DNA from: Albula goreensis
Taxonomy: Eukaryota; Chordata; Actinopteri; Albuliformes; Albulidae
Assembly: GCA_022829145.1 (NCBI GenBank)
Contig: CM040743.1
Span: 34,761,841 to 34,825,840, forward strand
Direction of reading: 5' to 3'
DNA: 64,000 nt
In this document: piece after piece, positions 1 to 64,000 of the stretch
Layout of the letters: the number at the start of each line of letters is the position of its first letter
Position numbering within the stretch: the stretch's first letter is position 1
The notes under the pieces: generated by a model
The model's input: the letters and a program-made list of their open reading frames with translations, nothing else
Told to the model about the DNA's origin: nothing
Database searches by the model: none
Made by a program: the position numbers and the translations under genes

Positions 1-63
1 GCAGATGTCCTAGAGGGGGGTGCTCAATCTGACGGCAAAGCCTTCTTGCTGTCTGGGAACTGA
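1..63 (+). CDS. C-terminal end of an upstream gene (partial, unidentified)
   Basis: Frame 1 is open from the first base and ends in TGA at 61-63, giving the 20-residue tail ADVLEGGAQSDGKAFLLSGN. The other two forward frames stop within this short stretch. About 700 bases of AT-rich sequence follow, ending in two AATAAA signals, as expected for a last coding exon plus 3' UTR. Twenty codons are too few to name the protein, and a chance open frame is possible. The rest of the gene lies outside the window. Confidence 0.4.
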   Translation, partial: ADVLEGGAQSDGKAFLLSGN

Positions 64-280
64 AGGAAGGGGTGTGAGTGAGTCGATATGCTGTAATATA
101 ACCTTTTTTGAGGCTGTTTATGCTTGTGATTATTTAATGACTTCTGTCATGTATTTTTTGGGTTTACACCTCCCTTTCTAAGCTACCAAAGCATTACAGA
201 CCTATACAGTAAAAGACCTTCACACAAGTGATGTTGCATGTGTACATATAGATATTGTATGCAACTTATTGACCTTATGT

Positions 281-649
281 ACCTCTTGTACATATACAAC
301 TTTTAAATGTGTGCTTTTAAATGTGTGACACTGGACATCATGATCAATTTGTCAATAGTTAAAATAATTACCAAGTGATGTTAGTTATATATGTTGTCTT
401 ACATTTTTTTCTCCTTGATATTGGTTCCAAAGAGTTATTACTATATATCTTTATGATTTACTTTTAACATGGATTATAATGTTTATATACCTCTTGTACA
501 TGTATAACATATGCTTTTAAATATGTGTCACTGTATATTATGATCAATTTTTCAATAGTTACAATAAGTGCAAAGTTATGTTAGCTATATCTGTGTTCCC
601 AGATTTCTGCTTCTTGATATTGGTTACAAAGAGTCATTACTATTTAGCC
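281..649 (+). repeat. Two-copy diverged tandem duplication (period about 208 bp)
   Basis: Copy 1 is about 281-448 and copy 2 about 489-649. Matching anchors in order are 'acctcttgtacat', 'gcttttaaat.tgtg', 'atgatcaattt.tcaatagtta', 'cttgatattggtt.caaagagt.attacta'. Substitutions are scattered, so the duplication is old. Confidence 0.75.
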
Positions 650-778
650 ATTTTCTATTTTGCTGGTTCAATTAGATTTTACTTTATTGCAGTATATTAA
701 ATGTCATTCCCAAGCTGGATATATTAGGTATTTACCATGCCTGTGAATAAATGTTTCTTGTCATGTAATTTGCATTTT

Positions 779-784
779 AATAAA
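779..784 (+). terminator. Candidate polyadenylation signal AATAAA
   Basis: Canonical AATAAA at 779-784, with a second one at 746-751. A T-rich element with TTTGTT follows about 20-30 bases downstream. It would end the upstream transcript about 1.1 kb before the TMX3 start. Confidence 0.4.
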
Positions 785-810
785 GAGATTAAGTATGATA
801 CTCCTTTCTT

Positions 811-1739
811 TGTTCCACAATATCTAGGACTAATATCACTGTTAGAGAATTGTAGGTATTCTATGCAATATTGCACTGTACTTGTGCAAGTATAGTTATG
901 CATGTTGACAATTAAAAGCTTGTATCAGCAAATGTTCTACATGATGTCTATAAATATAAATGTCATAACTCTGATGTGAAGCTATCATTAAACATGTTAA
1001 TACATTTAAATCAAACTGTTATAGCTTTACAGGGGCATCCATTGTTTAGTTCTATGTACATTGAACAAGTCACCCAGGTTTTCCAAAACCCCTAAAATAA
1101 CAACCCAGAAGCAGTGAATCAGTAAAACGGGTTAATGCTTGAAAGATTCATACAACACCCGTTATGTTTTCTTGATCTTTTCTTGATATTTTATGTTCAT
1201 GGTGGCAGATAGTAGGGGCAAAGACACTGACAGGTTATAAAAAGATACAGCTTAGCAGTGATACTGTACAGGGAAAATAAATAGTTGTATGAATTATGTA
1301 ATTAACACAATATTTTGTTTAAATATTTGAAACTTAACTTTTTTTTTTTCTCAAGGACCCATCATGTATTTCATGATCTCTGTGAATCAGTTGAGCAAAA
1401 TTCCGTATTGAATCTCCTTGACTCACCACTTGTGTAACAGCCAAGAAACCATTTGAAGTGGACTCCAAATCGCAGGAAAATTAAATAAGATTTTGGCGAC
1501 AGTAAACTTTTGGGGATCACTATGACGACTGAACTACCACTAACAAGGAAAATATGATTTGACTGGCATTTCCATAACATGCCCTCATGCAAATTAAGTG
1601 TTGTTATCTTTCAGCTTTCACGGAAAAAAATATAGCATAAGAATACAAAATAAGTTAAGATGCGTATTATTATAATAATACATTATGCATATGGTCTTCA
1701 AACATATTATGTACGGTAAACAAGTTGAACGAATCCATA
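811..1739. other. Intergenic AT-rich sequence upstream of TMX3
   Basis: No convincing gene is seen. Contains short A/T runs, for example poly-T near 1341. The open frame at 1371-1592 on the - strand has no domain-like features and is probably chance. Confidence 0.4.
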
Positions 1740-1886
1740 GCAATTTTGTGCTTACATTGACATGCGCAACTCCCGCGCAGAATCAATATTCGTGAAGTCA
1801 TTTAAGAAAACACGTGCTTCCGCGCATGCTCGGAAAGGCCGGCTTTACTTTGTTGTATTTCCTGTTCAATTCTCTCATTCGGAAAG
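1740..1886 (+). promoter_or_regulatory. TMX3: Putative TMX3 promoter and 5' UTR
   Basis: CpG density rises here against an AT-rich background. Visible motifs are two NRF1-like cores (ATGCGCA near 1761-1770 and CGCGCATGCT at 1821-1830), a palindromic E-box CACGTG at 1811-1816 and an ETS-like TTTCCTG near 1858. No TATA box is placed convincingly, which fits a housekeeping promoter. The motifs are seen directly; their use is inferred. The transcription start is not determined. Confidence 0.5.
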
Positions 1887-1920
1887 ATGGCAAAGGACAA
1901 GGCAGTCTTGACTTGTGCAG
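1887..1920 (+). CDS. TMX3: TMX3 exon 1 (start codon, signal peptide)
   Basis: Encodes [11 protein letters not shown] plus one base of the next codon, then donor GTAATA. The context GAAAGATGGC is favourable for initiation. It is the only ATG that joins the hydrophobic signal segment to exon 2. Confidence 0.9.
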
Positions 1921-4900
1921 GTAATACAACTTTTGTCATGTTCCCTTATGTTTCTTTGCATAAGTAAATAGATACGATTTGCCCTACGACTGAAGAATTT
2001 TGTTTTGCATACACTGTTGTCATATCAAACTAGCAGGCTACATCATACGTCTGGCTAGTAGACGAAGTTAGCTGATTTGCTAATTGCAGTAGTTTTCCTT
2101 CTTTGAATATGCAACGTTATATTATGTTTTGTTAACGAGTACCCTTTCATACGTCTGATTTTTCTTTATGTGTTATGTATTTTCAGTGGTTTTGTTGAAC
2201 ATAGGGTTGTTGTTAGCCTATGTTGAAGACCTCGACGACACGTAAGTAATGCTCAGTTTAATTAAAAAGACGTGCAAATGCTTATTTTGTATTAGAAATG
2301 TGTCATGCTATTGTGCTGGGAGTTTAATTTCTTGGTTATTGATTATTCATACCGAAAATCAGTAGAGTAGAAAGTGTCAAAACAAGGATATGTTGTCTGA
2401 ATGAATGGCAGAAATGCAGTAGTGCAACCACTCAAGTTGACATGGCTCTGTTCTCGTTCGGCTAATGATTGTAGCAAACATGCTAACTGTTTAGCATGTT
2501 AATACTTGACGTAGTGAGCTGTAATTTAAAAAAAAAAAAAAAAAAAAGTTCAAATATAAAATCTGGGTTAGGATTTTTATCTAGAGCTGTATGTGAACGA
2601 CATGTTTACTTATGTTTGGTAACTGTAAGCACTTCTGAGCAAAATGTTACTCTAAGACACATAGTCCTGAACAATTAAACGTAACTGTTTATTGTAGACA
2701 GTTAATTTATTTTTAAAATTCCTCCCAGTTATACATTACAAAGCACGTTTGTATAGCAGGTAGTTTTTACACATAGGAATATAAGTACATATGATGACAA
2801 AAATGGGCCATTCCGCCCAACTGAGATTGCCATTTAATGTAAAGAGTATCCAATGATGCTTCAAGTCTCGACATCAAAACAGCCAGGTTCTCTGCCTCAA
2901 CCACATAACTTGTCAATTTATTCCAAGTATTGACAATTCTTTGTGTATATGCTTCCTAATATATATTCTTATAGAGGCTATTGTGTTGGTTTTTATGGAA
3001 TGTGTTATGCTTTTTTCAGAGTTTAAAACCTTGTCAGCGCAGTATTGTTATCTTTTCTCAAATCGCACCAAATGAACAGATTGAAATACAAACTTTAGAA
3101 TGTTTTAGATTTTAAAATATGCGTTCACACTTTCTGCTCTGTTAGGTTTCACATTGCTATTAAATCGTGCAAATGAAATGGCTTGAATTTTTAATGTTGC
3201 TTGTGGTCCACGAGGGCTAACTCTCCACATTGTTTTGGTGCAGGTTTAAAGACGGCCGGGGTGATGAGGTGTGGCTGGTGGAAGTAAGTACTGCGCAGGG
3301 TTGCTGCTGCTTGGGGGTCACTGTCTGGGCACTCTCATCGGATGCGTTCCAATACCTTTTCTCATCTCCTCCATTCGTCTCCTACCCCAGAAGTATGTGG
3401 AGGAAAGGAGGGGAGGAAACAAGAGGAGGAGACGAATGGAGGAGATTAGGAGATGAAATTTGAGTATTGGAACGCACCCAGTATCTCTTTGAGTTGTTTA
3501 CCCAGCTATACTGCTCATCAACTCAGACAGACACAGCTAAAAGGATCACACTGACTCAAACATGGCAAACATAACTGAGATCTTATGGGAGAGATGGAGA
3601 GACTGAAAGACTTGCACAAATGAACAAGTGCTCACATATATTGACAGGACTGGTAGCAGTTTTAAATCCAGAAAGACAGGAAGACAGACTGTCAGACACG
3701 ATAGACATACTAGCACTGTTTTATTACTGCAAAAAATATATAAAATAAATAACAAGCATCCATATAAAGGTCAGAGCAAGACACCCAGTTAACCTTAAGG
3801 GGAGACGCTTACATAAGATGATGTATCTCACGTGAATTGTGTGTTGCAGTTCTATGCACCATGGTGCGGGTACTGTAAGAAGCTGGAGCCAGTTTGGCAG
3901 GAAGTTGGCGCTGAGCTGAAGAGTTCGGGGTCACTAGTCAATGTGGGCAAGATGGATGCCACAGCGTATTCCGGTAAGTCATTCCAGACCATGCACCCTG
4001 GTTCACCTGTGAAATCAAATATCTCATTTCCCATCGGGTTAAAGGGGAATCAAATATTTAATTAGTCTGTCCTCGTAAGCATCTTTATAATTAGCCTTTT
4101 ACCTCGTAACCACATGCATTGTTCAAATTTTAAATCCATGTATTATGCAAAGGATTCCAAGACAGGCCATTATTCAGTCAGATTCAGGTAGTCTTTGTAA
4201 TGGAAAAACAATATTCAGTCAGATCAAAATAAACACTCCTGGATTCATCTGCCCGTTTATTTAAATAGTCTGTTTGACATGCCACATCTCTATGTGGCTG
4301 AGGAAATGGGAAGATTTAGCCAATTAATTTTTTTTTGATGATAGGTAAAGCAGTAGCTAAAAAACCTCCCTTATTTGGGTTTCACTTTTCTAGTACTTCT
4401 TTCAGTACTTTTTTCTACTGCTACTTTCAGTAGAAAATTTTTTATTTTTATGATAGCATCACCAAATCAGTGTCATCAGGAAGATATCACATCTTTGGGA
4501 AAATGCATGGTTGTTTTTCCCAAAATGACGTTTTTGCATCATGGTAGTGTAATAAATAAATACATGGCATAGTATTAAAGCATTAAGGAAAAATGATCAG
4601 TAGGGGTTTCCTTTTCTTAGTGCTCTGCAGTGACCCCTGCTGGCCAGTGAGCAGTCCACAGCCTGCCTCCACAAAACTATAGTGTCTTCCTCAAATTCAT
4701 GTTTGAGCTAGCTCAACTAGTGGACTTCAATGTGGTATCCAATTTTGTAGAGGATAGTGCTTGTATGACCGTGCTCTCCAAAGCTGACATTGGAGGTTTT
4801 GGAAAATTGATATTGACTATTTATGAATATGGATGGGCGTTAAAGACACACATGTTTACAGCAATATATTTAGATTTCATTGCTGCAGCTCATGCAGTTT

Positions 4901-7900
4901 GAATTGATTTTGCTTATACCTACAGGAAAGACATTTCATTGACAGATCTAATGGAAGTCTAATGAGTGCCATTGAAAGAATTAAAATATCAGAGAACAAG
5001 AATGAACAGACACCAAAACACTGTGTAGTGAACTTTGTTTAGATGCATTTTGTGCATTAAACATCTACTATTTGTTAATTGTTTAATTATTTTTTAATTG
5101 TTTGTTTTTTTTTTTCGAAACAGTTTCTATCTTTAGTTGAATAGCATATGGTCTTTATGAAATATGCCCTTTAATGTTCTTACATTTTTCCAGCCTTATC
5201 TTATATCTTCAGCAGTGATTTAAGAATGTGTTGTCCAATCAAACCCTCTTAATCAATATTTACTTAAATATGTTTTTCACCTTAGACACACGTACTCACA
5301 TGTGTGCTTTCTTATACTGTTCAGCTTGCTTACTTTACATTTCTCTCATTGTCCATTTAAATATACTGGATTTACATGAAGAAGTTCAACTAATTGCTCA
5401 AGAACACAACAGTAGTTCCATATTAATCTGTCGTTTCGACCTACAACGCTCAGGTTATTACCCAGCACTGGTGAAGGCTACATCAATTCACAGAATGAAT
5501 GCCCGTTAGCAGTGCAGTATGACACAGTGGGAAAGGAGCAGGCTTGCAGAGGGCTGCAGAACAGAAGGTCTTTATTCTGTTCTTGTACCATAGTGTGCTT
5601 TTCAAAAAACGTACTGATGTGTACAATTAATGAGTAATCATTTAAAGTAGAACCTGTGTGAGCTGCTGTGGCTAAGGAAGTTTGTGAAGTAAGTTGTGAA
5701 GTAAGTGACTTAACGGAATGGGGCTCGTCGCACCATTTAGCGACCAGTCAAGATGTCCCATCAGCCCCTGGGGTTCACTGACGCGGTTGCAGCGCATTAA
5801 TTGCGGCCTGCAGCAACAAAGGCGGCGCACCGTTGTCCGTCCAGATGGCGTTACAGCGTCGTCAGCTTTTCTCCGAGGCATTTTACCAGCCAAAGCCCTT
5901 AAGTCCCAAATTCCTCCCAGGAGTTAATGAGGCTGCTTTTGTTTAAGTATGGTTTGGAGGATGAGCCCGACTCGCTCCAAATCCTATCACTGTGTGGCTA
6001 TTTATAACAGCTAGGTGGCAATGGTGTGGAATCGCTCTTTGGCTAACGAGATTCTCTCCCTCCCTCCCTGCCTTCCCACTCCAGTAGATACCCAGAAATG
6101 GATTTGAATTGTCAGTTGGCCACAAGTGAACTGGAGGTTTTGTGGACACAGAATTCCACATACTCATGGAGGCTGATAATGGACATTGTTTTCAGTAGTC
6201 TTACACAATGGCAACAGAGTTAGCCGTGGTAATTAGCACTTGGAGGAAAAGAACAAAAGTAAATAAAGGTGTGTTTGTAGCCAGGTTACAGCATTACTTT
6301 ACAAAAGAATAAAAAAATGTGCACAGATGGTGAAACCGCCTCCTGGACTTGGGGCTCAGTGGGCAGGGTGGGGGTTTGATCCGAGCAGCTGGCACAAACA
6401 TTAGGCTTATGAAGGGTCCTCCCGAATTAACTTGCAATAAGTTAAACGCAGACAATGCGCAGTACCTGGGCGATGTGTATTATGTTAGCAGCACAAGTTA
6501 GCCTGATTATTCAACCTTATAAACTGCATCTGTTCATGTCATGGGGCATTGCTTCTGAGATGAATCGCATGCAGATTCATGGTGTATATTTCATAAGGCA
6601 GGAGTTGGTCAGCCCTGGTGCTGGAGAGCTACTTGGTGTGGTGGTTTTTGTTGTTACTGAGCACTGAATTGATGTTAGCACAGTTTATCACACAGGTATC
6701 TCGCCTCATCTGATTGCTTGGGTCATAATTGGTTGTGTATTTTGAGGTGAAACCATAATCCAGCACAGACTTAAGCTTTCCAGTTCTGTGGTTGGCTACT
6801 CCTGCTATAAGGCATTCAGTTTATTTCTGTTTGAGAGGAGGCGCTTTCTTAATTTATGACAAGGAGTAAAGCCTTGTTTTGCTGCGTAGTGCCTAACTTG
6901 TATTGCAATGTTGATAATTTTGTGTTGTAAGATGTGTTTTAATAAAACAAAATACAATTTCTTCTAGGTATTGCCTCAGAGTTTGGCGTGCGTGGGTACC
7001 CAACAATAAAATTGTGAGTAGAGCATTTTTCATTGTGTTTGGTATGCTTGTTTTTAGGTGCTGATGGTTTAGTATTGTAAGACAAATCTGGTCTTCTCTG
7101 TGTTCTGCCAGCTTCAGTTACCTTTGGATGACCCTACTGTTAAGATAAATTCCACTTCATATAAATGAATAGCTGCAGTGATTAAAAGCATAAAGGGGTT
7201 GGACTGTAATGAGGTTAAAAGTGGAGACATTTAACACTGTGTGTGTGCGCGTCTCTGTGCGTGTGTGTGTGTATGTATACATAGGTGTGTGAATGTATAC
7301 ATACGTGTATATTATCCTGAATAGCAATGTGGACCATATAAATAAGTTTCATCCCCCTCTCTTCAATTATTGTTACTTTATCTGACCAAGACTTAATCCT
7401 TATACTTTATTTATTAGCCAACTAAATATGTGTAAATATTGTTTTGATAAAGATGCCAATGGGTCCTTAAAATGCCTCTTCTTTCCAGCTTCCATCAAGT
7501 GCTCATAGAGTGTAGGGTGTCTCGTTTTATCCTCTAATGCAGTGTTAGCCATCCCTGTTCCTGGAAACCCGCTGAGTATGCAGATTTTAATTTTCACCTT
7601 AAAATCAGCAACTAATTTGGAGCCAAGAATCCAGGTGAGGTGATTGAATGGTGTAATCAAATGTGATAATTGATCAATTAAGTGCTGAGTCACAACAAAC
7701 AACAACACACTCCATAGGTCTCCAGGACCAGGTTTAGCTACCCCTACTTTCCTAACATTTGTCTCCCTCTAGAGCTGAAACATGATTTTGCAGCATACTG
7801 GTCTTCATTTTGGACATAACAGTTTTAGAATGTTTTGATGATCAAATGTATAAAGCTGTATTGAAGTTTGTATTCAAGGATGTTTTATGGAGTGCCACAC

Positions 7901-10900
7901 AATGTTTCAATAATTCACCCTCAAATAAAACAATTTTATTCAGTTTTATCTCTCCAGAATTTTTGCACTGACTATAAACAGACAGCAAGTCATGCTGTGT
8001 GAAAAACAAACTACTTTGTTTTCATCTGCAGTGAAACTTCCAGCACCACATCCCAACATACAGTCATGCTTGAATGGGAATCCACAAAACTGGCAGTGTA
8101 TTAAAATATGAAGCAAAGCATCAGTCAGGCAGATACTATTGCAAAACATAATAGCTGAGTTGTGCTCATAATGTATTGCCGCGCAAAATCAAAGGTGCTC
8201 ATGGGAGGTGGAGTCCAAAGCTTTGTCATGCAAACATGACACTTTAACTATGTTCAAATCAATTGTGGTAATAATAAATAAAACAAATATGTATCAAGTT
8301 CATGTGTAATTATTTTTGGCAAATTCTAAGTGTGTCCTTGAAATGTTGAAATAATACCCTTAGTTTGGATAATGCTTTCTTGCAAGAACATTAAAGTCCT
8401 TTTCATTCTGGTAATGCTCATAACATAGTCACTGTGTAATACCCAACCCATGTCATGTGAGAGTAAATCCTGTAAAACATTCTGTGGGAAACATCCACCG
8501 ATTGGTGTGTGACACCCCCGATGAGGAGGCAGGGCAACAAGGCAGCCATTTTACAACTGTTATGACTGAGCAAAAACTGCATTTCTCATATTGTCAGAGC
8601 TGGAATCCAACCTTAGGCTATGTGAAGAGCGCCAGCAATGTAATATGTGGGAAGCAGAGCTGCTTTTTGTTTATTTGCTCGTCAGTTGTCATCAGCCATT
8701 AAATATCAAACGAATGGAGCATTAAGTCAGCATAATTTATTTGTTCTCAAATCTTGCCAAGCTTTTAGAGTTCTGCGCTGACTAATTTGCGGTATCAGTA
8801 CCAGCCCTTCTCAGGGGATTACTAGGTTTAGGAAGCCTTGCAGGAAGAACATTTTGTTTGCAGCCTTGTTCATCAGAGAAAATGACAGTTTATTGATGCC
8901 CTCCTCAGCAAACACTCCTTGATCTCTTAGGAAGCCAAAGGGATGTGATCAGAGCAAAGGCAGCGCAGCAGGTTTTTCAGTGAGAGAGCTCAAGGCCTTC
9001 TTCTCTCTCACTCTCAAAAAATGAAAATTGAGAGTGAAAACTGTTACTTGTCTTCAAGCGCGTTACTGTTACTTGCCATCTAAATAGTCACTGTTTTATG
9101 TGAATTTGTATAGCAGTTATTTCGATGATACAAACAAAAGCATTAGTTTAATGTCTTTGGATTAATAATGGCTATATACATGAAGTATGATGCACCCCAA
9201 AATCGCGTATCAAATAGTGGACATGCCAGCAATGTCTGTGGCGAGCTTCAGAGGGAGAGAGGGAGGGTATCCATTAACTCTGTTACCCATGTGTCATTGC
9301 AGAAGTGCAAATTCACTGATTGATAGGGTGCATGCAGTCTGTGTATGAAGTATGCTTTAATGCTAGACAGACTGCACTGTGAGAGTAAGTGGGGAGTGGC
9401 GCCTTTAGGTACAGCATGTGCCTGTTTGTGCTCTCCCAAACTCAGCGACATTCCAGCAATGACACCTCCCTACAAATGAAACGGGGCATTCCAAATTGGG
9501 AGAAAAGTAAACACATGGGATAAAAATCGTCACCACAGTGTTGTGTGGTATGAAATTTATAGCATTTGTATGTGGTGTGAAATTATACTCTTGGGCCAAC
9601 ATGCAATCAACTGAATGAAAACATGCATAATACGTTACTTATGTTGTTTATATGTACCCTTACGCAGGGCAAAGTGCATGTAGTACATTTTACTTATAAT
9701 TGATATGTATATGTTTGGATATTTTACTCAAGCAACTTAGCCTTGGTTATGGGTTAATCTGAAGTACCACACCTGCTGTCCATTTTCTTAACCACCATTT
9801 AACAGCGCCACTCCGCTAATTGCATAGTGCAAACCACATGGTATGCCTCTGTCTTGTGCTTTATTTTGGTGACACTATCAAACTAAGGCTGTCATTTGCG
9901 GGTTTAATATCTCGCTTTCGGCTTGCGGTCAGGCGGCGCATATGTTTCCAGTCTTAGCTTGGCTGCTGTCTTTTAGAGCCCTGATTTTACCTCTGATGTA
10001 GAGATGGAAGGAATGCCATTTCATGAATCCTACAATGAGTGAAGCTACCTACACTGTCACGAGCTGACTTCTTTGAACCCATTAAAAGATTTTCTCTCAC
10101 AACATAATGGTTAATCTCCATCAGGCACTGGTAGCCATGTCTGGTAATGATGGCAGTATTATAACATTATAACATGGTAGGCAGCTGAGCTTGTTACTTG
10201 AGGTTGCAGGTTTGAGTCCCAGCTTTGGCACTTTACATGAATTGCTTCAGGAAATTTCCAACTGTGTAAATGGATAGTGTGTAAAAATATAAGCTGTGTA
10301 AGTTTATATTTGTATAAGCATTAATGCCAGATGTTAATGGTAGCATATTCTAGCTTCACCTGATGTTAGTTTTGTGAAACTTCTTTATTCCACACTATTC
10401 TGCAGTGCACTTTGACATACACCATACCCTGATCAATGCTCTGTGGGTCTTTTCTCCCTTTCAGGATAAAAGGTGACCTGGCTTATAACTACAGGGGGGC
10501 CAGGACCAAAGATGACATCATTGAGTTTGCCAATAGAGTTGCAGGGTAAGGCAAATGGGCACCGGTATTCTTCCCCCAGTTCTATCCCAAAAAACCTTAT
10601 ATATCAGTATCTACTTTACTGATAAAGTCACATATGAATTTAGTTCACTTAACGTCATAGTGACTGCTCCGTGAAGTGTACTACTTGGACTCATATAGCA
10701 CGTTCTTTGTGTATTGTACACTGTGTAAGATTTTATATTCTGTACCATGCAGACTTTTGTCATCTCATCTTTCTTCTGGGCTGTCATTACGTTAGCAGCC
10801 TTATTGCATTATATGTTATGCATATTTAAAATTTAGTATTAAGATCCTGTCAGTTCTGGCGTGTCATTAACGATTAGTCTACTATAATGTCACCATTATA

Positions 10901-13900
10901 GGAATTTCCCGTTTGTTATATTGCATTGTCTGTCTCTAGTTTTCCAGTACAACTTTGAAGTAAAATAATGTTCAGAAGTTTTACAGTGGTAGTAGGTAGG
11001 AGCGTTGCAGGGGAGAACATAGTTGGCATTACTTAGAGAAGAAGAGTTTTTCTGTGTGTAGGATAATACTCTTCTCTAAATACAAGAGTGACTAATTTGA
11101 ACAATTTGGATGTCTGCATCCTGCCTAACTGGTTGTGTAAGCTGTGTAGTCCTCTGGTGTAATGGCTGCACAGCTCAGCCAGTGGACTACAGAGTGAAAA
11201 GCATGGGATGGAGGGAAAAATACACACACACATTTTACCTGATCAGATTAATGGTAAATTAATTGATTAATCAATGTAAGCTGTGGTATTTCACTAAGTA
11301 CATTAGTACGGAGGTTTTCTTTCTTCCTGTCTCTTCTTCTGCCTGTTTACCATATTCTCTATTTCTTTGTTTGCCTTTCTTTGAGTTTATTAATGATTCC
11401 TGATCTGTAGATCTATATTCATCCATCAGCTAAATGAGGGATGTAGCGAATAATTGCACATTTGCACGTTCAAATGAAAATCTGGCAATTTCTGTGAGAA
11501 TTGACTCCCTACAGAGACAAGTATTCATTTGCACCTCCTTGCATGAAAGTGAAGAATATCAATGATGTGTAACTACATTTCATACAGGGATTGTATGGCT
11601 GCTTGTATGAATATTGATCAGGCAGAATTAAACTGCTCATTATTGTATTTTGCCGTTGGTTAACAAGCCTTCAAATCTTTACCCATAAGAGTGATTAGTG
11701 TTCTTGTGTTGGCCTGTAATTTCATGTCAGCTTCACGGTAGTGCTGGACCATTGCTAGCCTGATACACATAGCTTGTGTTTGACCAGGTCCTTGTGTGTT
11801 CTCCCTTCCCACTGCCCCCCAGTGTGTCTGGAGTAGATGTTAGCTTACAGCAAAATGCCCAGTGTTCATTTAACACTGACAGTGTACATATGAGTCCGCT
11901 TACTCTCATACGTACACTGTTAGTGTTAAATTAAAATCAGACATTTTGCTGCACTGATAATGAAAATGCATTCTGGCAAAATCACCCATTTTGTTCATCT
12001 CTAAATGAGATCATGTAAGGTGATCAAATGGGATATCTTTGATGTACTGTGTATAGCAGTAAAAATGCATGTGTTTCATAAAGGAAGAAAGAAAGGGATC
12101 TGTCACCCCAGTGAAGGAAAAAGACAAAGGTAGAAGTGAAAACTGATGCAAAGGGTAGAGAGTGTGGAACATTCATTCATAGGTTAATTGCAGCATATTC
12201 CAGAATGCTTCACAGTGGACTTCAGGCTGGAGTATATACATAATGAAAGTGAAAGATTTTGAGCAATTTGGGCTTTTTACTTTATTTGCAGGAGAGCTGG
12301 TTGGTTGAAGTACCAATAGAATTTGATCACTGGATCTTTTAGTGGCCACTAGGTGGTGCCACATACCTTTGCGACTGAATCATTACATGTTATACTAAGA
12401 GGGATCTGTCTTTATCCCAGAGTGAACAGTTAAACTACAGTTTAACCTTCACAGAAAGGCTCTCTCAGATAATGATTGTGTTGTTCTGTTTGTGCATCTG
12501 TTTGTGTGATCTCTCCAGGCCTGTTGTGCGCTCCCTTCCCAGTAAACAGATGTTTGAACACGTTGTTGGCCGACACAATGTTCTTTTCGTCTACATTGGA
12601 GGGGAGTCACCACTGAAGGTAAGCACTGTGCATTGGGGCTCCTGCACTGAAATGGGAAAAAGTGTTTCTCATAACCCGAATTCTGTTCATTTTGTAAGTT
12701 GCTCACATGCAGTCCCGTATATTAGAAAAGACACCAAATAAGATACCACATCAGGTTTTTCAAACCTCAGATTATGAGATATCAATCTGAATATTAATAA
12801 GTGAAATTATGTCTGATTGCTGTAGTAACAAAGTTGAGGGAAGTTTTGTCCGAACCAGAAGACATATTTAAAATTGCGGTGTCTGGCTTTGATCGTGTCT
12901 GCTTTTGGTTAGCGTCCCCGTGTTGAGATAGCTCCGGTCTTATCATCCCGTAGGAGAAGTACATCGAAGTGGCCTCCGAGCTGATCGTCTTCACGTACTT
13001 CTTCTCCGCAGCCGAGGACATCTTGCCCAAGGTGAGTTTCCGTCTGCCAGTTTCCCCTATCTCTCCCACTGCCATCCGCTCCTCCGACATTCACCCAAAA
13101 CAGATAACGCCAGCTACTGTTTCATCTTTATCCTCTTAACTTTCCTTTTTATGGCTTCCTTTCATCTTTCGGGTGGAAAAGAAGATTTAAAAGAGTGTTA
13201 GCAAGTTGAGGGTTTTTGCTTAAGCCTTTTGTAGTTTCAGGAAGCGGAGTGGGAAGATGAAGATGGGACCGATTAAAGGGAAACACTCTGTATTTCACCA
13301 CATAAAAGATGAAGGCTTAAAACTCTACTGACAGCAGCCTTGTAAAAAAAAAAAATCCTACACGCTCATACATTCATGTCATGTTTTTGGAACTGTCTAG
13401 ATCCTGTAGGTTTTACGTTTTGTTGTTTGGTAGCAACTAGGACCACAGTTTTTTGGGCCACAGAAATGAAATAGAAGTTTAATTTGAACGAATTCCCACC
13501 CGCATAGAAAAGAACTTAGAAATGCATGAAAGTCAGCACACAAATGGGAGACATCATTCAGAATTTGCAGGGAAGCAGAACTAAAACTTGAGGATTGTCC
13601 TTTAGAACGGGGCTGTTGTCTACTCCTGCGACACCAGGACCGTGTCGAAGCTGATGCGAAACTGGGCTTTAGGTTGCTCGTGGGGGGTTGGGGCGGTGAA
13701 GGGGCACCTGCTGACAGGAGATTAAGGGAATCCAAGCGACGGGAATCTCCGACCGGAACAGGGGGGCCTCGGAGCAGTGTCCCGCAGCTCAGCCTGGGGA
13801 ATTAATTGATGCGTTCTCCTTGCGATCGTGCCCTTTTCCTGTTGCCGGAATGAGGAGTGTAGCACAGGGAGTGTGAGATGTCAGGCCGTTTGCCGATGGT

Positions 13901-16900
13901 GAGAGAGCTGGAACGTTGGTCCCTTTTTTTCTGTGCTCTGCTGAGTCACACTTGGCAGTGTAACACTAAGCTAACTCATTCCAGTCAGAAATTATTATGA
14001 GTGCCCTAATTACATGAAATTTCTTTAATTATTATTTCATTCAGGTATCAGTTCCATTTGAAGTTTTTTTTTTTTTTTTTTTTCGTTATTTCATGGTTAT
14101 TATTTCCCTCTTTCTTCTATGTGTACACTTATCAAAGATTGACACACACTTTTACTTAAAAATGGATACATGAAGAAGGTGCAGCTATTAATCTGTGAAT
14201 GTGCTCCCAATGGTATATCTTCTCACAAGATAGAAAGCAATTTTAATTTAATTGAATCACGTTCAGCGTATTCATTCAAGTATCTAATAGAATCCACATC
14301 ACAACACCCATTATTATTTGACCTCCTTCCCCCTCCCACTGGAGACCTCAAACCTTTATTTGGCCATTGCCAAATCCCTTCATTTGAAACGCCATGGCAT
14401 CACCAAATACAGAGAGCTTGGCATAGTACGTACTTCCAGTTCATTTTAAGTGTCAGTTTCACTGTTCTGTAGATGCAAAGACTAAGTCTGTCTTGTTTAT
14501 GTGTATATGGTTTTTGTAGGCAGGTTTATAATGAGAACACATAAATGATACATGTCATGTGTCCTGATGTGTGGTTTCAACACATATGATTTAACTTCAG
14601 ACGTTTTTAGAATGTATTTACATACAGCATGACCATTGATTGAATTCTGGCCACACTCTATGTAAGACTTTCTGAAGACATTTGCTTATGGCAAATGTTG
14701 ATTGAAGTCTTTGTATGTGACAGCGTAGTGTCCATGCGCCATATAACAACACTATACATAGATGAGTTGCAGATTTTGCCTGATCAGCTTTTTGTGATTA
14801 ACTTTATTCCCTCAGAGTTAGGAGTATGTGTATGAATTCCACCCAACCCACAATGTGATTTGTTTCTGTGATATAAAAAATTGTACATAAATTGCTTGCA
14901 TAATTCATAGAATAAGATCAGCAGACTCTTGAAGGATAATAAAACATGTAGTGTAAACACTGAACATTAATCAGGCAAAGCGATCTTGCGACATTCTTTC
15001 CAAAAGTTTTGCAGTTGCAGGATGTAACTTACAGAAGCAGGAAATTAATTCTCTGTGTGTGGTGTATAATTCATCGTCCTGACGGTATTGGTGATCTTTG
15101 AAGTCAAAAACAAGAAAAAAAAATGCAAGATTTTCTTTAGATCTTTATTTATTACATGACGTTATTTATTTGCTTTGTAGGCTCTTGTATCCATGCCGGC
15201 TTGCCTGGAACACATATTGTCTGTTCATACAGCTTGTTTACAGAAGCATTTCAGGTGAAAGGAGCAGCCCAAGGGCACAAAGTCAGAGTCAAACTTTAGA
15301 ATTGAGCCTGTCTGGAAAGTCTAGATAAGACCAGCTCTGTGGTCTCTCTACCATATTACTTTCCTTCAAGTTAAGGACGGCTCGCAAATTGTCAAAGCAA
15401 GGACCTGTCATGCTCTGTGTTTCAGGAGGTGACTCTTCAAGAGATCCCCTCTGTCGCAGTGTTTAAGGATGGAACCTACTTTCTGTACGATGGTAAGTCG
15501 TATCCTCCTTATCTTGAGAAAGGTTTGCTTAAGTTGCACTTACTCTACTGTGTAACCATGAACAAAGCAAACATTCATCTGTGGTCTTTCGGGTTTGTCA
15601 TTTGTTTATTTTAGCACTGAAATGTTTGTCCATGCTGTTGAATAGCGCCAACTCTGACTTTGTTTTTCCAGTGATGAATTATTTATATGAACACAGCCGA
15701 TGCTGCTCTGTTCTGTTGACACATTTTACTGGGCACTTTTTTTTCCAAAGCATCTGCAGGAAGTTCACTTGTATTTTTGCACAGCGGTTCTGTAGATCTT
15801 TTATACAAGTTAATGATTAATCATGAAAATAGAGTGACCCAAGTCACTCTTTTCAAGAACAAATTGAACGCATTTTCGTGTACTGATGCTTGTTACAATA
15901 CTGTTTCTTTTTCCTTCAACCATCAATGTTACACATGTACTCAAAATATTTGATACCATTAGTTTTCAAGATGAATATCCATCACAACGCAAAAGGAGTA
16001 GTCTTGAAGGCCCAGAAAAGACCTACTGTGACTTCTGCCTACCCCCTTGGCTTGATTTATGTTATACTTTCCTCAAATCAAAAGTCAGAAGGGTGCTTTA
16101 CAGCTCAATTACATCCGCCAGCACTGTTTGGCTCATAGTCAGGCTGTTGCAGTGATATTTCTATTGCTGTGAGATGAGAACGTCTGATGTGAATGTATGG
16201 GCCAATTGGTCCGAACACCACAGAGTGTTCCAAATTCCACAGGGGCCATGCTGGCCTCAACATCTGTGTTGTTGAGAGGCTTTCCATGTGCGCTTGGGAC
16301 CTCTCGGTCAGAACATCTGCGTCCTGAGGGATTGTGGGGTATGGGAGACTCCAAATGTGGTGTGGTCCAAGACCAACTTTCCTAGAGAAGTGATATTTTA
16401 ATCCCTATATTTCCTTTTTTGAAATTTTAAATCTGTGCTTCTGTGAGAGAGTGCAGTCATTGCAATGTCTGCTGGCTGAGCCGCACAGACTGCAAACGTG
16501 CTGACTGAAATCTTCCCTTCCTGGGTGATGCTGTCACTATTTGGCAACCACTGCAGGGTTGCCAGGAACTTCCAGGATTTGATGCGAGACTATTCTTTGT
16601 GCTGAGTTTAAGTGCTTTGGCAGGCCACCTGATACATCCACCATTAACTGTCTAGCTAGCAATTGGCTTGTGTGGACCAAGGCCCAACACTAGATAAAAC
16701 CATCCTTTAAGCATTGTTAGTGTAGGGGAGAAAGGCCTGCATGTTTCCAAGATCTTTCGCTTCTGACCCACTGCGTGTGATCATATCATTGTGTGCTGGA
16801 ATTTAACCACAAACTTTAATGGAAATCTCTTAGTCAGTCTTACTCACTGGTCTGTGGTGGAGCTGTCTGGGAACAGGATCCACGGAATCGACTTATAGCG

Positions 16901-19900
16901 AATTCTATTCACTGGCTGTTCTCAGTCACAGTCACTCTTGATTGGTTCGCTGGTTTCCCTCCGTCAGCGTGACAGCACCAGCATGTTCTCCTTCATCACC
17001 TCCTCAATGTTGCCATTCCAGTGCAGGTGGGGGGGCAGACGGTAGCGGAATAGCAGGGCATCAAGGCACAACGCCACCAGGAAGGGGGTCCAGTAGTGGG
17101 CATTGGAAAGGCGCTGGGACCGGTGCAGGGCGTGCAGCACAAACTCCAGCCCGTCGCCCTCCTCTCTGAGCCGTGTGTCTGTCTGCTGGACCTGCCCGTT
17201 GTAGAAGAAAGCCTTCCGTAGCCAGAAGCTCAGCAGGAAGGGGTCTCGGCAGTGGATCCGCACCACAAACACTCCACCATCCGGGGAGTCCTCCAGGACC
17301 TGTATGCACATTGTGTCCACCTCGTCCAGCTCAGCCACGGCCCCGGCCCCAGCATCAGGGACAGCAGCAGGGAGAGGGGGAAGGCAGGCCGAGTGGCTGG
17401 ACTGATGTGGATTGGTTGGGTCGGGCTGTGTCCTGCCCTCTGATTGGCTCAGATCAGCAGACATTTTTGCCAGTTCTGGTATGGCCAACTGTCCGACAGG
17501 TTGGTCTTTGAGTACAGCTCTTGGGAGGAAAAAAACAAAGGTTTATTAAATACCTCACATCCTGCACAGTTTTGTTCATATTTATGTTCTGGGCTCTTAT
17601 ACTTATTTTCTTCCATATTGTGAAACTGAGCTCCCTGTAATTTCTTTTTCCAGTGGGTATACAGGGAAGCATTTATGGGCATTATTATAAATTTTGTGGC
17701 TATTTACAAAGGGCTGCACCTCTTTCCCGATAAGGACCCTGTGTGTCAGAAGGAGACCCATAGAGACAAATGGAAACTAAAAGAACACAAGTCTGCTATT
17801 TGCATGTGGCAATTGCCTAGAGTCTATTAAGCTATAAAAATAGAATGGTAGAGCTGTAAAAATCGAAGAGAAATTGGTTTAGGAGCTAGAAGAGAAAAAT
17901 ACCTGGTTTCTACTATGTAAAGGTTTTATTTTTCTAAGATTTGTGTTGACGTTTTTACTCCTTTCTCTATTAATGTTGGTAGTACAGTTTATTTTAGGTT
18001 AGGACTCACAATGATGACATCGTAATGTCAGATTTATGTTGTTGAAAATCCAGTTTGTGGTTTGGGTGTAATGTATGAATTACATTAGCTACCCGTTTAA
18101 TGTTTAAGAATTTATATTGACATGCACCATTTCCCAGAAAGCAGCATAACACTAGTTTGCGCTGTACATAGTCTTCTTTAAAGTAAAGCTCAGCAAACTC
18201 GGCTTGGACTTTTTAGCCTTGTTGGTGAATAAGTTACGGAATATCTGAGGGTAATGACTGTATTTTGCTGAAAGTTGGCAGCCCATTGATTCCGAGGGTT
18301 GATGTGTATCAAAATTGTGGCTGAGTCCCGAGTTTCATATCCACAGCCTGTCTTGCCAAACTGGCTCATCTGGTTTCATTTCAAATGCAGCTGATCTTGA
18401 CTCATTGTTCAAATACAGCTATGAACGTTACAAGAAAACTGAAGTTGATGTGAAGCCTGACCACTTTGATAATTTTTTTTTTTTTTTTTTTTTACATAGA
18501 CATTAAACATACAGTGTATTAAGTTGTACGTTTGAAACTTCAAGTTTCTGTGGTACAGAATTGTTGAAAAAGTGACACAGTGCCATCGATGACATTACGA
18601 ATATGATGCATGAGTAAGGCATAGTGTTAAAAGAAAAACTTGAGCTCAATGAAAACACTTGTGAATTAGTTTCAGCATATGTTATTCTGCCTTGCTCCAT
18701 GAAAAACACAAATCCACTTACCCACCGGTGCACACACACCCCCAAATTCTGCAGTTTCTCTGTGTATTCAGGACAATATTTTTACTAGTCTTAGATTAAC
18801 AAAATGCAGCTCTTTGGAAAGGACAGATTAGATTAGTCTCAATGAGACTACGTGAAAGTGCAGTCACATCTCTCGTAATCTATGATTTATGCTGGTTTTC
18901 CATGTGCTCATGAGAGCAAGGAGAAAGGACTCAAAATAGTGAGTCAGCATTTTGCAGCGAGCCTCATTGAAATCCCCCATATCCCCTCTGAGTACTTACA
19001 ACTCCTGCTGGAGCTGGAGGTGTCCTGCTAACGGCCTCATACGCTCTGCCTGCTCTGGGTGAAGCGTTTTCCATGCACAGGACTTCACAAACACCAGGTG
19101 CTCCAGAAATACCTGCTGGAATGGGGTCACATTTGAATAGCTCCAGGTATGCTGCGAGCTCTCTCCTGTTCACGCCGTTTCCCTGAAGCTTGCAGCGCAG
19201 CTGTGTAATATTACCTGTGCAGAGGGTGAACGTGTCAGGTAGCCTGCCTCTTTCTCTCTCTCTCTCTCTCTCTCTCGCTCTATCACACAAACTTTCTCTC
19301 TCTCTTTCTCACTTACTCTCTCTCATCACTCAAACTCTCTCTCTCTTTCTCAATTATCCTCCTCCCTTTTGGTCAATAATAATCTTCCACTGTGTACTTA
19401 AAGCACACAGCCCCATAAGTTCAGATCAAGTGGAGAACTGGACCTCATGAGGAAGATAAGCAGAACCAGGTCTGGCTGTTTCTGGAAGATACCCTTATCC
19501 ATTCTGGTAGTTTGCATGGGTACTTACTGAAGAAAGTCTGGTAATATGCAATGCTCAGAGGCACAGTAGCACCATCTGGGAATCAAACCTGCCACGTCTT
19601 GGTTATGAGCCCAGTTTCTTCACCTCTGTGCTGCACTGATATCTGTGGGCTGTAGACAGCTGGCAGTGGAAGTTATTAGTTATTGTGTATGCTATATTTT
19701 TAGTTACTGTATAGCCTTCTGTATGTGGAACTTAACTGTTACCATGTCTTTAAGGTTTAAGTGCAAGCTTGCCCATGATGCTTTTCTTTCATATTCTCTC
19801 AAGGTTTCATTTTCTGTACAATCTACAAAAAGGCCAAAACTCCCAACCCCGATGAAGAGAAACATCAAAATGAAATGCGCTGCCATCTTTGCGAGTCACG

Positions 19901-22900
19901 TTTCAGCATATCTCTTTGTATTTCGATATCTCAGAAGTGCTAGTGAAATTTATTTCCACTCACTGCATGACATGAGAGACCACAGCATCTCCTGCCACCT
20001 GGATTATAAAAACTCATTATACTTTGTTTTCTTGGTGCAAATGAGAGAATTCAGTATCAGCTGTCAGTCAGTGCCATGAGAGTGACTGAAATAGATGAGA
20101 AGCCATATTGGTTCATATTGTGTTGGCAGTATATGTGGTATAGATGTCTTTGTTTCCCTGTTCCACACAGCCCAGTCACTTCTTATTTCAAAGTTAGCTT
20201 ATTGCTTTAAACTGGGTATTCTGTATGTCAATGTAGGATTAAAAAGATAGATAATTTAAGAAATACATATTTTACAAAAATGGCATATACTTCTTTTATA
20301 TGTAAAATTATGGGTTATACATATTTCCATATCAATTTTACATTTTTACATCTGCATGAAGGCCTGCGTTACTGTAATCCCTATTCTGTTAGTTCCATGG
20401 CACATGCTTTTTAATGATTGTGTACATGTTCACCTGATACTTTTTTGTTGTAGCATTGTAATAGCAACAGAATGGCAGAATATGCTATAATGTGTGCTGC
20501 AAGGCTAAATGAATGGCATTCTTAATTTTGCATTGACCAGAGTATTATGAGTCCTTGTAGTCTATAACTCTTGTGCCATCTTGCTTTCATCAGTGGACAA
20601 AACAGACAGTGATAGTAATTAGCGGGATGTTTTGTTTTGTTAAGAGTGACGCACTGTAGTCTCTTTAAAGTAACCACAGAGCTTTGTCCTTAAATTTGAA
20701 TAACAGATTTGCATGTTTCCAGTTCACAATATAAGTTATGGTGCAAACTGCAATTTGCTGGAGAAATATAAGCTGGTATTTACATGTCTACAAACAATAA
20801 TGTTTTATTCAAATCAATAGGAGGTAAATTCAAGGAAAGTTCTTTGCTTATTTGACCCATACACATTTAAGAATAAATATATTGAAGAAGGCCCCATTTT
20901 GGGGTGGATGAAAATAAATGTAGAATTCTTTTTTCTGTGGGTAGATTACATGGTCCGTTTATAATGTGGGTGATTAGCAGGGCCAAATCATACTGCATGG
21001 CTTGAGCATAGCTCTCACGTACACATGTTTCACGCCATTTAACATGTTATTATGCATTTATGTACTTGACAAGCGCTCTCATCTAGAGCGACTTAAAAGG
21101 CTGTTAATGCAAGAAACATTGAATTCAATCACTGGAGCTGCTGCAACATAAATACAGACCATTTGCAACGCACAGAACCACTCGCAATGCGTAGATGAAA
21201 CGCCATGCTTAATCTATGCACAATCAGTGCCAAAAAAAGGAATAAGCATCTCAGTGTTAGCTGATTATCCATAAGAGCACTATACAAAACAATCCATACT
21301 GCGTGCAACAATCAACTAAAAACGATCTATAAGAGCATCTGTATCTTGTATAAAACTAAGGAGTTCACCCTTTGCCTTTAGGAGAACTTTAGTGCTTCTT
21401 GGCATGCTGATATACAAGTTCTGAATAGTTTCTTGTGAGAATTTGGACCATTCTTTGAGAAAGAAGTCTTCCAGTAATCTGAGAGAGAGAATGAGGAAAC
21501 CTGTTTCACACTCTGTGCTCCAGAATGTCCCACAATGGTTCAATAACATTTTGATCTGCTGATTTAGGAAGATGTAATCATCCTGATAATTCAAAACCAG
21601 TCGTGAGTCATTTTATCAGTTTGCATGGAGCTGGGGACGTTATTGTCTAGCGTCACGAGGTAACAATGTTTGCGCAATAGGGTGCGCCTGGTCGCCTGAT
21701 GACTTTATATTCTGTGGCCTTAATTTTATCCTGTAGGGTAGTAATGAATCCATTGTTATTTATCCATATGCTATTCATACAGTTGCCCATTCCATAACAC
21801 AGCTAAGACCTATTATGTTTAACTGCTGGGAACAGGAAATGTGGTTTGCGGCTTTCTTTGGTTTTCTCCAGACATGTATGATATGTGAAAAGAGTGGGAA
21901 AAAAATGCCTCATGAGGCCATATTCCCCTGCTGGGAAGTTTTTTTGTCATTCTTGTGGATTTGCCTTGGGTACAACTGAATGGAAACCCTACAGTAAATA
22001 TCTGCTTCGTGAAGTGCGGCCACTGTTTTCAGATTTTTTTCATCAACTACCCTATTAAGTCTGTCTTTCCCTGTCAGTGAACCTCATCTTGGGACCACAG
22101 CTCTTCTGTTTAGTTTTTCCTTGAGAGGTAGAGGTTGTCATTATTTTCAACACTATTCCTCTGGACACATTAAATAATTTGACTGTTTTGATGGCTGACA
22201 CACCTGCAAGTTGGATACCAACTGTTTGAAAATGCACATCCTTTTCATTTCATATTTCTATCACTTTCTCTCTATCCCCTGTGTATGCTCTCTCATTATT
22301 TGCATTATCTTTCAACTTTGCTTGAATTATACTGTGTTTTCTGTGTCTAAAAATAGTCTGTTACCGTGCCGATAAGTCCTGTTTGGCCTGACACGTCTTG
22401 CGCAGTAATAAAGTAATTTTTAAGCAGACAGTGAGCAAGCTCTGTTAAAAAAATGTGACCCAGCCAACATGAGGGAACATGTTTTACTTTGCATAGATAT
22501 GATATCATATTACAACTGCAATGGAAAAAAAAAAAATTGGTGGCTGTGTGAGTAATGACAATTAATGGCACACAGCTGTCATCTCTGTTTAAAGTACATT
22601 TGTCATATGCAAAACAGCAAAAGCTGTGTGTGACCTGCCATGTTTTCATTCACAAAAACAGCTGTGATGTTACAAACCTGTTCACGCAAACGTATTACGT
22701 AAGATGGGGAGAGATCTTGTTTGACCAAAATAATTTTTTTTTTTTGTGTTCTCTTCGGTGGACTTTTGCAATGTTGAAAACCTGACTTTTGCAATGTTGA
22801 AATCCTATGTGCACAATTTGAAGGTAAGATGTATGATAGGTCAGGAGAAATGCCGTTCAACAGAAATAACACATACTTGTTTGTATGTAATATAGTTGAC

Positions 22901-25900
22901 AAGGTGAAATCAGCAATGAGCGGGGTTATGGAAAAACTATGCCTGTGTTGGCTTATGGTGCAATTCTCTTTTTTTCCAGAATACCGGGATGGCGAGCTGT
23001 CTTCTTGGGTGAACAAGGAGCGCTTCCTGGGGTACCTCGCGATTGATGGGTTCACTCTGTATGAACTGGGGGAAACAGGTAGGGTTACCGCTCAAACATG
23101 CACTGACACACACGCACACTTCCAGAATGCACAAATAGACACCTTACTCTGGCGAACTGCTGGACACATTACCTGAATATCTTTGTCCCTGATTGTCCTG
23201 TGTATTAAGCACCACTTCTGTACTCTACGAACTGGGCTTAAGTGCTTTCAGTACCACTTTTTAGGCATCCGGAATGTTTTGATCCCATCATAGATCATTT
23301 TATGAACACTGCATTGTACTGTTTGTACTGCATTGTACACTGACTTTGAGGAAACTTTGCTGTGAAGTTTCTGATCGACCATCAGCCATCTCAAAATCTT
23401 ATTCTTCCTAACAGTGTTGTTAATATCATTTTTTATTTTTAACCCGCATTAGTCATTGTGCAAAAATTATTTATGAGCTGCTGCTGGCTGAGTGCCTGTT
23501 CTTTATCTTGTGGCTCACAGCTTCCTGCGAGCCAGTGTGTGATCTATTTCAATCCGTGGTTTTGGTTTGCAGTGAACAGAAGCCATTGTGCACAGTCGCG
23601 TCCATGCAGATGAAGGGAATAGGGTGAAACGTGAGAAAGGTTGAAATAGCATTTTTCACAGTCACCGTGATCTGGAAATACACAGTCATTGAGGCCAAGC
23701 GCTCCTATGAAAGAGGAGAGGGATGCAAAAACTGCAGGTGTTGGGTGGGTAAGGGGTCACCTGTTGTGTCACAAAGGCAAAGCAGGGTGGAGATATCAAA
23801 TGTGGAGCACTACGGACGGCTCACTCCGGAACCTCAACATTTAATGTTTTTGTAAAACAAATAGCTGACAGATTATTTGCTCTAACCAAAAATTTGTCTT
23901 ACATTTTTTTTTGTTTGTTATGTAACCGAGTGTTGGACATTCTACAGTTGTGAAATGTACCTGTTTTTGCACTTGTTCAGTACATTACATTAGATTACAG
24001 TCATTCAGCAGACACTCTTATCCAGAGTGACTTACAAAATGGGAGAACATAAGTGCATCTGCCTGATTAATGTGAGCAATAGAGCCAGATCTGGCTAACC
24101 ACATTTCTAGACCAGCAAAAATATATGCAGCTATCACTACAGCACCAATCCAAGATGACTGTGCTACTCCAAGTTATAATATGCCTGAATACAAACTCAT
24201 GAATACAACAATACATTGCAATACAATACAATAGAAAAACAGCCCAAAAACAAAATTATATAATGACAGTTTGGACACAGATGCAGTCTGAAGAAGTACG
24301 TCTCAGGCTATGAATTAATCCACAGAGATGGCTCAGTTAAGGAGAGAGATTGGTAATGCCCCACCACTCAGCTGAAGGTTAAAATTGTGGGAGGGATGCC
24401 ATAGCCCTGTAGATTGCCAGGTTTACTTGCTGATCAAACATTATGTAACTGGAACACATGTTCGCTCGAATCAGTGCAGTGTATCTGCAGACTGTACTAG
24501 ACCCAAAACCCAAACCATCCCTTGCACAATGGGTATAAGTTTGTCTCCTGCTCTTTTGTACTGTTGAATAATATACAGGTTTTTCCTCAAATGCGGTGTT
24601 GTCGTGGTGTTTTTTTCATGGCCTTTTGATGGGTAGGGACAAGGAATGTTGGTCTGGAAGAGCAGTAATTAACACTGCGTGGTTTTAGCTGGGACTTTGA
24701 GTCCGTTTTGTTTTTCTGCTTCACTGCCCTGTTTGGCAGCTTGTTCAAAGAATTCAGCCTTGGATGATTTGTAGAGTCCTCAGGCCAACATCTTAGTACT
24801 GCCTCAACCTACAATGTGCTGGAGGGCAACCGGAATATTCCAGAACATTCCACTCCTCTTAAATCACTGGAAATTACCTGGGGCTGCCGAGTGCGACCAA
24901 TCCATTAATTAAGCAGCTAACTCCTAACTCCTCATATGACAGCCGTGTTTCTGAAGGGCAGAGGAGTTCAGAAGAAGTCCCTCCGAATTCTGTCTTGTTT
25001 GTTCAACAGAGCAAATCGGCTGCTTAATTATCCCATCCCCTGGGAAAGAGGGACAGTGAGTATGTAAACCATGATTGGTGCGCATCTTTCTGGAGAGCAT
25101 CTCTGCAGTGAACTTTGAACTTTTTCAGCGATTCTTTTCCCTTCATTTTTGACATACCGAATAAGACGAGGAACTAGGAAGTTTTTGCCCAGAGGAAAGG
25201 ACATGGAATTATAATTTTAATAGCAATTTAAAATGACCTTGACAGTGAGAAACTCATGCAACTTTGCAATTTAATTCAAACTAAATTAAAACAGGAAAAA
25301 TAAGTTAGCCTGCCCTGTCGCCCCAGTGTACAGATCAAACTGAAGGATTTATTCTGTTGTTCCATCCCTCTGCCACTAGAGGGTGTACTTTGGTTATTGC
25401 AGGGACTGTTGCATTGAAGTAGGGGTAGGTCTATCAGAAAGCAGTGCCATGGAAACTGAATAAGCTGCATGTCTGTCCTCCTCTTTGTAAAATTAAGAAA
25501 GGCCACAAAAATATGATGTGTCACCAAAACTGTGAGTTGTATAAAGCCAGAAACACTATAGATCTCCATATGTTACTCAAGTAAGTTGTGATGTTCTTCC
25601 TTATCACAGGAAAATTGGTGGCCATAGCAGTTATTGATGAGAAGAATCCAACAGAAGAAAGCACCAGGTATATTTTTAACCTCATGCTATACCCCATCCC
25701 CCATCCTTCTGCAGTTAATGTCCATATATGTGTGGATGGTGCTTGCCATGCAAGCAATACAGACTGCTCTGCATAAGGCTGGCTTCTAAGAAAATGAAGC
25801 AAGTTAGCAGCATAAATGTTATGGAAAAAAAATATGGAAATGCCTTGGGTTTAAGTACAAGCTTGCATCCTCGGTGCATTCACGAACTCTTGACACATGA

Positions 25901-28900
25901 ATTAATGCGGCGGTGCCAGATTCATTACTGACATTGCCCCCACTCTCGTCCTCCCTCAGGTACAAGGCGCTGATTCATAGGTTAGCAACCGAATACAGAG
26001 ATCACTTCAGCAGGTAAGTTGTGATTCATCAGTATGGTGCCAAACACAGGGGGATACAAGTTTAAAAGAACCCAGATTAAAAAGCTTCATCATCGGGGGG
26101 GGGTGTTCGTATTTATGCGGGAAAGTGATAGCTTAAGGCGAACGCTACAGCTCTGCTCTAATTAATGGAATCCCAGCTCCTGTATCTTGAAGGTTTTCGA
26201 GTGATTTCAGGGGAGCAGACAAGCTGCATGTTACAAGCATCTGTTTCCAAATCTCTGACCTAGTTGCATGGGTTCAAGATTATCTATTATGATTTCTGCC
26301 CTACTTTACCTAAGTCTTGATACGATCCATCAATGTTATTTATTACGGAACGCCAGTGTTTTGCACCTGCTGTTTGTAAACGCCTCGGAAATACAAATGC
26401 AAACCTATTAATGAATTGTTGTGCGAATGTATATTTCATAGAGGGGAGATGCTGGTGGCACAGGTGCCCGGTTGATGGCTAGGGTGTGGGATTCTGCTCC
26501 CCTCTGTAATACCCGTGTGACAGAGAGAGCGATGAGCACTGGCTTTGGGTTAAGGCCTCACAGAGAAGGGTTAGAACGGGTGGAGTTCTGTACTGACCTG
26601 GACCACAGCAGGGGAGCAGAGAGGCTGGATGCACCAATGCAGAAATGTAATATACAAGGTTGTGGTAGAGTCAGGAAGTGAACATACACACACATATACA
26701 AACATACATAAATACATACTGTATGCACAATCACACAATTGTGTACATTACACAGACACACACATACAGTTAGACATGCATGCATAGACATGTACAAACA
26801 CATGTAATTACACACGCATGCACCGGTATGCATGCATACACACACACTCATACGTGCGCTGGCATGCATATATACACATATACACACCTACACACAAGTA
26901 CACATGCATGCATACACTTGTATGTGCATGTACAGACACGCACACTTACAATAACTCAGACATGCTCAGGCACGCTCACACACGCACATACAGACTCAGT
27001 CACACAGAGGCCCTTTCTCAGGTCAGGGTGACTTTCTGCCACAGTCCCAGCTGCCTCAGAGCCCTGGGGCCTCCTCTTCATCACTCCCTACACAGAGACA
27101 ACTCTCCGCATCTATTTAAACACGGCGTATTAGTCAACATCAGCAACGGGTCAGCACTCACCCCCCCCACCACTCTTTATTCCTCAAGTCAAGGTTATGA
27201 GACAGAGTAATCCGCTTTCTCTCTGAGAGCGCCCCTGGCCGCTACACAAACTGGGTTTGGGTCAGCGCTGGAACATATTGGCTTTAAGAGTAACCAGATA
27301 TACGCCATACTTACAGGGACTTAATGCATTTTAGATTTCGAGGGGGCAGTCGAAATCCGGGGCGTATCGCAGAGTGTTATCGCTCAAGCTCGATTTTAAT
27401 AAAAATTCTTGCAATGAGTGTGCAATCCATCTCGTGACACCTATAATTAAAGGCTTCCATAATAAAGGAAGGAGCTGGGAGTGATTATCGCTGTCACGTA
27501 CGTCGCAGCCGATGTGGGGATTCCTGCGGCCGTGTGTCGCAGTACAATCTTAATGCTTTTTTTTTCTGGGTGCGGTTTGATGGGTTCCATTTTATAAGGT
27601 CCAGTTTTGTTCTTGATCTGAACTCATAGATTATGTGTTTGCTTTAAGTACACAGTGGTAGATTATTATTGACCAAAAGGGATATGATTATAGACAATGA
27701 GAGGGAGAGAGAAAGAGAGTGGGAGAGCGAGAGAGAGAGACAGAGAGAGATCGTGCTGAAAGATACTATATGGTATAAAAGACTCATGCAGTCTATCACT
27801 GAAGGGCAGAGTTTTTGCAGAGGAGCTGGGGTCATTGGGTATGTGTGCGTGTTAGAAGTGGTGCTGTGTTAGGAGCTCTGCTCTCATCAAAGCCAATCTA
27901 CGGCTGCCAGGCAACTGGCTATTTTTGGCACCGAAATAACACTTGTTGCCTATATTCGGTGCTTCACCTGAGGAAGGTGCATGCATAAGGATGAATGAGT
28001 AACTGAAGTAAGACAACCTGCTTGAACAGAGCCCTCCATGCCACCATGTTTGACATCTGGATTGGACTTTATATCTAAGATAATGTCTAAGATTTAACTG
28101 TTCCTGGTTTTTATCAATACAGAAAATAAAGATAAACATCCAAAGTATTAATTCCATGTAATTTGTAAAAATATTACCATTTATCAAAATATTCAGAGTG
28201 TATCGCTTTTATTTCTGAATAATTTTCACATCAAATTTGCCATGTCATTTATACTATATTCCACAGTATACTTTATATATTTTATCCAATACACATGTGT
28301 AATAAAATGCAAACTGTTCCAGGATGTGTATTGCTTTCTGTTTGTGAAGAGCCATAATGGTAGCTTTAGCAGTGTTTGTCTTTAAGGTCCTATTCTGTGA
28401 TGAGTAACGGGACCTGTGTCTGTGGTTGTGTTTCATAGAGACTTCCAGTTTGGACACATGGATGGGAACGACTACATCAACGGTCTCATTATGGGGTGAG
28501 TGCACTTCAAGCAATCAGGTGAAAAACAAGCTTAAATTCTGATGTTGGCGGCAGCGGAGGACAGTCATTAAAGCTTTTACCAGTGTACCTTTTTTCGTTT
28601 GATTGGATGGACAGTTCACTCTGTGGTACGCCTTGCCATGACTAGCTCTGCGGTGCCTGTGTGTGGAGAGGGGGTGGCGGTGAGGGCTGCTGGAGAGGGA
28701 GGGGGAGGGGGAGAGGGAGGGGGGTTTAAAGTTACTCAGACCCAAATCCACACTGCATTGGCAGCTTCCAGAGGGAGACTAAGGGGCCAGCACCCCCAGG
28801 GTGGCGGAGTGAATGGCGCGTGCCGGGCTGTTATCTGGCAGACCTACAGCTGGGCCCCGTGCCCTTTAATTAATGGTGCCCCTCAGCATCATCACTGAGG

Positions 28901-28929
28901 ACCAGAGAGAACAGAGCGCAGGGAGGGAG

Positions 28930-28977
<48 letters not shown>

Positions 28978-31900
28978 ATGCATGCACGTGTGTGACCGTG
29001 TGTGTATGCCTGTGTGTGCGCGTGAGTGAGCATGTGTGTGCATGCGTGTGTGTGTGTTTTTGTGTGTGTTTGTATGCGTCTGTGTGTGCGCGAATGTGTG
29101 TTCCCATGTTCGTTTCTGTGTGTATCCCCGTATTGCTCTGTGTGTTTCTGTGCCTTTGCCTGTGTGTACGCGTAAGCGCATGTGTCTGTGTGTGCGCCTT
29201 TGCAGGTGCTTGTGTGCGGTGTGCGAGTATGAGTGTGTGTGTAGGGGGTGTATGTGGAGTGCGCGCACGTGTGTGTGTGTGTGTGCACGCGCGTGTGTGC
29301 GTGTGCGTGTGCGTGTGCGTGTGTGCGTGTGCGTGTGTGTGTGTGTGCGTGTGTGTGTGTGTGCGTGTGTTAGAAATCCTTCTGAGCCAGTGATGGTCAG
29401 CCCATTCCAGCAGTGATTTAATTGCCCATCTGCAGAGACAGGGATTCTGCGCCCCATCAAAGTTCTCTCTGATCCATTCTTTCTGGAGCTCCATAGAATA
29501 AATACAGTATCTTTCACTCCTCCCACCCCCACCCAGCCCGCATAATCTTCCTGAGGATTCTCTACTTTAGGGAATAAGGCACTTAGAGTGAAATGGTGCT
29601 CACTTTCTGGCAGTCCATCTGTCTATCGGAGGAACACCACAGCAAGGGTTCAGCCTCTCCGCTGCTTCACAGCGTAAATCAATATTTAAACTTTAAAACC
29701 CTTTGTAAAATGACACCACGGTGTCAGCTGAGGTTAATTAGCTGCCTTATCTAAAATTCTGCCCCTGTCATAAAAGAGCACCTCGATATTACCACGTATG
29801 CACAGGCCCTTTCTGTGGGGAAAAAAAATCCAAGCCCTTCTTGCCTCAGGGATAGGTTTTTGTTGGCCGGCTCTCAATGCCTCCTCCCCACCCCTCCGGT
29901 TAGCTGATCCCCGTGTCAACCTCTGCTGTGTGGCAGCTCTGAGCTGGAGTCTCTCACACTGTTGTCAGCTCTAATTTGTAAAGGTCCCCCCAAATGTTAA
30001 CAGCATGGCACCGCGATTCCCCAGCGAGCGCGGCTGCTGAGCTCCGTTTGCATAAAGATGGAGGTTACGCGCTGAGTCTTCGAAATGCTGCAGAGCTTCG
30101 CAGCTTCTTGCCAGTGTTGCCCGTCTGCTTCGCAGGGAAAGGACCGCCAGTCTATGGCCCTGGAGAATGCAGTGCTTCTTCATGTTTCAGCCTGTTCGTG
30201 GGCTTAATGATTTATGCTATTGACGTAACATTTTACTTGTATTATGAGGGCATTGTTCCATCTAATGCAGCCAATTACAACAGCAACACCTGTTTAATTT
30301 TTAATGCTGGTTTACATGGTATTCATAAACACTAACAAGGGATCATCGCAAACAACAAGCTGTGTGTGTGGTAGCATAATAGAACAACTGTTACACTTCC
30401 ATTATATTTAATAAGCACACACAATTATGAATGATTCAATGTTATTGCGGAGATGCTCATTAATGTTCCGCTACATTACTCATTGTAAAATTGTACCTCA
30501 GCTAAAGTGTTACCTCTAGTTTAACGATGATCATGGTTAAAATTGTAAAGGGGGTATATCCTATTGTGATACAGAATAAACTTTGGTTTGATTCAGACTA
30601 ACCTGGTACAGAGTAAACTTTCAGCCAGTCTAGGATGCTTCAATGCCATATTTTACAATTGCACTAACCTTGCAATGATACCTTTTTCATTTGCTGTTAT
30701 AACAGTAGGAGTATGATGTAATGTGTAGTCAAGAGGGCGGTGTGATGCAATGCAGGAGTAAAACATATGTCTCTCATCCCCAGCGAGGTCGCTGTTCCCT
30801 CCATCATTGTGTTGAACACGTCCAACGACCAGTACTTCCTGCCTGACGAGCCTCTAGAGACCATGGATCAGCTCCTTCACTTCATAAATAGCATTCTGGA
30901 TGGAAGTGCCCAAGTCAGTGGACCCCGAGAATTCATTCATTACACCAGAGCAATGGTCTTCGAACTCACTGATCCCAGTACACTGGCATAAAGTAGATGG
31001 AGAATGGTCATATAAGCAGACACACCACTTGTCACATTGGATGACCATGTTCTGATGCTTTGTTTGTCCAAGGCATCGGTTGACAAGCTGGTTTAATGAG
31101 ATCTGATTAGTCATTTGTCTGTGGATGACGTGGCTGCTCCTGGTTCATTCCATTAACCCTAGCATGGATCTTTACCAGTGACAGCAGTCGTTGGTCAAAG
31201 GACATTTAAAGTTGGGGGGGAAGGTATTTAAGTGCATCGTTGATTTAAGAGCTCCATTGATGGTACTGATCATTGTCCTTATCTCCGTTGTAAGTAGTTG
31301 TTGGCATTTTTCCATGGTTACAGTACTACAAAAATCAATTTTTGTATCAGTGAACCTAAAAATAATTGATCCTTTAAAACAATATATCCATTGCAAGGAT
31401 AGGCAGTTGAAAGGCTGTTATCAGAAGTTCCAACTAATTGCTTTTTGGTTAAAGCTCTGGCTTTGTAAGCTAATGCATACATAGCTGAAATGAACTAGAT
31501 TCTTTGAACTCAGGCAGAAAGCTAATGGCTATGTACATATTTGTAGCAATAAAACCCTGGAATTTAACTGGTCAGCCATCTGAGATATTAGAACACAAAT
31601 ACCCTTCAAGGTTGGTAGTGACTTGCTGGATAATATATTTTAATAGCTAATAAGTAAGATGATGCGTTTAAGTGTTACAGCCCTCTTACAGTTTTGGGGC
31701 CACCAACGCAGTTGTCATGCATATAGTGTGGCGGTATGCCTATCTCAGGAGAAGAGTGTTAGCCCCCCTTAATTCCCAGGTAGAGCAATCCTGTTGCATC
31801 CTTGAGTATTTAACACAGATCGTTTCCATTAATATCCAGCTGTAGGAATGCAGTCTATCTAAGTCACTTTAGATAAGAGCATCTGCTCAGCGCTCCATAT

Positions 31901-32506
31901 AAATGTAGCGTTGCAGCCATTTGTGTATCACTCATTGGCAGTGGCCTGGACCAGATACAAAAGTGCCAGTCTACATGATGCAACAGTGCCTTAATAGGAA
32001 GAGTCTATGCAGGAGCAGCAGCCCCTAAAACACGTTTTTTGATGTGATATTCTGTGCTTATTTTGACCAGGCTCAAGGCGGAGATAGCATGTTTCAGCGT
32101 GCCAAGAGAGTGGCGTACAATGCCAGATCCACTGTAATGGTAAGTTGAACTGAAGAAAATGTCACAGCCAACAAAAGCTAACCCTAAACATTTGCGGAAC
32201 TTTAAAATTAGACTCCGGCCTTTGTTTGCCCTGTTTTGAGAGATGCATATTAAGGAGAGAATGTCCTTGATTAGCGAGGTACCCTTGAGTGTCGAAAACG
32301 TAGCGTTTGATGGAAGAAAGACTGTCTTGGTGACTCATATTGAGAGCTCCCCCAAGTGTGCCTGTCCTTACCTCATCCTGCCTTCATCTCTGCAGCCACC
32401 AACACTCACACCCAATGGAGGGCTGGAGGTGCTCCTCCCCCCCAAACACACTCACATACACACACACCAACTCCATCTGTCCCCTCATTGTTCAGTCTGG
32501 CTGCTG

Positions 32507-32545
<39 letters not shown>

Positions 32546-32650
32546 CTGTCCATCCCCCTGTGGTCCTCTCTGATTGCTGACACACACACACACACGCACA
32601 TGCACACACACAAACACTGTCCATCCCCCTGTGGTCCTCTCTGATTGCTG

Positions 32651-32683
<33 letters not shown>

Positions 32684-32859
32684 CTGTCCATCCCCCTGTG
32701 GTCCTCTCTGATTGCTGACACACACACACACAGACACACACACACGCACGCACATGCACACACACAAACACTGTCCATCGCCCTGTGGTCCTCTCTGATT
32801 GCTGGCACGCACAGACACACACACACAGTCCAGCCCCCTGTGGTCCTCTCTGATCGTTG

Positions 32860-32938
<79 letters not shown>

Positions 32939-35522
32939 CCATCCCCCTGTGGTCCTCTCTGATCGTTGTCACACACACACACACACACACACGCACGCAC
33001 GCATGCACGCACTGTCCGTCCCCCTGTGGTCCTCTCTGAATGCTGTCACACGCACACACACACACAGTCCATCCCCCTGTGGTCCTCTCTGATCGTTGTC
33101 ACACACACACATACGCACGCACGCACACACTGTCCGTCCCCCTGTGGTCCTCTCTGAATGCTGTCACACGCGCACACACACACACCTGTCTGTGCCCTGC
33201 TGCGCTCTCTGGACTGCTGATTTGGCTGCACTTCAGATCCAGTGCTGTCACTCCACACACCCGTCCGTCTGGGCGATCAGCGATCAGAGGCCCCTCTGAG
33301 GAGCAGTGTCAGGGGACAGCAGCCTTGATTTGCTGTAGGACAGGGTTATGCAGTTGCCAGGGAAACAAACCCGGGGCCCAAACACTACAATTCAGATCTT
33401 AGCGGGGCACTGCCAATGTATCCTGGGGCGAGGTTCCTGATGGGAATTTCTACAGTGATGTTTGGCTGCATAGATGGATAATTTGATAAACTCATGTTGC
33501 CCTTATATAACACGGTAACACAGTGCGATGGAGAACTGGCAAGTGAGCCTTCATTTGGATGAGAAAATGTTGAAGCAGTCAATTCTAAAAATAAAAATGA
33601 AGAATTAGTACATAGAGGAGGAGTACAGAGAACCTAGTTTCACGGTATAGCTATTGTCCTTATGCCAGTAGAAATTGTAGTGGGAGATAAATATTGCCAG
33701 ACCAAACATAATATGGAACGGTGTGAATGATCCTGTGGGAGAGTGCATTTTACCAGTTTACTCATGGCTGTCTGCATTCATTTCAAAAGATACTATACGT
33801 TTCTCAAGGCCTTCTGCTGTACAGCTTTTCTCAATGCCTTCCACCTTTCAAAACACGGTAACTAGCCTCCTCAATCAGCTGTTGTTTGTATAATAGAGTC
33901 CACAAAAGCGAGAAATTGGATTGCAATTTTGCTGTCAAGGATATGTTGTTTCCTGTTTGGTCAAACTAAGGCTGCTGGCCTTGAAAAGAAAAGAGTAAGA
34001 GAGAGGGGGGGGGATGGAAAAGAGCGGGAGGCATGGCCGTTGCAGCCATGAGGGCCGCGGAGGACATGTCCCCCGCACTTTTCTGGATCATCATCTAACC
34101 CAACCTACGCCCTCACAGCTGCCTTGCTAACGCACCATCTGCATTGGGATTCGAACCTGCAGCGCCGGGTCGAGGGTTTGGAAGCTAAAACTTGTTGTTC
34201 TTGTGAGGTCACCACCCGACTATTATTGAAGTCCAAGAGCTGCCAATATCTCTCAAATTAAATATCCTGTTTTCACATTTTAAACACACACTTCTGCTTA
34301 CTCGTTTTGCAAACCTGCAGTCTACCAATACATATTTACATACATTATAGGCCTATGTGAGTATAGTAATTTGGCAGCACTGTATTTGTCTCGGTGAACT
34401 GAGTGGTGAAATATGAAAATCTCACAATTTATCAGCGAACAGTAAGCTACTCACAGCTTCGTCCCCCCACTTTAAGAATGCTTGATATGCCCCTGGTGGA
34501 AGGTCAGGGATAAACAGAGCTTTTATTTGAGTTGTCGGATTGAGGGTGCACCTAACCACCTGGCCAGGATTGTTCTCACATCACTCTTGAAACAGTGCAA
34601 AGCGTCGCCATAATGACAGAGCAAATATGTGAACTTTTACTAAAAGTTGGTACAACTCATAAAAAATTTAATTTGGCAGGCCCTTTCTTTAAAAAAAAAT
34701 CTATATTTACTGTCCAGCCTGTCAGATCTCAAGTGGGAGCCACTTTTCTGGAACCAAAGTAGGCCATCAAAAGGACAAAGCCACCCAGAGCCAAAGCCTG
34801 TGATCCACTGATCTGTATGTTATTCGGGTGGCTGAGGGCATTCACAGGGTGGCTATAAGCCAACAAGTGATTAACAAGAAGAATGTGATTCATGCTGGAT
34901 TACACTGGACTTAAGGGTAAATCGGTCTTTAAACATGATTTCTCAATGTACATTATGATGATTATAGATGACAGTACCTTTTAGTGAAATATATAAGAAT
35001 GGCAATGTTTCTATATTCGATTTTCTACCCTTGCATAGATAACTAAAAGGTAAATCATGGGTTCTACTTTTTTTAGTTTGAAGGGGTGCCAAGACCGCTG
35101 GGAGTGCTTTGGTCTGTCCAGCAATTGAAAGACATATTTCCTCACTGTCTCTTTTTTCTCTCTCTCTCTGTCTCTCGTGCTCATGCCAGTCGGTGTTCCG
35201 CAGCTCCCCGCTGCTGGGCTGCTTCCTGTTCGGCCTGCCCCTGGGTATCATCAGCCTCATGTGCTACGGCATCTGCACCGCCGAGTCCGACGACGGTGTC
35301 GAGGAGGCGGAGGTCCTCAAGACGGAGGAGCTCGCTGAGAACCGGGTCAATGAGGAGGAGGAGGAGGGTGTCAATGAAGGGTGGAGAGGGGGTACAGAGC
35401 TTCAGGGCTCTGGGGGGGAAGAAGAAGAAGAAGAGGAGGAGGAGGAGGAAGAGGAGGAAGGGGAAGAAGAGGGAGAGCAGCAGCATGAAGAGAAGAGCTC
35501 ACTGGACAAGAAAGTCGATTAA
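1887..35522 (+). CDS. TMX3: TMX3, thioredoxin-related transmembrane protein 3 (protein disulfide-isomerase family), 16 exons
   Basis: A type I membrane protein of the ER that catalyses thiol-disulfide exchange in the lumen. Coding exons: 1887-1920, 2187-2241, 3244-3283, 3850-3973, 6968-7013, 10465-10545, 12519-12618, 12954-13031, 15426-15492, 22980-23078, 25610-25667, 25960-26013, 28439-28495, 30784-30913, 32071-32139, 35190-35522. All have AG/GT borders and join in frame to 1425 nt (474 residues; the human protein is slightly shorter at about 454). Visible parts: signal peptide of about 1-24; thioredoxin domain with W48-C49-G-Y-C52 and cis-Pro in the GYPT motif at about 94-97; redox-inactive thioredoxin-like regions of about 128-350; membrane span of about 372-394; Glu-rich tail; KKVD at 471-474. 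The start ATG has A at -3 and G at +4. The family call rests on near-continuous match to TMX3 landmarks ([42 protein letters not shown]). Oddities: CGYC instead of the usual CGHC, and an unusually long poly-Glu tail. An unrelated gene lies inside intron 9 on the other strand. Confidence 0.97.
1921..2186 (+). other. TMX3: TMX3 intron 1
   Basis: 266 bases from donor GTAATA to acceptor TATTTTCAG. Nothing else seen. Confidence 0.85.
2187..2241 (+). CDS. TMX3: TMX3 exon 2 (rest of signal peptide, mature N terminus)
   Basis: Encodes [18 protein letters not shown]. The hydrophobic LLNIGLLLA forms the signal core, and VEDLD begins the mature protein as in other TMX3 proteins. Flanked by TTTCAG and GTAAGT. 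Confidence 0.93.
2242..3243 (+). other. TMX3: TMX3 intron 2 with a poly-A run and a dispersed repeat
   Basis: 1002 bases. Holds a run of about 20 A near 2528 and an interspersed repeat at about 2772-3010 (listed separately). No other gene seen. Confidence 0.8.
2772..3010 (+). repeat. Interspersed repeat of the 'GGCCATTC(C/G)GCCCAA' type
   Basis: The segment contains ATAAGTACATATGATGACA, GGCCATTCCGCCCAA, CTCTGCCTCAACCACATAACT and TTATTCCAAGTATTGACAA in order. This matches my recollection of a dispersed repeat that is common in several non-teleost and early-branching ray-finned fish genomes. Family name and ends are not certain. Confidence 0.55.
3244..3283 (+). CDS. TMX3: TMX3 exon 3
   Basis: Encodes (T)[13 protein letters not shown], the first strand of the thioredoxin fold leading into the active site. 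Acceptor GGTGCAG, donor GTAAGT. Ends in phase 0. Confidence 0.95.
3341..3479. mobile_element. Fold-back MITE (about 139 bp, nearly full-length palindrome) in TMX3 intron 3
   Basis: The left arm begins GATGCGTTCCAATAC and continues through CTCATCTCCTCCATTCGTCTCC in pieces. The right arm ends GTATTGGAACGCACC and carries the reverse complements GGAGACGAATGGAGGAGAT and GGAGATGA. The arms are separated by only about 35 bases. This is typical of a small non-autonomous DNA transposon. No clear target-site duplication was found, so the superfamily is left open. Confidence 0.8.
3850..3973 (+). CDS. TMX3: TMX3 exon 4 (active-site exon)
   Basis: Encodes [20 protein letters not shown] through [12 protein letters not shown], with the redox motif C49-G-Y-C52. 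The usual TMX3/PDI motif is C-G-H-C, so tyrosine replaces histidine here. Acceptor TGTTGCAG, donor GTAAGT. Confidence 0.97.
3974..6967 (+). other. TMX3: TMX3 intron 4
   Basis: 2994 bases. Holds a CTCF-like motif near 4627-4649, a possible degenerate tRNA-SINE head at about 5505-5600 (AGTGGGAAAGGAGCAGGCTTG) and a CpG-containing non-repetitive block at about 5650-5930. Another box-B-like string (GGGTTTGATCCGAG) lies near 6370. No exon seen. Confidence 0.7.
4627..4649 (-). promoter_or_regulatory. CTCF-like motif
   Basis: On the - strand this reads TCACTGGCCAGCAGGGGTCA, close to the vertebrate CTCF core TGGCCACCAGGGGGCGC. Motif match only. Confidence 0.35.
6968..7013 (+). CDS. TMX3: TMX3 exon 5 (cis-proline exon)
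   Basis: Encodes [15 protein letters not shown]. The GYPTIK motif supplies the conserved cis-proline opposite the active site. Acceptor CTTCTAG, donor GTGAGT. Confidence 0.97.
7241..7310 (+). repeat. TG-rich microsatellite
   Basis: Interrupted TGTGTG/GTGCGC/TATGTA alternating purine-pyrimidine tract. Confidence 0.8.
7537..7747. mobile_element. Dispersed non-autonomous element, copy 1 (imperfect terminal inverted repeats)
   Basis: The left end reads TGTTAGCCATCCCTGTTCCTGG. The right end, reverse-complemented, reads GGGGTAGCTAAACCTGGTCCTGG, so the ends form an imperfect inverted repeat. The interior has the CAGGTGAGGTGATTGAATGG / TGATCAATTAAGTGCTGAG string found in common fish dispersed elements. 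Related fragments lie near 36340 and 48795. Ends are approximate. Confidence 0.55.
10173..10310 (+). mobile_element. tRNA-derived SINE copy
   Basis: Shows a pol III box B (GGTTTGAGTCC at 10209-10219) preceded by a degenerate box-A region. It is followed by the typical fish SINE body ATTGCTTCAG...AACTGTGTAAATGGATA...TGTGTAAG. It is truncated before the usual tail. Confidence 0.7.
10465..10545 (+). CDS. TMX3: TMX3 exon 6
   Basis: Encodes [20 protein letters not shown] and FANRVA, the end of the catalytic thioredoxin domain. Highly characteristic of TMX3. Acceptor CTTTCAG, donor GTAAGG. Confidence 0.97.
10546..12518 (+). other. TMX3: TMX3 intron 6
   Basis: 1973 bases, mostly unremarkable. A CTCF-like motif lies at 12343-12360. 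The stretch 11866-11945 contains a short imperfect inverted repeat (GTTCATTTAACACTGACAGTG versus CACTGTTAGTGTTAAAT). No exon seen. Confidence 0.65.
12343..12360 (+). promoter_or_regulatory. CTCF-like motif
   Basis: TGGCCACTAGGTGGTGCC is close to the vertebrate CTCF core (CCACTAGGTGGCGC). Motif match only. Confidence 0.4.
12519..12618 (+). CDS. TMX3: TMX3 exon 7
   Basis: Encodes [20 protein letters not shown] through GGESPLK, the start of the second, non-catalytic thioredoxin-like region. Acceptor CTCTCCAG, donor GTAAGC. Ends in phase 0. Confidence 0.97.
12619..12953 (+). other. TMX3: TMX3 intron 7
   Basis: 335 bases. Acceptor CATCCCGTAG. Nothing else seen. Confidence 0.85.
12954..13031 (+). 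CDS. TMX3: TMX3 exon 8
   Basis: Encodes [20 protein letters not shown] then EDILPK. 78 nt, phase 0 at both ends, so skipping it would keep the frame. Donor GTGAGT. Confidence 0.96.
13032..15425 (+). other. TMX3: TMX3 intron 8
   Basis: 2394 bases. Contains a GC-rich, CpG-bearing block at about 13600-13830 and a poly-T run at about 14068-14084. No exon seen. Confidence 0.65.
15426..15492 (+). CDS. TMX3: TMX3 exon 9
   Basis: Encodes [20 protein letters not shown] and YD. The [10 protein letters not shown] string is the cis-Pro-like strand of the second thioredoxin fold. Acceptor TGTTTCAG, donor GTAAGT. Confidence 0.96.
16964..17519 (-). CDS. Last coding exon of an unidentified gene nested in TMX3 intron 9 (antisense)
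   Basis: On the - strand an acceptor TTTTTTTTCCTCCCAAG precedes 17519. The frame then stays open for 184 codons to TGA (16966-16964). The protein text looks real: a polar, Pro/Ala-rich linker (from [10 protein letters not shown] to about DAGAGAV), then a folded-looking C-terminal part with [40 protein letters not shown] and [19 protein letters not shown] content is well above the surrounding intron, as for a coding exon. It joins in frame to the exon at 19000-19115. I do not recognise the family. A recent pseudogene is possible, but no stop or frameshift is visible. Confidence 0.65.
18472..18493 (+). repeat. Poly-T run
   Basis: About 20 consecutive T, within the intron between the two nested exons. 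Confidence 0.8.
19000..19115 (-). CDS. Upstream exon of the nested antisense gene
   Basis: On the - strand this begins after acceptor TGACCCCATTCCAG and ends at donor GTAAGT (18999-18994). The 116 nt encode [20 protein letters not shown] then [18 protein letters not shown] plus TT. The TT joins with the first base of the exon at 17519 to give Leu and continues the open frame without a stop. A further candidate exon end with donor GTAATA lies at 19215, which would leave a 99-base intron ending in the same phase, but its acceptor side is a GA repeat and is doubtful. The start of the gene was not found. Confidence 0.55.
19250..19345 (+). repeat. CT microsatellite
   Basis: Several blocks of CTCTCT interrupted by short spacers, immediately upstream (- strand sense) of the nested exon region. 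Confidence 0.9.
19490..19640 (-). mobile_element. tRNA-derived SINE copy, reversed
   Basis: The - strand shows box B GGTTTGATTCC (19589-19579) with the preceding AACCAAGACGTGGCA region and a following CAGATGGTGCTACTGTGCC...TGAGCA...GGTA-like body, as in other fish tRNA SINEs. Confidence 0.55.
21310..22260 (-). pseudogene. Tc1-like (Tc1/mariner) transposon relic
   Basis: Pieces of a Tc1-type transposase appear in the right order on the - strand. The N-terminal DNA-binding part has [20 protein letters not shown] followed by [11 protein letters not shown] (about 22237-22058). A middle piece is near 21880-21840 ([15 protein letters not shown]). The C-terminal part has [20 protein letters not shown] then LLKAKGE (about 21460-21365). 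Frameshifts and stops separate the parts, so the element is dead. Terminal inverted repeats were not located, so the ends are approximate. Confidence 0.9.
22980..23078 (+). CDS. TMX3: TMX3 exon 10
   Basis: Encodes [20 protein letters not shown] then [13 protein letters not shown]. The DGELSSWVN string is typical of TMX3. Acceptor TTTTTTCCAG, donor GTAGGG. Confidence 0.97.
23982..24390 (-). mobile_element. Dispersed fish repeat with 'GACACTCTTATCCAGAGTGAC' type end
   Basis: Begins ACATTACATTAGATTACAG...TTCAGCAGACACTCTTATCC, the reversed tail shared by many fish SINE/LINE-like elements. It is followed by a body containing GATGCAGTCTGAAGAAGTACG. The right end is approximate. Confidence 0.6.
25371..25390 (+). 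promoter_or_regulatory. CTCF-like motif
   Basis: TGCCACTAGAGGGTGTACTT matches the CCACTAGAGGGCGC form of the CTCF core except near the end. Motif match only. Confidence 0.35.
25610..25667 (+). CDS. TMX3: TMX3 exon 11
   Basis: Encodes [19 protein letters not shown], the first strand of the third thioredoxin-like region. Acceptor TTATCACAG, donor GTATAT. Confidence 0.96.
25668..25959 (+). other. TMX3: TMX3 intron 11
   Basis: 292 bases, acceptor CTCCCTCAG. Nothing else seen. Confidence 0.85.
25960..26013 (+). CDS. TMX3: TMX3 exon 12
   Basis: Encodes (R)[17 protein letters not shown]. 54 nt, a multiple of three. Donor GTAAGT. Confidence 0.96.
26680..27005 (+). repeat. CA/CATA-rich degenerate microsatellite
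   Basis: About 325 bases dominated by ACACAC, ACATAC and CATGCATG. Long open frames here (His/Thr-rich or Cys/Val-rich) are simple-sequence artefacts. Confidence 0.9.
27696..27750 (+). repeat. GA-rich microsatellite
   Basis: Blocks of GAGAGAGA interrupted by GGGA and GACA. Confidence 0.85.
28439..28495 (+). CDS. TMX3: TMX3 exon 13
   Basis: Encodes (R)[18 protein letters not shown], one of the most conserved TMX3 strings. Acceptor TTTCATAG, donor GTGAGT. Confidence 0.97.
28496..30783 (+). other. TMX3: TMX3 intron 13
   Basis: 2288 bases. Contains a purine-rich stretch (28670-28725) and a long TG/TGCG array (28931-29370). No exon seen in 29371-30783. Confidence 0.7.
28931..29370 (+). repeat. 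Long TG / TGCG alternating purine-pyrimidine array
   Basis: A pure TG run of about 44 bases begins at 28931. About 400 bases of GTGTGTGCG-rich sequence with few interruptions follow. Six-frame open frames of 120-220 codons here are repeat artefacts. Confidence 0.95.
30784..30913 (+). CDS. TMX3: TMX3 exon 14
   Basis: Encodes [20 protein letters not shown] through [10 protein letters not shown]. Contains the sequon N-T-S in VLNTSN, a possible N-glycosylation site. Acceptor CATCCCCAG, donor GTCAGT (weaker than the other donors). Ends in phase 0. Confidence 0.97.
30914..32070 (+). other. TMX3: TMX3 intron 14
   Basis: 1157 bases. Contains a short fish repeat tail at 31855-31912. No exon seen. 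A stop codon comes soon if the weak donor is read through. Confidence 0.75.
31855..31912 (+). repeat. SINE-type 3' tail fragment
   Basis: Reads CTAAGTCACTTTAGATAAGA then GCATCTGCT and AAATGTA, the widespread fish SINE/LINE tail. The head is missing. Confidence 0.7.
32071..32139 (+). CDS. TMX3: TMX3 exon 15
   Basis: Encodes [20 protein letters not shown] then TVM, the luminal stalk before the membrane span. 69 nt, phase 0 at both ends. Acceptor TTGACCAG, donor GTAAGT. Confidence 0.97.
32476..33225 (+). repeat. Composite minisatellite: unique 35-base core alternating with CA runs
   Basis: The core (C)TGTCCATCCCCCTGTGGTCC then TCTCTGATTGCTG starts at about 32547, 32619, 32685, 32771, 32827, 32935, 33013, 33066 and 33130. 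Each copy is separated by CACACA runs of variable length; the longest, about 32861-32935, is uninterrupted. Degenerate copies flank the array at about 32476 and 33186. The last four copies alternate between two core subtypes (ending ATCGTTGT and AATGCTGT), giving a two-unit higher-order repeat. The spacing is uneven and core plus spacer evolve together, so this is not a CRISPR array. Confidence 0.95.
34111..34433 (-). mobile_element. SINE-like dispersed repeat, copy 1
   Basis: Aligns along its length with 60191-60526. Shared strings include AAATATCCTRTTTTCACATTT-like sequence, AACACACACTTCTGCTT, TTTTGCAAACCTGC, ACATATTTACAT, CATTATAGGCCTAT and AATCTCACAATTTAT. A pol III box-B-like GGTTCGAATCCC is read on the - strand near 34156. 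Confidence 0.85.
35190..35522 (+). CDS. TMX3: TMX3 exon 16 (membrane span, acidic tail, ER retrieval signal, stop)
   Basis: Encodes [20 protein letters not shown] then [12 protein letters not shown]: the end of the luminal stalk and the membrane span (about 372-394). The cytosolic tail follows, with about 14 consecutive Glu at about 441-454, and ends LDKKVD before TAA at 35520-35522. KKVD fits the KKXX ER-retrieval rule; human TMX3 ends KKKD as I recall it. The poly-Glu run comes from a GAA/GAG repeat. Acceptor CATGCCAG. Confidence 0.97.
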   Translation, partial: SVFRSSPLLGCFLFGLPLGIISLMCYGICTAESDDGVEEAEVLKTEELAENRVNEEEEEGVNEGWRGGTELQGSGGEEEEEEEEEEEEEEGEEEGEQQHEEKSSLDKKVD

Positions 35523-38500
35523 CACTGATTGTTACTCTAAGTGGATTGAAGTACTTGAAGATATATCAATCTTCTTTTTTTAAAAAGAAAAAAACAAAAA
35601 TTTCTTAACCTCCACCACCAACCCCCTACCTACTAATGCATCCCTTCCAAAGACCCTTTCCCAGCTACAATTGTGTTGTTTTTTTATGTTATTTTTATAA
35701 ACATTTTTGTGTATGAAAAAGATATCAGCGTCAGAGCTCAAATGGCCGAGAGAGTTGTGACTGCTGTGGGTGATGATTGGCTAGAATGTATGACTTGACA
35801 TGGGGATACAGTTACACTATACAAGAGAGGTGTCATAGCCATGTGGAGTTAGTGGTTTGTACTGACCAGTGCATCTCATGAAAGTCTCCTGTGAATACAA
35901 TTTTTAACCAGAGGAGGCAAAGCAAGCTTTGGGTCGTACCATTGTTGACAGACCGCGGGGGTGTCAAGGTTTCATTCCACCTCCAACGGTCGTATCTTAT
36001 CGTCCCTTCCCTCCAAAGCTTCGCTTGCTCGTTTGTCAGATAGTTTCTGTGAAACGCGCTGTAATCTCTTGCTATGGAGAGATTGAGATTACCAAACCCT
36101 GGCTTTCACTCAGCCAATGAACTGCATTGCAGTGTGAAACCCAGCCATGCCTGCTGTTTCACCTGGACTTTGTCAGTTCCCACATGTTCTACTGCATTAT
36201 GGGTCTAGATCTCTCATGGGAACTACAAAAGAATGCACTGGGGAACCTAAAACAGTATTCATTGTATTGTTTGTTGTTGTTTTTTCTATTTGCTACATGG
36301 TTGTTCAACACTGTATTTCCACAAAGCGTCTCCTACGTCCGTGGTTGTCAGACTTGGTCCGGAGGGACCCCTGTTTGTGCTGGTTTTCATTCCAACCGCA
36401 ATTGCACCCCTTGCATTGTAACAAGCTGTTAATTGTCCTTAATTACACATTCTTAATGCATTCTGGGATGATTTACCCTCTTAAGCAACATAATGTCACA
36501 AATAGTTTTGCACGCCAAGAAGCATAAATGTTCCATATTCACATTCTATGACTTCTGATCAGTCAGAGAAACAAATGCTGTCATTGTATTGTGCTATCTT
36601 GGAAATAATTGCTTTGGAAAGGCAATTCAGATTTTTAATTGATTTGATTCTAGCTGAAAGGTGAATTGAGGGGTCTGAGCTGAAAATTGTGGAAACACCT
36701 TTCCCCAAAACAAAACTGTTTTTTTGATAAAAAAAAAAACTATTCAAATGAAAAAGCAAATGGCAACTAGCCAAACCTGCAGTGTTAAAAGAAAAATGAT
36801 GTTTGAGCATAACAAATACAATTTGGTTGTAACAAAAACCAGTATGTACAAGGGTGCCCCTGGATGCATTTTGAATATAACTATCATTATCCGTTTACAG
36901 GCTAAATGCAGCTATTGTATTCCCGTTAAAGTTCTAAGTTACTGTTCAATAAGACACTAAAGAAAATGTCTGTCTTCTGCTTTTCTCTCCTTTGCTTTTT
37001 CCTATTAAAATAATATTGTTATATAGTGCAAAGAAGAGACCTTCACTGCAGGATAAAGTTGGTTTTGCATGTTTATAGATATGTAGGGGTTGCAGCGTTG
37101 AACCAAGTATCTATGATGGTAATGAATGAAACTCAATTGAGTTAATTAACTGAGATAAAAATAAATTGAGCTGTTTCTACAGAACTGTTGCATAGTGCTA
37201 TATAACCTTGCACTAAATGTTGATAAATGTAAGCATTCTTTAGACTGCTCATTAGTAGCCTTTACAGTAACTACAATTTTTGTGTGAGCCACCGTTTTGG
37301 AGGACAGCATCCCTAGGATGTGGAGTCTTGGAACGCCACACCCAGTTAAACTTACTTTAAAAGCTTGATGGCAATCAGCAGTTTTGAACACTGTCCTTGT
37401 GAGAGTTTTCTATCTGAGTTGAAGTCTATTGCAGCAAACACTATCTGGTGTCACAAGACTGAGACTACTGTAAAGCAGGTCCCTGTAATGTTTAACCAGT
37501 CTGAATCTGCATTCAGCAATGCAACTAGCCACTGTCACCTTACATTCTCTTCCTAATGGGAATTGGAGGTACATTTTTGCATAGCAAGGAACTGGAATGC
37601 ATGGTGGTTAGGGAAGGGGGGTAACCCTGCCCCTAACTTGTGACTGTTACTGATTGTACCTCTCGTTTACTTCCCTCTTTGAATCCTCTCTGAAGATTTA
37701 GATTGTAACATGGAAAAAGTATGCATTAATTCTGAAAGACTTATTTACTTCAAAAGGCAAGTTTACTTTTCAAATTCAATCCCATCATGCAAATCTTGCA
37801 CCAGGAGGTCGGCTTCATTATAATCATTATTGAGCCCCACTGATCAACTTGTTGGCTTTGATTTGCATGGTGTTAATCCTTTTTAAAAGCGTTTTTATTT
37901 GAATTTTCTCACAGACGGTTAACGAATGTGAAAATAATCCATAGAGATGTGACCAAAAATAAATGAATTTAAAAAGAATGAAATTGGTTTTTTTGTATCC
38001 TTTTCATGAGTATTGCAAGGATTCTGTGATTCTGTGAATTCACCATTCGTTGTGTCTCTTGTGAGGAAAATAGATGTCCAAATGTGCTTAGTTTCTCTAG
38101 AAAAACCATCTGACAGAAGAATTAATGGAGGAAAATGAAACCGCGTATTGTCGAGGCTTCTTCCAGACACCTTTTCATGTCAAGGAAGCCTTTCTTCTTT
38201 CGTGGAGCCCTCATAAAGTAATTCATCGCTCATTTAACTCATTTAGAAGAATAAATGAACCCCACAGCCCGGCAAATGAGAAAGAATTGCTTGCCGCTCC
38301 AACAGACAAAGATGATTCTTTCCATGCTCACATCAGAAGAGGGAGTGATTGCTCACCAAACAGATGTCTGTTAAAGTATCCCAGTTCTAACTAACATGAA
38401 AGTCAAAGAAACATGTACTAATTTACAATGTCTTGTAAACCACACATTGATTTGTGTCATTTATGTATATAGAATAAAGCAACAATAACTCCATACCCAC
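35523..38500 (+). other. TMX3: TMX3 3' UTR and downstream flank (end not fixed)
   Basis: Non-coding sequence after the stop. Candidate polyadenylation hexamers are ATTAAA at 37004-37009 and AATAAA at 37160-37165 and 38473-38478. A dispersed element lies at 36340-36480. A GC-balanced, unique-looking block at 38120-38395 has no recognisable protein. The true transcript end cannot be decided from sequence alone. Confidence 0.5.
36340..36480. mobile_element. Dispersed non-autonomous element, copy 2 (fragment)
   Basis: Reads GTGGTTGTCAGACTTGGTCC, GGAGGGACCCCTG, GCTGGTTTTCATTCCAACCG and TTAATTGTCCTTAATTAC. This is the opposite orientation of the ends seen at 7537-7747. Confidence 0.55.
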
Positions 38501-41100
38501 AATGTACCATGGGCTAGATGCAGAGCCATACATTTCTGTATTGGTCTTTAACAATAACATTTGCAGGGAATTGCAGTTTTGGCACAGCTTGTTTTAACTA
38601 GTGAGTGTGTAAATGTGACTTCTTTAATGTTATAGGCAGGAGGATATTCAATCTAAAAAAAAATTCAGTTCAAATTTATTTGACACAAAAAAATATCAAT
38701 TGTCAGCGTTTCTTTTAATCCCCTTGGATGAAAGAGGCACTGACAATTAATTCCATCTAGAAAGCAATGTAAGAGCGGAAGTATTTTTCACACTTTTCAG
38801 ACTAAATGATGAGGTGCAAGTCTGCCTTGCAGTTTCTTACTCCAGCACTTATCTCAGGGTGTAGTGGGCTGTTAACCTGTCACATTGAGGGTTTTGATTT
38901 GTGCGTATTTGTCCAAACGGACAGCACAGGGCTCCATTCTGATGAATCTCTTTTTCGCACGGTGCACTGGTTCGGCTCTACTGTCACACGCGAATTGGGG
39001 GTTGTAGATCAACTACTCAGGCATGTTTGCCACTGCATGGCATGATATGCAGCTATATGAAGCTAGATGGAACTCAACAGTCTAGTAATCCCTCTGAGTG
39101 TCTGCATCAATACCAACCCTTCTTTATGGCAACTAATAAAATAGATTGGTTTGGTAACGATTTACATGCTGTCAGACGTGATGCTGTGGGAAAATGTGTT
39201 AAGTGGTCCAAATAAACAATGAATGGGATGTGTTAAGAGGGCTGACACATGGAATTCTGCGTAGACGGCACTGCGGTGATATAATGGGACAGGCTGTAGG
39301 TGGCTGGGAGGTGTCAGTCCACAGGTTGACTGAGGAAATCAGGCCATGTAACACTGGTGACAGTAAAATGGCTTCCTCCTCTTGCTTTTAAATCTGCCCT
39401 AGTCCTGGAATCATGAGTGGTGAAGTGCTTTTTGTTGTTTAGCATTTATGTATGTAATGTTCATTTAATTAAATCAATGACATGGATATGTACTGGATGT
39501 GGGAGCCAGCACTACGGCTCTGCAGGACCAGTTATTATATTAAGCAAAGAAATGTTCGGATTGGGGAGTCCGTTCATCTGTAGCCTCTCCGGGAGAGGGG
39601 GAAAAGTTAACCGAAGACGAAGAGCCATCGCTTACTTTGGTCCTTTCAGCCAAAGGCTTTGTTGTGTAATTGGATTTGCCTTTTTCCCGTAATTGAACAA
39701 GATCACAATACCCGTGAGTCGGAGGCACATGAAAGGTGATTTTAAGAGATGGGCTGTTGATCCCAAGGAGCGGCGGCTGCACGCCGCGCTGAGTTAAACC
39801 GAGAATGCACCGCGGTCCCACGGGATAACGCTGCAGCTGTAGCCAGCGATCGTCGGTATCACGGCGGTGCAGGTGTTGATCTGTGAGGATTACCTCGGGA
39901 AGGTTATTACAGAGAGACCCTTCGCACCCCGTCAGTTACATGTTTTATATCCGCCAATGTGGAATGCTCACTTCTTTAAGGGTGTAAATCCGGGATTACG
40001 GCGTATCGCCTGGCCCTGCCTCTGTGCCAGTGATCCTGTCGATTTACTCTGAAAAGCCTGTTCTTATGATTGCTGCATCCGTGCTGCTACAGGGGTCACA
40101 AATCCCCTTCTCCCCGTAAGCAGTTACGCTTTAAAACAGCTTCAGTTTAAGGCTTTCAAAGCCACTACCGTAATGGCTTTCTGTCTTGCTCGCCATTTTC
40201 CTTGAATGCAGATCTTACTTTGGATCTCCTGCTCTTCCTGCCTATGTCAAATCAGAAGTTATTTTACCCCTTTTTATTAAAATCCTATTTCAATTCAGCA
40301 CAGCTTGGTTTTGCCTGTGCACTGTAAATGTGATACTTGAATATACAATAATGAATATTCAATGACAATAAGTTATTATTCTCTAGTATTATTCTTTACT
40401 GCCTATTTAAGGTGTAAAATCGGCACACAGTTCCAATAAAAAACAAAAGCGAATATTGCTTCAAATATTGTACTCAGTGGAAGCTGTTTTGAAACATGAA
40501 GTATCATTCATATCCCTGTTAATTTATGTATTATAAATATACAGAGGGTAGACAAGTAATGGGAAAATCTGAAAAACAATGTATGTGTATTAACTAATGA
40601 GGACTTTGGCTACCCTATGACTTCAGAAAAGCTCTTGCAATATCAGCACTAGCCATTAACTATATCAATATGTTGCTGCTATAAAAGGTATTAAAATAAA
40701 TATGTGTAGTTGTATACTAGATACTGTCTATACATTAAGGGGAGTGTGAGGGAATGTGCTTGTTAACCTAATCTAAGGCAGATGATTGGAAGGCAGACTT
40801 TGTGAGGGTGCTTATTTGCCCCAGTTTCCATGAACACAAGCCCACCCAGCAAAGTCGCTTCATAAAAGACAAGCGTTTCCACCCAAGGTGACCTACCTGG
40901 GTGTTCGCCCCGGGGATAATGATACGCATGCCAGCTTTGCTGTGGGCTATTTCAGGATGACGGACTGATTATTTAAAAAGCTTGTAAATCAGCTTTCACA
41001 GCTTGCATGGGCACCCAGCTTTTTCATTATGCATGGATAAGTACTTATGAAAGTATTACAGATGCTTCAGGCCATTTTTAATTTAAAGTTCCTCACTCCC
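38500..41100. other. Intergenic sequence with a CpG-containing unique block
   Basis: No gene recognised. The block at about 39530-40030 is richer in CpG and GC than its flanks, is not obviously repetitive and has no splice-flanked open frame. It could be a regulatory element, but that needs cross-species comparison. Confidence 0.35.
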
Positions 41101-41118
41101 TCACACACACACACACAC
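41101..41118 (+). repeat. CA microsatellite
   Basis: (CA)9 run. Confidence 0.9.
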
Positions 41119-43835
41119 CAAACATTTGCAGTCTACCAAAACAAGTGCTAATGCTACTGTTGATTCTCCATCCCTCATGATTCCACAGGCATATGGACAC
41201 AGTATCTGCGGAATGGACAGAGCCTTTTCTTTATGTCCTTTGGCAGCTGTAATAATGAACTGCAAAAAAGCAGAGGCTGTGGACTTCACAATAAAATGTT
41301 AGTTGAACTCTCATAGAGTTCAGTAAGTATTGCATGTACACTATCAGAGTAAAATGCACTCTCTCAGAGTTGATTTTACACTGGAAAATTTTGAGTGCAT
41401 ATATTTTGAGCTTTTTGAGTACATTTTTGATATAAGTGCGTTCCTCCTACAAGAAAACATAAATCAGGACCCACGGATAAAAAAAAGAGAAAATTTCACG
41501 CACCTAGAGACGACGGTAACATCTCCTGTTTTGATGTTATTTGCAGATAGAGTCCTCAGATCTAGCTGTCGGTTCACATCTCCCTGGTCATTTGCATGTA
41601 GTAATGCAAGCAAGCCTTTACCACAGTGACACCAAACTGAGTCATCAACACTCAGGACTTGTTTTTCCGGGACACAGCGCTTCTAAATATAATAGCGGGA
41701 AATTTTTCCTGACCCTCACTGAAAGCTTTCTAAATGCCTTCAAAATGGTTCAACAATCCTGTCCCCAGAGACAGATGTAATCGCGGAGATGTTTTTCGCT
41801 ACCACAGAGAGAGGTAATGTTTATGTTTTTTTAAAAAAATAAATAAATAAAATATGCCAGGAAAGACACAAAGAATTGTGTGTGTTTATGGGTCATTTTT
41901 GCTCACATTTTAAATGTGACAATGATCAAGACATGAGGCTACCTAGCACCCCTAGTAAAAGCATCTGTATCCTCACCTCCAGCCCCCCAAATCTAGAGAC
42001 TCTAAAGACTGAATCACCTTCAGTGACAATGGTGGACCACCATGACCTTTGACCTCTGTTACTATGGAGACAGGCAATTGCATACAATTCTCAACAGCTT
42101 TCTGAAACCATGAAAGGCTCAGATAAGTTTCTCCAAAGCCAAGCCTCACCCAAAGGATCTTAAAACATCGATAAAGTTTGCAAGACTGTACTGTCAAATT
42201 TAGGCTCGGTTTTTTCCAATATTTTTGTTATTAGCTACTGTGTCAAACTAACTTGAGGATACTGGCCAGTTGATTTGCCAGGTGGGTAAAGTGCTATACC
42301 TTTACATGCTTGCTACATGAATGCTCCTGTTGTGTCACCAACATTGAGCGCATATAGCAGGAAGATAAATACTTAAATACAACTGGGAAGAGCTACTGAG
42401 TGGTTGGGATATGTAGTTCAGGTTTGGTTTGCCCCATGCCATTATCCAACAATTTAAGAAGCCTCATTTATCAACTGTTTGTATTGTAAAGTGTATGTGT
42501 ATGCAATCCCATGCCAACAAAAGTTTGGGGGTGTTTAAAAGAGTTAGTGATTCAAAAGACATTGTATCAAGTCTTTTCTGTTAGTGACAGCTAATCAACT
42601 ATCAAGGGATTCAAAGTGACACAATCACAAATCAAAATGGTAAGGTGTTTAGTGGATGGAAGCATTTATATATCTTTACAGTGAGAGTATGGTGAAAAAA
42701 TATGATTTATCCTTCATCATAAATACATCAGAACAAGTAAATAACCATAATGTGATAACATCATATTCTGATATGGTGTTACAATCAGTGCACTATCATC
42801 ATCAATGAATGATATGAATTTTATTAATATGATATATAATGTCATAAAGACGAGATGACATTACAAACTCATTATGTAGTGTTGGTATAAACAATGCAAT
42901 AATTGCTCAATTTTTAAAAATGACAATAAAGGTCATAACGTGGTAGGCTGATACAACGATGCAATTAACACAACAGAATAATGATGAACTCATGGAACGA
43001 ATAATATAAAGAAAATTAAACTTATTACTGATAGCATCAATTTGTCCCTTGTTGCATGGTCAGCACACTTTGCTGTGTCAGTGTTGACAATTGAATAATT
43101 ATTGCGCCTATTATTGTGCTATTCTGTATGCGCTAAAGCTGCACTTGCAAGTTCTCATAAAGGAATACTGAGTGCATTGGAGTGAGTATGTGGTATGTGA
43201 CTGAGCAGACTACTTTGCACATGTAATGAATGGCTTATAAATAACACCCGTATGAGGGTGTTACCACATTTATATGGAACGTGTGATGCGTTAATGCATA
43301 TGTGTGATGTACACAACTTTGGGGAACACCAGCTAGATTTATGTATGCAGGATTATGGATTAGCAAAAGCTATTTTGACACATGATACCCCCAGGTATTA
43401 GCAGTTGTGGTACACATTTGGGCTTGTCCTATACAGAGTATGGGGGATTTAAGTTTTAAGGCCTGGCTCCTATGAGTACCGGCTGTGGTCAGAGACCGAT
43501 GGGATACACCTCCTCTCTGCTTGGATATCCCCTCTCTCACATTGCTTTGAATAAAATCACAACTGGTGACTCTAAAGCTGGGAGAAAGAGGCAGCTATAT
43601 GCTGCGTGTGGCTAGGCATCGTGACGGTGGCCAGGACAGGCATACTGCAGAGAGAGTGCAATCGCAAGGTCCTGGAGAACGCCTCTCTGTCACAGCCAGT
43701 TAGCGGCCACATCCATCACTGTCTCGCGCGGAACATTGCTACCACTCTCTCGTTGTGCACCGATGGCTGTAACAGCCAGAGAGTGGTCCTCAGAACAGCC
43801 CGTGGAAACACAATGGGGTCACACGATTATAACAT
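41119..43835. other. Intergenic AT-rich sequence
   Basis: No gene seen. The stretch 42660-43110 is especially AT-rich with many ATGATAT/CATAAT strings. Confidence 0.4.
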
Positions 43836-43990
43836 CTCAATCAATCAATCAATCAACTTTTATTTGTATAGTGCATTTCACAAACATTTGCCACAATACG
43901 CTTTACAGTAAACCCTAACCTGCACCCTTACAAAAGCAAGCCTTTGGCAGCAATGGCAAGGAAAAACTCTGTCTCTAATCCTGGACCAAG
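43836..43990 (+). mobile_element. Dispersed fish repeat with (TCAA)n head and 'TTTTATTTGTATAGTGC' motif
   Basis: TCAATCAATCAATCAA is followed by CTTTTATTTGTATAGTGCAT, TTTGCCACAATACGCTTTAC, AGTAAACCCTAACCTGCACC and GGCAGCAATGGCAAGGAAAA. This is a very common fish interspersed repeat. A second, weaker piece (ATTTTTGTATAGTGCTCTTAA) lies near 44080-44105. Confidence 0.8.
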
Positions 43991-46900
43991 AAACATCACA
44001 ATCTATTTTAGCAATGCCCTTTTATAGTCACATTTGTGAACATCAATCAAATGTCTTCCATAACCTCCATTAATCAAACATTTTTGTATAGTGCTCTTAA
44101 TGCCAAGGTGTTCTGAACTGAACAAAATAATAAAATAAAGCAAGACACATTTCTGATTACATACAGATAATGTAAAATAATGTTTTTTTTAATGTAGTTA
44201 CATTGTAAAATATTTTCTGACCATAACTGGAACAGAGAGCTACGATTAAACTGTATAGTAACTGAAAGATCTCTGAGAGTGAACTGAGCTAACCTTCTGA
44301 ACTATCGTCCGGAACCACCAACAGATCCTCGCTCTCGGAGAACAGAGGGTGACCTTTAAAATTCACTGTTCATCTTTCAGCGGTAAAATATATGACAATC
44401 ATAAATATGTGAGCTGAGTCAGGGGTTGCCAACATAGGTCAGCTATAGAGGGATCATGGTGACTGATGCAAGATCAGTTTCATCTTACTTTGTGTACTGG
44501 TTGGGGTTTGAATTTAGATTGGATGACCTGATCCTAGGTCTGTGCTTGGTGGTTAAATGGACCTTTAATCACAATTTCCAGAGGATAAGCGGCAGTGCTA
44601 CAAGGTAATTAAAATTAAAGCATAGGGTCAATGTACCAGTACTGTAATACAGCTCAATGATTTACGTTTCTATTTTAAATACATTTTAATAATAGTGTTC
44701 TCTTCATTCCACAATTGTCAATCATCATTGTAGTTATTCCTTTCATGAGTGCCCTTAGTGATACAGCTACACTCTGCAAACAAACAAAGAACAAAACAAA
44801 TGTGATCAACACTTGATGACATGATTCCTTTTATCACCATGTCATGTAGCATTTGCACTAATGGCTGCCTGTACCTCCAGGAACAGCTAATGAATCTATG
44901 TGTATTTTTGTAAGTGCTTGTTCAATCTTGCTTAAAGGAGACCATGAGCGTGCAAAATCCTCTGAAAATATTTGAGGATGGACTCTAGCATCTGCATCCT
45001 TGGAATTGCATGGAGTGTCTGCAGTCCACTGTGAGCCGCATAACTGTGTGCTGCATTGGTGGAACCTGTAATTCCCACAGGGAGATTGCAGGAACCCGTT
45101 CGGCCAGAGGAGTCACTGTTGAGCACACAGACTTTCATTGCCTGGATGACAGTATAGCCGATAGCATGTGGAGCATCCTGAAGGCAACAAACACCACCAG
45201 CAATGCCATGATTTTACACAGTCCTTACACTAAGAACAATGTCTCAGCTTGGTATGCCAATCGAGAGTCCCTTAATTACAGATGTTGCACATCAATTAGA
45301 CAAACAGCGAAAGCTTAAACCCAAGGACCAAAGCAAAAAAAATCCACATGAATCAATATGATACATAGTAATTTGATGAACAAAAAAAAAAAAAAACTTG
45401 AGATAACTCTTTTGCTATGTGAGTCATGCAGAATAGTGTAACAAAAATTATGATGTATACATACGATTTGAGTAATATGTTGCTGGGATGTATTTTAGGT
45501 CATTGTTCAAATGAATAAATCTGATAAATTTGAAACACTGTATTTTACAATCAGCTCTGTTGATTTATTTCTCTGCCCTGGCTCCTGTATTCAGCTCATT
45601 TGTCTTTCTTTGTTAAATTAGACAGCCTAACTCTGCCCCTCCTCCTTCCTTTCCCCTTGCCCTTCCCCTCTCCCTACCGAGCCATTGCAAAACACGACCA
45701 AGGCTCGATCAAATTTTATTAGAGAGCAGTAGATACACACTGTGAAATAGATTTTATTTCAACTTCATTTAAGTGATCTGAGTAAAAGGTTTTTTTCTCT
45801 TTCGCATCCTCAGAATACACTGGAAATATTTCACTGATAACATTGCTCTCTACCTGTGTGGCAAAAGAGGGACTTGATCCTGCCACCTCCTATTTTCGTT
45901 CCTTGTTCTTGTTGCTCAGATCCCCTGTCTGCTGTCCATATGGGCTCATAGACTTAGACTTGGGGGCCCAGAAGATGGCTGCTCTGAGATGACCTCCAGA
46001 GCAAAGTGGAGGAATGGCCCCAGGTTCTATGCATTTCCTCTTCCGATTCCAATCAGAAACACGGTTCTGATCCACTGTCCCAAAAGGCTTCGGACTAAGG
46101 TGCTCTTTTAATTTCCCATGAGCCTCTTAGCCCGAGATAAGATGTTTTGGGAGGGTGTTAGTTCCTCGGCTGCTCTTGCCCTAAAAAAAAGCACTTATTG
46201 AGTGAAAGCCTTAATCCAGCGAGCTGTCAGGAAAAAAGGGCAATTCCACCAATACACGCAGACGACCTTGAGGAAGATTACTCCCATTTCTCAGTTCCAG
46301 AGAGACTTCTGACCAGTAAACCTTAATGCTGATTGGTGACCAAACTCTCAAGGTATAAAGGGTGTTATTTCTGAGACTGACATCCTTAGTGACATTAGTA
46401 TTAAAGATAATCTTTAATAGTTAATCAAGTACCAAAAGCATGCAACCCAAGCCCCACCTTACACTCATACACTGGCCCAACTATGAAATTTTTTTTTTTT
46501 TTTTCATATTTAAAAAGTATGATAAAACATTTTGCCATTGTATGCACATAACAGTGACAATAACGGGGCTGTCAACAGTGGCATAAATTTCAGCTTGAAT
46601 ATAACTTGCACCATTTTGATCTAATTTTGTTTTACTCTTAGATTGTGACATTCAATATCCACAAGAGGGAAATTAAAATTCTTTGGCAGACAAAGGGAGC
46701 TTTCAGACCTTGCTTCTCATGCACAACAATGTTGAAAAAATAAAAATCAATGACAAGCTAATAACGTGAATTTTGTCAATACAACAGTACGCTTTACGTG
46801 TGTATCATTTGGAGATTTTCTTGCAGACAGGGAATTAGCTTCCTGTGAGTGTGTTGGCACTTATTTATGCATCTGTTTATCAGAGATGATGTCAGTATAA

Positions 46901-48794
46901 ATACAGTGGTATTGAAGCGCTGAACAGTTATTGAAGCTATGTCCTATTAATACAATATTTTAATTGAGGCATATGGCAAGTTGCACAGGTACAACTGAAC
47001 AGAGCAGTCTGTCTGGCACGGTTCTTTAACAACCATATTCGTGAAGACCTGAGCAGTCTATATTTGGAAATCTTGTGTTTTTAATTGTTTTAGTCAGATA
47101 CTAATCCTAATAGCAAATTGTTATGTATTATTTTGTAATGAATTCCTATTACAATGAAAATCTTCTTATAAAAAATGTCCAACATAAAACAACAGCGCTG
47201 GGTTTTCCATATAAAGAGCCACCCTACATCATCAGCTAAGCATTTTGGGTTTGATTCTAATCACATTGAATGTTGCTGACACTCCCACCATCTCTCTTGG
47301 CTTCAGCCGGGTCCCCCGTGTTTTTGTTTGAAAGTGCGTGAGTGCTCAAATGCACTCTAGTGTTCCATTGTAGCCAGCGCCCCAAGCAGAGTTTTCTCGA
47401 GACGCAATTATATATGGCCACATGCTACTCAAGAGACCAGACGAGCTCGTCAATTAGATAGCTGCTTTAAACACCTCATTAACTGTTCAGAAAACATTGA
47501 AACTTTTCCTACACTCTTTCTCCTTAATCACAACCAGTGATTGTTGTGCTATTTCTGAGTTGTGCCTATTTCTGTAGTGCAGAGCTCTTGAACAAAGTCC
47601 TAGTCCATTTATCCTTATATAAGAATTGTATGAATATGTATATATTCATATATTAGCACCTGTAAGATGATTAATATATTTGCTTCAACAGTAGGAAAAA
47701 GGAACTTTCAATGTTAAGAGGAGAGAGTTGAGTATCTTTCAAGTCTGTAGAATCTCTTTACTGCCATAACAACCTACAGATTCTATAGATCTTCTGGCAT
47801 GTTGCCCGCTTAAAAGGGGGTTGATTGACATGAATGCTTAACCTATCAATCCACTCCTGTGGAGAAAGAAACCTTGAAAGCTCAACTCAATAATATGAGA
47901 ATTACTCTTGGAGTAGCACAGGGATATGTTTGTGGAGAGGTGAACCCTTCCACTTCAGAGAGTCTGTTTATTGGCAGTGAAATGCGGAAAAATGTGAACT
48001 CAGGGTAAGCATGCAGATGCTGGAAAGGTTGGCCTAAAATCACTGCAAATACTCACAAATATTTCTCAGTACTTTAATTCTCGTCAGTCAATTTCAAAAG
48101 GATTCTAATGTCATGACTCCCATTTTTTCCTCACAATGGGTACCTGAATATATTGTGCCTTTTACAGTTTGTGGAGCATCAGCCATGACCATTTTTCAGA
48201 AATGGGTTGGATGGGTTTCAGGGACAGTTTTTTTGTATTTTTGTGTGCCTTAGCCAGGTTCTTTTGTCCCTGCATTGCAGGTATGAGTCGTGTGTGGAAG
48301 CAAGATAACAAAGGTGTTTCTTTTTAATCAGCGGGGCCCAAAGAATAAGTCGTTGTCAATCTCTTTTTGTACTTTTCTCATGTTTATTTATTCATATTTT
48401 CAGTCTGACCTTTCTTTTCGTTCAAGCCACTGAATCTCAGAGGATGCCAAAGACATTTTAAAAGAACTTGCTTGTGGCTCATGGTTGAAGAGCTTGGAAA
48501 CATTTGTTCAGAAGCTATTTGTTTGGGTGACATCAGCCAGTTATGAAGAAATCAGTCACTTCACTACAATACTATCAAAACCCAAATTTTTTACCAGTCA
48601 ACATTCTGGTTGCACATTTCTGCACAAATTGAACCAAGCAGATCGGTTGCTCGAACGTATTTGATCCAACATTGGTGGGCCTGCATAATTTAAATGTAGA
48701 CCCACCATGGTTCTGGTGAGTTTACAGGGCATGTGGGTTTTTGTATGTGTGTTCTTTTAAATTATTTGATCAAGTAGCACAGGTGGTTGTAAAG
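43991..48794. other. Intergenic sequence, no gene recognised
   Basis: Contains A- or T-runs (45380-45395, 46490-46504). A 102-codon + strand open frame at 45010-45318 has no domain features and no supporting splice context. Several strings around 44410-44570 (GACCTGATCCTAGGTCTG) resemble ends of fish MITEs, but no full element could be delimited. Confidence 0.4.
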
Positions 48795-48910
48795 TTAATT
48801 CACCTCACCTGATTTCTCTGGCCTGAATCAGTTGCGGTTTTTACTGTAAAAACAAAAACCAGCACATCCTGTAGTTCTTCAAATAAAGGGCTGGCCGTTC
48901 CTGGTCTACA
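48795..48910. mobile_element. Dispersed non-autonomous element, copy 3 (fragment)
   Basis: TTAATTCACCTCACCTGATT, AACAAAAACCAGCACATCCT and GTAGTTCTTC...GGCTGGCCGTTCCTGGTC correspond to the end and interior strings of the elements at 7537 and 36340. Confidence 0.5.
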
Positions 48911-50219
48911 TAAATGTATCTGTTCATTTATAACCCTGAAAGCTGGTTATGTATCCAATGCCTGGTAGGGATGTTCCCAGGGGTTTGTCAATGTCACTTT
49001 TTTTGTAGTTGTGTGGGAACTGTTACATATAGCAAGAATGTATTATCTTTAATTACAGCAACTGCAGTACATTAAATTTGCAAGTGACAGTGTATGCCAA
49101 CTGGTTCAGCCCTTTCATTCAATGATTGGCAAAAACATAAAAATATTCTTCAAATGTGTGATAAACCCCATTTGTTACTTCTTCAGGGTCAAATCAATGT
49201 CAAAGCAGAATGCTATTTTACCTTTTGTAATGGACAAAGTGAATTAAATTGTCTTACTTTCGTCCCTACCATTGTACTTAAAAAATACTTAAAGCAAAAA
49301 AAAAAATAAAAGCAATTGGAAAATCCTCATATTGCATAGTCATAATCTCTCATTTGAGCTAACATGCATAAAATGTCAAAACATAAAATATTTAACATTT
49401 AAATGTACAAAAATGCATGACACTGCAAAAAGGTGGCTTTGCATAGTACATTTTTACAGCACCGTGTTGCTGATTACCACCACTAAGGAGGCATTAGTCC
49501 CTGGAGTATAAACCATCAGAGGTTAAAAACCACCTTACAGGGTCTGGCACATCATCAGCATCTTATGGGTCATTTCAAATGAACTAGTCTTCTATAAATG
49601 ATCGACCCAGCTAACAGAAAACACAACTTTGCTGAGCAATGCAGCTATGTAAACTATGTAACAATGCAATAACAAGGAAAGTAACATTCCACTTCTGAAG
49701 AAACAGTTCTACCCTCCCAGAGTCAGTATTATACAGCTGTAGAAAACGATAAAAATCTCTTCTGATTTGTGCATGTTTGTGTGAGGGGAGCTTGGTGTAG
49801 TTCTGCCAAAAGCTGTGAATATAAAGAATAGATGTTGAGAGGTGTTATAATTCAGTAGTGGCCGTGTCATCTTAAACATTCCACCTGCCAGCAGCTTTGC
49901 TACAGGTCGTTTCTATGTTGCTTTACCTCTAGTGTATTCTCTTCATTTCTTCACCTTTTATTATTTGCACATCTGCTGATATTTAGTCAGCTTCCCAGTT
50001 AAGAAGAAAATTCTCCAGAAGGCAGGGGTGGACAGAGGACATTGAAACTGTAACAATAGTACAGCATATAAATATAGATTATTTTATTTTTTTATAATGG
50101 GAGACATAGGCAGGCCTTGGTCTCCTAAATTCAGCGAGGTGCAGATGTTGCGTCTACTGTATGTACATTAATCTGTTTGGCTGCACAACAAATATTTCAT
50201 TTTTTCGCTACTTGTGCCC
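48911..50219. other. Intergenic sequence, no gene recognised
   Basis: AT-rich, with short A-runs near 49295-49305. No feature could be supported. Confidence 0.4.
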
Positions 50220-50780
50220 CCAGCTTGTTGTCCATGCCATTGCGCTGACATTTGGCCCCTCTAAGCCATGCAAAATGCTGCTTCCCAGCTTGTCTACAAT
50301 CAGCCAGAGTACATGCAAGTCACACCTCTTCTCATGTCACACAACTTGTTACCGTTTGTGATGGGAGTAAAATATTTATTTCTGTTCCTTGCCTACAGGG
50401 CAATGAGGGGAACGTTTCTCAAATGCAATCTCTCGCCAAGCATCACACCCCTGTCAGAAAACACCGGTCTGCGTTCTAAAAATCCCCTAGTGTCCCTTCC
50501 CAAAACAGTCTCCTCTCCACTCTGCCCCCTACCGGTGGAATGAATTTCCTCCCACGGTCAGGACAGCTGAGTCTAAATGTCTTCTGCGCCTAGTTTAAAC
50601 GGATCTATTTAAACAGCATCTTGGCCCGACTAATCTCAAAGTCTTGTGATCTCTTCAGTTTTCTATAATTTTCTTTCATCCATTTTTATCACTGTATCCT
50701 CGAACGCACCTCTCACTTTCTTGCTTGCACCTTGTATAACACTCGATGATATGAGGTAAGGCAGGCAAATTAACAGGTAA
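50220..50780 (+). pseudogene. L2-like LINE fragment (C-terminal reverse-transcriptase ORF, 5' truncated)
   Basis: The + strand reads LQNAAxxLV-like text: MQNAASQLVYNQPEYMQVTP, then LLMS..LLP, LAYRAMRGT and LSPSITPLSENTGLRSKN. After a frame change it continues WNEFPPTVRTAESKCLLRL near 50535-50595. This is the conserved C-terminal end of L2-clade fish LINE ORF2 (compare the usual AAARLV..QP..HVTPLL..LHWLP and W N x L P x x V R motifs). Upstream catalytic reverse-transcriptase motifs are absent, so it is a dead 5'-truncated insertion. The 3' end is approximate. Confidence 0.8.
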
Positions 50781-53325
50781 ACAATCAATGTTCATACTGA
50801 GCAGTGCACTGCAATACATTGCCTTTTAAACTGGGCTATGAAGCTGACAAGTTTTAAAAAGAAGGCCGTATCCAGTGGTTGGATAACACATATTTATCCC
50901 CACACCTGAAATTTGGGCCTCTCTTGAGAACTCAGGATCAGACAGATGACTGCTATATCTCTGACCCATACACTCACAGTGTCACAAGCAAGAAATTGCT
51001 CCCAGTGAGAAATAATTTTTATTTTGTTTGGATGTTTCTTCCATCCATTAAAGGAAAAACAAGGCACACACAAATTCCCACCTCTATATTATAGTCGTCA
51101 GAGGTGTCAGATACTTTAACAACCGGGACACGGGAGACAACACAACACATCCAGTGTCTTTTATTTTAACCTGTTGAAAGGATGTTAGCTTTCGACTAAT
51201 GGCGTCTTTGGAGGACCGATTTAGCAACACCTCGAGCGGTTAAAAAAGACAGTCACGGTTCAGTGGGTCTGTCCTAACCTGACTCTGTTGAACAGGGAAT
51301 GAGGCAAAAGATGGACATACTCAGACGGCTTCTAACAGCTATGGATTTTTTCCGCAAGTCTCTGGCCGCTATCTCTCCTCTGTAGCATTTATAATTCAGG
51401 GCTTGGGGGACCTTTTCTCAGCAGCATTCGTGACTTGAGAGATTGTACGAGCTGACCTGAGAAAGCCAACACAAACGAAGGGTGACGGTGTCAAAGTCTT
51501 TCTCTCATTTCAGTGGCCTCGGTTATGCATTTGTGTCGATCCGCAGAAATGACAACATGTCATGTAAGCCGTATGCCTTCTGGAGCGACACTGAATACAG
51601 CAGAAAAATTCAACCATAGACGTTGCTTTTGCAGTTTCACACGCCCGAAAGATCCCTAAGGGCTTAAACTTGCGTGTTTCAACTTTGACCTTTTTACATG
51701 TGACATTAAAAAGGGATTTCACCCACTGTGTGGGACCTTCTTGAAACAACCTAATGTTTGTATCGAAGCCCCTTGAGTGAAGGTGAAATGACTGTCACAC
51801 AGCAGTAATCTGTGGAGATATCGGGTCCTACTGTGTCACTGTCAGACTCACCCAGATCTGCTTCACTCTGCTGGGGAACCGAGGCACTGACTCCACACAC
51901 ACTGTTAATCGATTTGACCAGTAGACAACAGCACACTAGCATGCTTCGGTATGGAATGAATGACAAGCTGAGATGTTATATTAGGACCAACGTACTTTGA
52001 TATTATGTAAGCGCTCCTGTATATTATGTCCCATATCTGGCCTGAGGTAAAGGTTGTAAAAGGTATTGAAGCTTGTAATTACCTTGTCATTGCACAGAAG
52101 AATGCGAAACCATGTTCTCTAGTTCAAACAATGCATTAATCAAAACCCTCACTGTACATTAATAGAGGACATTACTAAACACAAGCCTTGGTCAGCAATT
52201 TATTTTACATTATAGTTTCTTCAATATTGTGTAATGATATTTTAGATGTAGATGGCATGACAAACTGGCATAAGCGCAAACCTAAGCACATTCGATGAGT
52301 TACATGACAGAAATGTTATGTATATTGGCACTTATCACCACAGGGTGTGACACAGTGGTTGGTACTGTGGTAATTATCAACAGGCAAAATGACAAGACAG
52401 TAGTCATTTAAAGCCATTGGGATGAAGGTAAAAAAAAAAACTCTGACGCAGAGTGTATAATTCCAATGAATGAATGTAAATCTCCTGGATGGCTATTCCA
52501 GCTAAAATAATTGTCTACAGTGAGCTGACATGCTCATGATCCAAAATAAAACCCTGATCATGCTAATGACAGCTATGGCGTTTCCCATGTATGGTTGATT
52601 CACATATTCCAGCAGATGAACAGTTTCCTTGGTAGGTTATATCTACATTAAGTATAGTACTGTAACAGAATGACTTGCGAACTTAGCTGATAAAATGCAG
52701 TGACAGATAGTGACAGCACAGGCAGGGCATTCCAAACTGAATGAAAAAGGATGAAGGAAATCAAAATGGTTAAACATTACAATATTATGTGATAATCAAG
52801 TATGTTGTAGTACTCCGCAAAACAACATTCATAGTAACTCAAAACACATCATGCACTGTACAGTAACTTACACGTAACACAGTACCACTAAAATATCTAA
52901 CATATAAACCGTAGCTGTAAAACTGGCTGTTGAGTTGTAAGTTCCATTTTCATCAGTGGAGCTTCCCATTGTTTCCTCAAACAGTTCTTCATTTTAATTT
53001 CATGTCCAGGTTGTTTTCTGGCCAGATGTGAGTACATTGCAGAACAGTGTACTGTCAGCCTACCATGCTGGGCTGAGCTGACTGTTTCTTGACTGGGCTG
53101 CGAAACATACCTTTGTCGTAAATTACACATGTATTGTTCATTTCACAGGAAATATTTATGCATGCATGTACTCAAATGAAGATTTAAATAGCATTTATTA
53201 ACTGATTTGTAATTTATATTCAACAGTTCCATGTAAAGAGACCTTAGGCCACTTTTGTAATGCCCAAGCACTTTTTGGAAAAGGAAAAGATTAGGAGCAC
53301 TTATAATCCTAATATTTGTTTTCAG
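50781..53325. other. Intergenic sequence, no gene recognised
   Basis: No supported exon or repeat. The region around 51340-51960 is GC-balanced and unique-looking. Its - strand open frames lack protein-like features. Confidence 0.4.
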
Positions 53326-53383
53326 ATGGGTTCGATATGTGAAGGACGACTATGTCTCTCTTCAAGAAAATAATACCTCCCAG
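53326..53383 (+). CDS. Weak candidate internal exon
   Basis: Acceptor TATTTGTTTTCAG and donor CAG|GTGTGT flank 58 bases that are open in one frame only, reading WVRYVKDDYVSLQENNTSQ (with the sequon N-N-T). The peptide looks protein-like, but no neighbouring exon was found and I do not recognise the family. A chance pair of splice-like sites is a real possibility. Confidence 0.25.
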
Positions 53384-56300
53384 GTGTGTGTTTCATGAAT
53401 AGCAACTTGAGTGTAGCGCTTGAGTGTGTATGTTGCTTGTTGCATATTAACTATCTTTATTTTACATAACTGAGCATGGTCATCTTTAAAAATAAACCCA
53501 TTTTCAATCATTTATTTAAGCATATGAATATATTAAAGAAAATCATTTGCATAGACACAAGGGGGTGTATATTTATCTCATAATCTCACTACACTAAAAA
53601 GGGTAGACAGGTGTCCTGGACCATGAAATTTTTGCCACGTCCGATCATATTCATTTTGTTCTTCCATGCAGAGACAGATGGAATCGTATCACAATCAAAG
53701 AAAGGATCATAAAATTGCAAATGCAAGAACACATTAACGTTTTTACTCATCACCAAAGCATAATGAACGGTTATGGCAGACCATGAAAAGAGAGGTATAG
53801 CATAGTATCCACCCATATTTAATCTGTTCATGAGTTCTAATAAATGAAACAGGTACAAAGTTACATCCTTTTAGTGAGCTGTAAGCTAGTTTCTGCACCG
53901 GAATACGACATACTGATTTTTGTTACCCAGCACTTCATTGATATAGCGCTGTAGTTAAACCTGTCAAAAAAGAACCCAGCACCTCAGCCATACCCATATC
54001 CCTCAGGCTTTTGTGATTGTTGTGGAGAAAGGAGTTAATTATACTTTAGAGTCTAGTTTTCCTGAAGGTAGGCCACAAAGTTAGACATGCACGAAATTAA
54101 AGATGTAGGTTGCTAACTACATCCCCCAAATGTCTAAGATGACAATTTGTAAACGTATATTTAAAAATAAAGTATTTTCTTTTTGAAATGTTGACTTTGT
54201 AAGAGTGGAAGCACTGGCAGACTTCAGAAATGTACCCAGTCTGCAATATAATGTGATGTCACAATGGGTTTAAACCTAGCGATTGAACTCTTTAGCAAAT
54301 GAGCTAATGAGCCAACTGGTCATCAATTGTATAATTATTAATGAAGAATTAAAAATGCGGTAATTTTACTGGAGGTCAACGGTGCTGTTTCATCGTTGAT
54401 TCGAAATGGGACTTAGGGATTTTCTGTTGTGTCTTGCCAATTCTCCAATTTTCAGAGACTGATTATTGTATAGTGGAAGGTTGTGTTGGGATTCATAGAG
54501 GATGCTATCATGAATTCTGCTTAGAAACCACAGTTTTGGCTTTCTGGAATGTCTGGCTTCTTTTATTTGCTCTCTGTGGTCTAAATTCTAAATTGATTTT
54601 TACAATCAGCTATCTTATTTCTTCCTCAAATATGACAGGATGATAGAAAGAGGTGTCTTCAGTGAAATCTATGATCAATTATATTTTTTCTTGCTAGACA
54701 GGAGGACCCAAACAGACGGCTTTATCTTGGCAAAGAGCCATGTCAAACGGCTTCTAACTCCTCTTTGTACAAGTTTGATGCTTCTATGTTGGTCTATATT
54801 AGTGTCGACACAACATTTTTTTTGCCACTTTTGATCTAAAAAGGCATACAGTTTTATTATCTCTTTCTGTTTGCTGTTCTCCATTTATTCTGTCATTCTG
54901 CACTCTTAATATGGTTTTTACTGTGTAAAATCCCTCTTTAGCACAGTGATCCAGGTCTCTTTACTCCTGTTGTTAGGCTACCTCTGTTTCCAGTGCTTTT
55001 TTGACAGAACCCTCAGCCCTCCTGCATATATGTAACATAAATACTTCTGCTCTTGGCTTCCTCTGGCCTGGTTGAATCTGGCAAAATATTATAATTTTAC
55101 TATATATGGTGGTTGAAGACATTCTTTCATGTGTGGAACACTGAAGTAATCTCAATTGTTAATAATAAACTCTCAAAAATGAGGCAAACATGGATTTTTT
55201 GTTGTTAAAATACATTTATTGACCTTAATTTATGTTTTTAATCAGGTTACGTCACTGAAATGGATAAAAAACATTACCAAGTCTAATTAACTGTTCACAA
55301 ACCAGTGTAAGCTATTTACAGATGGCACAACATTTTAGTGGTAGAGCAGGTCTGCAATGTTGTAAGGAGGGGCAACAAACCAGGGGTTTTAGCTTTTGCA
55401 GTTAGCAGGACATTCTTCATTCTGCTTACTTATTATAAATTTTACAGTAATAATAAAAAACCATAAAAATAAAACACCAAGCCAAGTTTCAGGACATTAC
55501 ATTATCAAAATAAAACATTACATTTATAGATTTATCTTTTGGCAGTCAACAGTTACAGCATCTACAGCATGTAATTTAACAACCCATAGGGTAAGAATGG
55601 GTTTCAACAAAGCACACCAATAAATACATTTAATTAATGAAATTAGAAGTTACGAAAATTAAGTCGTTTTCAAATGTGTTAATTAAGAAAATAATTTGAT
55701 TAATTGAAGATTTAACTGCACTTAGCAGGGGTCCCCAATTTCTCTCCAGTCCTTTGTCCACCAGATCGATAAATGAACAAACAAAGTCACATAATTAAAT
55801 AGATGGCAAAATGGCCTGCTCAGCAGGGTGTCTCTTTGTGAATTAAATGTTAATTAATAGTGATGTTAATTGCAATAGCACAAGCAATGCATTTTCTTAC
55901 TGCTGCTCTTCCACTGTTCTGTGCGATGTACAGCAATGTATACTTCAATTCTCATCAAATGTAAACGTTCTTCACATTTATGAAATGTTGTAATCTAGCA
56001 TCTGTGATAATTTAACTCATGGAAATTATGTATAAAATAATGATGTACTGTAATACATATTACATTGCAAAATCACAGAATTTCTGTGCAAAGTAATTAC
56101 AGATGACAGAACAAAATGACAGAACAAGTGCTCATTTACTCATTGCATACTGTAAAAAACTGATCAGAATACTGTTGAAGTGGCAATATCACAAGTTAGG
56201 CGTAGATACAACCGGCCCAAATCACTTTAAACAACTTACTGCCGCAGTGCTTGCTAACAACATGATAAACAACAATAATAATGCTTTTCACAATCCACAT

Positions 56301-57110
56301 TTACAGAAACACAATAAAAATATTGAAATGGTATTAATTACAAACCCATGATGCATTGTAATGTTACCCCCTAACAAACTAAGATTGTGTTCTCCAGGGA
56401 ACCCACTTATTGGTTGGTTTGTCGTCAATGTTCCTTTTTCAAGGTTGTTTTTATTGGTGAAAGCGTAAATTGTTCTGCTGTTGGAATTGTGCTGTTGGGT
56501 GTGGAAGAATTGTCTTAAACTATGAGCTACGGTCCCTGCACTAAACACAGGTTTGTTTCCTGTTTTATATATAACAATACATAAAATGAGTGTGACTTTA
56601 AAGTGGAAAAAATACATTGCATGCATCAGGATATAAGCAAAAGCATATCAGGATGGCCAATAATGCAATATATGCGATCCTCATAATAATAACAGAAATG
56701 GATTCAATTAAGATATACAAGGTTTAAGATGAATTTTTACGCTAAATATAGTGCTTCATATTGCTTAAATCCTGCCATTAGCAACCTGATTACTTGTGCT
56801 GGGGATATGTGAACAGGACACAGATAAACCTTCATTGACAGGTTGTACTCTGTGGGCCTTTCTGGTGAAAATCTGATTTTCACTGAGAATGTTTCAAGGT
56901 CAGTGCAGATAGATACAGAGACAACAGGGGTGCAGTTGCCCATGTCATATAAGGACAATGCAATAGCCACACAGCAGTCAAGGTTGATTGAGCCCTTCGG
57001 ATTATAGTGTCTGGAGAAGAATATCTAAGCAGTGTAAACAGGTGGATACAAATACAGGTACCGGAATAGCGGCAGTACAATACTTTTAAATACATGTTGT
57101 AAAAAAGAGC
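53384..57110. other. Intergenic sequence with 3' flank of the - strand secreted-protein gene
   Basis: AT-rich. A TTTATT at about 56448 (AATAAA on the - strand) could end the gene at 57.1-57.9 kb. No other gene seen. The 89-codon - strand open frame at 53589-53858 has no recognisable domain. Confidence 0.4.
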
Positions 57111-57887
57111 CTAAAAGCAGTACATAAACAGCCCCAAAATGGCATAACACAAGCAAATCAACATACCCTGAGGTGATTGACGGTTTCCGTTTGAGAACTT
57201 GTGGTTGCACTCCTTAGAGTTCAGAGGTGGACTCGAGTCTCTCTGAGGATGGCACTGTGCGTAGTGGCTCCTGGACCGCGAGGGGAAGGGCCGAAGGAAC
57301 TTTTCACGCGTGAGGTTACGTATCTCCTTGAGGAGGTCAGCGCTGATGGCGTACGTGTTGTCCGGGTCGTACGCGCTCCCGTGGCCGCTGTTGAAGTCGT
57401 AGTGCTGTGTGATGTAGATCTTGTCGATGCTGCCATACGGTGTACGCCTGACGATGATGCGGTCCTTGTTGTTCTGGTCGCGGGAATCCAGATTCTTGGA
57501 ATTGCGGAATTCGTCCGAGACGTAATCTGGTAACTTTTGGCCCTCTGGCAGGTTTTTGTCATCAAACAGGTTGCCGACAGTGTAGTAGCCATACCCTCTT
57601 GGTAAGTTCCGGATTGATGGGAGGAGGGCCTCTTTGTTTCCATAGTAATGGAATCCAAATGCACCCTCCTTGGGGTCCAGCTTTGGTTGCACGTTGTCAT
57701 TGTTGTCAAAAGTGATGTATTCACGGGCGAACCAGTACAAAAGATTCAGTCCGTGTCGGGGGAAATTGTGGCCAAAGTCTTTCTCCCCAAGATCTCGAAT
57801 TTTTTTCAGAGTGTCTTCAGGGAGGCCTGAGACAGAGGCCAGGCTCAGAGCCAGCAGGATGCTGCACAAAAAACTCATATGCCCCAT
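57111..57887 (-). CDS. Putative secreted protein of unknown function (258 residues as a single open frame)
   Basis: The protein has a clear signal peptide, MGHMSFLCSILLALSLASVS, with cleavage likely around G21/L22. A compact domain follows, with features such as GEKDFGHNFPRHGLNLLYWF, DPKEGAFGFHYYGN, YGYYTVGNLFDD, IDKIYITQHYD and NTYAISADLLKEIRNLT. There is a sequon at N191 and only two cysteines (C212, C227) before the last 17 residues. Codon use and length argue for a real gene. I recall similar uncharacterised secreted proteins in fish, but no function. An acceptor TGTTACAG ends at 57895, seven bases before the ATG, so a 5' non-coding exon is expected upstream. The C terminus is uncertain. 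The frame ends in a hydrophobic tail (242-258) that could be a GPI signal, but a strong donor GTATGT at 57166 could instead splice after residue 240. Confidence 0.75.
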   Translation of the reverse strand: MGHMSFLCSILLALSLASVSGLPEDTLKKIRDLGEKDFGHNFPRHGLNLLYWFAREYITFDNNDNVQPKLDPKEGAFGFHYYGNKEALLPSIRNLPRGYGYYTVGNLFDDKNLPEGQKLPDYVSDEFRNSKNLDSRDQNNKDRIIVRRTPYGSIDKIYITQHYDFNSGHGSAYDPDNTYAISADLLKEIRNLTREKFLRPFPSRSRSHYAQCHPQRDSSPPLNSKECNHKFSNGNRQSPQGMLICLCYAILGLFMYCF

Positions 57888-57894
57888 AATGCAC
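57888..57894 (-). other. Splice acceptor and 5' UTR remainder of the secreted-protein exon
   Basis: The - strand reads CCCCTGTTACAG|GTGCATT directly before ATG. It implies a separate 5' exon. Confidence 0.6.
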
Positions 57895-58876
57895 CTGTAA
57901 CAGGGGTTGTAAAAGAGGGGAAAAGTTGTAAAAACTACTTTCAGTTAGCTTGAATTAACACACAATTGTTACAAATATTCAGGGCTCTGTTTTAATAAAA
58001 TAAACTGGATCTGTGGCACGATGATAAAATAATTGGTGTGTCATTCATTTGAAAGCCTTGATTTGTGTGATATCTGTGTCAGGGAAAAATCAATTTTATT
58101 GCAGTTTGGAATATAACCATTGCAGCCACATAAATGTCACACTCTTCTTGTATGAAACTGATGCCACTAAGTTTTGAAAAAAAAAAAAAAAAAAAAAATC
58201 AAGAAAGCAATTACTCAAGGCAATGCACTTTATTTTGACAACTGGGGAATAAGTCAACCATTTAACAAGAGCCACTAATGCAGTTTTTATATACAGTTGT
58301 TGTCCTGTTTATACCTTGTCCCAAACCATCTTTGAACCCTCAGATCGTAACCCCTGATAGTAAATCTGGTTTTGGATTTATTGTTTTGTGCAGTATATTC
58401 ATTTAAACACTGAGTACATTACAATGCAAAACATTCAGGATATACTTCAGTTGAACTGAATTTAAATGGGGCAACAGTTTCCTGTTTTTTCAAGTCAGGG
58501 CATGCCAGGCAACGTCTCTTGAGAATCAAAAGCCCTTAAAATTGGTGAGCCCCACCTCCAGGTGGAAGTACTTATTGCCTTTTGGGTAGAAAAATATATG
58601 CCAGACAGCCTTAAAATGTCATAAAGACATGTCTACCTAGAACAATGTACAACAGCTCTCTATTTTTAAACTGAAAAATTCAAAGGAAACACATTTGTCG
58701 TTAGGCGTTGCCTGCATGTTTCGTTGATATATACATTTATGTGCATTTAAAAAAAACTCACTGAGTAAACCACAGAAATTGTAGTCTAAGTAATGATTCG
58801 ATATGACGTAGCTTTGTGAAGTAACTGGATGCCATATGGAAAGATAAAATAACAGAATATACAGATTTTGCCTTAC
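57895..58876. other. Putative intron upstream of the secreted-protein exon
   Basis: Contains a poly-A run of about 22 bases at 58178-58199 and no coding feature. It would be the first intron of the - strand gene if the candidate exons at 58.9-59.3 kb belong to it. Confidence 0.35.
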
Positions 58877-59032
58877 CACTACTGAAGCACAGTCCTCAAA
58901 CAAAGAACAGAGTAGATTGTTGTGTAAACAACAGGGCAACTCCCAAGTCTTCCTTTTCCTTCTTTTTCTTCTTGGCTCCAAGCTGGTGTGTATCCTTCCG
59001 GTGTAACCAGAGCTGGTGTCCCCCTTTCGGCT
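58877..59032 (-). other. Candidate exon (5' UTR or coding) of the secreted-protein transcript
   Basis: On the - strand TTGTTGCCACCCTGTCAG precedes 59032 and the donor GTAAGG follows 58877. The 156 bases are open in one frame (contains SRKGDTSSGYTGRIHT and a basic RRKRRKRK). The splice signals are good, but neither frame nor function is established. Confidence 0.25.
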
Positions 59033-59086
59033 CTGACAGGGTGGCAACAAATGTGAAAAAGATCAAAATGACACACAGCTGCTCAC

Positions 59087-59320
59087 CTTGTCAGTAGTCA
59101 GCACAATGCCTGAGAAGTTAGGTGCCGCGTTTCTGATAAGTAACATGACAGCTAAACGTAATGAGATTACCCAATCTGGGACTGCTTTGTGGCCTTTAAA
59201 GTGAACCGTGCTGCTTTGAATTATCTTGAAACTCGTGCCAGACAGCAACAGTTGGAACAGTGGAAAGTCAAACAGTGCTGGGAAAGGCAAGCCTGCTACT
59301 TGAGCTGTGTGTCTGCATGC
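59087..59320 (-). other. Second candidate exon upstream of the secreted-protein gene
   Basis: On the - strand TCCGTACAG precedes 59320 and the donor ACAAG|GTGAGC follows 59087. The 234 bases are open in one frame. The gap to the candidate exon at 59032 is only 54 bases, very short for a vertebrate intron, so the two may be alternatives. Confidence 0.2.
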
Positions 59321-60190
59321 CTGTACGGAAGCCCAGAGAGGACATAATAATAAGAAAATTAGTGCCATGTGAGAATGATTTAGACTCTTCTGGGTAAAAT
59401 AAATACTTCCCATATGTGCTATACTGTCAGATAAGGACACAGCATTGACACAGCTTAGTTTATGTAATCAACTGACTTTTACTTTGAAAAAACTTATATT
59501 TATATATTTATATTTATATAATTATTCAATCATATTTATACATGTGCAGGTGTGTGTTTTAAAATTATGTCTTAATTTATTTACATAACATTTTAATTCA
59601 TAAATCAAGTCTGAAGATTTAACATAAAAACTAAGTAAGAATACAATTCAAAATAAAAGTGTATTTAAAAATTTAATTAAGAGATAAACGCACCATACAG
59701 AAGCAATTATTCCCACAGTCACCGTGCACTGTCCTTTTGATACCATATGTGACCCCAAGTACGTTTGTCCTAGACACTTTCCATTACCTCAATGGAAAGG
59801 GATGCTTTCTATGAAGTTAAATGAAGCAATTAGTGACTAAAGGTTATGAAATCAGACCTTAGACATTCACAGCACACTTTCTGAGAGTCAGGAAACAGCT
59901 AATGAAATTTTTGTCCTAATAAGCATGCCGAGCTATGAGTACCAAAAGAGTTCTTGGGAAACACTTGGCTTGGAGCCTACAATGCTGCTGGCTTGCCTGT
60001 AGGGTGTCATTGAAGTGCCTACTTAGCCCCCTACCTCCTTGATCATGTATTCAAACTCCTGCAAATATGACATAATTTCCATGTGCCCAGGGCTAGTAAC
60101 TAGCCCTGTTCAACTGGTCCAAATTAATCATGTGTGTTTGACTACACCACATTGAGAACTACACCCAAAAGTTGTGCAAGGAGTTGTGCT
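59321..60190. other. AT-rich flank, no gene recognised
   Basis: Contains a TATATTTATA-rich stretch at 59485-59525. Nothing else supported. Confidence 0.4.
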
Positions 60191-60526
60191 CCTATACAAC
60201 TGTCTTGCTCTGTCGGCATCAGGATTCAAACCTACAACACTGGGTCAAGGGGTTGGACGTGCTAACCACTGAGCTGAAATGTATTGTTGTAGTGACATGG
60301 TCGCCCCACTATAATCGAAGTCCACGAACCAACAATGCCTCCCAGATTAAATATCCTATTTTTACATTTTTAACACACACTTCTGCTTTCTTGTTTTGCA
60401 AACCTGCGACCTACCAACACATATTTACATTCATTATAGGCCTATATGGGAATAATAGTCCAGCTGCGCTATATTTGTCTTGAACTTGAACTTTGAGTGG
60501 TAAAATATGAGAATCTCACAATTTAT
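60191..60526 (-). mobile_element. SINE-like dispersed repeat, copy 2
   Basis: Sister copy of 34111-34433 in the same orientation. Same order of strings (GATTCAAACCTACA, ATTAAATATCCTATTTTTAC, AACACACACTTCTGCTTTCT, TTTTGCAAACCTGC, CATTATAGGCCTATAT, GAATCTCACAATTTATA). A box-B-like GGTTTGAATCC lies on the - strand near 60226. Confidence 0.85.
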
Positions 60527-61214
60527 AGCTTTGAATGCGGGAGAGGGCAGTCAATGGGTTAATTAGGGCAATATCTAATCATAGTGTAGCAGCCTGCACA
60601 GTGAATTCAAGATAAAGTGAAAGTAACTGGAAATATGTTATCTTTTCACATGCACAGCATGAAGCGAAAATGAAGAGCCACTTTCAAAATAACTGTTACT
60701 ATCTCCTTCCTACAGTGCAGATCCTGAGCTACATCACAGATAAAAATAGTACGGCAATGCTAAATGAAGGCCCACTGAGACAGCTGGTTAACAGACTACT
60801 CAGAGCAGTAGTTACAGTGACTCTGTGCTTTTGCGTAAGACCGTACATCAAAAAAGGGACAATTAACAGGATTGATACAGTCCAAGTTAAATTGAAAAAA
60901 AAAAGCAAACAAGATACAAGAGACATCAAGTAGTATTTGCAAGAACTCGCACCAGGGCTTGTCTAATTGAATGAAAGAACACATTATATATAGTAACACA
61001 ATACTAATGCTAATTCTGGTACACACATACCTAGAATAAATGTTTTGGGGCAGAGCACATCTGTCAAAAAATAATCAATACCCTCTTGACTAATGAGAAT
61101 CGAGTATTTAACCATTCCACAATAAATATCATTCCCACCATCAGACGTCACATCACAAATAAAAAAATAATAAATCCTCATGAGATCATAAAAACAGGAT
61201 GACTTCATTGCTTG
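60527..61214. other. AT-rich sequence, no gene recognised
   Basis: No supported feature. Confidence 0.4.
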
Positions 61215-61500
61215 ACATTTTTAAAACTTTAAAGAGTTGTGAAACTTGGCTATGGAAATAAAGACTAAGAGCAGAGACCCTTCAGAAACTCAAGTGCAGT
61301 TATCTTTAAATGAGGTGTATCCAGTTCGTGCTTCAGGCATGATCTGAGCAATAATGAGTCTGATTTTTCGGAACCTGTTGCTGAGGACTTCTGAATTTTG
61401 AGCTGCCCACGCACTGGCACTCCAGTGAATACACAGTACACATTAGTGTGTTTAGCAGAGACTGGAGAGGAGACAAGTAAACAGCCTGAAGTGTGTGATG
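61215..61500 (-). repeat. Diverged direct duplication, copy A
   Basis: Aligns with 63133-63425. Shared strings include TTCAGAAACTCAAGTGCAGT (copy B has one change), GTTATCTTT, GATCT..GC.ATAATG, TGTTGCTGA.GACTT, GCCCAC and CTGGAGAG. Read on the - strand it is interrupted by stops and frameshifts. Confidence 0.75.
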
Positions 61501-63132
61501 TAGAATAGTGCAGAAAAAATGCTAAACAAGCTTGAACAGCAATATCATGAAAAACAAAAAATAATAATATGTTAATACATGCTTAGTAATACGATGAGTT
61601 GTATGAGGTCATGAAAAAATTTTGTCTCATCCACTTAAAATACAGTGCTGGAGAACAAATATCATTACATTTCCCCTCTGCTTGCAATTCCTTGAGCAGT
61701 AAGCTTTGTGTATTTCATGACTCTGGTGCCATTGTTGAAAAACTGCGCTACAGATAGTAAAAATTTTGGCTCTGATTTGGCTTTTAACTGATAAACTTCT
61801 GAAGAAAAAAACATTCTAGAACATTCAGGTATGGAGAAATAACTTCCCATGGAGAAATAACTTCCAAACTCAAAAACGTTTTTTAATTGCTAGAACTTCT
61901 CCTTTCCTCTTTTAATTGCATTTATTTCATAGGCCACCACTGATGTCAGAGGACACCAGTGCAGTGAAGACCAGATCGATGCTGTTGCATAATGTGGTAA
62001 TACAATAATGTAGTTCCTGTTCTACTGATCGTTCAAAAACAAGTTATGATATCGAAAGAGACTTTTGTCATCCATGAGAGGAAAAGTCATATCCTTGTAA
62101 AAACTGAATATTGCTCTTTGACATTAAACTCTCCTCCTTGCCTTTAATTTAACTGTTATTTGAGAGCCAATCATTTAACGTATGATATAATATAGCCAAT
62201 TCTTTATGTTATTTATAGTGTGGCTACCGTTTTACATGATTTATTAGTGGCATTGTCGGAATTTGTGTCATCATTCTTTATTTAAGATCAATGAGCTTGG
62301 GATCTGGGCTTGGGTCATGTTCTTTTGAGAGCAGGTTGGGTTGGGTTGAGGCAGGAAGCAGCTCTGACAATGGGTCATGATGTGGCGCTGATGTTATCCT
62401 GGCAGGTGTGTTGCAGTTGTGCATCATGAAAAATGGAACCCTTCAGGACTCAGACCTCAGACAGGGAATAGACAGCAAGACATCACAGAAAACTCAAATA
62501 TCCCATAATTCACTTGTCAGAAAAGTAAGGATAAGAGAGTGAACAGAATGTACCAACTGCTGCGTTGTCTATGATGGTCACAGATGGTCAATATAATCTC
62601 TGTGACTATGATACTCTTTGTGATTGACCCATGATAAAAACAAAGATTTTAACATGCTCTTTGGTCCCATGAAAGTGCCTTTTAATGTTTCAAACATTCT
62701 GCTGTAACACTTTAGCAGTGATCCAGACATGATTCCATCCAAACATTCCAACCACACTGCAAAGTGTCTCACTAAAGCTAATCCTGACAGATTTGTTTAT
62801 GCTCATCAGTCATGAATGTAATATTACTGTATATGATCTTGATGGGTTCATTTTGGACACAGATAATTGGATTAAGACATTGGTGTTTTGGATCAACATT
62901 ACTGCATCTTTGCAGAACCTTCTCAAAGCTTTTACACACGAAGAAGTAGCTCAATATCACACTTGAGAGTTCAGTTTGAATTTGTTTGATTTTGTAAAAG
63001 TAAATGGAATGCTTTAAAGCAAACACAGTCCACTTGCAGCTGGTATGCAGACCGAACAAGTTATTATACAAAGCACGATTTCGTTGTGAATATACAAACA
63101 AAAAAGAAAGTTCTGCTTGTGCCTTAACTTTG
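61501..63132. other. Sequence between the duplicated blocks, no gene recognised
   Basis: Contains two adjacent short copies of ATGGAGAAATAACTTCC at about 61832 and 61850. No exon supported. Confidence 0.4.
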
Positions 63133-63425
63133 ATCAAACATGACAAAACTTTGAAGAGCTGCTAAACTTTGTTGCCTGTGTGGTTAAAGATTAAAGGTAA
63201 GAGGCTCTTCAGAAATTCAAGTGCAGTTATCTTTGAGTGAGATGTATTCTGCTCATGCTTCAAACTTGATCTAGGCCATAATGGCTCAGATTTTTCAAAA
63301 GTTTGTTGCTGAAGACTTGTCAAAAATAGCCGCCCACATACCAGCCCACTGCTGACTACAATGCATGTGACATGATAATATGTTCTGGAGAGACTAGACA
63401 GCACATAATCAAATGTTCGTGCCCA
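63133..63425 (-). repeat. Diverged direct duplication, copy B
   Basis: Second copy of the block at 61215-61500. On the - strand it overlaps a 128-codon open frame (63548-63162) with a hydrophobic IVIVGIITGLIFWA segment. Because copy A is broken and the frame is AT-biased, coding status is doubtful. Confidence 0.75.
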
Positions 63426-63894
63426 GAAAATAAGACCTGTTATTATACCTACAATAACGATTCTCTGAATCCAGGGTGTTCTAATAATTAAATAATTAAA
63501 GCCCTCGTTTAACATCCCGGCACTCTGAATATTGAACACAAGTAACACTAACTACTGAAACTCCTTACCTAACCAACAGTTACTAAGTTAAAATTGGTTT
63601 GCTTACATAATTACTATTAAAAATATTAACTATTAATTAAATAACCAAGTTCATTTACAGAAATGAGCAGTCCGGTGGATCAACATTTATCAGAAATATA
63701 TATACACTTGCAAATGATATAGTTTGAGAAGTTTATTTGATGATTACAAAACTATACACTATACAATTGTTTATTTCTTCAACAGGTTCTTTGCAGCATC
63801 CAAGTCCTGTCTTATGTTGCGACTTCTTGCACTTGAAACTTTACATCCCTCTATGACTTTTGGTACCATTGTTCCTGACTTATGACCTTTACAC
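63426..63894. other. AT-rich sequence, no gene recognised
   Basis: No supported feature. Confidence 0.4.
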
Positions 63895-63945
63895 AGTCGG
63901 TGACCCTGGATAAGAGCGTACTGTAATACCTGTAATGTAATTTCG
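63895..63945 (+). repeat. SINE-type 3' tail fragment
   Basis: GTGACCCTGGATAAGAGCGT then ACCTGTAATGTAAT matches the common fish SINE/LINE tail ending in TGTAATGTAATG. Confidence 0.6.
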
Positions 63946-64000
63946 TTTAATGAGATGCCATAAAACACTTCATTTTTAAAACTAATGGATGCTTCCATCT

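What the first reader, a model, noticed from the sequence alone, without database searches (positions are those of the whole stretch)
16964..19115. An unrecognised protein-coding gene nested antisense inside TMX3 intron 9
Two - strand exons with good splice signals (acceptor TGACCCCATTCCAG at 19116, donor GTAAGT at 18999, acceptor TTCCTCCCAAG at 17520) join in frame to give 223 C-terminal residues. The last part ([20 protein letters not shown] ... [17 protein letters not shown]) looks like a folded domain. I could not assign a family. The higher GC content against an AT-rich intron also points to coding constraint. This is the best candidate in the window for something undescribed.
Basis: partly seen in the sequence, partly recalled or inferred. 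Interest (0 to 1): 0.75.

Follow-up and report, generated by a model that had tools for sequence, protein, structure and literature searches.

The report
Hidden fish gene inside TMX3 intron
On the opposite strand of one intron of a fish TMX3-like gene lies a real, selected protein-coding stretch of no recognised family; a second copy sits in the same intron of the gene's ancient duplicate, but the start of the gene is not found and it may be partly broken.

Summary
The main exon is real coding sequence. The genome (932 Mb, 208 contigs) holds a second copy of its last ~106 codons on contig C16, 60% identical in protein, on the opposite strand in the same intron of a second, collinear TMX3-like gene. 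The nested arrangement is therefore older than that duplication. The copies differ at 42 of 106 residues against 56.0 ± 3.2 expected from the same changes placed at random (0 of 2000 reach 42); dN 0.26, dS 0.90. Similarity stops just past the shared stop codon. AlphaFold2 gives a fairly confident alpha/beta domain (pLDDT 81.6, pTM 0.78). No Pfam or PDB sequence relative was found. I read it as a new member of a known kind, an opposite-strand nested gene, encoding an undescribed protein. Whether it is still functional is open.

The parts
16964..17519 (-). Terminal exon: open frame of 185 codons including the stop at 16966-16964 (its first base completes the codon begun in the upstream exon); linker 17519-17333, then the folded domain
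   Evidence: Open frame; acceptor rank 4 of 531 AGs; codon score +6.6 bits for the linker (other forward frames -26.9, -4.2) and +32.2 for the domain (-49.6, -40.8)
16967..17332 (-). C-terminal alpha/beta domain (122 aa), strand-strand-helix-strand-strand-helix plus last strand; the last 106 residues are the ones aligned to the second copy
   Evidence: Second copy at C16:8652874-8653197, 60% aa identity; the DNA of the whole exon finds the same two places only; fewer aa changes than random placement, dN 0.26/dS 0.90; AF2 pLDDT 81.6, pTM 0.78
19000..19115 (-).
   Evidence: Joins in frame; donor rank 14 of 381; codon score +9.1; found at this place only; acceptor only 80 of 531; no counterpart in the C16 copy
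19000..19214 (-). Alternative, longer form of the upstream exon; 19214-19123 coding-like in a different frame ([30 protein letters not shown])
   Evidence: Acceptor 5th of 531; codon score +7.5 for 19214-19123; in a scan of both strands for exon-like stretches of 150 nt or more, the one hit not explained by the terminal exon, a host exon, the 57-kb ORF, their antisense shadows or the repeat relic
15420..15497 (+). Host (TMX3-like) exon on one side of the intron
   Evidence: tblastx match to the C16 copy
22979..23080 (+). Host (TMX3-like) exon on the other side of the intron
   Evidence: tblastx match to the C16 copy
18364..18419 (-). 56-nt segment conserved in the same order and orientation in the C16 intron (71% nt, E 5e-4); nature unknown, not shown to be an exon
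   Evidence: the only hit of the opposite-strand control has E 0.5; it overlaps a short tandem repeat

Best explanation
The finding marks the 3' part of a genuine protein-coding gene that lies on the opposite strand inside one intron of a teleost TMX3-like gene. It was already there before that gene was duplicated, most likely in the teleost whole-genome duplication, and both duplicates kept the domain in the same intron. It most likely works as an ordinary independent transcription unit read against its host. Its mRNA ends in a large terminal exon, and its protein carries at its C-terminus a compact ~120-residue alpha/beta domain behind a Pro/Ser/His-rich linker, probably a protein-protein interaction or dimerisation module. 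Shown: coding constraint between the two copies, nested position in both copies, predicted fold, no match in Pfam or in PDB sequences. Inferred: transcription, splicing of 18999 to 17519, age of the duplication, molecular role. Unresolved: the 5' exons, and whether the window copy is intact.
For: Second copy at C16, E 1.7e-38 by protein, E 6.3e-45 by DNA. The C16 region is collinear with the window in inverted orientation (19 blastn blocks, the nested one included, between the window and 40 kb of C16), and the copy lies between the equivalents of host exons 15420-15497 and 22979-23080. 42 of 106 residues differ against 56.0 ± 3.2 with the same changes placed at random, 0 of 2000 as low; dN 0.259, dS 0.903. 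Host exons used as control: dN 0.123, dS 1.267, 7 of 10 exon pairs pooled, the other 3 left out because the aligned stretch ran into a stop. Of the six frames only the proposed one has no stop in either copy and it has the fewest residue changes (42 against 50-57). GC at codon position 3 is 0.81 and 0.82 in the copies. The aligned block ends 12 bases past the stop; the 3' flank is 41% identical in a gapped global alignment (90 of 217 columns). AF2 fold pLDDT 81.6, pTM 0.78. Codon score +32 bits for the domain.
Against: The C16 copy has a one-base frame break just before the conserved domain, no trace of the window's upstream exon, and no strong acceptor before the domain (best score 0.2 between 19650 and 19870 of the joined C16 stretch), so it looks like a relic. 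The window copy has a possible frame break in the upstream exon and no identified start. The third-position excess of changes alone is only borderline (25, 26, 42; P 0.053). With two sequences and no outgroup the constraint cannot be placed on either branch. No other eukaryote genome and no RNA could be searched.
Confidence: 0.75

Rival explanations
1. Dying gene: the nested gene was functional for a long time after the duplication, but both copies in this species are now decaying (possible frame break in the upstream exon of the window copy; frame break and lost 5' part at C16).
For: C16 lacks the window's upstream exon and a strong acceptor and has a one-base break. In the window, 19214-19123 is coding-like in a frame that does not continue into the frame of the rest of the exon. 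No 5' exon was established.
Against: The window terminal exon keeps 185 open codons, a strong acceptor and high GC3. Both apparent breaks lie at runs of C, where sequencing errors are common (recalled). Missing 5' exons may be short or lie beyond the intron.
Confidence: 0.3
2. Small intronless gene: transcription starts inside the intron near 17800 and translation within the last exon (first in-frame ATG at 17464; at C16 an ATG just upstream of the domain), and the upstream exon is unrelated.
For: Only the domain and about 20 residues before it align between the copies. A weak collinear conserved segment with an ATGCAAAT octamer lies 5' of the ORF in both copies (E 0.069). C16 has an ATG in a GCCATGG context at the start of the block.
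Against: The open frame begins at a strong acceptor (rank 4 of 531), and the upstream exon has coding-like codon use and joins in frame. The C16 reading frame breaks between that ATG and the domain.
Confidence: 0.15
3. Not a gene: a conserved regulatory element or transposon-derived ORF in the intron.
For: Other sequence in this intron is repeat-derived.
Against: Only two copies of the domain found in the genome, both in the same intron of duplicate genes. The changes spare amino acids in one frame and the block ends at the stop.
Confidence: 0.05

Closest known systems
LRRTM genes nested on the opposite strand of an alpha-catenin intron (PMC3933685, abstract read)
   Same: Protein-coding gene on the opposite strand of a host intron, an arrangement carried by several duplicated host genes, with losses of nested gene or host in some lineages
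   Different: LRRTM encodes a known LRR membrane protein and the pairs are present in most jawed vertebrates; here the protein is unknown, the 5' end is missing and the second copy has a frame break
Q4D6Q6, a kinetoplastid-specific protein of solved structure (6xyb)
   Different: 8% identity; at the level the tool calls common for models without a clear match; no sequence relation detected
LAGE3/Pcc1 (KEOPS subunit; 6gwj)
   Different: Z tied with many unrelated folds; no Pfam Pcc1 match, and the genome's own Pcc1 match lies elsewhere, on C1

Membership tests
Opposite-strand nested intronic protein-coding gene | Lies wholly within one intron of a host gene on the other strand | tested here: met
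   Between host exons 15420-15497 and 22979-23080, in both copies; holds for the part found, the 5' end being unknown
Opposite-strand nested intronic protein-coding gene | Coding sequence under protein-level selection | tested here: met
   dN 0.26, dS 0.90; 42 aa changes against 56.0 ± 3.2; two sequences only
Opposite-strand nested intronic protein-coding gene | Complete ORF with start codon | tested here: inconclusive
   Exon scans found no acceptable 5' exon
Opposite-strand nested intronic protein-coding gene | Its own spliced transcript | not testable with these tools
   No RNA reads or transcript collections on hand
Any Pfam-A family | Profile match above the curated cut-off | tested here: not met
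   0 families at E <= 10 for the joined exons, the domain and the C16 domain; single sequences, so distant relatives could be missed
LAGE3/Pcc1 (KEOPS) | Pcc1 profile PF09341 | tested here: not met
   No Pfam match; the profile finds another locus in this genome
LAGE3/Pcc1 (KEOPS) | Pcc1 fold | tested here: inconclusive
Transposable element | Many dispersed copies in the genome | tested here: not met
   Terminal exon: 2 places; upstream exon: 1 place

The most novel reading that the evidence does not exclude
An intact, expressed gene of an undescribed vertebrate protein family, nested antisense in TMX3 since before the teleost genome duplication, with a distinct C-terminal alpha/beta domain and possibly regulating its host by antisense transcription.
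Probability: 0.35. Interest if true: 0.55.

Novelty: new member of a known kind. Interest (0 to 1): 0.4.

Why it matters
If intact elsewhere, it adds an uncharacterised, selected protein family for which Pfam gave no match, at a fixed place (one TMX3 intron) where it is easy to trace across vertebrates. It would also give a case for asking whether nested antisense genes are kept or lost with their host after genome duplication. If both copies are decaying, it is a well-placed example of gene loss.

Tried and rejected
Exon 21582-21369 (DDYIFLNQQ...KAKG). It passed the exon scan and joins in phase to acceptor 19214; 2 of 200 shuffles of 19250-22970 gave such an exon in that phase. A genome search at E <= 10 gave 149 matches (150 of 323 candidates scored, so a lower bound), 3 at this locus and 146 elsewhere, 28 of those at E <= 0.001. 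All 146 begin inside this piece, at 26-59% identity, many with stops. With an open frame at L017 containing LEEWSNIS..TVQNLYNSIPRKQNAGLKAKGG this looks like the end of a Tc1/mariner transposase. The label is from memory: Pfam gave no match and no full element was examined. Rejected as an exon.

Codon score -4.1, no other copy (which covered only its last 26 residues), no support; not adopted. Donor at 22203 with a 15-residue start: best donor score in the intron, but its only partner was the rejected repeat piece.

Upstream exons in the C16 copy: no counterpart of the window's upstream exon. The scan of the C16 intron did list two exon-like stretches with codon scores of 15-16, at C16:8648577-8648819 and C16:8651922-8652155. 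Neither shows in the tblastx comparison with the window intron; the first has one other weak match in the genome (C3:34997384, E 0.069), and the search of the second did not complete. They were not worked into a gene model, so a different 5' end for the C16 copy is not excluded. Conserved 56-nt segment 18419-18364: in one frame both copies read LYL(N/D)(N/D)ES, but its acceptor is weak (-0.54) and I could build no convincing exon.

Full report
Observation. The terminal exon 17519-16964 begins at one of the best acceptors of the intron (4th of 531 AGs) and the donor at 18999 ranks 14th of 381 GTs (scores from recalled splice frequencies). GC rises to 0.61 over the exon against 0.36 just upstream and 0.47 just downstream. 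Scored with recalled human codon usage, the domain part reaches +32 bits against -50 and -41 in the other two forward frames and -20 to -38 on the other strand.

Chance or gene. The decisive comparison came from the organism's own genome (932 Mb, 208 contigs). Forty kilobases around the C16 place were fetched. They are collinear, in inverted orientation, with the window (19 blastn blocks, the nested one included), and the copy lies between the equivalents of the host exons at 15420-15497 and 22979-23080. The domain therefore sits on the opposite strand of the same intron in two duplicate host genes, so the arrangement is older than the duplication. Host exons differ by dS 1.27, dN 0.12 (7 of 10 exon pairs pooled; the other 3 were dropped because the aligned stretch ran into a stop); the nested domain by dS 0.90, dN 0.26. 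That is compatible with one event.

Selection. Over 106 ungapped codons the copies differ at 42 residues. Placing the same base changes at random gives 56.0 ± 3.2, and 0 of 2000 trials reached 42. Of six frames only the proposed one has no stop in either copy, and it has the fewest residue changes (50-57 in the others). Changes by codon position are 25, 26 and 42, on its own only borderline (P 0.053). Under the same random placement 15% of trials have no stop, so the open frame alone is weak evidence. GC3 is 0.81 and 0.82. The similarity ends 12 bases after the stop codon and the 3' flank is 41% identical in a gapped global alignment. I take this together as good evidence of coding constraint. 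It does not show on which branch the constraint acted, nor that both copies are constrained today.

The acceptor chosen for the upstream exon ranks 80th of 531; the one 99 bases upstream (19214) is 5th in the list, and 19214-19123 has coding-like codon use in a different frame. No start codon or 5' exon could be established. The most convincing candidate, 21582-21369, was the only other stretch upstream in this intron to pass the long-exon scan and turned out to have 146 further matches in the genome at E <= 10, 28 of them at E <= 0.001; one of them reads like a Tc1-type transposase end (recalled label). It is a repeat relic. In the C16 copy the window's upstream exon is not detectable, no strong acceptor precedes the domain, and a base is missing just before the domain, so that copy is probably a relic. 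Against this, the scan lists two other exon-like stretches in the C16 intron with no window counterpart; one has only a weak second match in the genome, the other could not be searched, and a different 5' end there is not excluded.

Mechanism. Most likely an ordinary independent gene read against its host, with a large terminal exon encoding an interaction or dimerisation domain. The transcription and the role are inferred; only the coding constraint, the position and the predicted fold rest on results. Effects on the host by antisense transcription are possible and untested.

Comparison and novelty. Opposite-strand nested genes carried by several duplicated hosts are known: LRRTM genes in alpha-catenin introns of most jawed vertebrates, with lineage-specific losses of nested gene or host (PMC3933685, abstract read). 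This is a new member of that kind, with a protein for which Pfam gave no match. Three full-text searches listed no paper on a gene nested in TMX3, judged by the listings. It may well be annotated as an uncharacterised locus in fish genome releases, which could not be checked here.

Noticed in passing
window 21369-21582, minus strand: Relic that looks like the end of a Tc1/mariner transposase (recalled label), with at least 146 further matches in the genome at E <= 10 (28 at E <= 0.001); it mimics an exon of the nested gene.
   Followed up: yes
window 18364-18419 and 17784-17822: Two short segments conserved in order and orientation in the C16 intron (E 5e-4 and 0.069); the second contains the octamer ATGCAAAT. 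Possible regulatory elements of host or nested gene.
   Followed up: partly
L005:5577-5819 and L005:8922-9155 (C16:8648577-8648819 and C16:8651922-8652155): Two exon-like open stretches in the C16 host intron, same strand as the nested copy, codon scores 15-16, without a window counterpart.
   Followed up: partly
window 57111-57944, minus strand: 277-codon stop-to-stop open frame with an apparent signal peptide (MGHMSFLCSILLALSLASVSG...), high exon scores and no significant Pfam match (best E 0.26); probably a secreted protein gene.
   Followed up: partly
window 23995-24047, minus strand: UnaL2 LINE 3' element (Rfam RF00436, 58 bits).
   Followed up: no
window 32446-33185: Minisatellite-like array of CA repeats alternating with a conserved unit containing CCCCCTGTGGTCCTCTCTGA.
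   Followed up: no
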